From: Bryoerythrophyllum caledonicum
Lineage: Eukaryota > Streptophyta > Bryopsida > Pottiales > Pottiaceae
Assembly: GCA_963971425.1 (NCBI GenBank)
Contig: OZ020523.1
Coordinates: 19,511,105-19,575,104, forward strand
DNA: 64,000 nt
Reading direction: 5' to 3'
Positions within the stretch are counted from its first letter, which is position 1, and each line of letters opens with the position of its first letter. The position numbers were made by a program, and so were the translations under genes. The notes under the pieces were generated by a model. The model worked only from the letters and a program-made list of their open reading frames with translations, had not been told where the DNA came from and ran no database searches. Below, one piece after another: positions 1 to 64,000 of this stretch.

Positions 1-34
1 CTGGTGGCCTTCTCCACTGTAGAGTAAAGTGTTC

Positions 35-440
35 GATGTCCTATAACCACCAACTTAAGCACCTAAACATATTTAAATAGCATTGGTGTATAACAGGTGT
101 ATTTTTGTAATCAGAATAGAACATCAAAAAATTTACATTTTTTTCGGGCTGTAAGCTTCCTACATTGAGATAGTTACCAATTTTTATTTTTTTAGTTTTT
201 TTTATTAATAGTTTTTTAATTGTAACCCACTATCTCTTATAGAATTTGCCACTACAAGTAGTACCAATATTGACCTTGTCACTCTTTATAACCGTGATAA
301 AAAATTTCACAGACCAAGCATTGAAAATGCCAAAAACAAAATGATTGCCTCTAAAGTAATGTGATCCTACAACGCCAATAAAATAAAGGTGGGGACTACC
401 TTATAGGTGGCAATCTTGTTGGTGGTTGTGCTACCTTAAA
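35..440. repeat. dispersed repeat, family N copy 1
   Basis: This stretch shares many segments with 8,795-9,125, for example the 'ataaccaccaRcttaag' start and an 'accgtgataaaaaaYttcac' block in the same order. No clear inverted ends or target duplication could be fixed. No coding potential is visible. It is an old dispersed repeat of unknown class. Confidence 0.5.
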
Positions 441-460
441 CCCATTGTAGTAGAAGTCAG

Positions 461-523
461 TGGAGCGAACAAATACTTTATTTACGATGGCTTCCTTTGA
501 GAACCGTGGTTCTTCTTCTTCTT
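461..523 (+). repeat. short retroposon-like repeat, family H copy 1
   Basis: Member of the short family described at 2,963-3,045, here in the orientation that ends in a (TTC)n tail on the plus strand. The body starts at 'tggagcgaacaaatac' and runs into 'ggttcttcttcttctt'. Divergence is high and no target duplication is obvious. Confidence 0.5.
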
Positions 524-616
524 AGTAGAAATCATATATTTAAGATATTGGCCTTCAAATGATAGAACCTAAGAGACAATTGGTTGGTCATGGGATGCAA
601 TTCACTATGCTTCTAA

Positions 617-1114
617 GAGCATCTCCACCCTTGACGCCAACTCGGCCACACTAGGCTGGGTGACGCCCATGTGGAGTAATCACGCTTACAATTTTAGGGT
701 ACTCATTTTGCAGCGCTATTGGGGTGCGACCAAGAAACACGAGCCAAGGAAACCGGGATTGGAAACAAGTCCGCCGCATTTTTAATGAGAACACCACTTT
801 TTGGTTGAGAGCTCATATCAAACAACAAATAAAGCGACTATCTGGAATACCTTCTCTAGCTGCAATGATATGCGATGTCAAATAGTCGCAGCCACTCCCG
901 TGTTGCCACGAGGCGGCATAGGAATGGTCACATGCGACGGGAAATTTTAGGAGGTACAAGGAGAATTCCTCAAATTTGGTGTAGGGGAGCTTGGCCGCCC
1001 ACCAGGCTGATAGAGTGAGAATCCGAGATGACGTTTGTGGTGGAAGATTTACTTTCCAAAACCACACCATACTGGTGTCTTTTTCCACGGCCATGTCCCC
1101 ATGTGAAGATGCTC
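617..1114. mobile_element. PIF/Harbinger-type MITE (TAA target)
   Basis: A 498-bp element with inverted ends (left GAGCATCTCCAC, right GTGAAGATGCTC) flanked on both sides by TAA (614-616 and 1115-1117). Three-base TWA target duplications are typical of PIF/Harbinger transposons, and 'GAGCATCTCCA' ends are common in plant MITEs. A 93-codon minus-strand frame inside resembles no family I recognise and is probably not a gene. Confidence 0.7.
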
Positions 1115-1348
1115 TAAGGTAGGTGTTGGATATAGAACATCCACCTTAGTAGTGGCAAAATAAAAATTATAGTTTTAGTTTTCATTTGAGAAGATTTACT
1201 CAAGATTTTCTTATGGAACTTGCGAGGCTTTGACAACGTGGAGAAAGGGAGCTTTTGAAGAGGACTAAAGTAGGGGCTAAGACTTTCTTTACAGTAGCAT
1301 AACTCGTTAATTTATAATGAAGCTCACTTGTATAACTTCATGTATTAA

Positions 1349-1545
1349 ACCTCCAAAGGACCAAGTGTCTGTAATTTTGACTGCAATTATCTTCCAATCT
1401 GTATGGTCGAAATTCACAAAAAAATTACCACATTATCTCATATAAATTTAGAAGAAGAATAAAAATTTCATTTTCAAAAAACTAATCATGGCAAATTTAA
1501 ATCAATAAAGTAGAGTTTTTCTAAAATGTCTTGATCCATGAGGGG
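1349..1545. mobile_element. TTAA-target MITE, short B subfamily
   Basis: A 197-bp element between TTAA at 1345-1348 and TTAA at 1546-1549. The ends (ACCTCCAAAGGACCAAG and its degraded complement) match the B-family ends. The interior 'ttccaatctgtatggtc' is shared with the copy at 11,732-12,101. No ORF; non-autonomous. Confidence 0.6.
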
Positions 1546-2056
1546 TTAATGCACATTAACTCCCTTCGTTTGTAACTTAACTCCCTACATTGTAGCAAAA
1601 CATCCCATAAAATCTATTGTAGTCAAGATATGTGTTCAAACAATGTCTATAACATAGGATAATATATGATTTACATAATATTTCTCTCTTTCTCTCTCTA
1701 TGTATTTAATAACTCTATCATCACATTTTCCACAATTACATTTAAATTCCTGTAATTCTAGGGTACAATATTAGTGGAGGTCATTGACACAATCTTCAAA
1801 GACTGAATTTCTACGAAACACAATATCTTTTTGATAGTGCATATTACCTTGCTGTACCATTCTTCCACCATGAAACCCATAACTATTTCTTACTCTCTCC
1901 TTCAACTCAATGCCTTCGACGAGAATTGGCCCTGTGCCATTTCAATAACACGAAATGTTGATTTGTCCAAAAGTGAGCATGTCGCTTTTGGACATATGTC
2001 ATAATATGTCATGAAGTTGGATAATGAAGCAACTTCCTCACTAACTTAGAGAATTA

Positions 2057-2783
2057 GGGGTTGTTTACATCTAGATGGTTTGGGCTGGAGCCCAAAGAAT
2101 TCCCGAGTTGTAATTGGAGTAAAGAATTGGTACCCCGGAGATGGGTTTACATCAAGCAAAATATGGGCTGTGGCCCAAAGTGTTTTCCGTGGATGAGAAA
2201 CCTAGTTGGAATCCTACATGGCAGATTTGAATAGTGTTTTACGAAACTTAAGGAGACTTATTTCCTACAACCTCTAGGAGGATGTATTTCCGGAAGGCCG
2301 GGAGAGTATTTTTCAAAACGAATTTCAGCCAATCATTTATAATATTTTACTACTGACATTTACTGTTGACACTCACTGCTGCAATTTACTGCTGAAGTTA
2401 ACATTACTGCTGGCATTTACAGCTGAAGTTATCATTTACTGCTGATATTTACTGCTGAAGTTATCATTTACTGCTGACATTTACTACTGAAATTTACTGC
2501 AGAAGTTACATTTATATTTTTGTAATTTAAATAATGCAAATTCTTTCACTGTGGGGTAGTTCTCAAAAGAGCCCATTTTCATATAACTACTTAAAAATTC
2601 AGCCCAAGTACACAATGGGCCACAACCCTTCTATTCGGGTTTACATCTAAACTTTGGGCCACAACCCACTTAGAACTCCCTTGTTTGGTGGAAGGTACCC
2701 CGCTTACAATGGTTTCATCCTTCAAGCGGGGTACCACTTGTGTCTATGGGCTCCAACCCAAACTTTCAGGTGTAAACGGCCCC
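2057..2783. mobile_element. PIF/Harbinger (Tourist-like) element with internal minisatellite
   Basis: A 727-bp element with ends beginning GGGGTTGTTTACATCTAGA (left) and the complement of GGGGCCGTTTACACCTGAA (right), flanked by TTA at 2054-2056 and 2784-2786. Further GTTTGGG.TGGAGCCCA segments repeat inward from each end. The centre holds a minisatellite. The TTA duplication and GGGG ends fit Tourist/PIF-Harbinger MITEs. There is no transposase. Confidence 0.75.
2346..2510. repeat. minisatellite, about 15-bp unit
   Basis: About ten imperfect copies of a unit near 'atttactgctga', often followed by 'agttatc', in the centre of the Harbinger-type element. It is non-coding. Confidence 0.8.
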
Positions 2784-2919
2784 TTAGGTTGTCCTTGCTC
2801 AAGCACTCATAAACTTTAGTCGACACCAAAAAAAACTGCCGTTCATTTCTCATGGATAATAATCCTTTCAATGTCCAAAAACAATCGATGTACAGTACCC
2901 AACAGCTAAGATATGGACA

Positions 2920-3750
2920 TAGCAATTCTAGGGATAGTGTCCTACACTACTTCCAATTTTGAAGAAGAAGAAGAACTTTGATTTCCAAAGGGGGCCGGAG
3001 TGAATAAAGTGTTTGTTTGTTCCACCACCAAATCCATGTCCATTGCCAACTTTGACACCCTCTTGAGGGCTACAATATTGTTACTTTGCCATGAAATTTT
3101 GGGGACAATATCACCTCTATGTTGACAACATGCTTACAAAATTTAAAGTCGAAGAGTTTTATACAAAAAAAGATATACAAGATTTACCAACATGGGGTAG
3201 CTGTGAGAAAAGTTTCACAACTGCCAACTTTGACACCCTCCCAAGGATTGAGGATATTTCTTTTGCCCATGGAATTTTTGGAGTGAAAACATCTTTATGT
3301 TGATTATATGTGTGAAAAATTACAAGTCCAAAAGATCCACACAAAATAATAATATTCCAAATCTACTAACATGTGTAGTTGTGAGAAACAAACGGGAAAA
3401 CCATTTTACTACTTCCAACTTTGACACCGTTCCTTGGGCTGAGATTTGTTGTTTCAACATGAAATTTTTGGCACAAGATCATCTTTATGTTGATAACATG
3501 TGTGAAAAGTTTCAAGGCAAGGAAATGTATTCCAAAAAAATATTTAAAATCTACTAACATGGGGGGTAGCTATGAGAAAAGTTTTAGAGCTGCCTACTTT
3601 GACACCGTCTTAGAGATTAAAAAATCATTTTCCATGGAATTTTTGGCTTGAAACCATCTCTACATTGATAACAATTGTGGGAAGTTTCAAATCCAAAAGA
3701 TCCACATAAAAAACATACTCCATATCTGTACACTAGTTGGATTACAATTT
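2920..3750. repeat. relic of the Tc1-element terminal repeats: four ~180-bp tandem units
   Basis: 'aactttgacaccctc' or a close variant recurs near 3,047, 3,226, 3,413 and 3,594 (spacing 179-187 bp), with 'accaacatg.ggtagctgtgag' between units. The left part ('agggatagtgtcctacac') matches the terminal repeats of the Tc1-type element at 48,219-50,891. It looks like a solo, internally amplified end of that element. It is broken by the short H insertion at 2,963-3,045. Confidence 0.7.
2963..3045 (-). repeat. short retroposon-like repeat, family H copy 2 (83 bp)
   Basis: An 83-bp insertion into the first ~180-bp unit, flanked by CCAATTTTGA (2953-2962) and CCAACTTTGA (3046-3055), a 10-bp target duplication with one mismatch. 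Read on the minus strand it ends in (TTC)n, like a short SINE tail. The uninterrupted sequence is seen at about 48,270. Confidence 0.65.
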
Positions 3751-3801
3751 ATATTTCTAATTATTGAAAATTTGATTGTAGCTCTAAATAGGTAAGAGCT
3801 A

Positions 3802-3852
3802 AAGAAGAAGAACGTCGGTTTCCGGAGGAGGCCGGCGTGAATAAAGTGTCCG
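3802..3852 (-). repeat. short retroposon-like repeat, family H copy 3 (51 bp)
   Basis: A 51-bp unit starting AAGAAGAAGAAC, flanked by a perfect 13-bp direct repeat TAGGTAAGAGCTA (3789-3801 and 3853-3865). The body matches the other H copies, but in the minus-strand sense it starts later, as a 5'-truncated retroposon would. Confidence 0.75.
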
Positions 3853-4010
3853 TAGGTAAGAGCTACATAAGAATATGAGTTTTATCTCATTGAACATGTA
3901 AAGAATTAGCTTATGCCATCTTAAAAAATATTGAGGGTAAGCACATTAGGCAATTTCAAAAACTTTTGCTACAAACCTCTATCAGATATGATATTTTCAA
4001 TACAAATTAA

Positions 4011-4241
4011 CCCTTAAATGTCAGAGCCAGCCCGAGGGGCTTGGTTTTTTCATTTTTCAACTCACTTTGACCATGATTTTCTAATGATGGATATTCATTT
4101 CAGTGATTTTTCTTTCTCAAAATTCTCTGAATGTATAATAAAAATCATGTGATGTAACTAGAATGTAAATGGTAGCTAAATATGGGTGTTAAAATTCAAA
4201 GATTCTATAAAATTTCTATAGAAAGATTTGTCATTTAAGGG
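4011..4241. mobile_element. TTAA-target MITE, C-like (231 bp)
   Basis: Ends CCCTTAAATGTCA / TGTCATTTAAGGG are inverted and sit between TTAA at 4007-4010 and TTAA at 4242-4245. TTAA duplication with CCC..GGG ends is the piggyBac pattern. There is no coding capacity. It abuts the TA-target MITE on its right. Confidence 0.75.
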
Positions 4242-4244
4242 TTA

Positions 4245-4598
4245 AGGTAAGCCCCCTATAATGAACAAAAATCCATAGCCAACACCTATAAAATTGGGGT
4301 ATATCCAACCTTCTTCCATCCCATAACCACCAACTCAGCTTCATATGGAGGTTTGCTATTAGTCAAGACCCTTACTTTTGGTCGTTGGTTATGGGGGGTA
4401 CCTACTGTTGGCCACCCACTAAACATGGGTGCATAGTTTGAAAATTCATAACTAATTCAATTTTCATCGAAAAAAAATGAAATCACTTGGGTTGGAATTG
4501 TAATTCTATTAGCTATCACTAAAAAACAATAGTATAATTATCTCGTCCCTCCATAAATGCACATTCCTTAACTTGTCGGTTTTAGGGGGGCTTACCTT
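4245..4598 (+). mobile_element. TA-target MITE, family D copy 1
   Basis: A copy of about 354 bp with ends AGGTAAGCCCCC / GGGGGGCTTACCT, bounded by TA on each side to within a base or two. The interior matches the inverted copy at 25,111-25,462 along its length ('gaaatcacttgggttggaat', 'acttgtcggttt'). TA duplication suggests a Stowaway/Tc1-mariner type. No ORF. Confidence 0.75.
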
Positions 4599-4599
4599 A

Positions 4600-5677
4600 G
4601 TAACAATGTTTTATTTGAAATTGTCAATGATACACATTCCATAGCGTGAAACTTTCACTCTTAGATGAGTCACCCTTTTTGGACAAGGTCCAACTCCTAA
4701 AATGAATTTCTCATGAAAATTAGATATCTTGATTTTTTTATCTCAATTTATTTTCTTTTCCTCAATATTTAAATTTTTCTTTACTTTTCCTTTACCTCAA
4801 AATTTTGGTGTATATGGAACTAACATAATGGTATAAAATTCATGATTTTCGTAGTTCAAAACCTAAACACCAAATGAAGTCAAGTTTGCTTGTCGATTCT
4901 CTTACCCATAGAGTATTGTGACTATGTTTCACAAAATCCACTGCCTATTTGTCTATAAAAAATCAGACAATGTACTACTATTTTCAATCAAAGGGTCTCA
5001 AATTTTAGTACAACCAAAAAGACATTCAAAACATTCCATAATCTTAGACCATGCAGATTATAAGATTCATGTATTTGAAGGACACAATATATTTTTTTCC
5101 ACCTTGTACGAACACATTAAGCGTACTCATAAATTCCCTTAAATTTTATAGAACTATTTTAAGTCACTGCACGCCAAAAAAAAAATCACAAACAATTCGA
5201 GAAATAAGATGAAAAATTCCAAACAAGAAAACAAAGCTCCCACGGTCATAAATACCATGTGCTTTTGCCGTGGCCAGCTGCTCCAAGCTGTAAAAGGACG
5301 GAATCCCTATAATTAGCACAGATATCATTCCCAATGCAGCCTCATCTTTTAAAAGCGTGTATCATGTTTCATCAAATCACTCTACTGTACCGTTGTTGCT
5401 TGGGCCAGACCAAGATCCAACCGTCCCGGTCCTCGAGATCCCCGACGTGTTTCAATCCGTGCCGTTCGCCCAACCGTCCACCTCCAGAATCACGGCTCCG
5501 CCTCTCAACGACCCTCGCTAACATATTGGTAGATTGTGAGAGTCAAGATGAAACAAGGGCGTAGATTCCAGATGCAAGTGAGCCCAGAATCTAGATCCTT
5601 GTCTTGATGCTCACGTGGCGAGTGTGTCGGTGCGGCGGGTCACGGGTGATATGTGTAGCTCCATTTTCTCCAAGTAC
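4600..5677. other. AT-rich intergenic stretch, no gene seen
   Basis: Short open frames here (for example 4,918-5,142 and 5,334-5,564) resemble no known family. The part from about 5,220 to 5,640 is less AT-rich than its surroundings and could be a decayed gene remnant, but nothing supports this directly. Confidence 0.4.
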
Positions 5678-7368
5678 GCCTTTGGAGTGCATGAGACCCA
5701 AAATGGGACTCTATCTCAATTTGCATGACATTCATAAGAAATAGGTTGTTGAATTTGAAGTTTTGATTTGCGCACGACGCTCTACGAATATCATGGTTTG
5801 GTGTTGTTGAACTCGTGGAAAAGTTAGAAATATAACACAAAATACATTGAATACACTAAAATACAATGAATATCATGCCGCATACTATGTTGTATTTCAT
5901 ACACATGTAAAATGGGTTTGGTCTTAGATTTTGATTGATATTTGTCTTTAAGAGATTCTTTATTGTTTTGTGACTGTTGACCTCTTTCATCGCATACAAA
6001 TTTTTTTGTTTTAATTCGTATGGGTTTGGAACATTTTTGTATACGATCAAGGAGACAAAAGTGAAAAAATCATCAATAACCATGTATAAATGTTTTCTTT
6101 ACATATGGTATGTCAATGTGAAGCTATCAACCTAGTGCACATGTGAACCACTTTTATTCATGGTACAAGAATTCTTGGAGGAACCTATTGATATAGAAAG
6201 TAGTATGCCCTCCAAAGTCCACAATTTTTATTACCAATATATAGTAATTTTAAACACTATAATCTATTCCATCAACTGTTGGATGTTGTGCAAATTTTTC
6301 TCAAAATTGAGGTCATGGTTTAACCCCTAAAGGACCACGACCACTTTTGCTCTAAAACCAGTCCAAAACTGCCATTGCCAAAAAGAGACATGAAAATCAC
6401 ATTTTAAAGTGAATTTTGGATTTCAACTGTAAGCTCTTAAAATAGACTTCTATATAAACATGCCACAAAATTTTGGTTGCAATCCACCGCATGGGTTGAT
6501 AGATTTTAGTGTTTGAAGTCAAAACAATAGTTCATTTTCTTCCCTGCGTTGAGTAGATCAACAGACTTTGGCTTCACTATGTATCAAATTTTTGCATTGT
6601 ACAAGGTCTAAATCTTTTACCATTGTCTTAAGCATGATGTTATTTCCCTACACACCAATTTTTAGAGGTAAAAAAGGGGTGTAGCATATTCAAAACAAGT
6701 GTGCAAGGAGTGGAGGTTCAAAAATTGCCATTTCACGTTTTATTTTTTTGTGAACTACGTATGTATTTGAATGATAATCCAAACGGTCAATAAGAAGGTT
6801 TTCACCACATATTGTTGTTGAAAAAATAAAAAGTGAAAAATATGAAGATCTCTAGGTTTTATGTAGAATAGATGAATTTTTTTTCCCGCGTTGCCCAACA
6901 ATGTGTGAAAATGTTTGACTTGGAATAAAATACCTTTTTACACTAAAGACAAGAATTTTTTTTAAATTTCCAAAGAAGGAAATATTCTTTATATGTGTGA
7001 AAAATCTCAATGTCAATAGAAACTTTTGTCAAAAAAATTGAAGGTGCCCGGAGTCCCCACTTTTGGCTTTAAGTGGTACTAACTTTCAAATCACAAATCC
7101 AAAAATAAAATAAAAATATCTCCACAGAGCTCTTATCAGAGGCAATCTAGAATAAAAATTTCAGAGAAAAATGATATTTTTTCAAATTTTAGAAACCCGT
7201 CCAAAATCAGAATTCCCCCCGAAGGAGATTTGGTCCTTTAGGGGTGAAATTCAATTATGTAGGGTTGGATACTTAAATTAGGCATTGTATTTCCATCAAA
7301 GTTAGCTCAAAGAAAAAAAATCAGCACATTTTTTGGTTTTGGAGAAACAAGCACAAAGTTCCAAAGGG
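5678..7368. mobile_element. TTAA-target element, family A copy 1, interrupted by a B element
   Basis: Matches the A copies at 10,888 and 55,987 along its length ('gaatacaacacaaaatacat', 'ccgttggatgttgtgcaaa'). The right end ...CCAAAGGG|TTAA is intact at 7,369-7,372; the left end has decayed near 5,678. Between 6,324 and 7,244 it is split by a complete B element, after which the A sequence resumes. Confidence 0.75.
6324..7244. mobile_element. TTAA-target element, family B copy nested in an A element (921 bp)
   Basis: Ends CCCCTAAAGGACCA / TGGTCCTTTAGGGG are perfect inverted repeats, flanked by TTAA (6,320-6,323) and TGAA (7,245-7,248, one substitution). The sister A copy at about 11,550 carries the undisturbed target 'ggttaaattcaatt', so the insertion point is directly visible. 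No transposase frame. Confidence 0.85.
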
Positions 7369-7405
7369 TTAATGCATAGGTTTCAGATGTGGGCAGAATT
7401 TAGCT

Positions 7406-7508
7406 TTTAGTGCCGAGCATAATAGCAAGACCTAGGAGATTCTATGAGTGTGACACCCTTTAGTGCCAAGCATAATAGCAAGACCTAGGAGATTCTATGA
7501 GGGTGATA
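7406..7508. repeat. 53-bp tandem duplication
   Basis: Two adjacent copies of a unit starting 'tttagtgccRagcataatag', 53 bp apart and nearly identical. It lies just right of the nested A element and is non-coding. Confidence 0.8.
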
Positions 7509-7868
7509 GATTGTGCATGACACAATGTATACATTGGATATATATCACTACGACACTAATTCACTATAATCATTGTAGTTTGCTGAAGCCTACATCAATT
7601 TCCGCACCAATGGTCTCATTAGAATCATCGTAACATGTGCTACGTCTAATGTGAAGAATGTTTTGGCGCTTGTTTACTCCATTGACTGTGACAATGCGTT
7701 TTCACCTTCCCAATGACTATGTTTGGGCCTCTCATGCACTAAAGGGTTAAGGTAGAGTACACTATTTTCATAAGTTCAACATGTTTGGGATAATGATCTT
7801 CCGATGTGTGAAAGCTCAAATCCACTTGATTTTGAAAATAGACTCATTGAAGATTTTTGTATGACTTA

Positions 7869-8433
7869 GGGCCGCTTCACACTATGCCCAAGTCGAGAGG
7901 CCGACCGTCAAAATGAGTGGCCAAACTATGGCGAGAGGCCAAACTTTTTTGCCAAAAAAATACATTAAATAATATAGATTGAAGGTTTGGCCGGTTGTGG
8001 TGTGAAGCCCCAAAGGCCAAGTCCAAAGTCCAAACCCCATATCATTACGCCAAAAAAAATCAGCCCAAAAAAATCAGCCAATCAAAATCAGCCAAAAAAA
8101 TCAGCCAAAAAAATCAGCCAAAAAAATTCAGCCCAAAAATTCAGTCTCTTTCATCTAACGGTCTAGATCTTGTCACTTTTTGATTATTTTTATAAAAAAA
8201 ATCGACGGACTCTCGATTGTAGTTTGGGTCGAGCAAAATGGGCGACCCAAGTTTTGCTCGAGAGGCCGTCGCTTTGGCGCCAAAACTACCCAAAAGTGTT
8301 GCCTTGTAGGACGACGGCCTTTGGAGTTTGGGCACAAGTGTGAAGGCCCAAAGTCCGGACTTTGGGTATTCTAGCAATCTCATTGGTGGAAATCGACGGC
8401 CTCTTGACTTGGCCACCAAGTGTGAAGCGGCCC
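7869..8433. mobile_element. PIF/Harbinger-type element, family E copy 1 (565 bp)
   Basis: Inverted ends GGGCCGCTTCACAC / GTGTGAAGCGGCCC flanked by TTA (7,866-7,868 and 8,434-8,436). Several internal segments 'aagtcgagaggcc' and 'aaagtccRRactttggg' are themselves inverted. An A-rich minisatellite 'aaaaaaatcagcc' spans about 8,045-8,140. A second copy, inverted, is at 16,233-16,798. No transposase. Confidence 0.85.
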
Positions 8434-8794
8434 TTATTGATGTAAGTCCTTGTAGAGCCTTGTAATTGTTAGGAGAGTGTTCCACTCTTATACTAATATC
8501 ATCCACCAATCACTTTCCACTATTTTGGTATATCTTTTTCTACAATTAGGTATAGTCAACTTCCTCTACAACAACTTTGTTCGTTTGTCTCCTACAAAGA
8601 GCACTTGTTATATTGAAATGGCTTTGATTTAGGAATTTGCAATGTAAGGAGGGCAAGTCAAATTCATAAATCTATGATTCACTAATACATCAACGTATGA
8701 TAAGAATAGATTATGCTATACTTCATTCAAGTCACTAGTATGCTTGGTTGTTGATTGGTCCTTGGTTTAAAGTAGGCCTAAGTAGTAGCAATAT

Positions 8795-9125
8795 CAAGTT
8801 TAGATACCTTATAACCACCAGCTTAAGCTCTATGAACCATATACAGCAATGAAAAATGAGGGAATTCTTGTTTTCTTGTAATTGAAACAGAGCATCATGA
8901 TTTTGCAAAGTTAGCAATGACCTAATCTTTGCCATAGAATTTTTCCCATGTCCACTACAAATTGTGCCAATACTGACCATGTCGCTTTCTAAACCGTGAT
9001 AAAAAACTTCACTAACCAATTGTTGGAGATGTTGAAAACAAAATAATGTGGCTCTAAAGTTAAATGATCCTATACCCTCACTAAAGTAATAGTGGTCACA
9101 ACCTTATTGGTGGTTGCCCTACCTT
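8795..9125. repeat. dispersed repeat, family N copy 2
   Basis: Colinear with 35-440 at the start of the window. Class unknown; no clear ends. The stretch from here to 9,834 has no recognisable gene; overlapping short frames near 9,260-9,605 on both strands resemble no family. Confidence 0.5.
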
Positions 9126-9834
9126 ATTGGTGGACATTATAAAATCACTCTCAATCGACAAATCAAGGTGGACCACGGTGCACAACTGGTTACTTATGTG
9201 TAGGTAATGCAAATAGGAAATTTGACGTTACTCCCAACAAACCCAAACGGCCGTAAGTGCTACGAGAGTGTTTTCTTGTAGGATGGGCTCTTGTCTTGAT
9301 GACATGGGAGACTATGAAGATCATTTTTTGACCACCTGATATTGTGGAGGGGATCTACAAGCATTTTTTGGCAAATTTTATGCCAATTTTGAGGCAAGCG
9401 TTCGGGGTTAGGGTTTATGCCACTCATCAAAGCCACTATTGTTCCTTTAAGGAGGACGATGATATATTCGTACGCAACGTATACACCTTTCTCTGAAAAC
9501 ATCAATGATCCGATGGGGATCCCACGAGGGGTCACGAAAACTCGTCCACATATACCGCATGCAAATAGCCCACTAGCAAAAGTCAACAACTACAAATCAC
9601 AATAACACTTTCTACGCGGAAATACTATGGAAATGTTGTTTGGCCCGCACAAAATCTCCTTTCTTGCGAATCCATTAGACTACCGCTCAATGTCTCACTG
9701 CATTTGTAGGATGCACACAAGTCCATACAAGTTATCAGAGTTTGCGGATCATGGAGTGATGAGCTATTCGTAGAGCTATTTGCACAATACTTCAAAAGTG
9801 ACTACTTATAGGCATGCCGTCCTTAACCCTTTAA

Positions 9835-10772
9835 TCCCTAAAGGCCCAAGGTATTCTCACAAAAAACATTTCAAAACTGCTTCAATGTATAAGGAGGATT
9901 TTTATTATCAATTTTTTTTCTACATCAAAGTGTAGGTTTTCATTTAAGATTTCTTAGCGTCCTTTCAAAATTTTATAAACTTTGACCACATGTTAACCAT
10001 AAACCTTGACCACATTTTTGAAAATTTATAGTGTTTGAGGTAGAGAAAATGGTTCATTATCTTCCTTGCATTGAGTGGATTAACAGACTTTTACCTCACT
10101 TGGTGTCAAATTTTTTGCACTACACAAGGTCTAAATTTTATACCATCATGTTAAGCATGACATCAGTTCATTACACACCAATTTTTAGTAGTAGAAAAGG
10201 GGTGTAGCACATTCAAGACAATTGTGCAAAGAGTGGAGGTTCAAAAATTGCCAATTCACATTATATTTTTTTGTGAATCAAATATGATCTAGAATGAGAA
10301 TCCAAACGGTCAATAAGAAGGTTTGCACCACATCTTGTAGTAGAAAAAAGAAAATGTAAAAAATGAAGATCTCTAAGTTTTATGTGGAAAAGAAGAAGTT
10401 TTTTGGGTACCTTGCTTGACAATGTGTGACAATGTTTGACTTGGAATAATGTACTATCTTTTCCTAAAGACAAGAAATGTTTTTTGACAACATTAAAAGA
10501 AATAATATTACTTTCTATTATTGTAAATATCACATTTGATAGAGTGTTCTGACAAAAGTTTTTGAAGTTGCCCAATGTGCCTCCTTCCTCCATTTGAGAC
10601 TCAAAACCCTGTAACTTTATCATTAAATATTAGACTTACGAAAAAATTGTACCTACACAAAGCTTTTAATTATGTCCATCTACTGTAAAAATTTCAAACG
10701 TTTTAAATGGACACCATAAGAACCTACGCAAACCTTCAAGAGTCCCCCAAGGTGACTCTGGGCCTTTAGGGG
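9835..10772. mobile_element. TTAA-target element, family B (938 bp)
   Basis: Ends TCCCTAAAGGCCCA / GGGCCTTTAGGGG lie between TTAA at 9,831-9,834 and 10,773-10,776. The interior is colinear with 6,324-7,244 and, inverted, with 22,579-23,533. No coding capacity. Confidence 0.8.
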
Positions 10773-10887
10773 TTAAGGACGAGGCCAAAGCGACCATGGA
10801 CAAAATCTACAAGATCTGTAGAGTGCTCTGACCATCATCAAGGCAACGGGTACATTGCGTCCATGGTCCCTGTGGCCTTGTCCTTAA
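10773..10887. repeat. 115-bp hairpin between two TTAA elements
   Basis: 29-bp arms at 10,773-10,801 and 10,859-10,887 are inverted copies with four mismatches, each ending in the TTAA that borders the neighbouring element. The 57-bp loop has no recognisable content. Confidence 0.7.
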
Positions 10888-11668
10888 CCCTTTATCGCCC
10901 AGGAAGCCCGAAATGGGACTCCGGAGGTGCTAAACCTCAATTTGCATGAAATACATGAAGAATTAGGCTTTAAGATACAAGGTTCAGATTTGTGCACACA
11001 TTACATAAACACTCTTCAACAATTAGATCATGATTTGGATTTATAAAACTCTTGGAAAAGCTAGGAATACAACACAAAATACATCAAATACACTAAAATA
11101 TAGTAAATACAGTGAATATTATGTTGGATGTGGCATACTATAATGTATTTCACACACATGCACATTGATTTTGGTCTTAAATTGTAAATGAACTTAGTCT
11201 TGAAGACATTTTTCATTGTTTTGTGATTGTTGATCTCCCTTTTTGACTTGTATAAGGTTGGAACATTTTTCTTATACAATCAAGTAGAAAAAGGCAAAAA
11301 AATCACCAACAATTGTGTATAAATATTTTCATCACATATGATATGTCAGTGCAAAGCTATCAACCTAGTGCACATGTGAATCACTCTTATTCAAAGTACA
11401 AAAAATCTTGCAAGAATCTATTGATGGTTAAAGTAGTACACCCTCCAAATTCCACAGTTTTCACTACCAATATACGGCAACTTTAAACACTATAATCTAT
11501 TCCACCAACCGTTGGATGCTGTGCAAAATTTCCCCAAAGATCAAGTCATGGGTTAAATTCAATTCTATTAGGTTAGATATTAATATTAGGCATTGTATTT
11601 CCATCAAATCCGGTTCAAAGAAAAAAATCACCAAAAATCTTGGTTTTCCAGAATCAGGTCCTCGGCGG
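10888..11668. mobile_element. TTAA-target element, family A copy 2 (781 bp)
   Basis: Flanked by TTAA at 10,884-10,887 and 11,669-11,672. It keeps an uninterrupted 'catgggttaaattcaatt' at about 11,547, the site into which a B element has jumped in copy 1. Left end CCCTTTATCGCCCAGG; right end less well kept. Confidence 0.8.
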
Positions 11669-11731
11669 TTAAGGGTAAGTTAGCATCCTCCTTCATAAGC
11701 AGGTGGTAAACGTGGAGATTCTTTGATATAT

Positions 11732-12101
11732 CCCGAAAGGCCCAAGACATTTTAGAGGAGTCTCTACTCCGTTGATTATAATATGCCCAAAATAACTTTT
11801 TGAGAAGATAACTGCAGGATCATCTTCTAAACTTGTATGTGATGGTGTGGTTAAAATTTTGTGAATTTATCTTTCAATCCGTATGGTCAAAATTCACAAA
11901 ATTTTAATCAAAATTTTACTTGTGTAATTAAATGTTACTTGTAGTAAAAAAATTACTTGTGTAATTCACAAAAAAATTACTTGTGGCAAAATTTAATTCA
12001 CAAAATTTTAATCAAAATTTTGTGAATTCTAGTACACAAGTAATTTTTTACACAAAAGTGAAAAAAATTGTACCGCGTAGGTGCGCTTGTGCCTTTACGG
12101 G
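11732..12101. mobile_element. B-subfamily MITE next to the aminoacylase gene (370 bp)
   Basis: Ends CCCGAAAGGCCCAAG / GCCTTTACGGG are inverted and flanked by ATAT on both sides rather than TTAA. The interior is AT-rich and palindromic ('aaaattttaatcaaaatttt' twice). It ends 62 bp before the aminoacylase start codon, so it probably supplies part of the promoter or 5' UTR. Confidence 0.65.
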
Positions 12102-12163
12102 ATATTCTTGGGACTGAAATTAGGGTTGAGGGAAAATGATGTCGTGATTGATTCGCAGGCACG

Positions 12164-15023
12164 ATGCAGCGTCGTCGTCGTTATGGCGTCTGGCAATTGG
12201 TGTGTGTGTTGCTCGCGTGGTGGGGTGCATCAGCTCGGGGAGACGAGGATGCGCTGTCGAGGTTCAAGGCGTACTTGAGGATCGACACATCGCATCCGAA
12301 TGTGGACTATGGCGCAGCCGCGGACTTCCTCCTCGCGCAAGCGCGCGAGGTGGGGCTGGAGGCGCGCCGGCTGGAGTTCGTGGAGAAGAAGCCCGTGGTG
12401 TTGATGTCGTGGGCCGGGTCCGACGCATCGCTCCCATCCGTGTTGCTTAACTCGCACATGGACGTGGTGCCTGCGGAGCGAACCAAGTGGAAGCACGACC
12501 CTTTCGCGGCCGTTGAGGTGAGTGGGGTTGAGTCTTCGTGGGTGGATTGCAGGGCTTAGGTTTTTTGTTTGTGCAATTGACGTGGTTGCAATGGAACAAA
12601 AATTGCCCACTCCTCATCCATGTGAAGAATGGAGAATGGCTTACCCTGCCAACCTTCTCTCCCATCTTTAATCTTTACAGAAATCCTTCCGCAGAACGGC
12701 GTGACACCCATTAAGGGATATGGTAGAGTAGTTTACAGTTTTTGGTTCTTCAGTTGATACGATCTAGGGTTTAGGGTTTTGGTGAGCAAAGGATATGGTA
12801 TGTTTTTTAGGATTTTGGGTTTTATGGATTTAATGGTATGGTTTTTTAGAGTTGTGGGTTTTAGGGTTTTATAGCATGTTATGGTATGGGTTTTAGGGTT
12901 GTGGCTTTTATGGGTTTTAGGTTTTTTAAGGGTTTAGGGTTTTGCAGTTGATATGGTTGCAAATTGGCAATGCAGGACGCCGAGGGCGACATCTATGGAA
13001 GGGGTGCCCAGGACATGAAGGGCGTGGGGATGCAGTACCTGGAGGCTGTCCGCTTGCTCAACACCACCACCAGCTTCCGCCCCACGCGCTCCATCCACAT
13101 CTCCTACGTCCCAGACGAAGAGCCCGGCGGCACCGACGGCATGGCAAGATTCGCCTCGTCCCCGGAATTCTCCAGCCTCAACGTCGGCATCACCCTGGAC
13201 GAAGGCCTGGCATGCGCGGAGGATTTCTACCGGGTTTTCTTCGGGGAGCGGTCGGCGTGGCGGCTTATCATCAAAGCGGTCGGGGCGCCGGGGCATGGCT
13301 CGAAGCTCTTCGATGGGAGCGCCATGGAGAGGCTGCGTGAGAGCTTGGGCGCCGTTTACAAGTACCGCGAGAACCAGTTTGAGATGCTGAAACAAGGCTT
13401 GCGAACGGAGGGCGAGGTTGTGGCGGTCAATAATGTGTTTCTACGAGCGGGGACTCCAACGCCTGAGGTATACTCCTTAAATCAACTGAAGTAGGGTTTA
13501 GGGTTAAGGTGCTTGATCAGATGAAGGAGGGTTTACGGTTCACGGGCTTGATCTCTCCTAATGTGTGGTTTTGGGTTTAGGGTCATGTGATGCACCTGCA
13601 ACTATCAGAAGAGCTTAGGCTCATCTCTCCTCATGTGTCGTCTTTGGGTTTAGGGTTTTGTGACGAACGTGAGTTCCTAGGGTTTAGGGTTTAGGGTGTC
13701 CTTAATCCCTTCTCATGTGGTTTTTGGAGTCTAGGGTTTCGTAATGAACCTGCAACCATCAGAAGCAGAGGCAGGGTTCGACATTCGTGTGCCACCACTG
13801 GTGGACATTGAGGAGCTCAAGGCAGAAATTGCTACCAAGTGGGCGCCTGCTTCTCGCAATCTCACCTACACTGTAAGAACACGTCCATGGTTTTGATGTC
13901 AACATCGGTTTATGATGAAATTATGTATCAGTAGAGCTATTTGTAACATCACTCAAAGTCACAAGAAGATACGCCTCGTTTGATCTATTATGCTACTACT
14001 CTTCCCTCACTCTTTCTAGTTATCAGATCGATAGAAGAGCTTGGTAGTCTTTCATTTAGAATCCTTAGAAAAGGTCAATGGAAGAGTCCCTAAACTCAAG
14101 TCAAATTGTCTTTGTGAGTGAAGAAAGAGTTGGATGAGGTTCATCAGCCGTCTTCCTCTCAAATTATTTAGAGATGATTCTAATTCAACAGAGGGGGATA
14201 TCTTGTTCGAACGTCTTGTGACTTAACAAAACAACTCTACTATGATCTTCAACTTGGTCATCTTCCAAAGCCAACTGTGAATGAAGTTGTTTGGTCTGAG
14301 ATCAGTTCCATCTTGGTGCTCATGCAGTTCATACCACTGGCGCCACAGCCTTCCAAGGGCCTGCGGCTGGCAACAAGTGCGAGTGAGATGAACCCATGGT
14401 GGAACCTGTTAAGAGACGCTGTGCAGGGAGCAGGAGGGAAGCTGGGCGTTCCAATGGTGCGTCCATCCGCCACTGATTCCAGATACATCAGAAATCTGGG
14501 CACCCCTGCCTTTGGGTTCTCGCCCATGTCCAACACCCCTTCACTTCTTCATGACCACAACGAGGTACACCATCTCAGCCTCCTGGAAATGCCTGAGTTT
14601 TGACCTCTTTTCTCATTTTAAATTCAGTCTTATACACCTTTTAATTCATCTACAAACAGTTCGTGACCTCTTCTTCCTTAGCAAACGTGGCTGAATCCAC
14701 TTCTAACTTGAGTCCAGAGAGCACGTCGCTCTTCCATAATTGGTAAGGATTACAATTTAGAGATTCTTCCATAAATCTATCGAGAGTAACCAAAGAGTAG
14801 TGTTTTATTAAGCAAAAGAGGGGTATCTTATTGAATCTTTGGGGGACTAACTCAACTGACACACCTGATCCCATCTTGTTGAGTGAGTTGCTTCACTCTG
14901 ATGGACCTGTGATATGTGATGTAGTTCTTGAATGCGCGGGAGTATCTAAAGGGCATCAAAGTGTACAGCGAAATCATCAGGGCTTTTTCAGGTTACGTGG
15001 ACAATACACGCTCTCCTAATTAA
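12164..15023 (+). CDS. ACY1: aminoacylase-1 (N-acyl-L-amino-acid amidohydrolase, M20 family)
   Basis: Zinc enzyme that hydrolyses N-acylated amino acids. Five exons, all joined in phase 0: 12,164-12,517; 12,976-13,467; 13,735-13,872; 14,328-14,564; 14,925-15,023; 439 residues, the usual plant length. Introns are GT...AG. An N-terminal hydrophobic segment (about residues 8-22, after five basic-region residues) looks like a secretory signal. M20 metal and catalytic motifs are in order: SHMD (His98, Asp100), GAQD (Asp131), PDEEPGG (Glu166/Glu167), DEG (Asp193), GHGS (His225) and LLHDHNE near 400-407. The start at 12,164 puts the signal peptide first; plus-strand frames at 12,081 and 12,148 are shadows. 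Exons are GC-rich. Introns 1 and 2 are full of TTTAGGG-like words, and introns 3 and 4 carry copies of one MITE. Every known active-site motif is present, so it is probably functional. The family is certain; the exact splice sites are inferred. Confidence 0.93.
12518..12975 (+). other. aminoacylase intron 1, rich in TTTAGGG-like motifs
   Basis: GT...AG intron. From about 12,765 to 12,955 it repeats words such as 'tttagggtttt' and 'gggttttaggg', the plant telomere-type motif in degenerate form. Intron 2 (13,468-13,734) shows the same words. Confidence 0.75.
13962..14206. mobile_element. small MITE in aminoacylase intron 3 (family M copy 1)
   Basis: Begins 'caagaagatacgcctcgttt' and ends 'agagggggatatcttg', an imperfect inverted pair. 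The same sequence order appears at 31,338-31,569, and an inverted partial copy in intron 4 near 14,680-14,832. The class is not clear. Confidence 0.55.
14680..14832 (-). mobile_element. partial MITE in aminoacylase intron 4 (family M copy 2, inverted)
   Basis: The right end 'aaagaggggtatctt' is the complement of the left end of family M, and 'gagtagtgttttatt' continues the match. The other boundary is uncertain. Confidence 0.45.
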
Positions 15024-15493
15024 GTGGATATTTTCTTAGTATATATATTTGTCTGTTCGATTCATGTTCATAGGTCAATCAGAGATCATCAGTGAGGCCA
15101 TCCGTGTAATTACGTGCTTTGTAGTAGGGCTTCATCTGTCGTTTTAGGCAATTTGCATTCAACCAACAAGTTGTTTGTGTTGTGTACAAGAACGTGCTTG
15201 TGCATTCGTTTGAAACTTCTTGATACGCTTTCTCATGTCTCTTAGAATTCAAGAGTTTTTTCCTAGTTTTGATATTCTGGTATTAATGAGGGATAATATG
15301 AGGGACTTTTCACGATCATGTTGGCTTCTGTTTTTGTTGTTTTCCGTAGGTTTTCGTGGTCATGGTGAACATATTTGGATACATTCTGTTGGAAGTGAAA
15401 AGATAAAATGTCTCTGTTGGATATCTAGATGCAATATGTTAAACTTGAAGCGATTGATTACACAGTGAGTTCTTTCTGTAAATTTGGGTCTCT

Positions 15494-15566
15494 GCGCCTG
15501 TAGCTCAGTGGATAGAGCGTCTGTTTCCTAAGCAGAAAGTCGTAGGTTCGACCCCTACCTGGCGCG
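15494..15566 (+). tRNA. trnR-CCU: tRNA-Arg (anticodon CCT)
   Basis: A 73-nt cloverleaf: acceptor arms GCGCCTG / CTGGCGC (one T-T mismatch at pair 6), D arm GCTC...GAGC, anticodon arm TCTGT-TTCCTAA-GCAGA with anticodon CCT, T arm GTAGG-TTCGACC-CCTAC, discriminator G. Box A (TAGCTCAGTGG) and box B (GGTTCGACC) are intact. TTTT, a Pol III terminator, starts nine bases after the 3' end. There is no intron. It decodes AGG. It lies about 470 bp downstream of the aminoacylase gene in the same direction. Confidence 0.96.
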
Positions 15567-16232
15567 GTGTTTAATTTTACTTGATTGATTCTGTTAAGTC
15601 GCAAATGAAGATCTCGACGACATTAATTTTGAATGTTTTTTTACTTTTTAGCAATTATTTTTTGTACTTTTGTTGCTGAATTTTTTGTTGGATTTTTTTA
15701 ATAATTTTTAAGCAGTAGCTTTTTTTTTGTTGTTTCTTTCATATGTGTTGGACATATCACTTGTAATCTGTGTACATGACATTTCATGCTGTTTAATGAA
15801 AAGGATGAAATTTGATTGGGGCCAGTTTGTACAAAAATTCATGCTGATTCATGAAACTTGACAAAATATAATAGTACGTAAACGTCTTTCATACGTTCTA
15901 GGTGTACTGATTAGAGCTATTCTGTACAAAAGTCATGCTGATTCATGAAACGTATGAAGTTTGATTGGAGCCAGTTTGTACAAAAACTCATGCTCTTCTT
16001 GTCATTCTCAAGTCAATTTTACCCACATCCAAGGGTCCAAGGGATTTGTTTTTGACCTAAGTGCTCATGAGATCTGATAGATTATGAAGAACGTTATCTA
16101 CAGGGGTACATTCCATTGCAACCCTTTTCACGGAAATCATTGTAGTTGGCCAATACTTCCATCAATTTGGAAGATACTCATCTTTCTTTCGCCTCTAAAT
16201 TTTTCTTGAAAGTAGCCTGAAGCGCTTGCTAA

Positions 16233-16798
16233 GGGCCACTTCACACTTGGTGGCCAAGTCGAGAGGCCGTCGATTTCCACCAATGAGATTGCTAGAATGG
16301 CCAAAGTCCGGACTTTGGGCCTTCACACTTGAGCCCAAACTCCAAAGGCTGTCGTCCTACATGGCAACACTTTTGGGTAGTTTTGGCGCCAAAGCGACGG
16401 CCTCTCGAGCAAAACTATTGTCGCTCATTTTGCTCGACTCAAACTACAATCAAGAGTCCGTCGATTTTTTTAATTAAAATAATCAAAAAGTGACAAGATC
16501 TAGACCGTTAGATGAAAGAGACAGAATTTTTGGGCTGATTTTTTTTGGCTGATTTTTTGGGCTGATTTTTTTTGGGCTGATTTTTTTGGATGATTTTGAT
16601 TGGCTGGTTTTTTTTGGCATAATGATATGGGGTTTGGACTTTCGACTTGGCCTTTGGGGCTTCACACCACGACCGGCCAAACCTTCAATCTATATTATTT
16701 AATGTATTTTTTTGGCAAAAAGGTTTGGCCTCTCGCCATAGTGTGGCCACTCATTTTGATGGTCAGCCTCTCGACTTGGGCATGGTGTGAAGCAGCCC
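16233..16798. mobile_element. PIF/Harbinger-type element, family E copy 2 (566 bp, inverted to copy 1)
   Basis: Ends GGGCCACTTCACAC / GTGTGAAGCAGCCC flanked by TAA (16,230-16,232 and 16,799-16,801). The interior aligns in reverse with 7,869-8,433, including the T-rich complement of the 'aaaaaatcagcc' minisatellite at about 16,525-16,620, which differs in repeat number. Confidence 0.85.
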
Positions 16799-16827
16799 TA
16801 ACAACCCACAAATGGACGTAGGGAATA

Positions 16828-17119
16828 ACCCTTTATTGCCTACACGGCTTTGGTAGAGTCGATTTTGGTGCTTAGATGGATGTCACTCTTTCCACGATTG
16901 CCTCTTGTCATTGCAGTACTCAAAATGCACTTAGAGCTTTGAGAGAGCTTTCCAATGCATCTCTCCGATCTCCAATCAATGCATGCATTGACAATCTACA
17001 GTGATTTTCGTGAAGTGAGGTGGCAATGAAATGTACCCACCGTGTAGATGATATTTTTCGTAATCGATTACTCTTGTAGATTCTCCCAAGGCCCTGGGGT
17101 CCATATAGGTGGTAAAGGG
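16828..17119. mobile_element. possible TTAA-target MITE (about 290 bp)
   Basis: Left 'ataaCCCTTTATTGCC' and right 'GGTGGTAAAGGG(t)ttaa' form an imperfect inverted pair in the TTAA/CCC pattern. The left TTAA has changed to ATAA. No ORF. Confidence 0.5.
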
Positions 17120-17874
17120 TTTAAGGTGGTTACGTGAAAGAGATTTACAATGCAGTTGTGGCAAGTGTGATCAATTTAGTCTTTAAATTTACATGGTAAT
17201 GCATGTTGTGGTGCTAAGCTGCTTGTGTGACTCATCTTCATCTTAAATGTTCAAACATGTGGATGTGTGCAAATAGCATGTGAATTCACCCCCATAACTA
17301 CGTGTGATTATCCATAAACACTCTTGAAGATATTCTATAAATTTTCTCAACAGTGAATCGTTGTTTGCATCAGAAACAAAGATAACTTAAAAGAATATTC
17401 TGAACGTGGTGAGTTTCCCTAGTTTTGGTGCCATCCAAATTTGAAGGAGACCATAGTTTGCGTTGAATTCTTGTACCTTTCGGGATAACGCTATCATTTG
17501 ATGTTCACCCAAATCCCGCACACACATGAAACTTCTCTCCACATAAAATTTTGCTACAAGCCACTCAATGATAAAGACCACTCACTACCACATTGATTTC
17601 AAAAGCCCCTCCACACACTTGTTCGAGTCTTTGGCATGAAGTAGAAATAGCGGCAAACTGGTGTATTTCTTTGTCATGGCATGATTAATGGTACTCATGT
17701 TTTAATCATGTTTCCATGTTTAGGCATAGCCCCATGTTTCTGAGATGTCCCATTGAATATTCCACAGCATGGGGACCTTCATGATTGAGATTTCCTTATC
17801 AACTAGTAAATGAGTTTTGTTGCCTTTTGTTGAACTTTGTTACATATCTCTTGAGGACTCGGAATCCTTTAACG

Positions 17875-18155
17875 GCCCAGGGCGAATTGACCCCCTCGTT
17901 GGGAGTTATCTGAGGTGGGCCCCGTCTTCTATGCATGGGATCATTTTTCTAGGCCTCTTATTGTGGGGAGTCCGAGGCCTTTTTTTGGATTATTTTTGGA
18001 CAAATTTGGAGCCCACGGCCATCGTTTACCTTACAGGACCTTCCCTTGCTATAATTAGGGCCCCATCCAAAAACAAAATAGGGGCAAGGTTTAGCTCCAC
18101 CACCTCGTGGCCACCTTGGATAACTCCCAATGAGGGGGTCAATTTTCCCTGGGCC
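17875..18155. mobile_element. MULE-like foldback element (281 bp, 9-bp target duplication)
   Basis: Flanked by CCTTTAACG at 17,866-17,874 and 18,156-18,164. Inverted ends begin GCCCAGGG and continue through 'gaccccctcgttgggagtta' in long, imperfect arms; internal 'aaaaacaaaataggggc' is shared with the 61.7-62.2 kb elements. A 9-bp duplication with long inverted ends fits Mutator-like MITEs. Confidence 0.75.
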
Positions 18156-18706
18156 CCTTTAACGTCAAGTGGGAACCGTATATACGGGCACATATTTTAC
18201 TTTGTGGAATACAAAATATATTTAAGTTTAGCAAGATTTACACTTTTAGATTAAGGATTCTTTAACTAACATCTTTCATTTGGAGGCCATTTCAATATCT
18301 GACCATTATTATGTTCAGATAAAACACCATATATGTGGAATATTGTGGCCACCAATGGGTCGTTTTGATGTTTAATCCTTTCGCACCGGGGTAGTCGTTT
18401 TTGGTGTATTTCCGTTTATAGCTCTTTGTCTGTAAGTTAGATGCATTTTTTTTGTTGCAATGTGTTAGGCACTTGTTCATACACTTCAAATGGAACAATT
18501 TCCGAGCCCATCGGTGCAAGCATTAGAGAGCTACAATGATTTATGTGGATCAACAATGAAATGTAGTATGTACCCTATGTCTAGATGTTGAGTCAAGAGT
18601 CAATTTATTTGATTATCTTCCGAAATGAAAATCAAGATTTGAATTGAAGTCTAGTTTAAATTACTTGGTAAAAAAAAGTGAAGTCAAGAGGTATATACAG
18701 AATTAA

Positions 18707-19513
18707 CCCCTAAAGGACCAAGACATTTTCCCCTCAAAATCACTCCAAAATTGCCATTTTCAACGCATTCAACACGAAATTTTACAAAATGTTTTTTCTA
18801 AAATTTTAACCATAGGATCTTGTACCAGAGTTGTATGAGAGTGTGTGGTGAAAATTTTGGTAAGTTTGATTGCATAAATTGAAAGATATCAGCCTTTGAA
18901 GTGAGACATAATTTCTTTTTGAGGTCATACTAAACCCTTCAACAAGTTTCGACCACCTTCTATGGCAACTTTTTGCACTACGGGCCATGAATTTATTATG
19001 TTAACTTAAAAAGGATCATGTTAGGCACATGTGCACCAAATCTTAGAAGTAGAAGAGGTGTAGAAGATGTCCTAAAAAATCCTGCAATGCAACTATGTGC
19101 TGAGAATCAACAATACACTTTATATTTTGCATATATCATATCCTTCTCAAATTTTTGAAATTCACAAATCCGTACGGTAGATGCAAAGATCTCAATTTCC
19201 TTTCCAAGAGGACATTCTATTTCTTTTAAATGAACAAAAACTCGAATTTCTATTGAATTTAGAAGTTATCAAAGTTTAGTGACAATATTTGTGATATGTC
19301 ACACTAAACTACTGCACTATTTGTATATGTAAGTGAGAATCAATTGAAACTTTTGAACTGTAAGTTAGAATTCCACGAAATTTGTGTCTATGCAAAGCTA
19401 ATCAAAAGTTGTTTGTTCAAAAAAAAATCTCAAAAAATAATGCCTAGAATTGAGAACGTGGTACCTTACCCAAACTCAAAATGTCCCCCTAGGGGACTTT
19501 GGTCCTTTAGGGG
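18707..19513. mobile_element. TTAA-target element, family B (807 bp), best-preserved ends
   Basis: Perfect inverted ends CCCCTAAAGGACCAA / TTGGTCCTTTAGGGG flanked by TTAA at 18,703-18,706 and 19,514-19,517. The interior matches 34,525-35,293 and, inverted, 42,449-43,221. There is no frame long enough for a transposase; non-autonomous. Confidence 0.88.
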
Positions 19514-20050
19514 TTAATGACACAATTAGAGCAGAGGTATTTTCCTAGCTATTTCAAGCCAAATGGCTTTCTAAATATTTGAAAATCTTGTTTTTCACAG
19601 TTTGGATTTGCATTCCCCAAAAGAATCGATTCTCAAAAAGTTTGAATGTGTATTGAAAATTTTGAACTCTTCTTCCTTGCCCAATGCTTCACCCGTCTCG
19701 TGTATGAGCAAGTGACATCATGTAGAAGCATGATAGTATAAAATTTAGACCATGTCCAATGTTAATGTTTGACACCAAGGGATGTCAAAGTTTGCTCATC
19801 CACTCAATGTAAAGAAGAAAATGAACCAATTTCTTCACTTTTGATGTGCACGGTCAAAGTTGTAATCATATTATCTTATAAGCATAGATCAAGACCTTAC
19901 AATTTTCAATTGAAATAAACCTCTATTAACATTTCCACGTTCTACACTAGCCTAATGGACAATTTTGAAGTATTTTGTTGTGAAAAAATAGGGGTTAAAT
20001 CACCCTCAATCAATAGTTTGAGATGGTCATCTTACACCATATTTCTAGTA

Positions 20051-20400
20051 AGGTAGTCTAGCACATCACCGCCACCTTCCTATCACTGCCACTCTATATT
20101 TGATCCCAATTCCACCCCATTTCCACCCATTCACTCCTAGTAAGCTCCAAATTAAGGCTTACTATTGGTCATGAACTCAACTTTAGGTAGGCGCTAATGG
20201 ACATTACTTAGTGGCAAAATTACGCTAAACATGGCTGACCACTTTGAAAATTCATAACTAATCAACTTCTCGTTGGAAAAATGTGAAACCACTTGGGTTG
20301 AGATTTTACTTCTATTCGCTATAAATTTAAAAAAATGTATTGATATTGGGTTCTCTTTACACACGCGTTGCTTAATTTGTTGGTGATGTGGGATATACCT
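20051..20400 (+). mobile_element. TA-target MITE, family D copy 3 (350 bp, divergent)
   Basis: Flanked by TA at 20,049-20,050 and 20,401-20,402. Ends AGGTAG.../...ATACCT. The interior is colinear with the D copies at 4,245 and 25,111 ('gaaaattcataactaat', 'accacttgggttgaga'). Confidence 0.65.
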
Positions 20401-21577
20401 TAGTGTGAGATTGTACGATGGTGATTGAGATTAATCTAGTAGTTTGAATGATCCACTAACATCGTGCCCGCATCCTGCAAAGTTCTCATTTTCAAACTCA
20501 GAGCATTCCACTTAAAAAAAAGGATCTTTTAAACAAGGGTCGCCAGTCAATGCGATCTTGGAGATTGCAAATTTTGAACCATAACCACAATCAACTTTGT
20601 TAAGTGTCACGAAGCCCAATAGAACTGACCGGCACTGCTTTAATATGACAATTTGAATCGAAAAACATTCCAGCGTTTATGTGAGTCTTACTTGTAGGCC
20701 GTGAAATTTGAATCTGGATGGATTGATTTATTGCAATCTGTACCCTGTCAAAGCCGTCAAAAAATTCCAAGATGCAAACTCTAAGCCAAGATAAAAGTAA
20801 TAGAACCTGTAACGCCTTACCTTTTAAGGATTAATATCCATTTTTGGGTGGTCTCGGCACACTAAACTTAGTAGCAAATCCTACAGGCCACCTCCATGAA
20901 AAATTTAAACAAGGACATAGAGGTGGAGGAAGATGGGCATCTATAGAAACCATCGCCACAAAAATTGGTGCAAGCATCGACGAGCTTCAATGGATTCTCC
21001 GAAGTGGGGTTGTGAGGAAATGTACCTTGTGCATAGATGTTGTTTTGCATGATCTAGAACACTCGTAGATTCTCATAATCAGCCTTGAAGGGCTAATTTA
21101 CCCAAGCATGCACATGTTGAACAATGAATGGAATCTTGCAGGCTTCATTTCTTGTCAACCGTCATAATTTCATCCTTGAAGATTATGTATCTTATCGCAA
21201 GTTGCACATAGAAGTTATTTTAAATCTGTAATTAGACAATAAATCTTGAAGTGAGGGATTTTCATTTGTATTTGAGGTTGATTACTAAGAAATAGTAATT
21301 TTCCAATTCCAGCAAAATCAGAGCAGGTTGGGAAAGGATGAAATCCTGGTTCTTTCTATTTTCAACATGTTACCCGAATGTGGAGAATAGACAACACATG
21401 TAATGCTTAAACTCACACACGTCAATAATATACATTGTGATGATCATTCGAACTTCAAACTTCGGCTTTGCTCTTCTACAAGCTTGCGTGTTGAATGTCA
21501 AGTGTTGACCGATGGTATTGTTCAACCTCAACTGGTATGTTTCATTATATAATACTTTTGTTTCATTGAGTGATTAA

Positions 21578-21804
21578 CCATTAAATGTCAGAAGGAGCCA
21601 TTCGTGGCCACAATATTCTACATGTATGGTGTTGTATTTGAATATGATAAGATTTAGATATTGAAATGACGTCCACATGAAGATGTTAGTTGAAGAGTCT
21701 TCAATCCAAAGGTGTAAGTCTAATTAAAATTGATACATTTTTTTTTTGTGTTGTACAGAGTAAAAGATTTCCATGTGTATACGGTTCCCGAGTGACGTTT
21801 AAGG
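21578..21804. mobile_element. TTAA-target MITE, family C copy 1 (227 bp)
   Basis: Lies between TTAA (21,574-21,577) and TTAG (21,805-21,808). Colinear with the two copies at 24,146-24,588 ('attctacatgtatg', 'ttgaaatgacSWcca'). Confidence 0.75.
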
Positions 21805-21887
21805 GTTAGAAAAGACTAGCGCACTATTGTACTATTGAAGGATTTTTGGTGAAAGGATTGCAACAAACCACCAAGTTCCTTACTAAC

Positions 21888-22109
21888 CCCGAAAGGACCA
21901 TGACCAAATTTAGAGGAATCTTTACCCCAGTGATTAAAAATTGTCCAGATGAACTTTTTTGAGGATGTAACCATAGGGTCTTCTTCTACCTTTCAATATG
22001 AGATGATGTGGTGGAAATTTTGTGAATAGTGACCGTACATATTGAATGAGAGAAATGCAATCAAAGTGAAAACAATTGTACCCCTCGTGTACACTTGGTC
22101 CTTTTGGGA
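21888..22109. mobile_element. TTAA-target MITE, short B subfamily (222 bp)
   Basis: Ends CCCCGAAAGGACCA / TGGTCCTTTTGGGA between CTAA (21,884-21,887) and TTAA (22,110-22,113). The interior shares 'ctttttgagRat' and a 'tgtgRtgg' block with 11,732-12,101. Confidence 0.7.
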
Positions 22110-22578
22110 TTAAGTGATAGATAAAGAGTGTATATATTAGATAAAGAGGGGGTTTCTTGTTAAACTGCAGATGAGTTTACAAATAACTCCTTGAGTATGT
22201 TTATGTGTTTTGTTACATCTTTGTCATGGAAAGAATTAAGATTTTTTTATTTATTTAACTTTTTCCGTTCCTATCTGGATACATTAAAGGGTAGTCCTCA
22301 ATGAGCAAGAGATTCATTAGTCTCTATGGGAATTTTGTAGTTGGGAATACAATTGTACAACCTTAACATTTGTACTTCACCCAAAATACAAACCATCATA
22401 TGTTTTCTCTACTTTTAGTTCCACCGTGCAAAAATTTGACAGCAAGTAATCACAGCATGTCCGCCACAAAACAGGTTTCCTGAAAAAACACGGGTAATTC
22501 CATAACCTCTCCACAAGAAGCGTTACATGTTGCATGTGCTATAAATCATGCAGAAACTCGCAGTCAAAGTCTCCTTAA

Positions 22579-23533
22579 CCCCAAAAGGCCCTTAAAGGTT
22601 AGGGCAGCTTCCCAAGGTGTCAATTCAAACATGGAGATTTCTACTGTAGATAGACAATACTAAAAGCTTTGTGTGAGTATAGTTTTTTCCTAAATCCGAC
22701 ATTCGATGAAAAAGTTATAGGGTTTTGAATTTCAAATGGGGAGAGTGGGCACTTCGGACAACTACAAAAACTTTTGCTAGTACACTCTATCAAATGTGAG
22801 ATTTTCAACATTGGCAAGCAATATTATTTTCTTTCATATTGTCAAGAGACATTTCTTATCTTTAGAGGAAAATAGCACATTAACTCGAGTCAAACATTTT
22901 CATACATTGTCTCACTTTGTCGGTCAAGGTACCAAAAAAATTCTTCTTTTTTGCATAAAACTTAGAGATCTTTATATTTTTTTAACTTTAATCTCTCTAC
23001 TTCAAGATGTGGTGTAAACCTTCTTTATTGACCATTTGGATTCTCATTCTCAATTATATTTTGTCCACAAAAAAGTAAATTTGGATTCTTATTCTCAATT
23101 ATGTATTGTCCACAAAAAAGTAAATTGGCAATTTTTGAACCTGCACTCCTTGCACAATTGTTTTGAATATGCTACACCCCTTGTCGACCCCTAAAAATTG
23201 GTGTACAGGGCAATAACATCAAGATTAACATGATGGTAATGTTTGTAGACCTTGTGTAGTACAAAAACTTGACACCAAGTGAAGTCAAAGTCTATTGATC
23301 CACTCGACACAGAGAAGAAAATGAACTGTTTTCTCTCCTTCAAATACCATAATCTTTCAATCCATGTGGTCCAAGTTTATGAAATTTTGTGAGTACATTA
23401 CTAAAAAATTACTTATTGAGATGCTATTGTTGGACGTAGAAATAGAAGTTTTTAATTCCCTCCTTACTCATTGCACTAGAACGAGTGATTTTGAAGTGTT
23501 TTCTAGTGTGAAAATGCCTTGGGCCTTTAGGGG
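22579..23533. mobile_element. TTAA-target element, family B, inverted (955 bp)
   Basis: TTAA at 22,575-22,578 on the left; TTCA, a one-base change, at 23,534-23,537 on the right. The interior is the reverse complement of 9,835-10,772 (for example 'gacaccaagtgaagtcaaag'). It contains a local 46-bp tandem duplication near 23,036-23,125. Confidence 0.75.
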
Positions 23534-23619
23534 TTCACAAGCTGTAAAATCAATACTCCACTCTTTTTATGGAAAAACCTTTGGCCTTGAGCTGTAAGTA
23601 AAATTTGTACCTATAGTAC

Positions 23620-23832
23620 ATTGAATTTGATGTTTAGTGTAGTGGTACTTTATGATTTGAAAATGCTATAACTTTTTACTTTGGATGAAGATTTTCACTG
23701 AGAGTACAACTATCTATACTACTCGAAGAGGGTGATCATTGTCGGCATGGGTGGTAAAGAAATCCATCGAGAGTAAAAATGTATAGCAAATGTAAATCAT
23801 AAAGTGTGCCTACACTAAACATCAAATTTAGA
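23620..23832. mobile_element. CACTA-motif MITE, family I copy
   Basis: Inverted arms 'tttgatgtttagtgtagtgg' (left) and 'cctacactaaacatcaaattt' (right), with 'ctataactttttactttgg' near one end as in the copies at 35,722 and 45,080. 'ACTACACTAAA' termini resemble CACTA-class or related MITEs. Target duplication not resolved. Confidence 0.6.
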
Positions 23833-23904
23833 GTACCGTACGCATCGGTCTGGTTCGGACACCCCTTGTACAAACCAATTATTGTTTTTTAACATAGTGG
23901 TTTG

Positions 23905-23995
23905 CACACAATGGGTATCACCTAGGTATTACATGAGTATTTCCTAGATATTACAAGGATATGACCTTGACATTACCTGGGTATCACCTTAGACA
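23905..23995. repeat. short imperfect tandem repeat
   Basis: 'gggtatcacctaggtattac' recurs in imperfect form three to four times at about 23-bp spacing. No coding content. Confidence 0.55.
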
Positions 23996-24145
23996 AATAT
24001 TTTACATTTTCCAAATTTTTTGGACACCCCCCATTTTGAATTAATTATGTACAAACCCGACCAATGCGTAGGGTAGTAGGCATTATATTTGAAATAAATA
24101 AATCTCACAATTTGGGTAAAAAATTAATCTCGATTCATGGTTTAA

Positions 24146-24371
24146 CCCTTAAACACTACAAGGTGCCACTGGAGGCAACAATATTCTACATGTATGTTGT
24201 CGTAATTGAACATGATGAGGTTCACGTATTGAAATGACCTCCAAATAAAAGACGTTGGTTGAAGAATCTTCAATTCAAAGTTGCAAGTCTTGCTAAACTT
24301 TAATACATTAGTTGTATTCTATAGAGTAAGATACGTTCGTGTATATACAGTTCCCAACTAACATTTCAGGG
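24146..24371. mobile_element. TTAA-target MITE, family C copy 2 (226 bp)
   Basis: Between TTAA at 24,142-24,145 and 24,372-24,375. Ends CCCTTAAACACTACAAGG and ...CATTTCAGGG. It sits head to tail with the next copy, sharing the TTAA between them. Confidence 0.8.
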
Positions 24372-24375
24372 TTAA

Positions 24376-24588
24376 ACATTAGAAGGTTCCACTCGTAGCC
24401 ACAAATCTCTATATGTATGATGTTGTAATTGAACATGATAAGGTTCTCATACTAAAATGACCTCCAAATGAAAGATGTTAGTCGAAGAATCTTCAATCCA
24501 TAGGTGTAAGTCTTGCTAAACTTTATTACATTTTTGGTATTCTATGGAGTAAAATACGTCCCTGTATATACAATCCCCAACTGACATC
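24376..24588. mobile_element. TTAA-target MITE, family C copy 3 (right end worn)
   Basis: Directly follows copy 2 after a single shared TTAA and is colinear with it to 'ccccaactgacatct'. The right terminus is lost. The next 150 bp to TTAA at 24,737-24,740 ('gcttttaggggttaa') looks like the right end of a B-type element. Confidence 0.7.
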
Positions 24589-25110
24589 TTGTATTGTAAG
24601 TTCATATACATGTCTATTTTAAGCCTGTACGGTTAAAAGTCTAAAATTATACTTTAATGTTAGATTTCGTTGCCACTTATTGATGATGGCAGTTTTTTAG
24701 TGTTTCATGAGGGAAAATGCCTTGGGCTTTTAGGGGTTAAAGGTGAGGTTTGATGGAGGAATAAGCTGGGTAATAATGTGTTACTTTATTTTGAAATGAA
24801 GAAGAAGCTCACAATTAAGTTGTGAGTCAATGGTGTTGACACTGTGTGCAGAATAATATCCTATTCACAGCCTGTTATGAGTATAATTCTGGGAAAACTA
24901 CAAAAACCATTAATTCTAGTTAGAGCACGTATTTACAGCTATTGCAGTTAACCGAAGTTTCTATCATTAAAATAACAATGCCTGATGCCTCTGCAGCGGC
25001 AAGAAAAATAAGTGCCCAGTTTTTTCACAACATTCATTTAAGAATCAACATTAGAATCAATTAGAAAGTCATTGGAATCATCTATACTTGCAGATTACAT
25101 CTCTTTACTA

Positions 25111-25462
25111 AGGTAAGGCCCCCTAAACCGACAAGTTAAGGAATGAGCATATATGGAGAGAGGAGATAATAATACTATTATTTTTCAGTGATAGCCAATA
25201 GAATTGCAATTCCAACCCAAGTGATTTCATATTTTTTGGATGAAAACTAAATTAGATATGAGTTTTCAAAATGTGCAGCCATGTTCAGTGGGTGGCGAGC
25301 AGTAGGTACCCCCATAACCAACGACCAAAAGTAAGGGTCTTGACTAATAGCAAACCTCCACTTGGAGCTGAGTTGGTGGTAATGGGATGGAAGAGAGTTG
25401 GATGTACCCCAATTTTATAGGCGTTGGCTATGGATTTTTGTTGGTTATGGGGGGGCTTACCT
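25111..25462 (-). mobile_element. TA-target MITE, family D copy 2 (352 bp)
   Basis: Flanked by TA at 25,109-25,110 and 25,463-25,464. Inverted ends AGGTAAGGCCCCC / GGGGGGGCTTACCT. Near-full-length reverse match to 4,245-4,598, one of the most similar repeat pairs in the window, so probably a fairly recent family. Confidence 0.82.
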
Positions 25463-25469
25463 TATGTCT

Positions 25470-27280
25470 TGGGTTTTGACTTCACATGGTATCACTTTTT
25501 ATTTTATTATTATTATTATGTAGAGAGCATCACTCTCCGAAATTAGGGTATGTTAAAAAAAATGACACTTAGGCCCCCTTTCCACAAAGAGATTGATTGG
25601 ACTTTGTGTTCAAGGTAGAGTAGTGGCTAGTATGTGATGATTCACACCACAAAGAAGTGGTAACAATCTATCTTACATGGCATCCTACTTGGCAAGTGAG
25701 TTATCTATAATGGTAGAAAGGTGGTAGAGTGTTGATAAAGGCACTCTCCTTAATTTTGGTGTATGCCATGAATAGTTAAAAAAACTAGGTACAAAATATG
25801 TAGTGGTAAAGATATGGACAAACTAAACTACTCCACTACAACAGTAAGTGAAGGAGGGCACCAAAATCTCACTTGTTGGCATTGGGTGAAGGAGGGCACC
25901 GAATCTCACCCACTCTATAATTCAATTATGGGCTCTGGTGGTTTTTGGGCTATTAAATTCTACATCAATTCCAAATCTTTGTGAATAAATATGAAAAATA
26001 TTTGTTGAGTTTCATTCCTAATTCCGCATCTTTCTATGTAAATGTTTTTGACATACAATGTCATTTGAGTCCCCAACTGGCTTACCCGATCGGAATTGGG
26101 TGCCTCTACCTCGGTGCGTTGTTAGTGCTCACAACCCACCTCTTGTTGTGAAAGGGGCATTATTGTTCACGTTCTTAAGGTGTTCATAAAAAGAGATATA
26201 TACACAAGTTTATTGCCCCGTTTATCTTGTTATAAAATTGCATGTAGATCCGTGCTTACTTGATGAACTTAAATGCAATTGATTTCAAATGGCAAATTTG
26301 AGATAGTACATGGGAGATCTGGGAAGATAAGTCATTAAATTCATGAGAACTTTCAGGTGGTAGGTCTTGAAACTGTAACTTATTTAGGTGCCTCTTTCTT
26401 GGGGAGTTAGTTGTCACAACTGTAGTTGGAACCTAGCAATTATAGAGCATAATCCAGCTCCCACGCCTTATTTTACACCCCTCTATTGTACTTTCTTCAT
26501 GTTGTTGAGTCAAGCTAGCGCCGGGTTTAGGTACAGTAACGGGTTTGAGTACGCATCCACACCCTTCCTCAAATCCTCCCCCAAGTATATTAAAAGAAAA
26601 AAACGGTTCCAAAAACTCTATCAGCAAAAGGAAACTGATCAAAGTCCTGGTAAGTAATGATATAGTATAAAGGTGAAAAGTGATAACAGGAAAAAAAAAA
26701 AAAAGGAAAAAATATTACCCTTCCTCAGATTTCCCCCCCCAAAGAAACCAGGAAAAGAACGGTTCCAAAACTCCTATCAGAAAAGGGAACCACAAGTGTT
26801 CTGGTAACAAGACCAAGAAAAGTAACCATAAAGTTAAAAAGCAAAAGCAAAAACGGAGAAAAGAAGAACGAAAAGACTGCAATTGGACCTCTTAAAATGT
26901 TAATGGTTGGGAGCAGAAAAAAGCATAACACATATTGAACATAGCACCTATCAAGTTTTCAACCAATTTTTTTAGCCAATTTCCATCCGACAGTTTCATC
27001 TATCATGATAGATTTCATCTAAAATAGTCACTCTATATCCTAAAATGTGTTTTACCCGATTAGTCTTACTACCCTGCATTATGTTTTACTACCCTTGCTC
27101 CTATCTACTACCCCATCATTTCTCTGATTTTACCAACTTTAACACTTGTAGAGGTGGAATTAACAAAGGAGGGAGCGAAAAATGTTATAACACTTACCAT
27201 ACAACATTTAATAGTGTAAATTTTTAGGGAGCAAGATTTTCCATAACATTCATCAAATTATAGAGGTAACATTTAATGAG
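25470..27280. other. AT-rich intergenic stretch, no gene seen
   Basis: Only short frames without recognisable homology. 26,680-26,900 is A/G-rich low-complexity sequence. A weak repeat of 'aaggagggcaccRaatctcac' lies near 25,852-25,910. Confidence 0.4.
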
Positions 27281-27284
27281 GGCC

Positions 27285-27472
27285 GAATCTACACCGTTCT
27301 CTAAATATCATGTGGAGCAAGTTTCTGCATTAATTGGAAAGTTACATCCAATCGGCAACTGACATACACTTGCTTACAAACAATGATCTAACCAGACTTT
27401 AATGCAAATTGGTGTGGGTGATCCACATCAATTATGAACCCACACTAATTTAGTGAAAGGTGTAGTAACTCA
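27285..27472. repeat. dispersed repeat, family L copy 1
   Basis: Shares 'aattRgaaagttacat', 'aactgacaWacacttgc' and 'gtgRgtgatc' with 28,056-28,268 in the same order. Probably a MITE with 'gtagtaac' at one end. Confidence 0.55.
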
Positions 27473-27500
27473 CATTCTTCAAGATCTCCTTATTCACCTT

Positions 27501-27740
27501 GGTCGAGTGTGGGTCGGGCGCCAGGCTTAGATGGGACCATTTTTCTGGCCCTGCCGGATTTAGGGTTCTAGAGGTTTTTTTTGGTTTTTTTTTAACAAAA
27601 TTGGGGCTTCTGGCTCCAAATTACCCTCGGTGGGCCCCCTTAGGATCTAATAGGGCCCCCCTTCAACATAAAAATAGGGGCCGGATTTGTCCCTCACTCC
27701 CCTACCCTTCCAAGCCTGAGGCTTGGTGCAACGCTCGACC
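27501..27740. mobile_element. MULE-like foldback element (about 240 bp)
   Basis: Inverted ends GGTCGAGTGT / ACGCTCGACC. The interior ('tttttctggccc', 'aaaaataggggcc') is shared with the 17.9 and 61.7-62.4 kb elements. Target duplication not visible. Confidence 0.6.
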
Positions 27741-27784
27741 GGGGTATTTAGGCAAGTCCCATTCTTTGTCACATCCCGAAGATT

Positions 27785-28460
27785 GAGAAAACATAACAAA
27801 AAAGCAAAAGGAAAAAGTGAAAGCTGAGAAAGGAAGAGACTACATTAGTAACTTACCATCATGAACACCAATAAAAAGTAATGAGAAAGTGAAAAGTGAA
27901 AACAGAGAAAGGAAGAAAGATTGCCCCAATTATATCAGGAAAAAAAACCCTACCAGAAAAATGGAACTGATAGATATCCTGGTAACAGAACCGAGAAAAA
28001 GTATTGAGAAAGTAAAAAGGTAAACAACGAAAGGAAGAAAGGCGGGACTAGTAACTTACTACACCATTTCGTGAATATAGTGTAGACCAGACTATTTGAA
28101 ATTTCCTACACTAATTGAAAGTTTACATGCAATTGTTGACTGACAAACACTTGCCTGAGAACAAATACCCAATCAGAACTTGGCATGCACATGCTTTGAT
28201 GGAAATTAGTGTGAGTGATCTACACCAATAATCCCTCTACACTATATTCAGTGTTTAGTGTAGTAACCGACAAGCTTGGTCGTCACCATCAAGTCAGAAA
28301 AAGGTAAAAGTGAAAGCTGAGAAAGGAAGAGATTACATTAGTAACTTACCATCATGAAAACCGAGAAAAAGTAATGAGAAAGTGAAAAGGTGAGGAAGAG
28401 AGGCGGGATTAGTAACTTACTAGAAACTGACAAGCTTGGTCGTCACAATCAAGTCGCGCA
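27785..28460. repeat. duplicated A/G-rich block upstream of the NPH3 gene
   Basis: 'gtgaaagctgagaaaggaag' plus 'ctacattagtaacttaccat' occurs near 27,815 and again near 28,310 as 'gattacattag'. 'gacaagcttggtcgtcac' occurs near 28,269 and 28,430. A second family L copy lies between them (28,056-28,268). The block ends about 270 bp before the NPH3 start codon. Confidence 0.65.
28056..28268. mobile_element. MITE, family L copy 2
   Basis: Ends 'ttactacaccatttcgtg' and 'cagtgtttagtgtagtaa' form imperfect inverted arms, with 'gaatatagtgtaga' and its complement inside. Target duplication unclear. Confidence 0.5.
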
Positions 28461-28546
28461 CGCAATGAAACAAGTTTCTTAAGCGTTTCTTCGTCGCGCT
28501 TTGTGTGCAGACGAGGATTCAAAGTTGATGATTCCAAGTTGCAGCC

Positions 28547-28549
28547 GCA

Positions 28550-28581
<32 letters not shown>

Positions 28582-28606
28582 TGATGGCGATGATGGCGAT
28601 GGTTCA
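28547..28606. repeat. GAC/GAT microsatellite
   Basis: A run of 'gacgacgacgac' grading into 'gatgatggcgatgatggc', about 125 bp before the NPH3 start codon, probably in its 5' UTR or promoter. Confidence 0.85.
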
Positions 28607-28729
28607 ATGCGGTTACTGGAAGGGAGAAGGAGAGGCTCAAGTGCCGGTTACTTGTCTCCTCCTCGCCTGTTTTTAATGCGCGTGGCATTTAATGCGGTCC
28701 TCGTGATGGAGTGATAGGGGATTAGGAGG

Positions 28730-31113
28730 ATGCATCAGGGGGAGAGGGAGGAGGGAGTGGCGGAGGGGAAGATGGCGAAGAAGGAAGGCGGGGGGTTTAG
28801 CACATGGCTGCAGCGCGTGCGGCGCTCCGGGGAGTACTCGGACGTGACGGTGCGGGTGGAGGGGGAGGAGTTCCGGCTGCACCTGCTGCCGCTGCTCAAT
28901 GCGAGCTCGTACTTCCGGAACATGACCGGCAACCCGCACTGGTCGTCCGGGTGGAGCTCCAGTGCGGGCCAGGGCGGGAGCCGCGTCGTGTCGTTGCCGG
29001 ACTTGCCAGGTGCGTCACCTAGGGTTTCAGGGAGAGGTTGCGGTAAGAGGCGAGCGCGCGGTGAGCGGAGGATGAGCGCATTGTCTCTGTGAGGGGAGGG
29101 TGAGCGCAAGAGATCGAGAACTGAGTTTCGTAAAGACGAGAGAACGAGCGCATAGTTTCGGAGAAGACAATGTGCGGAAAATGAGATCGACAGCAGAGTT
29201 TCGGAGAGAGGAGAGATTGAACGCAAGAGTTCAGAACCGAGTTCTGGAAAGAGGAGAGAACGAGCGCATGGTTTCGGAGAAGAGAATGTGCGCTAGATGA
29301 GATCGACAGCAGAGTTTTGGAGAGAGGAGAGATTGAGCGCAAAGTTGAGAGAGAGAGAGAGAGGAGGATGATTGAGCGCAAGGTTGGGAGAGGAGAGTGA
29401 TTGCAAAGCTATGGAGAGTGGAGAGATGGAGCAAGTTTCGGAGAGGGGAGGGCATTCAGTGCGAGGTTTTTGAGAGAGCAGACACTGAGCACATTGTTTT
29501 GGAGGACACATTGTGCTTACACGGCTTTGGTATTGCTGTAGGGGGAGCGGAGGGGTTTTCCGGCGCGGTGGACTACTGTTACTTGATAAAGCCGGCGTAC
29601 AGCGTGCACAATGTGGCGCTGATCCGTGCGGCGGCGGAGTATCTCGGGATGAGCGACGTCCTTGAGAGCACGAAGAAGTTCCTGTACACGAACGTTTTCG
29701 CGCACTGGCGCGCGAGCGTGGGGTTTCTGGCGCAGTACCGGCCCCTGGGCAGCACGGTGGACGAGTACATTGAGACGCGGTGCCTCAAGGTGTTGGTAGC
29801 AGCGCTGGCGCGCGCGTTCGGCGAGACGAAGCACCTGTCGGCGCCGATGCCGCTCTCGACCGTGAACCTTCAAAGTTTGCCGTGCCAGGCGCTGTCTGAG
29901 ATTCTGGTGCGCGCGGCATCTCTACCCGACACGTTCGCCGCGGAGGCACTGGACGCCCTCGTGGAGGCGGACGTGAACTTGAACGCCAAGTGCCGGCAGG
30001 GACGCAACGTGCGCAGCTGGCTGGACAGCGTGGTGGATGACGAGTGCGCGTCCGATCGCGCGCGCTGCTGGATCGTGCTGTGCCTCGCGCGCATGCTCAC
30101 GCGCGCCGCGCCCGACTCGCGCCCTTGGCTGGAGCTCTCCTCGCAGTACTGGTGCAGCCTGCTGGAGCATCTGGACCGCCTCTCGGCGCTTCTGGATGAC
30201 GACGAGGACATGCAGGAGAAGCTGGTCGACGTGAAGCGCGTCGTGGAGCGCCGCGTCGGGGTCGGCCTCGACGAGCTCGACGAGTACCTGCACGAGTACA
30301 AGTTCGCGCCTGAAACCCTAATGGCGGTCGTAGGGTTTTACGTCGATGAGGCTCGGCCGGATCCCAACGATGGCTCGTTCGAGGAGATCGTGCGCGATGT
30401 GGATCGCTTCCTGTGGTCTTATGCCGAGGCAGGATCCATTTGTCCTGAAACGTTCGTCGCGCTTGTCAAGGTATGTAGAGATGCGCAAGCGTTTGTTGAT
30501 GAGAGATGCAATGGTTTGGTGATGTGTGAGATGCAAGGGTATGGTATGGATGTGAGATGTTTTGTTTTTTTTCTAGCAGGCGTTTCCGAGTTCGTCCCGG
30601 CAGTCGCATGATACGATATTCCGGGCGGTGGAGAAGCTGTTGACGACTCGGGAGGAGATTACGGCGGACGAGAAGCAGGGACTGTGGCGGCTGGTGGACC
30701 ACGGGAAGCTGAGTCCGGCGGTGAGCGAGAAGGCGCTCAGCAATGCGGGATACCTGAGCCAGCCGCACATCCTGGAGATGGTGCTGCAGAAGCACAGCGA
30801 GGATCTGGCCAAGGTGCCGGACTCGGAGGGGCAGAACATGCGCCACATCATGCAGAAGGTGATCAACGCCAGCTTGAAGCTGCTGGAGGAGAATTCGCGG
30901 CGGTCGCAGGAGATCGAGGAGCTGCAGCAGAAGTACTCCGCGCTCACGGGCGGGAAAGCATGCGGTTTGGAGGACAGCTATGATAACAGCCCTAGCCCGT
31001 GTTGGAGGCCCAGTTTGACCATCACCAATCGCACCCGGAGCGAGACCGAGGGATCTGAGTACTCTGAGACGCCGTCGTTGGCCACTATGAGCTCCATAGG
31101 TGCGCATCATTAG
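28730..31113 (+). CDS. BTB/POZ and NPH3 domain protein
   Basis: NPH3-family proteins serve as substrate adaptors for CUL3 ubiquitin ligases; several act in phototropin or auxin-transport signalling. Exons 28,730-29,009, 29,542-30,470 and 30,580-31,113 give 580 residues; the first junction falls inside a Gly codon, the second in phase 0. Domains: BTB about residues 24-135 (YSDVTVRVEGEEFRLH, then LPLLNASSYFRNM); NPH3 about 180-480, with the conserved block SRQSHDTIFRAVEKLL...LWRLVDHGKLS; a coiled-coil-like Leu/Glu stretch near 505-530 (LKLLEENSRRSQEIEEL); a Ser/Thr-rich tail. The start at 28,730 and the Met 14 codons later are both possible. The last exon could instead splice at 31,099 to 31,658 and end at 31,698, replacing GAHH with EPRLNLRDIYSLD. 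Exons are strongly GC-rich. The specific subfamily cannot be named. Confidence 0.9.
29110..29341 (+). repeat. tandem duplication (~116 bp x 2) in NPH3 intron 1
   Basis: Two adjacent purine-rich units share 'gagagaacgagcgcat', 'tgagatcgacagcagagttt' and 'ggagagaggagagattga' in the same order, about 116 bp apart. More worn fragments continue to about 29,480. The intron spans 29,010-29,541, so this occupies nearly half of it. Confidence 0.8.
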
Positions 31114-31337
31114 CCTTGAGCCTCCTGTTGTTTTTTTTCCTTTTTAGTAGTTTCAGGGTCTCTCAAACAAGCACATGACCACTCCCTTTGGCATTGCAAG
31201 ACCATTCATCACATCCGCATGTGATGTAGTTGTACCATACAGCAGGCTTTGGCGGCCTTGCTACAATTTTTGTAAGTTAAAATCATTCCGAAAGGTATTT
31301 CAGCCAATAGAGTTACTTGTAAAGTCACCCAAAGTTT

Positions 31338-31569
31338 CAAGAAGATACCCCCTCTTTTGACTACTCTTTCCTCACTCTAAATAATAACCAGGTGGTGAAG
31401 AGCTTGATGGTCTCCTAACTTAAGTCAAAGTGGTTTTGACCATCTTTGGAAGTGGAGAGAGTTTGCATGATATACCTTGAATATTAGTTCCTTTTAGCTA
31501 ATTTTAGATCATCTGAGAACTGCGTAGAAGTGATTTTATTTCCAAAAAAACCAGAAAGGGGATATACTA
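31338..31569. mobile_element. small MITE at the 3' end of the NPH3 gene (family M copy 3)
   Basis: Starts 'caagaagataccccctc' and ends 'agaaaggggatatac'; colinear with 13,962-14,206 ('ctttcctcactct', 'gaagagcttgRtggtct'). It lies in the 3' UTR or, if the alternative last exon is used, in intron 3. Confidence 0.55.
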
Positions 31570-31699
31570 ATCTAGAATTTTCAGATTTCTGGCAATCTGT
31601 TAAATGTGTGGCTTCTGTGATCCACGAGAGTTTTCTAATCATTCATCTGGTGTGCAGAGCCCCGACTGAATTTGCGAGACATCTACTCGCTTGATTGAA

Positions 31700-34520
31700 T
31701 TCGGTGACAGCTTCGATGAAGAATCGAGCAGAAAGTACATACTGTATGTACAATCTACTTGTTGGGACACCATCCTCCGCGTCCAACCTGGCGGCCGTCA
31801 GTTTCAGGATCCTGCCAACAAGAGATAGATACTGCCTCATTTGCAAGTGCGCACCCAATTGTGGATCTAAAGACAGTTTCTAGACCCTTGGGAGCTTGCG
31901 TACCGGAGTAGGCCCATCACCTCAGGTTGCGCTTTGGCAATGAGCCATGAAGCCCAGACAGGGATGCAGGCAGGAGGCAGGCGAGAGAATGGTTAAGCTT
32001 CCAAATGGCACATCTCTTCTGCGCTCGAAGGATAACGCTTGGATTAGAATATTGAGTGCACCAGAATCGTCACGCATATTTCACCAAAATCTACTGTGCA
32101 GGTATATATCATGACAGAGCTGCTGATACAAACACATACACGGGTTAGCTTCTGTCGCGGTTTGTGGTTTTCTCTGTACACCCGGATTTCCCTTGTTAGT
32201 GTGTCAGATAACAGCAGTTGGTCATCACCCAGGAGGAGCTGCCGCAGATACTCAACTTCAATCCCAGGTTCGTTCTCACTAAGCAAGAAAGCTCAATTTG
32301 AGATGGCTATTTTGGCGGTTGCATGCAAACCTTTCTAAGTGCAGTTCTATCATTTTAAGCATTTTGATGTAATTTTTGTAGTCTATATAGGTTCATCGTG
32401 TGGATGCTCAAGGACGTGTCAAATACATCAACAGGAAGAAAATTATAAACTAGCCTAAGAGAGATAGCATTGTGAAAACCGTCAATAGAACAAATTCAGC
32501 CATTGAGGTGCATCAAATGAGGATCTTCTAGGCTTACATACCCTGTGCCGTTTCTGTGACAGATAAATATTTGCAAGAACTCAGAACAGATAGGAGATGT
32601 GGGGACGACAACATCTCGCCTGCCAGAGCGCTCCCATCCGATTCTTAGAAATGCTGTAATTGGTAGATTAGGATTGGTAATCACCAGACCTTCCTGTTTC
32701 ATTGTGGTGTGCAGGAGCACAACTGTTTCCAACAAGAGTAGGTCTGCCCCCTTTCTTGCCCGGAGAGACACTGACATGAGCACCTCGTCCCTTCCCACCT
32801 GCATGTGGCGTAGGAACAGGTCTGTACAATATGGTAGGGTCCAAAGTAGATATCGGGCTTCTGTATACTTCATTTTTCCCCTATTTTCATTTCGCAAATA
32901 AAAGTGTCCGTGTCTGAGAGCATCCCGAGATGGTAGTCATGCTCATACGCGCATGTGTCGCTGCTCTAAAAGCTCTAGATCATCTGCAGCTGCAGCTAAT
33001 TTTGGAGGCACGGAATTCAGCGCAGGAACTACATCATTCTTTTTCAGGTGAGTTCTCTTCATTGCAGTTTCCTATGCCCTTGAAATGTGAAAGTGTAGTG
33101 TGTTTTGAACCCATTTTGAACTGAATACTCTAATTTACTAAGTCAATGCTTTAATCGAGGTGCACATGATATGCTAAATCATGAAATTTTACCACATTAC
33201 CTAACTTTTGAAGTCTATGACCATCTGATCATCTTCAACCACAGTTATCTTTATTCTACTTTCATATCAACTCCATCACAACCCACTTTATGATATTTTT
33301 CATTGCATATTGTTTTGTATTTAACTTTTCATGTATTTCACTTGCTTTGAGATGTTGGAAAGGAATTATTTTTGGCATATTTAGATGTAGAGGTTTGATG
33401 TGCATTTTGAAAGAAGGAAATAGCCTGATGTTTTTTATTTGACCACAAACATGACATTTCATTTTTAAACAAGATTCCTATTCTAGTTAGCATTGATAAA
33501 TGTGCTTTGGTTATTCGGACATAACCATTTTATTTTACTTTTAACTAAAAAAAACTTCACTTTTAAACTTAGCTTATTGTATAATAATAATTTTACTTCA
33601 TAATTTTCTTTTGATGAAAGTAAAAGGACTGGAGGCATATAATGTATATAAGATGATATGTATCTTCTAATTGACATATCCACATTATTATCACAAGAAG
33701 CCGAAATATATTTTTCTCGTTTACATTTTGATTTATTATGTATGATGTCACATAATTTGGATCCACTTGTCAAATCTACTTTACAATTTATAATACTAGT
33801 TTGATCAGAAGAGACATTTTCATATGAATCTTTGAAAGCAAAATAATTAGATTATTTATAGACTATTTTCTACCATCTTGTGGTAAGATGGATACCATTT
33901 TGGTCATTTTAGGAGGTGCATTATTCACTACAATATTCCTTCTAATAGAATCTTTATATATTCCACTGGAATCTTTACCTATTCCAGTGGGGTTGAAGTT
34001 TGGTTTTTTAAAAAGTATTTTTATCATATATATAATAGTCGAATTACTGGTAGATATTGATATTGACATAGATATATTAATAGAATTATCAACAATCTTC
34101 TATCAATATTGTTTTAAATTATATAAATTTATCCTTTGGTTTTGATGTCATTCATTCTTTCAAGTTGTATAGTATGTATTATAATAAATTTGACATGCCT
34201 TTATGTAGACTCCATTAGTATCATATTAACCTAGTATTTTTCATAATAAAATTAACATGCCTTTATATATACTCCATTATTATCATATTAATTCCTTTAG
34301 TGTTTTGACATTTTAGCACTAAACTAGCAATTGGCGCTTGTTTTGCAACGCAATAGTCCAACCATTTTAATGTAGTTTTTATGTTACAAACTATAAAAAA
34401 TGAATTAAAAAAATTGATTCACTGCACGGTTGACTGCACGATTGATTTCAGCGTTGCTATAGTTCACTGTACGGTTCATTGCGTGGTTCACTGCGTAGAT
34501 TATGATTTTAGTAGTATAAT
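31700..34520. other. no gene recognised; AT-rich from 33,120
   Basis: 31.7-33.0 kb has ordinary base composition and frames on both strands (for example 32,496-32,897 on minus, 32,599-32,901 on plus), but none resembles a family; part may be the 3' UTR of the NPH3 gene. 33.1-34.5 kb is very AT-rich, with a local reiteration of 'ttcactgcacggtt'-like words near 34,418-34,500. Confidence 0.4.
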
Positions 34521-34524
34521 AATT

Positions 34525-35293
34525 GAAGATTGCCAATTTCAATGCATTCATCACCAAATGTAATAAATGCTAGTTTCCAATGCATTCAACACAAAATGCA
34601 AATAAATGCTTTTTAACCATATCTAATTGTAGGATCTTGTTTAGGATTGAGAAGTTTGGTAAAAACTATGGTCAGTTTGACCGCACCGATTAAAAGATAT
34701 TAGCCTTTGAATGAGACACAAACCTTTTTTCATCTCATACTAAGCACCTTCAACAAACTTTTATCACATGTGGCAAATTTTTGCACAAATAGTTGTGACT
34801 TTCTAATTCTAACTGAAATAAGATCAGATTAGGCACATGTGCACAAAACTTTAGAAGTAGTAGATGGGTAAAAGAGGTCCTCTAAAATCCTACGATGCAA
34901 CTATGTGATGAGAGCTAATAAGTTTTGCATATAACATATCCTTCTCATATTTTTTAAATCCATAAATCCCTACGTTTGATGCAAAAATTTCACATTCCTT
35001 TTCAAGAGGAATTTTTGAATTGAAAAATTGAACCTCTATTGAGTTTAGAATAAAACAAACTTTTGATATACTTTTTGTCATGGATTACACTAAGCTGCAC
35101 TATTTGTATATGTTAGTGAAAATTGTTTGCTTTGAACCATAAGTCGGATTTCTACCAAAAAAAGAAAATGTCAATAGAAAGTTATAAAAAGTTGTCCATT
35201 CAATGAAAAATCTCACAGAATCATGCCAAATTTTGAAATTGAGGGACTCAATTGAAACTCAATTGTCCCCCAAGCAACAATTGACCTTTAGGG
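34525..35293. mobile_element. TTAA-target element, family B, left end lost
   Basis: Colinear with 18,707-19,513 ('cacatgtgcac', 'gatgagagctaataag'-like and 'cactatttgtatatg' blocks). The right end 'gacctttaggg' meets TTAA at 35,294-35,297; the left terminus is not recognisable. Confidence 0.7.
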
Positions 35294-35721
35294 TTAATGA
35301 GGAGAATGTCATAAGATCTTTACCATATTCTCTATTTTGCTTTTAATTTAAAAAAGAATTCTATAAGTATGTTTCTTGAGCCAAGTACCCTAAGCAATTG
35401 AAATAGCTCGTGATTTTTATGTTCATCTACTTAAAATACTATACAAATGATTTCAAGTATAGCATAAACAATCTATTTTATTTTTGCGGATTTATTGCTT
35501 ATTGTATGGGAAGAGGTTCATGTGCGAGGGCCTCTTCCAATGTAATACTACAGGCGGGTTTTGGTGCCCGTGTTGCCCAACACTCAGCAAAGTCATTGCT
35601 CTCGGCACACAACAAGTAGCTTTCAACACCCAAAGAATATATGAAAGTGAATACGACTAGTTGTAAAACTTCAATAAATGAGTGTCTATGACCACTTTTT
35701 AGACTCAAATTTTCATCTGAC

Positions 35722-35944
35722 ACTACACTAAAATTGAGAATTAGTGTTAAGCACAATAAATGATCTAAAATGTTAATAAGTTTTTACTTGTGATGAATGC
35801 TTTTACCAACAATGTTTACAATGATTCCCCTCGTTGAATAGTATCAATAGTTGTGCTCATAGTAAAATCTCCACCTAAAGTAAAAACTTATAGCATTTAC
35901 AAATTACTTAGTGTGGTTACACTAATTCTCAATTTTAGTGTAGT
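35722..35944. mobile_element. MITE, family I copy with 26-bp perfect inverted ends (223 bp)
   Basis: Both ends read ACTACACTAAAATTGAGAAT and go on to TTAGTGT: 26 bp identical in inverted orientation. The interior carries 'aagtttttact' and its complement. A fragment of the same end lies near 41,190-41,230. Target duplication unclear; superficially CACTA-like. Confidence 0.7.
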
Positions 35945-36205
35945 AGCAAACCATTTGCTCCTCACTGCCAAAAACAATAAAAAGCGTAGTCCCGACAACG
36001 GAAACTTGACTCACTGGACTTGTGCTATGTGATTGATGAGTGCATCGGGTCACTAGAAACAAGCCATCGACCACATTCCCAACAATCAAGGTCTGACATC
36101 CGACATGCTTCCATCTTACCATCCTATCGTTCAATTTTTGGAGCACTGTAGATTTAATTTTCTCCACCTAGAATTTGCTTTGGCACACATGATGCAACCC
36201 GATGC

Positions 36206-36293
36206 AAGAAGAAGAAGAACGCCGGTCTCCGAAGGACCCGACGTGAATATAGTGTCTGTTCGTTCCACTACTAAGACCATGCCCACCGGACAA
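36206..36293 (-). repeat. short retroposon-like repeat, family H copy 4
   Basis: Near-full copy starting 'aagaagaagaacgccggtct' and running to 'ccatgcccaccgg'. In the minus-strand sense it can form a short stem (CGTCGG...CCGGCG) just before the (TTC)n tail. Confidence 0.6.
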
Positions 36294-36387
36294 AGAATAG
36301 TAAACTGGAACTACTTCCCGCTTTCGAGGGTAGACACTATGTAACAAGTAACCACGAGCCATAAAACCAACCAATCGAAAGAATAGC

Positions 36388-36475
36388 AAGGGTGGAGGGA
36401 GGAGGGAGAAGAGAGGAGAAAAGGGGGGGAGGAGAGAGAGGGGAGGGAAAAAGGGAGAGGAGGGTGTGTTTTGCA
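36388..36475. repeat. purine-rich low-complexity tract
   Basis: A G/A-only run on the plus strand. Read on minus it is a pyrimidine-rich 3' tail directly after the LINE stop codon at 36,481-36,483, so it may be part of the LINE 3' UTR. Confidence 0.7.
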
Positions 36476-36480
36476 ATTTT

Positions 36481-39400
36481 TTATGGGGGGTCTTGTGTAT
36501 CGGGGAGGGCTTGGTTGTTTTCAATTTTACGTTTATGGAGAAGGATTGACATAGCATGTTGTATGGCAATGATGTTAATATTCTTGAAAGTGTTTGTAAT
36601 AGTATCAATAGGAATTTTGAAGGTGTCGTCTAGGATTTTAATAGGTGGGATAAAGGTGGTGGCACGAGCGCCAGCTGTGATTACAATAAGGGGGTCTACT
36701 TTCGAGCCGAGGGCAGTGATGTCGTCAATAAGGGGTCGGTATTTATTGATTTTGTTTTCTATTGTTTCTGAGAGAATCTGTCATTGCGATATGTAAATTT
36801 GATGAATTGAATGATGTAGTCTTGGTTTATGTGGTCGGGTGGGGGGTCATTGTATGGTAGGCCTCTAACACATAGGATGTCTGGTTTGAGTCGGGCATTG
36901 GAGTAGCATCTTTGAGTTACATATGTACATGGGAGTAGCCATTAGAGAAGTTTTGGGGTCATTGAAAGGCCCCCTGAGCCCAAAATCGGGCAGCTGTTTT
37001 GAGCGGGAAATGTACAAGACACATTAGAAAATCGTAGAGGCACATAAGGTGCCACCTTGCTGCCGCACTCGAGCTCATGCAAGTTCGCAGCCAATCACTG
37101 AACTGAAGTCTTGTGCTTGGGTACAATAGACATCGTACTTTCGCATGTGTGCTTAGACGTACTCTCAATATTTAAGTAGATCCACGGCCTTTGAATTTTT
37201 TTTAAAACAACAACATTGTCCTAGCCAGACTGAATAAACAAGCTGTAAATTTATGGCGGGAATCTGATGACATGGATTAATGGTGCACAATCTAAGTATG
37301 TAATCATCCTCTTTCCCAGCCCCAGGCGTCTTAGCTATTTAGTTTCAAAAGTTTTGAGGAGAGAAGCAAGTTACTTTGTTGCTAGATGTTGAAGCCATTG
37401 GAAGAGGTCCATAGTGTCGTGCTCCACAACACTGTGGATGCACTTGGTAAGTATATTCCACTGCGCGAACCGTAGACTGAAAATTCAATATTTCCTCGAA
37501 CCGTAGACTGCAAGTTCAATATTTCTTGAACATCGCTTACGTGCTTAATGTATCCAAGCATACCCTGCTCGTTGTGGCACAAAAATTAGATATTCTTTTG
37601 TAGATACTCTAGATATTCTTTTGTAGTGCGGAAGCTTAGAGGTGAATTGGTAGCTGGATCCACTGGATATAAACCACCATCAACCCAGAGGTCAATGTGA
37701 ATTTCACCAACTACCCTCCTTGCCGCAAAGGTTAAACGATTGACTTGATCATGCAAGAACGTGCCTCTCTTCATAACTGAAGCATAGCTAGAACTCAACT
37801 TGACAGCAAGAATATAAGTATTTGTAACATCTCTAAGTGTCATGCTGATGCAACGTTAAAATCAGTGTTGTCTACCAATCTGACAAGAAAGTATCACTGG
37901 AAAGTGAATCTAGGACACGTGATACTAAACGTCAACTCAAGTCATTGCAAAAACATTGTGCTACATCAGAGGTCGAAGACAAGGTTGACAAAAACTTGGC
38001 GCATGCCAAACATGCCACATGCCATAAATCACACATCTTCCCGCCAATTTATTTTGCTCCTTCCCGCCCTACTAAAGCTGAAGTGGCATAAGTTTTTAAA
38101 TGATTTTATAGCACAAGTCATTTTATACTATTTGTGAGCTGGTACAGTAAAGCCTCATTTGCATATTTTATTGATGTAGTTGTTTGGTACATGTGATACT
38201 AAATGGTTTTTCTTTAGACTGAAAGGACGGGAATTTTTTTTAAAATCTGTGAGCTAAAAAGTGCCGTGATCACGCTGGCATGATCTATTATTGTTTAAGC
38301 ATGCCATCTCAGATTTGAGCATCCCACATCACAGACCGTGAAGGCATAATCATGTCGTTTTGCTTTGTGGCTGGTCCTTTAGCTGGACGACAGGGACGAC
38401 CAACGGCCGGGGTAGGCTTAACGTACCACTACCCAAGCAAGAATATGCTCAAAGGTACCATGCCCGAAACTCCCTTAAAGGGCATCTCAATGACCCCAAA
38501 ACTTTTCTAATGCATGGTGGGACGGTGTTTTCTTGTGGATTGTTATTAAAGGTGCCGGCATTCATGAGAATGAAGCATCTCGATTAATCATGGGAGGTGA
38601 TTAGTTTACGAATTTCCCATACGGGTTTGCTATGTCTTTTGACAATTAAGGAGTGTATGTGATGGTTATGACATTTAAGTAAAACATGTAGCCATGTGTT
38701 GGGGTCCGTGGAAGTGCATATGGGGCATGTTATGGATGGGAATCTTTCTATTCCAAAGAAGAGTTGTTTTCGGGCGTTTCCCATATATTGATCGGTACGG
38801 AATTTAATGAGGCATGTTATTTGTGAGTCTGAGATGATGGGATTTTTCCATAAATTTGTAGAGAATTCATTGTCTATATTGTTGTTGCCAGTCCATTTAT
38901 CTACATTAAGGAAGATTTCTGCAATTGTATCAAGGTTGTTATAGAGGTCTTGTTTCTTGAGATATTTGTTTAAGAATCTAACCGGGCCTTTGTTGGGGGT
39001 ATCTTCTTTAGAAAGCCAATCTTCTCTTTGGAAGTAGAAAGGGGTAGCATGGGCATGTTCGTATGGGTTTTTGGCATTTTAATGCGATTTTTTGCGACCT
39101 TCTTTTGCAAGTTTATCTGTTTGTTCGTTTCCATCAATATTGGCATGGACTTTAACTTTGTGAAGAGTTGTTATTTGTGTTCAATTTTGTAGCATTTGGA
39201 CCATTGATTTTAATATAGTTTGGTCGGGGTGGATATTGTGGAGGGTAGGGTGTGTTATTTGGGTGTTTAGTAGATATAGTGCATTAATAGAGTCAGTGAA
39301 TATGTGTGCAGGTTCATTGTTTTATTTTGATATGATGATTTGTAGTGTTTTGTGTATGGCCGTAAGTTCTGCTGTGAGGATGTTTTGTAGTCCATGAAGT

Positions 39401-40029
39401 CTTTTGGCTACTTCAATTTCTTTAAGAGGGTTATATATACCCTAGCCAACTTTTTCTTTGCGCCAATTCCCCGGGTTAACTTGTTCAGGTGGTTTGAAGG
39501 ATCGACCAGTATAGTAGCTATATGCAGGGTCAAATTTTGGTGAGGTTAGAGTTTGGTAGTTTGGGAGTAGTGGGGGTGTTACAAGGTAGTCTAATGTACT
39601 ATTGGTGTAGTTTAGTTTTGACCATTTTTTGTTACGATTTACGTGGGTTTGTATACTTGATGGTAGGGCCACTTTTGTATATAAGCGGTGTATGTTTAGG
39701 GAATTTGCTATGGAGGTGAGTTTGGCCAATTGTTCTAGGGTGCCAAGAGTTTGATTTTGGTGATGGACACATATTATTTGTAATTTAGATGGTTCAATTT
39801 GGGGCTTTTTTAGCTCCAGTGGGATAGTGGGTTCTTTGTATGGAATTGAGTTTGCTTCAAATAGTGCAATGATATGGGAGTCCGGGAATGGGTTAGATTG
39901 TTGGTTAAAGCTTTGGTACCAATTTTTGTTCGGTGTAATAATGAGTGCAACCCGATGCACATCAAGATTATGGATATGAAATAATTCCTTAAGCGCCTCT
40001 TGTACCTGCACGTGCACTTGTGGAAGCAA
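36481..40029 (-). pseudogene. 5'-truncated LINE with RNase H, CCHC finger and restriction-like endonuclease remains
   Basis: Read on minus. The first part (40,029-39,442) is open but has no reverse transcriptase motifs, so the element is cut off on its 5' side. An RNase H region follows (about 39,450-39,090): AEL, FTDSINAL and DGNEQTDKLAKEG are visible, but the first catalytic Asp seems lost (SYYTGRSF) and there are in-frame stops. Next come a C-x2-C-x9-H-x4-C finger (38,727-38,671), an RHSKPVWEI block and, beyond a 1.57-kb insertion, LKPDILCV (about 36,885) and a C-terminal region (TAGARATTF) ending in a stop at 36,481. The CCHC-RHx-KPD order is that of restriction-like endonucleases of R2-type LINEs. 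Together with RNase H it recalls the Dualen/RandI group. It is clearly inactive. Confidence 0.7.
36940..38512. mobile_element. 1.57-kb inverted-repeat element inserted in the LINE
   Basis: Inverted ends CATTAGAGAAGTTTTGGGG... and ...CCCCAAAACTTTTCTAATG (about 25 bp). Removing it joins the LINE frame exactly: ENTVPP at 38,513 continues to WLLPC at 36,939. No clear target duplication is left. Inside, two minus-strand frames (37,843-37,586, 85 residues; 37,582-37,382, 66 residues) follow each other and may be one captured or decayed gene, of no family I know. A 32-bp near-duplication lies at about 37,467-37,530. Confidence 0.65.
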
Positions 40030-40034
40030 AATTT

Positions 40035-41940
40035 AGCATTGGGAGTTAGAGTCACCAAATCCTAAGTGGTGAAAATTTTGAAAATTGTCAAACCAAACCT
40101 TAGAGACAAAGAATTGTACATGGTGGAGGCAGGCAATGCAACCGTTATGGCCGCGGGGGGGGGGGGGGGGCGACCTTGGGCCGCCGTAGAAGAGGGAACG
40201 TTGATACGCCGTAGAAGCAAAAGTGTTGATACAGGAGGGAGAGCTGGAGCGTTGATACAACGGCAGCAAGATATTAGAGAAGAGACATAACTAAGAAGAG
40301 TAGAGAGAGGCACAATGAACTGGTTTGTATCGGACCTGTATGGAGCGGACATCTCGAATCCCATTGGACCTTTTGGGCGGAAGGCTTGCATCATGCAACT
40401 TTCTTGTACACCAAACATTGTATATAGTATGGATGCATCGGTAAAGTGGGTGAAAAATGATGTGGACTACATCAATTTTGATTTCGGAACACAACAAATG
40501 TGGACACATGTCAACATGTGTCATGTCGTCCACTCCCACCTCACCACCACTCACTACCAAATATCTTCCACTCCCCCCACTCGCCGCCACCTCGCTGCCG
40601 CTTATCGCCGCTTCTCCATCAATCTACATTAATTCTGTGCCAACAATTTTGGATCATCCCACATTGTCTTTTGGAGAACATGATTTGATGTGGATTAAGA
40701 ATTGAGGTGGACCGCTGTAATTTGTGTTTACTAGAATTAGTGTAGGCATTTCAAAATACTTTGTTCCACTACATTTGTACACACCAGGGGGTTTTTTTTG
40801 GCGATATGAGGCCAAATTGGCGAATTTTTTTTCTTAAAAGGAATATTCCCCCCAAAATGGGAAATTTGTGATTTTTTATTGCCAAATTTTTATTGATGAT
40901 CATTATCGTATCGCCATACTGCCACTAATGAAGAGGAGGGACTCTATTCCGTCGCCAAAAAGATGTACAAATCTATGTTTTTCAAAGAAGAATTCTCCAA
41001 AATAGATATTTATGAAGAAAATTTGATTTCAAGTGGTTTCAAAAGTAATTTTGTGTCGCCAAAGTTGCCGTCTCTAGAAAATTTGTGTGGCCACTCTGGC
41101 GAAAACTGTGAAACAAAAAAAAGAATTGTAACTTTGGCATTTAACTAGCTTTACTATATCTCGAGTTGACATTTAGTGTTAGAGTTCGTAATTAGTGTTG
41201 CAAACACTAATTCTCAATTTTAGTGTAGTGAACGGTGTAGTTTTTGGCAACTTTTAGTGTCACCACATGAGAAACCACCAGGGTATTACGGTGTCACACA
41301 TTTGTCACCAAGAGAAATACATAAGCCAACAAGCATAGAGTACTTAGAAAAATAACAATCTAATGGGGAATAATGTCATTATTATATCATATTTTAAAAA
41401 AATTGCCTATCTTCACTTGCAACATCTATATAAACTAATAAATGATAGGTGATATAAGTGCCTTAATCCAAGATGCACATGACATGAAAAGTGTGGTCAT
41501 GTCAAGAGGGTCTTTGAGCAAGAAAAGGGGTCCGGTTTTCAAAGAACTTTCTAAGGGAAAGCTTCTCACATGTCACCACCAAGACCGTTCAACAAGATGT
41601 AAGGTAAGGTTTGACAAACTTTCAAGAAAACCAAACAAGCAAGGATGGCACGAGGTAGTCCCACACACATCATGCCTAGGTTTGTCAGAAAATAACTTTG
41701 AAAGAATTGGGAACTTACGTGAGCCAAAAAATGGAACTAGAATGAGTTAGTTTTGGGGATATTTTGCTGTTTCAAAGCATTTTAGGCCATATGTGAGGAA
41801 TTAATAAAACTCGAAAAGTCATATTTTTTGACCGTGAACCATAGCTATTTCAGAGAAAATGGAAAATTTGTTTCGAGGGCGATGAGTGTGCTATGATGCT
41901 AAACATTTGAAGGCAGCCCCATGCCACACATGAAGTCAAT
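40035..41940. other. no gene recognised
   Basis: Includes a homopolymer of about 15 G at 40,156, an end fragment of MITE family I near 41,190-41,230, and a 102-codon plus-strand frame (41,442-41,750) without recognisable motifs. Confidence 0.4.
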
Positions 41941-41953
41941 TGTTGACCTAGTT

Positions 41954-42065
41954 GTTGTTGTTTTTTTTTTTTTTTATAAATTTTAATTTAAAAAAATTAA
42001 AATACACAAATAAAGGTGACTTTACTGCAGGGAAAAGAAACAATTACAAGGCAAACCCCGCCGGG
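41954..42065 (-). mobile_element. 112-bp retroposed insertion with poly(A) on minus
   Basis: Flanked by perfect 12-bp direct repeats GTTGACCTAGTT (41,942-41,953 and 42,066-42,077). The plus strand starts with a poly-T run and ends 'aaaccccgccgggg', so the insert is a short, 5'-truncated retroposon in minus orientation. The LINE at 36-40 kb is not visibly its parent. Confidence 0.8.
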
Positions 42066-42258
42066 GTTGACCTAGTTTTTCAAAACGCCTAGAACATGCT
42101 ACTTGTGTGTTCTGACACGGGAAATTCAACAATTATATCATGACTGAGTCCATCCAGAAATAGTTTCCGATGAGCCTAAATATATGATTCTTTTCATCAA
42201 AGGCATGACCCCATAAATACATCCATGCACATCCATGCTTTATGAACTTCGGTCTCCT

Positions 42259-42300
42259 CAAAAGAAGAACCCGCTTGAATATAATGTGTGTTTGTTCCTA
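42259..42300 (-). repeat. short retroposon-like repeat, family H copy 5 (partial)
   Basis: 'aaaagaagaacccgcttgaatataatgtgtgtttgttcct' matches the H body. No target duplication found. Confidence 0.45.
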
Positions 42301-42448
42301 TCACTATACAGAAGTGGAAGGCATGCAATATGCACATGAATGATGTGGGCGTCAAAGTCATGCCCCACAATCCTTCTAGAACTCAAACAATCACATCACT
42401 ACTTACTTCACCCACCAGAGCACAACAACAAATAGACAACATTTATCA

Positions 42449-43221
42449 TTTTGAGTTTGGGTAGGGTCCCACAATCTTAAATTTAGGCATGACTTTTTAA
42501 GATTTTTTTATTTGAATGTGCACTTTGTTATATGCTTCCCGTCGACATACTTTTTGTAGAAATCCAACTTGCGGTCCAAAAGTTACAAACATTTTTCAGT
42601 AACACATATAGACAGTGCAACAGATTAATGTGACATATAACAAATAGTGAGGCAAAAATTTAATTAATTCTAAATTATATAGAAATAAGAGTTTTGGTTC
42701 AATTTTTAAATTCAAAAATTCCTATTGGAAAGGAAATGGAAATCCTTGCATCTACCGTAGGGATTTTCAAATTTTGAAAAAATGAGAAGGATATGATATA
42801 TGCAAAAATTGAAGTGTTTTGTTATTTTTCAACACATAGTTACAAATTTGCACGATTTTAAGGACATCTTCTACCCCTCTTCTATTTCTAAAACTTGGTA
42901 CAAATGTGCCTATCATGATCCTTTTTAAAGTCAAAATTAGAAAATCATGGACCGCAGTGCAAAAATTTTCCATTGAAGGTGGTCAAGTATGTTGAAGGTG
43001 TTTAGTATGACCTCAAAAAGAGTTTATGTCTCACTTCAAAGGCTGATATCTTCAATCCGTGCAATCAAATTGAACAAATTTTTTACCACACACTTGTACA
43101 ATCCCAATATAAGATAATACAGTTAGAAAAAAATTGTGTTTATTTTCATTTTGTGTTGAATGCATAGAAACTGGTAGTTTTCAGTGAGTTTTGGTGCTGA
43201 AATGTTGCGGTCCTTTAGGGG
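42449..43221. mobile_element. TTAA-target element, family B, inverted, one end lost
   Basis: Reverse-complement match to 18,707-19,513. The right terminus 'gcggtcctttagggg' meets TTAA at 43,222-43,225. The left side starts abruptly at 'cattttgagtttgggta', about 40 bp inside the element end. Confidence 0.7.
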
Positions 43222-43246
43222 TTAATTAACCAAGGTGGGCCAAAGT

Positions 43247-43312
43247 GGAAGAAAGAGGAACTCTAGTCTTTAAAGGAGACTAGCATGAATATAGTATCTG
43301 TCCAAGGATTTT
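43247..43312 (-). repeat. short retroposon-like repeat, family H copy 6
   Basis: 'gaagaaagaggaactctagtc' through 'gaatatagtatctgtcc'. A perfect 7-bp stem CTAGTCT...AGACTAG takes the place of the GC-rich stem of copy 4: different bases, same position. Confidence 0.55.
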
Positions 43313-43698
43313 TTCTCTTTGAACAATCATGAGTACAAGAACTTTAATGTTTGTACTTAAAATAAACAATTCTTTTTTTGCTTTTACGTTTTATTTCTAA
43401 TGTTTGCTTGATAAAGTAGGGCCAATATTCTCATGTAGATATTACTGAATCCAACACTTTCCATTGAAATCCCAACACTTCATAATCTCAAATGTCATTG
43501 TAGGAACTTGCCTAAACTCTTAGAAACAATACTCTATAAATAATCATGTTAAGAGTTAATAGATATAAGCATAAGTATGGTCCAAAGAGGAAATAATATA
43601 TTTCATGGAATGAAACAATCCATTTTTGAAAACTTTGTGTTTATATATCATTAGTATAGATCCCGATGTTCCCGACAAGGCAAGGGCATTCCCCCGAG

Positions 43699-43852
43699 AC
43701 CATATCTTGGCAAAATACCATGTCTTGGCACAATAACATGTCTCGGTGTGATACCATGCCTCCACACAATACCATGTCTTGAAGTTATACCATGTCCCCA
43801 TGTGATACCATGTCTCGTCGTGATACCATATCCTGGCACGATATTATGTCCA
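43699..43852. repeat. minisatellite, about 21-bp unit
   Basis: About seven imperfect copies of a unit near 'ataccatgtctcggcacaat'. The open frames across it on minus are just the repeat read through. It is not a CRISPR: there are no spacers. Confidence 0.85.
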
Positions 43853-44175
43853 ACAAGATTTCATTTGACTAATTTCATCCATTAGATTCAAGCATAGATT
43901 TGTCCAAGTTTGTTGAACAGACAATATTTAATTACACAGAGATACACATAGAGAAACCCCTATTTTTTGCGTAACCACAAAGATCACAATTATCAGGAAT
44001 GGGACCTTTCCTTGTCTTTTGAGAGCTTTCCTAAGCCTAGCTATGTTCGTCCATGCCCATAGCCACAAGATGGAAGTGCTTATAGGAACAATGCATGTGT
44101 TGTATGACAAAACTCCAAATTTTATAAAGTATATAAATTAAGGGTCTTCAATCCTTTTCGTCACATTATTTTTTA

Positions 44176-45038
44176 CCTCTAAAGAACGGAGACAATGTTT
44201 CACCAAAACCACCCCAAAATTGCAAAGAGAAGACGTTGCAAAATCAATTGAAACAACATTTTACTGTTTTTAAGAGTATGATCTTTGAATTTACTACTAC
44301 AAAGAGGCACTCAAAAGATTTTGTAAATTTTGACCGCACTTTTGTCCGTTTGAAGAGTGTTAAATTTTTTATGTCCCTGCGAGGACATGGCCAATATACT
44401 TTGACTCAAGTTAATGTCATATCTGCTTAGTACACATTGCATAGTTTTTATGGATCTATGCTTTACCTTGTGTTAGGTCATTACACACCAATAATCACAA
44501 ATAATGGAGATGTTAAGGATTAAAAACATTGACTTGCAATGACTATGGGTATAAGTAGCCATTTACATAGAAAAGCAATATTATTTTTTAAATAGAGAAA
44601 TTATTTTTTGATTGAAAATCCAAACATTGGATAGAATTATTATGCCTTACTCCAATAATAGAAAAACTATTTTTGAAAAGAAGTAAGCTCCTTAATACAC
44701 ATGCATTTTAAAGTAAAAACAAAGAGGGTTGTAGAGAACTTTTCTTCAATGCAGATAACTTTTATTCCTCAAAAAGGTGCAATTGTTAACAACAGAGTAA
44801 TACTATTCATCTCAATAGTACCCTACCAAGCTGCTTCAAACTTGAGTTTCTTATGTTTGAAGCACCATAAATTTTTCCATGTAAGTCCAAAAAAATAAAA
44901 ATATAAAAAACACCCGCGAAGATAACCCGTACTCCAATTCTCACTAAAACTTTCATGAAGTTGTCTTCAAAACTAAATTTTTTAGGAACTTGATCAAAAT
45001 CAATTTGTACCCTCCGTGTACAAATTGTCCTTCAGGGG
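44176..45038. mobile_element. TTAA-target element, B-like, worn
   Basis: Left end near 'tctaaagaacggagacaatg', right end 'aaattgtccttcagggg' before TTAA at 45,039-45,042. The interior shares scattered blocks with the B copies ('ttacacaccaat', 'gtcaaat'). Confidence 0.55.
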
Positions 45039-45079
45039 TTAATTTCTTTTCCTTCCCTTCAAGCTCTAAACTGGAGTCT

Positions 45080-45490
45080 CATATTTTGTGTTATGCACAG
45101 TAAAGGACTTGTAAATGCTACAAGTTTTTACCCTCGATGAATATTTTTACGAACTATGTCTACAGTGATCCCCTTCTTTGAGTAGTATAGATTGTTGGGC
45201 TCTTAGTAAAGATCTTCATCAAAAGTAAAATCTATAGCATTTTCTAATCATGTATTGTGCATAATACTTAATACCATAATCAGAGTACACTTAAGATGGT
45301 GTTTAGTGATAACTAGACTAATTTGTTACAAATGCTATAAGTTTTTATCCCTTATGAATATTTTATCAACTATGTTTACAATGATGTCCCTCTTTCAGCA
45401 GTATAGATAGATGTGCTCTCAATAAAAAAAGTCTTCAAAAGTAAATAGTTATAGCATTATTATGACAACTACATTAAATATTGCATTTAG
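45080..45490. repeat. two tandem copies of MITE family I
   Basis: 'aaatgctacaagtttttacc' (about 45,115) and 'aaatgctataagtttttatc' (about 45,341), each followed by 'tatgtYtacaRtgatSYccct' and 'agtatagat', lie 226 bp apart. The second copy ends 'catttagtgtagtgata'. Confidence 0.65.
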
Positions 45491-45494
45491 TGTA

Positions 45495-46235
45495 GTGATA
45501 CAAATAGCGTAATTACTCTTGGACATTATTTGTAAACAAGTTGATAAATAGTGTGTGGCCGCCAATATCATTAATGTGAGCCTCAATCAACCGCCTACTT
45601 ACATCCTTCTCAATCAGTTGCCTATTGAATCAATCGCCTACTCAATCCACTCCCTATTACCCGCCTTCTCTTATCCATCTTATCGTCATTCTTGGCTCTA
45701 CCATTTTCTTGCAGTATCATTCTGCGGAGACTTTCCCTTGCACTCCTAGCTGGGGACTTTGTTGAGTGTCCCATTCCGTCAAGGGGGAGGAGGGGGGCTT
45801 ATACTCCGGGGCGAGAGGGCGGGGCAGAGATCTGAGCCCATTGATATGGGATAAGTGGCCTTTTTTTTTTGTCGAAGCAACTCTTTCCTGGTCGAAGTCG
45901 GTCGAAGTCTCGCAGCCGATCAAAGTCACCCCTGATAAAAGCCACCCTCCTCGAAGTCCAACCTCGGTCCAAGTCTTGGAGTCGAAGTCACGCAGTCTCT
46001 ACAATCCAAACACGTCAGCAGGGTTAATTAACTCCTTGAAGTGAGGATTGAAGTCACGTAGTCGGCCGAAGTTTGGAGGAGGTTATACTGCGGCACTGAG
46101 CCCAACCATATGGGATAAGCGGACGCCTCGCAACCTCGCCACGTCCCCGATAAGCATTTTGGATGAATGCATTTCATCCTCGTCTATAGGCTCTAGTAGA
46201 AATCCTAAACGAACAAACAATTTTTCATTGCAGAA
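45495..46235. other. no gene; partial duplication upstream of the pogo-like element
   Basis: 'ctgagcccattgatatggga' (about 45,833) and 'ctgagcccaaccatatggga' (about 46,097) are copies 264 bp apart. 'gtcgaagtc' words are reiterated at 45,890-46,065. No coding region recognised. Confidence 0.45.
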
Positions 46236-47787
46236 ATGGATCCCGCAACCAGCACTGCTACTTCCACAAGCAACGGTCCAACGCCAAGCCGCCAACGGGC
46301 TCTACAACAAGTCCCGACAATCCAGGCACGTCAGCAGGTTGTTGCCTAGATGGTTGAAGACTGAACGCTACGGGGCCAACGAGGGTTGTATGGTTGGACA
46401 ATCCACGCATTTCTAAAGCATTTTCGAGGCTAACACAACACAAGCATAGTTCGGGCAATGTGGTGGTGGACGCTCAGAGACACAATTCTACCCCTCGTTG
46501 AATCCCTTAACAACGTCGTATTATCGTTTATCCGCAACACCAAGGGCAAGCGAAAACGAGTCCTAAACAAAGTTGTCAGTGGACGGGGCCCACAAAGGTC
46601 GGCTTGGGTCCAATGACTTTACCCACGTCTCTTCCATTCATTCGATGTCTACAAAAGTGTTGGAGTAAAGTTCTCTAATGTTGTCCTTCTTGAATTGACG
46701 CTCTCAATTCTTCTTGCCTTAGACTTGCCTTATACGTCCAATCTAGATATCCTAAGGATGATAGACTCCTCATACTAAAACCGACACTCTTGTGGATAAA
46801 ACAATTTATGGATGTACATTATAATGTTTTACTATCACAACGGGGCCGAATTTTTTTTTCTGCGGCTTGTCATTTGGAGGTTTTACAATGGAGATTTCAT
46901 TCTAGGGCGTTTGATGAAAATCTTTTTGAAAACTTGGATGAAACCCATTTTACCATTAATGTGGGCAATGGGCAAACTTTCGGTTTTTGTGGGGATTCAA
47001 TGGTAAAATATGCGGATGTTGTTGCTAAGGGGGAGGCAATGACGATGGCTGTTCGTATTTTGAGGGGTTGAGGTCCATCATAGAAGCCCCAGTGCTAATT
47101 TTCAGAAATGAAAACAACAACTATCCCATCCGTGGATTAAAGGATTCTATTCTTGGAGTGTCTTACCGAATGGCCCAAAAGGCTGGATGAACCAATCCAT
47201 GTTTCCTCAATACTTTGAGGATCCTCGAGCCTATCAATCGAATGTTCACAACCGCACTAAATACATTTGGGTAGACAATTGTATAGCGCACAACATCAGC
47301 CCTAGATTAGCCGTGGTTTTAGCTCAAACAAGATTCGTATTGAAATACTTACCTCCATGTTCAACTCATCTTTGTCAACGGGCGGACACTTTCATTATTT
47401 CCGAGATCAAAGATGCGTGGACAAAACGGTGGGAGACCAAAAAAACCCAACTTATTCAAATGAACGCTTGGCAAAACAATCCCCGCGGTTATGGTCAATG
47501 GTCCGGGAAACTTACCAATCTGGGTAAGAGATTTTTTCCTCCAATTAGCACCACTTCCGGTTGAAGATGATAATCGTTTAATTGATTGTGATAATATGTC
47601 GTATGCGCAAAAATCTATAACTAGATGTGGCCTAGCTTTAGGGTTGGATGACACTTGGACTATTAATCAATTATTTCCACACCTTCAAGATATCATTGCA
47701 AAACGCCGTCCATATTTTGAAGGAGTAGAGGTGCTAGATTTGCCTACGGCAAATGAATGTATATTTATGTGCTTTTTAACTTATTAA
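46236..47787 (+). pseudogene. pogo-like DDE transposase, frameshifted
   Basis: Conceptual translation in several frames follows a pogo-type (DDE_1) catalytic domain: LDETHFTINVG (first Asp, about 46,945), YIWVDNCIAHN (second Asp, about 47,275), LPPCSTHLCQRADTF (third Asp, about 47,385; 36 residues after the second), then KDAWTKRW. Frames break at about 47,070, 47,165 and 47,500, and the N-terminal part from the ATG at 46,236 (after a possible AG acceptor) has several stops. The pattern resembles the large pogo group common in oomycetes and found sporadically in plants. No terminal repeats were identified. It is a dead copy. Confidence 0.75.
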
Positions 47788-48218
47788 GTTGCCATGATAT
47801 TTGGCTTACTATGTCTATGTTCTTGTTTACCAATCTTTTCTTGCAGATGTATCCATTTCTTTTGTTGCAATTTTATTTTCCTTTCATGTCTATGTCATTC
47901 TTTTTTCACTTTTTTTGTTGCACATATTTCCTTCTTTTCACATTCCTTCCATGCTTAAGTCCTTCTTTTTTCACCTTTTTTTGTTGCACGCGTTTCATTT
48001 TTTTTCATTCCTTCCATGTCTAAAGTCTATTATTTTGCATTCTACTTCTTTCACATGTTTCAATTTTCTTCCACATGGTTTTCTTGGTTGCAATTTTATT
48101 TTCCCTCCATATCTATGTTCTATGTTTCTAGTCTACTTTTGCAAATGTTTCTTTATTCAAATCTAGGTTCTATTTTTTCCAATCATTTTTGTTGCAATTG
48201 CTTGTTTTTCTAAATGTA

Positions 48219-50891
48219 CAAAGGGTGACATTCAAATTGGCCGTTTAGTAGTTCCAGGGATAGTGTCCTACACTGCTGCCAACTTTGACACCCTCCCCAA
48301 AGCTGAGAAATTGTTATTTTACCATGAAACTTTGGGGACAGCATCATCTTTATGTTGAAAATATGCATACCAAATTTCAAGTCCAGGAGACTTATACAAA
48401 AAAACTTATGCAAGATCTACCAACATGGGGTAGCTGTGAGAAAAGTGTCACAACTGCCAACTTTGACACCCTCCCAAGAATTGAGGAAATTTTTTTTGCC
48501 CATGAAATTTTTGGAGCAAAAACATTTTTATGTTGTTTGCATGTGTGGAAAATTTCAAGTCCAAAAGACCCATACAAAAAATAATATTCCAAATCTACCA
48601 ACATGTGTAGTTTTGAGAAACAAAGGGGAAAACCATTTTACTACTTCCAATTTGACGCCCTCCTTAGGATTGAGTTTTTGTTGATACATAATGAAATTTT
48701 TGGCACAAGATCATCTCTACGCTGGTAACATGTGAGATAAATTTCAAAGCCAAAAGATGTACACAAAAAAGTTATTTCATATCTACCAACGTGTATGTCC
48801 TCCATTAGCGTCAATCACTGCTAGTAACCTAGAGGGCATAGAATGACATAGTTGAAGGAGCTTTGTACCATTGACTAGCTTCCACTCTCTTTCAAGAACT
48901 ACCTTCAATACATCTAAGCTTCTAGGACATTGTTTGCCATGTTGCACAACATCTTTTAACATCCTCCAAACGTTCTCGATTGGATTGAGATCGGGAGAGT
49001 TTGCAGGCCAGTTGAGCTTTTCGAGAAGGTGGCTTTGTCTCCATTCTTCACATATTTTGCTCCTATGGACGGGTGCCCCATCTTCCATAAGCACTCCTTG
49101 TGGAATTTGACCCATGAAATGAACCAATTTGGCATCGTAAACCACTTCTATAAAATCCTTAGCATAACGTTGACCTTTAGTCATAAAACAAGTTCTGACT
49201 TTTGTCCTCTGGCAAATGCGCCCCAAATCATTAAAGAAGTCCTTCCACTTTTAAAAGTAGGAGCTAGACAACTTGATGAATAACGCCATATGCACTTCTC
49301 CAAACATGAATTTGCCGAGAATTTTTTCCAATTTCAAAAGTAGATTCATCTGTCCAAACAACACGCTCCCACTCTTTTGCACTCCATCCACGGTACTTCT
49401 GAGCAAAAGCTAATCGTTGAGACATGTGACAAGGTGTCAAAAAAGGTTTTTTGACTGCAATTCGACTAAAAATGCCATTTTTATGTAAGACCCTTTGAAT
49501 AGTACGTCTACACACTTGAGTAGGACATGCATTGGTAATCTCTGAGAGTGAAGAGCAACGATGAGTTTTTGAGTAATGCACAATACTACGAACATCTCTA
49601 TCACTAAGCTTTTTAGCGTGACTTCCACCGCAAGGTTTGCGCTTGTAGGTTCCATCTTCTCTAAATGTTTTTACTAACCTTGTAACTGTTCTAATAGGAA
49701 CTCCAATAGTAGCTGCAATTTGAACTCCTGTAAATCCTCCCTCACTCAAACCTATGATGCGAGTACGAATTTCATCTGAAATTGCCATCATAAACTTATG
49801 GAGTGCGTGATGCTAGCTACAGCAGTAGAGTAGGGGTTAGAGCAGAGCAAGGGGGAGAGAAGGGAGCCAAGGCGCTGGAGCAGAGAGGAGAGAGAAGGGT
49901 CGCCAAAACACAAGCCCATATGCATACATGGAAAATCGTTTTGCTCTTAATCACTCATCATGTATGCCCAATGTGAATCAACACTCATGCATCCCACAAT
50001 ACAACACTCTCTGTTTTGAGGATTGTCTCAACATTCAATCTATCACAAATCACACACACCATTCCCTTTACATAGTGTTCAATAGATATTTAGAAGAAAA
50101 AATTTGTCATGTGTATAATGCACACTTTATGGCAAGGTGGATTCTTCTGCATGGATCACCTCTTCACTTCTTCATTTAGATGTTATTGATCTTTTTGAGA
50201 AGCATTTATGTTTGGTGGCTTACTCACATGATTGAGTTCAATGAAAAAGCATGAGGTGTCAAAGATATTTTGACATTTTCAATATGACCTTCAAATTGTT
50301 TATCATAGATACACATGTTGATAGATATGGAATAACTTTTTTTATGAATGTCTTTTGGCTTTGAAATTTATCCCACATGTTACCAACGTAGAGATGATCT
50401 TGTGCCAAAAATTTCATCATGTATCAACAAAAATTCAATCCTAAGGAGGGCGCCAAAGTTGGAAGTAGTAAAATGGTTTTCCCCTTTGTTTCTCAAAACT
50501 ACACATGTTGGTAGATTTGGAATATTATTTTTTGTATGGGTCTTTTGGACTTGAAATTTTCCACACATGCAAACAACATAAAAATGTTTTTGCTCCAAAA
50601 ATTTCATGGGCAAAAAAAATTTCCTCAATTCTTGGGAGGGTGTCAAAGTTGGCAGTTGTGACACTTTTCTCACAGCTACCCCATGTTGGTAGATCTTGCA
50701 TAAGTTTTTTTGTATAAGTCTCCTGGACTTGAAATTTGGTATGCATATTTTCAACGTAAAGATGATGCTGTCCCCAAATTTGTATGGTAAAATAACAATT
50801 TCTCAGCTCTGGGGAGGGTGTCAAAGTTGGAAGCAGTGTAGGACACTATCCCTGGAACTACTAAACGGCCAATTTGACTGTCACCCTCTTG
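48219..50891 (-). mobile_element. Tc1-type transposon with ~580-bp terminal inverted repeats
   Basis: A 2,673-bp element flanked by TA (48,217-48,218 and 50,892-50,893). The ends start CAAAGGGTGACA (left) and CAAGAGGGTGACA (right, complement) and stay inverted-repeat-like for about 580 bp (48,219-48,800 and 50,300-50,891), far longer than usual Tc1 ends. Each arm contains three ~180-bp subunits marked by 'aactttgacaccctc'. The transposase relic lies between the arms on the minus strand. The arms are very similar, so the insertion is fairly young although the gene is broken. Confidence 0.85.
48783..49791 (-). pseudogene. Tc1-type DD34E transposase, frameshifted
   Basis: Two main minus-strand frames. 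49,791-49,264 (175 residues) starts MMAISDEIRTRI, holds the helix-turn-helix DNA-binding region (about residues 5-110) and the first catalytic Asp in VVWTDESTF (Asp148). 49,226-48,783 has the second Asp in VLMEDGAPVH and the Glu of SPDLNPIENVW exactly 34 residues later: DD34E, the Tc1 signature. Between them SLMIWGAFARG is readable in a third position, so at least two frameshifts and a stop separate the parts. No active transposase can come from this copy. The gene occupies the middle of the TA-flanked element. Confidence 0.88.
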
Positions 50892-50893
50892 TA

Positions 50894-52786
50894 CATAAAA
50901 CCTTCTTCACCAAATGCACACCAAATGTTCTTCTTCTTTTCATACACTAAACGTCCACAAGTCAAAAAAATAAATTACAATCTTTACTTCAATTGACAAA
51001 TAGTGTAAAATTTGGCATTTAGTCTATAGTTTTGTCACTACACTAATTGTTGACTTTGCAATTAGTGTCAAAAGGTCTTATTTAGTGTCCACTACACTAA
51101 ATGCAATCTTTAGTGTAGTTTGGTTACACTAATGACCACCTTTGTTGTAGTGGTCCCCAAAACGTTGAAGCCACGATGACATCACACGCGGATTCCATTC
51201 CTCGGGGCTACAATCTAACTTGATAATATCACACCCTTCGTTTCACCAAAAAGTGTGATATAAATAAGGTGTGACATATTCAATAATGTAACATTTGGTA
51301 AATTTATGCATAATGTGATATTATTATTAAAAAAAACGTTTTTATTTTTTTTAAATAGAAAATTAAAAACAAAATAACAAACTCTGTGAGGCAAGATTTT
51401 GCAACCTAATCAATCACCATCAGATGGCCATCACTCACAAAAACAAAAAAACAAATCACCATCAATCCTCAACATAGAAGAATTTGCAGTATGCATCCAT
51501 CATCTACAAATGACCATTCCTTATGAAATCCGATCACCATTAATCCTAAAAAGGCAATGTAATACATATGCATCTACCACCATCAAATGACCATCACTCA
51601 CTAAAACATATCACCAATGACCAATACATATCACCAACAATGACCAATCTCCTTCCCTGGCTAGACCATATTACCAGCATCCAAGAACCCAACAAACTCT
51701 CACAAAAATTGAAGGTAAATTTCACATGATATAAGTCACCACAAAACATACCTCACGCCGGGCAATGAAAACATTAATTGATGGAGATGCACAAAATAGA
51801 ATAGGAGGGCAACGATGGGAGTCAAAAATCATTTCTAAACTAAGACCAAAGCCTTGCATTGCAAAGGCACCTCCAGATGCTCTGTGACGGGACAACGAGG
51901 GGCTGTGACAGGATATCGACCAAGGGACGTTGGGTCCAAAGGAACACAAATTTGGTGATATCGGGTTTTGGGACAGGGCTCAGCGAGAACACATGGTTTC
52001 AAGACATGGGGGTTTGGCAATGGATAGGGTGAAGTGCAACAGGCGGACATGGACAAGGGCCAACTCATGGGTGGACAGGCTATAAATAGGGTTTGACCCT
52101 AAATCAATTCTGCAAGGGGAGCCTGCGAAGGGAAACGAGTTTGCTAGGAGAGGCGAGGACTCGCCCAAATTTTCAGCCACCAATTCTATTGATTCTCCAT
52201 AGTACCGCCAATTCTGTTCTGTATGTATCGTACTACTAAAGTTATGATCCTGCTCCAGACCAAAAGTCTCAGGCAATGCTTGGCAAGGATTCAAGCCCAA
52301 CAGTCTAAGAGCAACGGGAATGGTGACCGAGATATCATTCATCCGACACTTATTCATCTTTTCATCTGTTCACTTGTTATTGTCACACTTACACTACAGA
52401 TCTTGAAAATAAAAGAAAAGTGGTATTATCAAGGGTGATAGGGATAGAGCTTTGAACTAAAAAAGAAACTCGGTTTCAAGGTTTTGGGTGACAATATCAA
52501 GGTGTTCTACTAACAAGTGTGATGTTATCAAGGTTAGAGTGTACTATCAATTTGAGTCGTCGCGACAAATTGCATTCGGCGCGGCGCGCGCTGACCTCCC
52601 GCTGCGAACCAAGTGATATCTGAACGAACATTTCCCGCAATTCCAAGCTTTGCTTATCCCGCAACCTGATCGACGACAGAGCCCGCATCAGTCCTTGTGT
52701 CCAACTTAACGAAATGTCGCCTTCCGGACGTTTAGTCTGATCGAACAAGTGTAGAATATTAGTATGAGGAAGATGCCCAGTTGACC
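50894..52786. other. no gene; MITE fragments
   Basis: 51,000-51,155 contains several inverted 'cactacactaa' / 'ttagtgtagt' segments, a worn family I relative. 51,390-51,660 reiterates 'accatca...atgaccatcact' words. The remainder to 52,786 has no recognisable coding frame. Confidence 0.45.
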
Positions 52787-53022
52787 TTTTCTGTACCGAG
52801 CTAGTAATCGACTACTGATAATTCGACCGCAAAAAATAATATAATCTCGGCGAAGATTCACTGATCGAGGTTGCAGTAGTGGCTCTGGTCTGGGAGTCGA
52901 CGTTTTCCGTACCGAGCTAGCTAGTAATCTGACTGCAGAAACTGATATATAAGGGAAGGCAGTGATGTATACTCTCGGCGAAGATTCATATGTTCACTTA
53001 TCGAGGTTGCAGCAGTCTAGGT
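52787..53022 (+). repeat. tandem duplication (~116 bp x 2) in the hydrolase promoter
   Basis: 'taccgagctagtaatc', 'ctcggcgaagattca' and 'atcgaggttgcagYagt' appear in the same order at about 52,793-52,885 and 52,909-53,015. The right-hand copy contains the best TATA box. Confidence 0.75.
52946..52953 (+). promoter_or_regulatory. candidate TATA box of the alpha/beta hydrolase gene
   Basis: TATATAAG lies 436 bp before the start codon, within the second copy of the promoter duplication. The left copy has 'aataatataatc' at the equivalent place, a weaker match. A start site near 52,980 would leave a 5' leader of about 400 bp. Confidence 0.45.
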
Positions 53023-53381
53023 GTCTAGAAAGCTAGTTTCATTGGCTCTGATCGAGTCCATGTGCGTTTCCCGAACTAGTAGACGTTGTGTCGTCGTGGA
53101 GTTGAATTGTTGGCCAGCTTAGACTTCAGCAACAACAGAGAGCTCTAGCAAGTCTTCGCAACGTGTGTGATGAGGGTTGCGAGTCGTGTATCGTGAATTT
53201 CTAGAAAGTTTTTCTCGCAATTCTCTCTTTAGAACGTCGCCCTGATCAAACATTCGAGTGAAACTGGTGGAGATTGATCTAGAGGGTGATCCGAACAGGG
53301 GGACACTTTTGGGTGGTGAATTGCGAGTTCGACGTGTTGTTGATGTTGCTAGAGTTGGTGTGATTGTTTGTGGTATCCACG

Positions 53382-55986
53382 ATGGGCGGGGGGTGTTGGG
53401 GCGCGTTGAGCGTGGTGGAGTTCAAGATGCGGCTCTTGCGGCGGCACTTGAGGGCGTGCGGGCTGCGCGCGGAGGTTGTGGCGATCGACAGCGAGACGAC
53501 GATGCACTGCTGGACGCCGACGCCGCCGATGGCCGAGGCGGGCGTGTGGTCGATGCCCAACACGAAGCCGGCGCTGCTCCTCCTGCACGGGTTCGCGCCC
53601 AACGCGCTCCTGTGCTGGGAGCATCAGGTGGCCGCGTTCACCCGCGATTACAACGTGTACATCCCCGACCTGCTCTTCTTCGGGGGCTCCGTCACCGAGG
53701 GGAAACAGCGCTCCGAGACGTTCCAGGCCGAGTGCGTCGCGAAAATGCTGCAGTTCCTGGGCGTGCAGAACGACGTGGACGTCGTGGGCACCAGCTACGG
53801 CGGCATGGTGGCGTTCCGCATGGCGGAGAAGTTCCCGGAGTTCGTCAACAAGGTCGTGTTCTCGGACTCCGGGGTCTGCATGAGCCCCGACAACGACGCG
53901 CCGCTGCTCCGGAAGCACGGCATGACCCACATCTCCCAGATGCTCGTGCCGTCCTCCGTGTCCGACCTCCGCGCCGGCATCGACAGCGCCATGCATAAAC
54001 CCCCTTGGTTGCCGGACTTTGTGTGCCGAGACATCCTCAAGGTGTGTTGCGTGTTTTGGTGCCGTTTCTTTAGAATTAACTTGGTTTCCTCAAGGTACAG
54101 AGTTCTTGTTTCGATGTCTGAGGATTTCTGTTTAGTGTTTGGTATTGGATCTGGATGAGCTTCTCTCTGCAAAGGTATGACATAGTTCGTGTTTTGATGT
54201 GTAAGGATTGCTTTTTAGGGTTTGTTTTTTGGATTACAGTGAGCTTGTTTGCTGAGAGAATGGGATGTCTTTTAATGTTTAGGGTTGGGTTCTGGATTAG
54301 GATGAGCTTAGACGTGGCAGAGTTGTTGTTTCTCAGGGTTTGGTTTCGGTTCTCACCTTGTTTCCAAAAATTGATCCTTAGGGTATGGCACACTGTTTAG
54401 GGTTCATTTTCGCTTCTTTGCAGAGACACGATCCCTCAGATGAGGATTATACTACTTTTGTCTGCAGGATCTGACACACATGAAGAGTGATTACAGGCAT
54501 CCCATCCTATTGATCTGAATTTGGTATGAGATAAAGGTGGAATGGTTTTTCTGATTTTTGCTTCCAGACGTTGCACGAGGAGCATCGTGAGGAGAGGAAG
54601 CAGTTGCTGGATGCATTGGTGATTGGCACGGAGGCGGCGTTCCCGCTGCCAAAGCTGCAGCAGGGGCGTGTGTTGATCGTGTGGGGGGAGCATGATGCCA
54701 TCTTCAGCACAGACTTGGCCTACAAGCTCCAGAGGTTGGTACACGTTTTCTCCTCTCAATAATCATCTTCTTCTTTGTCAGAGACCAGCATTTGCCATCC
54801 TGTGATACACATACATCCTGTCATGTAGGAAATTACTGAAGTGTAGGTCAATCTTTCCGCCGCCTTTTGTGAAAGGTGTGGCTGGCAGCTTTGTTGAAGT
54901 TTGTCATGTCAGAGATCATTCTAGAAAAAGATGCCAAAACTGATCTTCTCAACATGGAGACTGATTCAGTTGCGGTCTCTGGCATGACACTGCAACAAAC
55001 GTGTGAGATAGACTCATTCTGCTGCAATGGATAATATGAGAAAAAAGTAAAGTAGAAAAGACAATGCATTACAAGCTCCAATTGGGTTTTAAAAATACAT
55101 ATAAAAGTACTTATAAAACAGAAATGACAGGGATGAAATGAATTTCTATTGCACGAACAATAATGTCAAAATCTTGATAATGTCAATAATGTCAAAATCT
55201 TAATAATGTCAATAATGTCAAAACAATAATGTCAAAATCTTTTGACTCGGCCTTTCTCCAAGTCATACTCTAGTTGAACTACCCAGTTGACTTAAAACCA
55301 CCAGATTTCTATATCATAGTTAAGTTTGAGGAGCAACATATCATTTTTTTTAGTATATCATGAGGGATGTCATAAAATCATGTCATGTACAAGTGTTCAC
55401 TGTTCACAATCCAATGTACAATGTAAACAATCATGTACAATGTTTCCATGCTTTCTCTTGTGCCAAAAAAAACTACTCTTGTTCTGAGCACCGTACTCTG
55501 ACACCCCTCGTTACCATATTCTATCAAGATATGGGACCCATCCAAGTGTGACCATGTGTCAGCAATCTAGAGCTTTCAGTGTTCACAATCCAATGTTTAC
55601 ATTGTAGAGCCTTCACAACTGTTTGCAGTCAGTTTTGAATGACATAGTGGAACATGTTTACATAACAGGAAATATGAGTGGTTGCTTTGCATGCATATTA
55701 GAGCTCATGCTTATAGTTGATGCAAATCCTTCAAAATTGACGCAAAATTGTGGTAGGTTGGTAGTTATTCACCATGAGATTAAAGGCAGCTTTAGTCAAA
55801 CCCCTGGATTTTGCCGTGAGCTGCTGAGGATTAATCGCAAACATTTGGACATGTGATGGCAGGCACTTGGGACAAAGTGCGGAGGTGATTGTGATGAAGA
55901 ATTGTGGCCATGCGCCTCAGGCGGAAAATCCCAAAGAGTACAATCAGATTATTTTGGACTTCCTCAAGAGCTCTGCGTCTCCTTAA
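53382..55986 (+). CDS. alpha/beta-hydrolase fold protein
   Basis: Serine hydrolase of the plant alpha/beta-hydrolase superfamily; substrate unknown (esterase or lipase-like). Exons 53,382-54,041, 54,568-54,734 and 55,863-55,986 give 316 residues; junctions are phase 0 and phase 2 and all introns are GT...AG. Motifs: oxyanion loop LLLLHGF (65-71), nucleophile elbow GTSYGG (Ser138), acid Asp263 in VWGEHD, His292 in NCGHAP. The triad and spacing are complete, so it is probably active. No signal peptide or membrane anchor is obvious. The ATG at 53,382 is the first in a good context; the larger plus-strand frame beginning at 53,258 is a shadow. The stop codon TAA lies inside a TTAA transposon target, and the element starts with the very next base, so the native 3' UTR has been displaced. 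Confidence 0.9.
55155..55245. repeat. tandem repeat in hydrolase intron 2
   Basis: 'aataatgtcaaaatctt' is reiterated about four times with partial units between. The intron is long (54,735-55,862) and holds no ORF of note. Confidence 0.75.
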
Positions 55987-56734
55987 CCCTTTGGCACCTG
56001 GGAGATCCTAAATGGGACGATTTTGGTGTTAAAACTCAATTTTCATGAAATCCATGAGGAATTAGGTTGTGGAGTTAAAGTTCAGATTTGCGCACACATG
56101 AGATGAACACTCTGCAAAAAAAATAAAAAATCATGATTTGGAGTTATAGAACTCATGGAAAGGCTAGGAATACAACACAAAATACATCAAATACACTGAA
56201 ATACAATGAATACCATGCCGCATACTATGTTGTATTTCATACACATGTAAAATAATTTTGATCTTAAATTTTAACTGAAATTTGTCTGCGAGAGATTCTT
56301 CATTGTTCTGTGGTTGTCAATATCTCTCGTCGCATACAATGTAGACAAAAGTTTTAAAAACCATCAACAATCATGTATAAATGTTTTCTTCACATGTGAT
56401 ATGTCAATGCGAAGCTATCAACCTAGTGCACATGTGAACCTCTTTTATTCAAAGTACAAAAATTCTTGTAAGAATCTATTGATGGATAAAGTAGTATACC
56501 CTCCAAAGTTCATAGTTTTCATTACCAATATACGGTAACTTAAAACACTATAATCTTTTCCATCAACCGTTGGATGTTGTGCAAAATTTTCCCAAAGTTC
56601 AAATCATGGTTTGAGTTCAATTTTGTAAGGTTGGATACTAAAATTAGGCATTGTATCTTCATACAAGTTAGGTCAAAAGAAAAAAATCAGCAAATATCTT
56701 GGTTTTGGAGAGACATGAACTGGGTGCCAAAGGG
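55987..56734. mobile_element. TTAA-target element, family A copy 3, at the hydrolase stop codon (748 bp)
   Basis: Inverted ends CCCTTTGGCACC / GGTGCCAAAGGG between TTAA at 55,983-55,986 and 56,735-56,738. The interior is colinear with 5,678-7,368 and 10,888-11,668. Its left TTAA supplies or preserves the TAA stop of the hydrolase gene, and the element must act as the start of the gene's 3' UTR. Confidence 0.87.
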
Positions 56735-56980
56735 TTAAGATGGGTCAAGTCACCCCTGTCACCTAATTTTAAGAGGCATTCAACTTACGATGGTTTCAAG
56801 TTATTTTCACTCTCCACACGTACTTCATATCAGCAACTATCAAAGGCACCATGGCCTTGGTGTATCAAAAATTTATTATTTTCTGCTTTGGCCAGGAGAC
56901 TCAAACTTCACAATATCCTCGCTCTCTTCAGACCTACAAAATTGATCCGAAGTCAAAAAGTTCCTCGCAGTCTCCACTCC

Positions 56981-57040
56981 AACCATAGTCTTAGGGAAGG
57001 AAATTGGAGGAACCATAGTCTTAGGGAAGGAAATTGGAGG
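56981..57040. repeat. perfect 30-bp tandem duplication
   Basis: Two identical adjacent copies of a 30-bp unit starting 'aaccatagtcttagggaagg'. The surrounding sequence has ordinary composition and no recognised gene. Confidence 0.95.
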
Positions 57041-57660
57041 TGCTTGGGAGGGCGACGGAGACGTGAAGGTATCCCTTGAGATGCAGATTCCATCCGGCAA
57101 AGAGATTCAATCCAAAATGTTTGGTTGGGCGGATTCCAGGACGGAACAGTCCAGGATTGTCTGGCAGACAACACTCTGTTATGAAGAGGGATATTTAAGT
57201 ATGTGTAGAGAAAAAATCATTTCCTTCCAAAAGGATTGATAATATTGAATGAAAATGTGACGAAATTGCGTACCATTGCACTCGGTATAATACAGTCAGC
57301 TCTCTTTACAACAACGTTGTTGGTTCTACCAGCTATATACAAAGGCTGCTATAGGAAGCAACTGTCATAGTGGACAGGGTGGGGAATGCACCTTGCGCCA
57401 GTGCAGGTGTTGCTATTATAAATAGAGAAGATATGTTCTAACCCAAATTGCATGTTATAAGGAGATTGTTGCATGTTGTAAGGAGATTGCTGGTGTACCA
57501 GATGCTCCTATAAAGAGAGCTCATCCATCACCTCTAATGCAAAAAAACCTTCATTCACCATGATTAGAGAGGCTGTACGCATTCCAACTTCCTGTCACAA
57601 GGTGGTTTAAGAGCAACCAACCATACTTAATGAAAAAACATGCAAGTATACGTCACTAGA

Positions 57661-57834
57661 CACTACAAGAAAACATGGTGTTTAGCAACGTTCGGAAAAA
57701 TTCCTAAGCAATGCCTAGGGGCTTGTTATTTAAAGAAGCATCACTAGTAGTATGGTATTATGTACAAAGCAAGCCCCTAGACATTGCTTAGAAATCTTTC
57801 AAAACAATGCTAAACACCCTATTTTCTTGTAGTA
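57661..57834. mobile_element. CACTA-type MITE (174 bp)
   Basis: Left end CACTACAAGAAAA and right end TTTTCTTGTAGTA (last base changed), flanked by AGA (57,658-57,660 and 57,835-57,837). Arms continue inward through 'gtgtttagcaa' and 'aagcaatgcctaggggcttg'. CACTACAAGAAAA with a 3-bp target duplication is the CACTA/EnSpm hallmark. No ORF. Confidence 0.85.
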
Positions 57835-57839
57835 AGAAG

Positions 57840-58860
57840 TTCAGCATTCAATCAGAGCATAGTTCCGGTCATTGTGAAAAAGGATCATTGCCAGGTTCTA
57901 GGACAAGCAGAAAACCTCAACTGCTGCCTATTTACGAAGGGTCCTTCACATTGACACTTGCAGCTGTTCTAGAGTTGGATGAGAATTTTACAAGGGACTG
58001 GGTTTCCTGTTCACGTGTAGTTCAGAAACTTGATTCGATAGCATACAAATGGAAAAATTCCGTATCAATATCTTGCTTCGAAAGGCATCTTCAGATTCCT
58101 GCTAATTTGTTAACAGAGACCCTACCAGGATAGAGCGGGTAAGAGGCGCAAGAGCGAGACTTTCAGGGTATTAGATGCAAGCTCTATAAGCTCTATTATG
58201 AAGGAAACGGAGCAGACCTCATCCGAACAGTGCAATTGGCGGCCACATCTGTAACGAACAATGGAACCAAAAGCACCACCACTGTCACAACTCCTCACGC
58301 GCTTCCCATACTTCGAACATCATCTGCAACATACTCGTTTAGACATTGTACTTCAGCAGTTTACTTGCATGCCATATATTGTACGAAGCCTGGACAACTG
58401 ATTCTTTGATTTCTTGATATGCCAGGAGTTAATTAAAACTGCCTCCACTTCCCCTATTTCTTCATCAGGAATTCCTCGCAAGGAAGCACTACTTACTCAC
58501 CAGGCGCGTCATATCCTCTTCCCCTCTTCCATTTACCTGCTGCTTCGCACGCCTACACAACAGCACCAGGATTCAGAGACGGTAGCGATATGTGTCAGAA
58601 CAATGAAGTGTTCAGCGAATTCTCATGCACGCGGAACATATTCAGCAAGAAATTCTCCGTCAGAGTTCCACATGCACAGTGAAAAACTTGGTCAGGCTCA
58701 TCTCACCTGCTCCTCTTCTCCGGTCAACTCCCGACCGGCCACACTCGAAGCTCCACCCATCTATGCCGACAAACTACAAGTGCTCGTTCTCAAGTACCGA
58801 CGGCACTTCCATCAAGAGATGAGAAATGAACCTACAGCGTCCATCACGCCAAATGACTGT
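57840..58860. other. 3' flank of the lectin receptor kinase; no separate gene recognised
   Basis: Ordinary composition. Plus-strand frames of 108 and 158 codons (57,807-58,133; 58,414-58,890) have no known motifs and overlap the likely 3' UTR of the kinase gene. Confidence 0.4.
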
Positions 58861-61060
58861 TCAGGCGATGGTTCGCTGCTGCCTCACTGATCTTGACCCC
58901 GGTCTGATGCCTGAGAAGCCAAGACCGTCCACGATAGATGTGGAGGAGTCCAGGGAGCTCACGGACTTCGAAGTCCCCATCAGATCCTCGATGGAATACT
59001 GCGGCTTCCCGAACGCCGCCTTCGGGTGAGGCACGGACACGTCCGGCACGGCCGCGTCGCCGGCCAGCACCTGCACCACCTGCCGCATGGACGGCCGCTG
59101 CGCCGGGTCCGGGTACGAGCACAGCATCCCCAGCTTCAGCACCGTGCACATCTGCTCCACGTCGAACTGGCCCAGCAGCAGCGCATCCGCCACGCTCAGC
59201 AGGTTCTCCTCGACCATGCGCCGCCACACCAGCTCCCCGAGAACCAGGTCGTCGTAGTTCTCGACTTGCCCGTCGACAGCCTTGCGCCCACACGCCACCT
59301 CCAGACACACTGCGCCGAACGCGAACACGTCCGTCTTGTCCGTGAACTTGCCACCGGTGGCTTCCGGCGCGATGTACCCAAACGTGCCGGCGACCATGGT
59401 CGTCGGCACGTTCTTCTCGTGGTCCACCAGACGCGCCAATCCGAAGTCCCCCAGCTTCGGGTTCAGCTGCTCGTCCAACATGATGTTGCTCGACTTCACG
59501 TCGCGGTGGATCACTTGCCGCCGCCACCCTTCGTGCAGGTAGTGCAGCGCTGCCGCCGTGCCGGACACTATCTTCCACCTCTGGCTCCACGAGAGCACAG
59601 CCTCAGGAGTCTGCCAACATGCAGCCAATGTCGGAACGTGGAACACACATCGAGGAATTGAATTACAAGTGACCATTGCACTGCCAGAGATGGTTGGCTG
59701 GATGTCATCTCACCTCTGGTTTGAAGAGAGCTTGATCGAGGCTGCCGCGGGGCATCAGCTCGTACACGAGCAGGAACTTGCCGCGGTCTCGGCAGAACCC
59801 CACGAGCTCCACGATGTTGCGGTGCCGGAGCTGGCTGATGATCTGCACCTCCGCCAAGAACTCGCGCTCGCCCTGCCGCGAGTCGTTGCTCACACGCTTC
59901 ACGGCCACCGCCGCGCCCGTCTTCGGCAGCACGCCCTTGTACACGCTCCCGAACCCGCCCTCGCCCAGCTTCGACTGATCGCTGAACTGCTTGGTGGCCA
60001 CGCTGAGGTGCTTGTAGCTGATGAAGTCCGCCGCGACCCCGGCCATGTCTAGCAGGGCTGGGTCGTTGTTCCAGAGCGCATCCCGGGCACGCTTCCGCCG
60101 GTACAAACACACTCCAATCACCGCAGCAAGCAATAGCAACGCCCCCCCAACTGCCGACCCCGCAATGACCGCCACGCTGAAAGAGTCGATCTCGAAAGAG
60201 TCGATCCCGAAGCTGGAGAAGGTCCAGTTGTAGATGTAGTAGACCGACCAGTGATCACCCACCGCACCCGAGAAGCCAATCCACATCGTCTCCTCCACCG
60301 CGTCGTATAGATCATAATAGCAATCAAATAGTGGCGCGTCTGGTCTGGACGAGGTATTCGATATTCTGAACTGCAATTTCCTCTTCCTCCCATCGTACTC
60401 AATCCACGTCTGAAGTATATCTCGTTGCCATAACGAGATGTTGATCTTACTTTGGTTTTCAAGATAACTAAAACAAGGGGCTCTGTCATCTGTGACGGCG
60501 CTTCCCACGTCCAACCCCACATGATCTCTTTGGGCCAAATAACGGTCAGTGTCATCGCTCACCCAGTTGTCGAACTCGATTGCGATCAAATTCGGGTCTG
60601 TCGGTTCCGGCATCAATCTGAAAAACCCGAAGCGTCCGGTGGATTCTCCCATCCAGGTGTTGGAGCTGGACATCATGAAGGTGAACCCGTCGCCTCGTCT
60701 CCACGTATCGTTCACGTTGTTGTCCGACGCGTTGTAGACCTCGGGCTCCTGTCGAAAGGTGAAGCTGGTGTTGAAGGACGCCATAGTCCTTGTTGCGGGG
60801 TCCTTCATGCGCACGGCTGTGTTGTAGTAGGCGATGCCCATGGCGGCCTGGCAGCTTGCGCCGGTCGGGGTGCGGCACTTGTCCACGTCGATCAGGATGA
60901 GCGTCTGGTTGTCGGCGATAAACTTGCATTGATCCAGGCAGAAGAACTCGTCCGCCCTCAGTGGAGTGCGCATGGTGAAGTTGCCGTTGACGTCGGCAAC
61001 GATGAAGCCACATGCGAGGATGATGAGCAGGAACACATGGTGATCTCCTCGTGTGCTCAT
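58861..61060 (-). CDS. L-type lectin-domain receptor-like kinase
   Basis: Cell-surface receptor kinase with an extracellular legume-lectin-like domain and a cytosolic Ser/Thr kinase; relatives act in defence and stress sensing. Two exons on minus: 61,060-59,714 and 59,610-58,861, phase 0, 698 residues. Signal peptide about 1-26; lectin domain about 28-290 with many N-glycosylation sites (NFT, NTS, NDT, NIS, NWT); transmembrane segment about 295-320, then a basic stop-transfer (RRKRAR). Kinase about 363-640: GEGGFGSVYKG, Lys388 in AVKRV, HRDVKSSN (Asp486), DFG (504-506), GTFGYIAPE; all catalytic residues are present. The lectin metal-site motif EFDNW...HVGLDVGS departs from the usual D-x-N pattern, so calcium-dependent sugar binding is doubtful. 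An upstream in-frame Met at 61,120 would add 20 residues; the second Met is preferred because the signal peptide then starts the protein. The intron is short (59,611-59,713). Confidence 0.93.
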
Positions 61061-61120
61061 CGTTGCTAACTTCTCATTGCTGAATCCAAACTCCGGCCTG
61101 CTATCACTCAAAATCTGCAC

Positions 61121-61670
61121 TTCCCATGGTTAATGCATAATCTCACGTGAACAACAACACCAGCTAACAAGCACAAGTGTAGTCTTCAAACTTGCGGATA
61201 TATCGTCCAACAACATGCACAACCACCTCTAGTACATGGAATGAGATGCCGTGCGGTGGCTTGAGCCTTCAGAGTCTAGGGTAGACTACAAGTTTGCATG
61301 TCCAAATTAGCAGACAGAGACCATTACTAATATGTTTTCACCAATATACTAAGCTAAATTTAGACTGCAGTCATGTTCTAGTGATACCCGTGATTATATG
61401 AGCATGTGTAACAGTGGATTTACAGACAAACTCGACAAGCATAAGTGGAACAATCTCTGCGTGATAGTTGCGGCTACATTGCTGGAGCTGGAGAAATCTC
61501 CACCGTTCGAGCATCCACTGGCGCCAGCGTAGGCTAGTTCACCGTGTGAGATGTGGCTAAAATAAGCCGACGGCCTTTCTCCTTTGACAAGGTCCGCACG
61601 GTCCTCACTGCACAAATCCTCACAAATCCTCACTGCACAAATCACTCGGTCCTCGGATCTCTTTATTTCA
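61121..61670. other. upstream region of the lectin receptor kinase
   Basis: Should contain the kinase promoter (read on minus). No convincing TATA box or known motif was found. A short 'cacaaatcctcactg' direct repeat lies at about 61,611-61,640. Confidence 0.35.
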
Positions 61671-62210
61671 TGACCCCCTCGTTGGTACTTACCCAAGGTG
61701 GGCCTCTCTTAATTGCATGGGGTCATTTTTCTGGCCCCCTTATTTTGGGGCGCGAACAAGACGTCCCCCACGCTCGGACTTACCCGAGGTGGGCCCCCGT
61801 CTTGATTGCATGGGTTCATTTTTCTGGCCCTTCCATTTGGGGGGGGGTCAGAGGCTTTTTTTGGCTTTTTTTTAACACACTTGGGGCCTACGGTCCCAAT
61901 TTAGTCTGTAGATCCCCCTTCGGCTAAATTTAGGCCCCCATTCAAAAACAAAATAGGGGCCAGGTTTTGGCCCCACCACCTCATCCTCCACCCAGTAAGT
62001 CCAAGCGTGGGGGATGTCCTGTCAAATAGTTATTTTGGGGGGTCCATAGGCTTTTTTTTGGATTTTTTGACAAATTTGGTGCCTACGGCTATCGTTTACC
62101 CGAAGCACCCTCCTTTGCTATAGATAGGGGCCCATCCAAAAACATAATAAGGGCCAGGTTTGGCCCCACCACCTCGTGGCCCCCTTGGGTAAGTACCAAC
62201 GAGGGGGTCA
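61671..62210. mobile_element. MULE-like foldback element, outer copy (split by another)
   Basis: Arms GACCCCCTCGTTGGTACTTA (61,672 onward) and its complement (ending 62,209) match for 27 bp. Interior blocks 'ggccaggttttggccccacc' and 'aaaaacaWaataggggc' are shared with 17,875-18,155. It is interrupted at 61,751-62,029. Confidence 0.75.
61751..62029. mobile_element. MULE-like foldback element, inner copy (11-bp target duplication)
   Basis: Flanked by perfect 11-bp repeats TTATTTTGGGG (61,740-61,750 and 62,030-62,040). Arms 'cccccacgctcggacttac' / 'gtaagtccaagcgtggggg' are inverted with one mismatch. Length 279 bp. It has jumped into a related element. Confidence 0.8.
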
Positions 62211-62224
62211 ATTTGCCTTGGGCT

Positions 62225-62464
62225 GGATGTCATGTACGGTGGGTTAGGGGTAGGCCTATTTTTTTTGCCTTTTTAATTTCGGGGGTTCAAAAGCTTTTTT
62301 GGAATTTCTTTTGTCAAATTGAGGGCATGTGGCCCCAATTTACCCTCAAGTAACCCACGGCCCCAATTAACCCTTGAAAGACCCACCCGGGTCTAAGTAA
62401 GCCCCCCTCCAACATAAAAATAGGGGCCAGGTTTTGTCCACAACCCCCTTCCCATACCATCCAT
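62225..62464. mobile_element. MULE-like foldback relative, third in the cluster
   Basis: The interior ('aaaaataggggccaggtttt', 'gcccccctccaacataaaaa') matches 27,501-27,740. Arms are weak ('ggtgggttaggggtagg' against 'cccccttcccataccatcc'). Confidence 0.5.
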
Positions 62465-64000
62465 CTATATGGTTCACTCAGCCAAAAGTTGTCTGCAGCC
62501 TAAGCCTCTCTTGATCTCCGGAGGATACCAACATACTAGTGTACATCTAGACATGACATTGCACAATTTCCATTTTGGCTGTGATATGAGTGTTTTCTGC
62601 GGGGGCCAACACCATCCACTCATTGTACCGAGGCCATTAAGGAGCTTTTGCATACTCTCCCGATCGGTTGCCTAGAGGCTTGTTGGGCGGGCCTCCGCTA
62701 CGGATGCTCTTAATATCCCAAAAAATGTCTTCACGGTAAACATCTTGGATGATGATCGATGTAAACAATCTTTTCATCCAATTCTTTTTGAAGAGTTTGT
62801 TGAATATGTAAGCATTAGATGATGATGAAACTTGCCTTGGTGAGGTAATCTAAAGTAGAAAATGTTTGTGATAGGATCAATGTAGTGAATTTTTGAGACT
62901 TGTAGCTTTTGCCATAGATATGAATTTGTGCCATCAAAATGAAATATTTTGAATTTGAGTCCTGCTAATGAAGCTTACAAAGTCTTGTATCCATTCCAAT
63001 TTGAAACTTTGAAATATACGTAAATTTTGATAAGTTATTGTGAATAGAACTTGTGTCTTATATCCATGATTGGCTAATACTCTTTTTTTAGTTTCATTTC
63101 CACAACAAGTTTTGGCACTGTAATGTACACCTTTGGTGAACTTTTCAAAAAAAATATCATAATTTGTATTTGATATGAATTTTCATCACTTTTTGTTCAA
63201 AAATCACAATATCTTCAAATTTTCACAATTAAATTGTGAATCTTTGTGACATAAGAAAGACAAGTGATCTCATTTCTAAAATTTAAAACAAAAACCTTCC
63301 ACTTATATCTAATGAAGAACAAGAGTACACAATAGAATGAAAATTGGAGTTGATACCACCGTCGTAGGCTTGGTGGTTGTAGGGTTATGGTGGTGCATCT
63401 AAAGATGAATTGTATTGGAGGAAGTGTTGCTCACTTTTCTCTATTACAGTGTAAAATAATAAAGTTGACCCTTGCCTAATTTTTCTAGAATATTAGAAGT
63501 TAGCAATACCCAATTAAATTCCTTATATACACAAAAGTCACATCAAGAAAGCCTTCTATGGTAAGCAATTTAGGTTTTTGGGTCAACACAACCGTTGTAT
63601 ATAAAAACCACAAAATATGATTCTATGAAGTGTAAACACTATTTCACTGTGGCTAACTTGTTTTAAAAATTTTTCAAGGGTACCTAAGCTCAAAATATTA
63701 CTTTCTATATTGCCTAACTTAAATGATTATCGAGCAAAAAGGTGTTCAACTTTCAAGAAGGTTATGGTAAATTCTTATGACGTCAATACAATCGATTCCC
63801 TTTACAACAACTTTCTTTGTTAAAACAACATGTGTTATTACAACCCTGTTTCTAGAGGGAACTGAGTTGATGTAAACGGAGCTGACTGTTGTAACAAATG
63901 TTGATGCTAACCTCTGAAAGTCCAAGTATACGTGGGGCATACGTTTTAGATTTTGGGCAGGTTTCTAAAATTTGAAAAAAAAACCTTTTTTTTTTAAAAC
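62465..64000. other. no gene recognised; AT-rich right edge
   Basis: 62.5-62.7 kb is of mixed composition; 62.8-64.0 kb is AT-rich. Frames are short and match nothing I recognise. The window ends in A/T runs. Confidence 0.4.

Follow-up and report, generated by a model that had tools for sequence, protein, structure and literature searches.

Tc1-like transposable elements with a DD34E transposase were reported from moss in 2014, together with elements or fragments of elements in nine angiosperms (Liu and Yang, PMC4054914). As far as that report's available sections go, the moss elements described in it, PpTc1 and PpTc2 of Physcomitrium patens, resemble the element analysed here in their DD34E Tc1-like transposase (338 aa there), TA duplication and moss host, and also in a recent multi-copy amplification that includes open genes. 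PpTc1 and PpTc2 are, however, 1,584 and 1,709 bp long with 33-bp inverted repeats and CAGT ends, whereas the family described below is 2.78 kb long with 579-bp inverted repeats and CAAT ends (PMC4054914). The first-pass annotation of our locus had presented a DD34E transposase in a plant as a surprise, but the host is a moss (below), and with moss DD34E elements on record since 2014 (PMC4054914) there is nothing new in the catalytic class. We consider it highly probable that the locus holds a dead member of a DD34E/Tc1 family of cut-and-paste DNA transposons that was amplified recently in a moss, with the mechanism proposed below. The design of this family is clear: elements of 2.78 kb carry one gene for a 336-aa transposase between inverted ends of ~579 bp, each built from three units of 178–190 bp.

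The 64,000-nt stretch of DNA that was analysed is called the window here, and Table 1 lists the features mapped in it. The span first proposed for the element, 48219–50891, is exact, in that the element begins with CA, ends with TG and has a TA on either side. BLAST alignment of the two ends (96.1% identity over 583 bp) bears out the proposed ~580-bp inverted ends, and the ~180-bp repeats said to compose them were found as three direct units per arm with spacings of 178 and 189–190 bp. In the window copy 432 nt of the arms are 98% complementary and a further 149 nt 85%. All three reiterated units of each arm are present as annotated, but both arms carry a degenerate third motif, and over their inner 149 nt they are only 85% alike. 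The terminal 21-mer (≤3 mismatches) occurs within the 64,000-nt window only at the two ends (mean 0.00 in shuffles, n = 100). The window-copy ends read CAAA and CAAG. Relative to an open copy from elsewhere in the genome (L026), the window copy lacks 103 bp in the region upstream of the gene, whose frame is broken by two internal 1-bp deletions; this copy is dead. Directly to the left of the element lies a DDE_1 transposase fragment (47112–47564; Pfam 1.1e-5), which we take to be pogo-type.

Table 1. Features of the element and host genes in the window (positions count from the first letter of the window)
Feature	Position	Strand	Basis
TA target-site duplication, left	48217–48218	.	flank TGTA
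TA target-site duplication, right	50892–50893	.	flank TACA
Terminal inverted repeat, transposase-gene 3' end side	48219–48799	+	~580 bp, three units
Terminal inverted repeat, transposase-gene 5' side	50308–50891	-	~580 bp, three units
Direct-repeat motif 1 (GCCAACTTTGACACCCTCC), putative transposase-binding site	48278–48296	+	arm position, conservation in sisters
Direct-repeat motif 2	48456–48474	+	arm position, conservation in sisters
Direct-repeat motif 3, degenerate	48646–48663	+	arm position, conservation in sisters
Direct-repeat motif 1, other arm	50813–50831	-	sequence, arm position
Direct-repeat motif 2, other arm	50635–50653	-	sequence, arm position
Direct-repeat motif 3, other arm, degenerate	50445–50463	-	sequence, arm position
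Transposase N-terminal piece (helix-turn-helix units, first catalytic Asp)	49264–49791	-	from start codon; open frame 49812–49264
Transposase C-terminal piece (second Asp and Glu, D-34-E)	48783–49250	-	open frame 49250–48783
L-type lectin receptor kinase, host gene	58861–61129	-	
Alpha/beta hydrolase, host gene	53364–54158	+	
M20 peptidase fragment, host gene	12952–13494	+	
NPH3-family fragment, host gene	30577–31113	+	

A transposase search of the genome assembly (437 Mb, 894 contigs) gave 3205 candidates, and the 150 of these that were scored are all 93–100% identical. Forty loci were fetched, the 20 top transposase matches and the 20 top end matches without a listed transposase match, a sampling that favours complete copies. 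Both arms are present at 37 of the 40 loci (one of these copies, L011, lacks a tip), and the 37 copies are 2492–2783 bp long, 30 of them within 2778–2783 bp. Among the three loci without an arm pair, L014 and L043 keep one arm, and L029 keeps only 1.25 kb of the element's interior, with a transposase copy but no inverted arms. Most ends read CAATAGGGTGACATTCAAATTGGCCG; CAGT termini, on which the 2014 report lays stress (PMC4054914) and which we take as typical of such elements but not as defining them, are here replaced by CAAT in most copies. The sampled copies (n = 37) have a mean pairwise identity of 97.54% (95.61–98.53), and no two are identical. The search for an intact copy turned up open ones: a full 336-aa ATG-to-stop frame is present in 12 of the 37; nine of these frames have D, D and E, and the other three lack a catalytic residue. 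A 29-base end pattern (≤3 mismatches) matched the genome 795 times (395 + 400; 0 matches for the reversed control) and, as each copy has two ends, this corresponds to roughly 400 copies. The first 100 end matches listed include 39 pairs ~2.5–2.9 kb apart, with 22 ends unpaired at zero mismatches, and no short MITE-like derivative was seen among these 39 pairs or among the 37 elements. Judged by sequence likeness, the family is young and recently amplified, though the window copy is dead. The genome also holds a second Tc1-like group, for which 119 matches were scored out of 4216 candidates and whose identity with the Physcomitrium protein is 51–57%; over 1.68 kb two of its loci, L057 and L058, are 99.9 and 99.7% identical to a third, L056, and L059 is 96.2% identical to it, so this group may have moved very recently.

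The arms were compared in 36 copies as assembled (72 arm rows, L011 left out), and the outer 455 bp were also treated separately, a cut that was set after fixed differences were seen to begin near 461. Recent insertion by itself might explain why the arms of a copy are alike, the copies being too young for their arms to differ: the family is young at 97.54% identity, and over the whole 579 bp the divergence between the arms of a single copy, 2.24%, is close to, and not below, that between copies when like arms are compared (2.18% for 5'–5' and 2.12% for 3'–3'). If youth were the whole cause, however, a copy's 5' and 3' arms should be as different as 5' and 3' arms taken from different copies, and they are closer than that: 2.24% within a copy versus 3.00% between copies over the whole arm, and 1.11% versus 1.89% over the outer 455 bp, with none of 5000 re-pairings as low as the observed value for outer part and whole arm alike. 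Likewise, among the outer-part variants found in exactly two of the 72 rows, 29 of 42 are common to the two arms of one copy and 13 to arms of different copies, where chance predicts 1 in 71. We therefore regard recent insertion only as an improbable explanation. These statistics show that mutations are shared between the arms of a copy, most clearly in the outer ~455 bp; the inner parts are 6.4% apart within copies. We infer that the sharing arises from gene conversion between the inverted arms, or from a switch of template between them during repair.

The units of each arm carry a 19-bp motif, GCCAACTTTGACACCCTCC, which in L026 lies at 61, 239 and 429 bp from both tips (with two mismatches at 429). 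Sister families with the same end design were found abutting L021 (78.5% over 576 bp) and beside L054 and L056 (71–73%), and further sister pieces at L012 and L039 are 78 and 76% alike. The sister ends at L021:1–632, L054:1–330 and L056:1687–2001 are long and unit-built with CAGT termini, and they abut or adjoin other Tc1-like copies; two of the long-ended sister families begin with CAGT. At units 1 and 2 the motif is 89–95% conserved in the sisters, whose ends are 71–79% alike overall. The unit 3 motif is 84–95% conserved (two pieces only) and is not distinctive, at 84% versus a 78% mean in the full sister. In a scan of the L021 sister by 20-bp segments (mean 78%), the fully identical ones start at 53–59, 237 and 367; those at 53–59 and 237 overlap motifs, and the one at 367 carries none. 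The tips are 65–76% conserved, no better than the rest of the arm. It is plausible from these sequence comparisons that the unit 1 and unit 2 motifs are several putative transposase-binding sites. The tip itself resembles the motif only when inverted (p 0.004–0.005, eight tests, uncorrected), so the layout differs from the textbook inverted-repeat/direct-repeat one. Within the arms, direct-orientation copies of the tip are no better than in shuffles at units 1 and 2 and at an outlying fourth site, and at unit 3 there is a 13-bp match (p 0.04, uncorrected). The last codons of the transposase gene and its stop (TRW-stop, window 48783–48799) fall inside the inner arm edge, in a block that is repeated in the other units, and the units may once have grown out of the 3' end of the transposase gene.

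The Tc1-type group is usually described as requiring only TA at its target. The flanks of the present family are more specific than this: 28 of 38 copies (window copy included) are flanked by TGTA at the left end and by TACA at the right, even with L011 (lost tip) and L052 (misplaced boundary) counted as misses, and TGTACA makes up 36 of 3975 TA sites (0.9%) in the window without the element. The possibility that TGTA and TACA belong to the element as part of a longer inverted repeat, and do not reflect a target preference, draws on the G at -3 in 35 of 37 copies and the C at +3 in 36 of 37, which look as fixed as the end bases. We judge it very unlikely. Other left flanks do occur among the 37 copies (AGTA in four, AATA in one and AGTT in one), and beyond TGTA/TACA no matching duplication was found in the flanks of the copies examined. 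At one clean empty site it is refuted: the joined flanks of L023 match window positions 36679–36942 (86%), where a single TGTACA with a single TA stands at 36924–36929. The TA flanks first noted at this locus are supported as a target-site duplication by the flanks of 37 copies and an empty site.

A second empty site, at window positions 6598–6603, is less simple. The joined flanks of L041 match the window at 6357–6849 (92%) and also match L035 (91%), with GCATTGTACAAGG at the empty site, where the filled site of L041 reads GCATTGCACAGTA–element–TACAAGG. The extra CACAG is most readily explained by a mutated TA together with the CAG footprint of an earlier, CAGT-ended element. More diverged spanning matches (72–84%; for L013, L022, L026, L051 and L053 and other copies of the L041 and L023 repeats) have drifted too far for a judgement and give a mixed picture, in which one for L022 keeps TGTACA and several do not. 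The sequence TAC(A/T)GTA abuts seven of 38 copies, versus four of the 1457 TA sites (274 of these sites being GTA) in the flanks, and it is the context of one of the 36 TGTACA sites in the window. In two cases a pair of copies, L018 with L046 and L023 with L052, sits at the same place of one repeat. At L021 the element and its sister share one TA, and at L056 two other Tc1-like elements appear to share one TA, their ends being placed by the divergence points of copies. Taken together, the CAG/CTG footprints and the abutting elements point to use of these sites by further Tc1-like families as well. Because the element begins with CA and ends with TG, each insertion into TGTACA rebuilds TGTACA at both ends, so that insertion would not consume the target and related families could settle at a site already occupied or next to it.

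The transposase was assigned to the Tc1 type from the outset, with a D-34-E spacing and a helix-turn-helix N-terminus, and each of these points was upheld. Exactly 34 residues separate D238 from E273 in the open copy L026, and its triad (D148, D238, E273) is invariant across a 26-row alignment; in the 105-row tree alignment DDE is present in 102 rows and the spacing is 34 in 102. In the window copy Pfam finds HTH_Tnp_Tc3_2 (2.7e-15) alongside DDE_3 (2.7e-15), and the DNA-binding part has the bipartite paired-like helix-turn-helix form (HTH_23 and HTH_Tnp_Tc3_2, with PAX below cut-off; profile matches to Tc3 1u78 and Pax). The nearest solved structure is the Sleeping Beauty catalytic domain (1.5e-29). 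The AlphaFold model of P0046, a 98% identical protein (pLDDT 90.6, pTM 0.68), has six N-terminal helices, and Foldseek returned Sleeping Beauty as its best match and Mos1 next. Structure match, profile and fold thus all place Sleeping Beauty nearest, and profile, Pfam and fold put the protein closer to Tc1/Sleeping Beauty than to mariner. A phylogeny against Tc1/mariner clades had also been suggested; a tree of 105 rows was built, without mariner or plant DD39D rows, and placement in Tc1 as opposed to mariner therefore rests on spacing, Pfam and profile scores. In this quick tree the family lies in an eight-row clade (SH-aLRT 100, no bootstrap), whose other members, the seven closest rows P0046–P0052, are 65–98% identical to the transposase. 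Relatives from Physcomitrium, Parasitella and Austropuccinia are 41–43% identical among the 120 relatives listed; the Physcomitrium protein P0135 (41–42%) falls outside the eight-row clade.

Could the element be a plant mariner-like element of the DD39D Soymar/Osmar type, misread as DD34E? Such elements likewise have a TA duplication and were the first mariner-like elements known in plants, according to the part of the 2014 report available (PMC4054914), but here the spacing is 34 with Glu as the third residue, Pfam at E values up to 1 returns HTH_Tnp_Tc3_2 and DDE_3 and nothing named mariner, and the profile scores are 3.1e-51 for Sleeping Beauty versus 4e-6 for Mos1, so that spacing and profile scores together rule this reading out with near certainty.

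Thirteen chromosome-size contigs of the assembly were examined (20–65 Mb, together ~414 Mb), as were five further contigs, each under 90 kb. The lectin-receptor kinase gene of the window, compared over 59705–61129, has its best match in Ceratodon purpureus (73%) and its next named match in Pohlia nutans (59%), both mosses, and the host is therefore a moss, the kinase matches pointing to one close to Ceratodon. Fungal or animal DNA in a contaminated or chimeric contig, to which the fungal relatives of the transposase at 42% (Parasitella, Austropuccinia) might point, has next to no chance of being the source, since transposase matches of 93–100% identity lie on all 13 chromosome-size contigs examined, some copies sit in repeats also found empty in the window, and the window carries a host gene with its best match in Ceratodon purpureus; the distribution of the copies rules contamination out, and the contig is plant nuclear DNA, as had been asked of it.

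The DD34E/Tc1 reading suggests the following course of transposition. The bipartite paired-like helix-turn-helix domain of the transposase would bind the unit motifs, the protein would pair both ends, its D-D-34-E site would cut the element out, and the element would be joined into the TA of a TGTACA palindrome, an insertion that would recreate TGTACA at both ends; the inverted arms would be kept alike by gene conversion or template switching in repair. The broader proposal of a moss Tc1-like lineage in which arm conversion maintains three-unit ends and a strong TGTACA preference rebuilds its own target is tentative, and we hold it to be somewhat less than an even prospect. If it is true, a self-renewing target would let several Tc1-like families reuse sites, leave footprints in them and stack on them without exhausting them. 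The question shifts from the presence of Tc1-type elements in plants, which was answered in 2014, to the origin of very long multi-site ends, how such ends stay alike and why the target is so specific. With ~400 young copies, some with open genes, this moss suits direct tests of arm conversion and target choice, and tool builders would also be interested in a transposase of the Tc1 type that strongly prefers a 6-bp target.

Among the known systems, Sleeping Beauty, a member of the inverted-repeat/direct-repeat (IR/DR) group, is like the present element in being its closest solved structure, and the present element shares with that group direct repeats inside its inverted repeats. Each end of Sleeping Beauty has two direct repeats of like orientation, with the outer repeat lying at the tip; the present element differs in having three per end, none of them at the tip in the same orientation. 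The ends of the Bari elements are shorter than those described here. Bari2 and Bari3 of Drosophila are, like the present family, Tc1-mariner elements with long inverted repeats, and Bari3 has three direct repeats per end that are proposed transposase-binding sites (PMC4120734); they are animal elements, and the available portion of that paper does not mention 180-bp units. Galileo, also of Drosophila, is long-ended too, and in its F subfamily the ends contain direct tandem repeats of ~210 bp; in the text available, secondary binding sites are suggested, as is conversion between the long ends (PMC3573991). Galileo, however, belongs to another transposase superfamily (P), and its repeat number varies between copies (PMC3573991), whereas the aligned arms of the present copies have one common three-unit layout. 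Plant Tc1-like ends of such length and make-up, measured arm conversion and a TGTACA preference were not found in the open-licence literature searched. Both the class and the end design thus have precedents, and it is the structural and target details that set this family apart.
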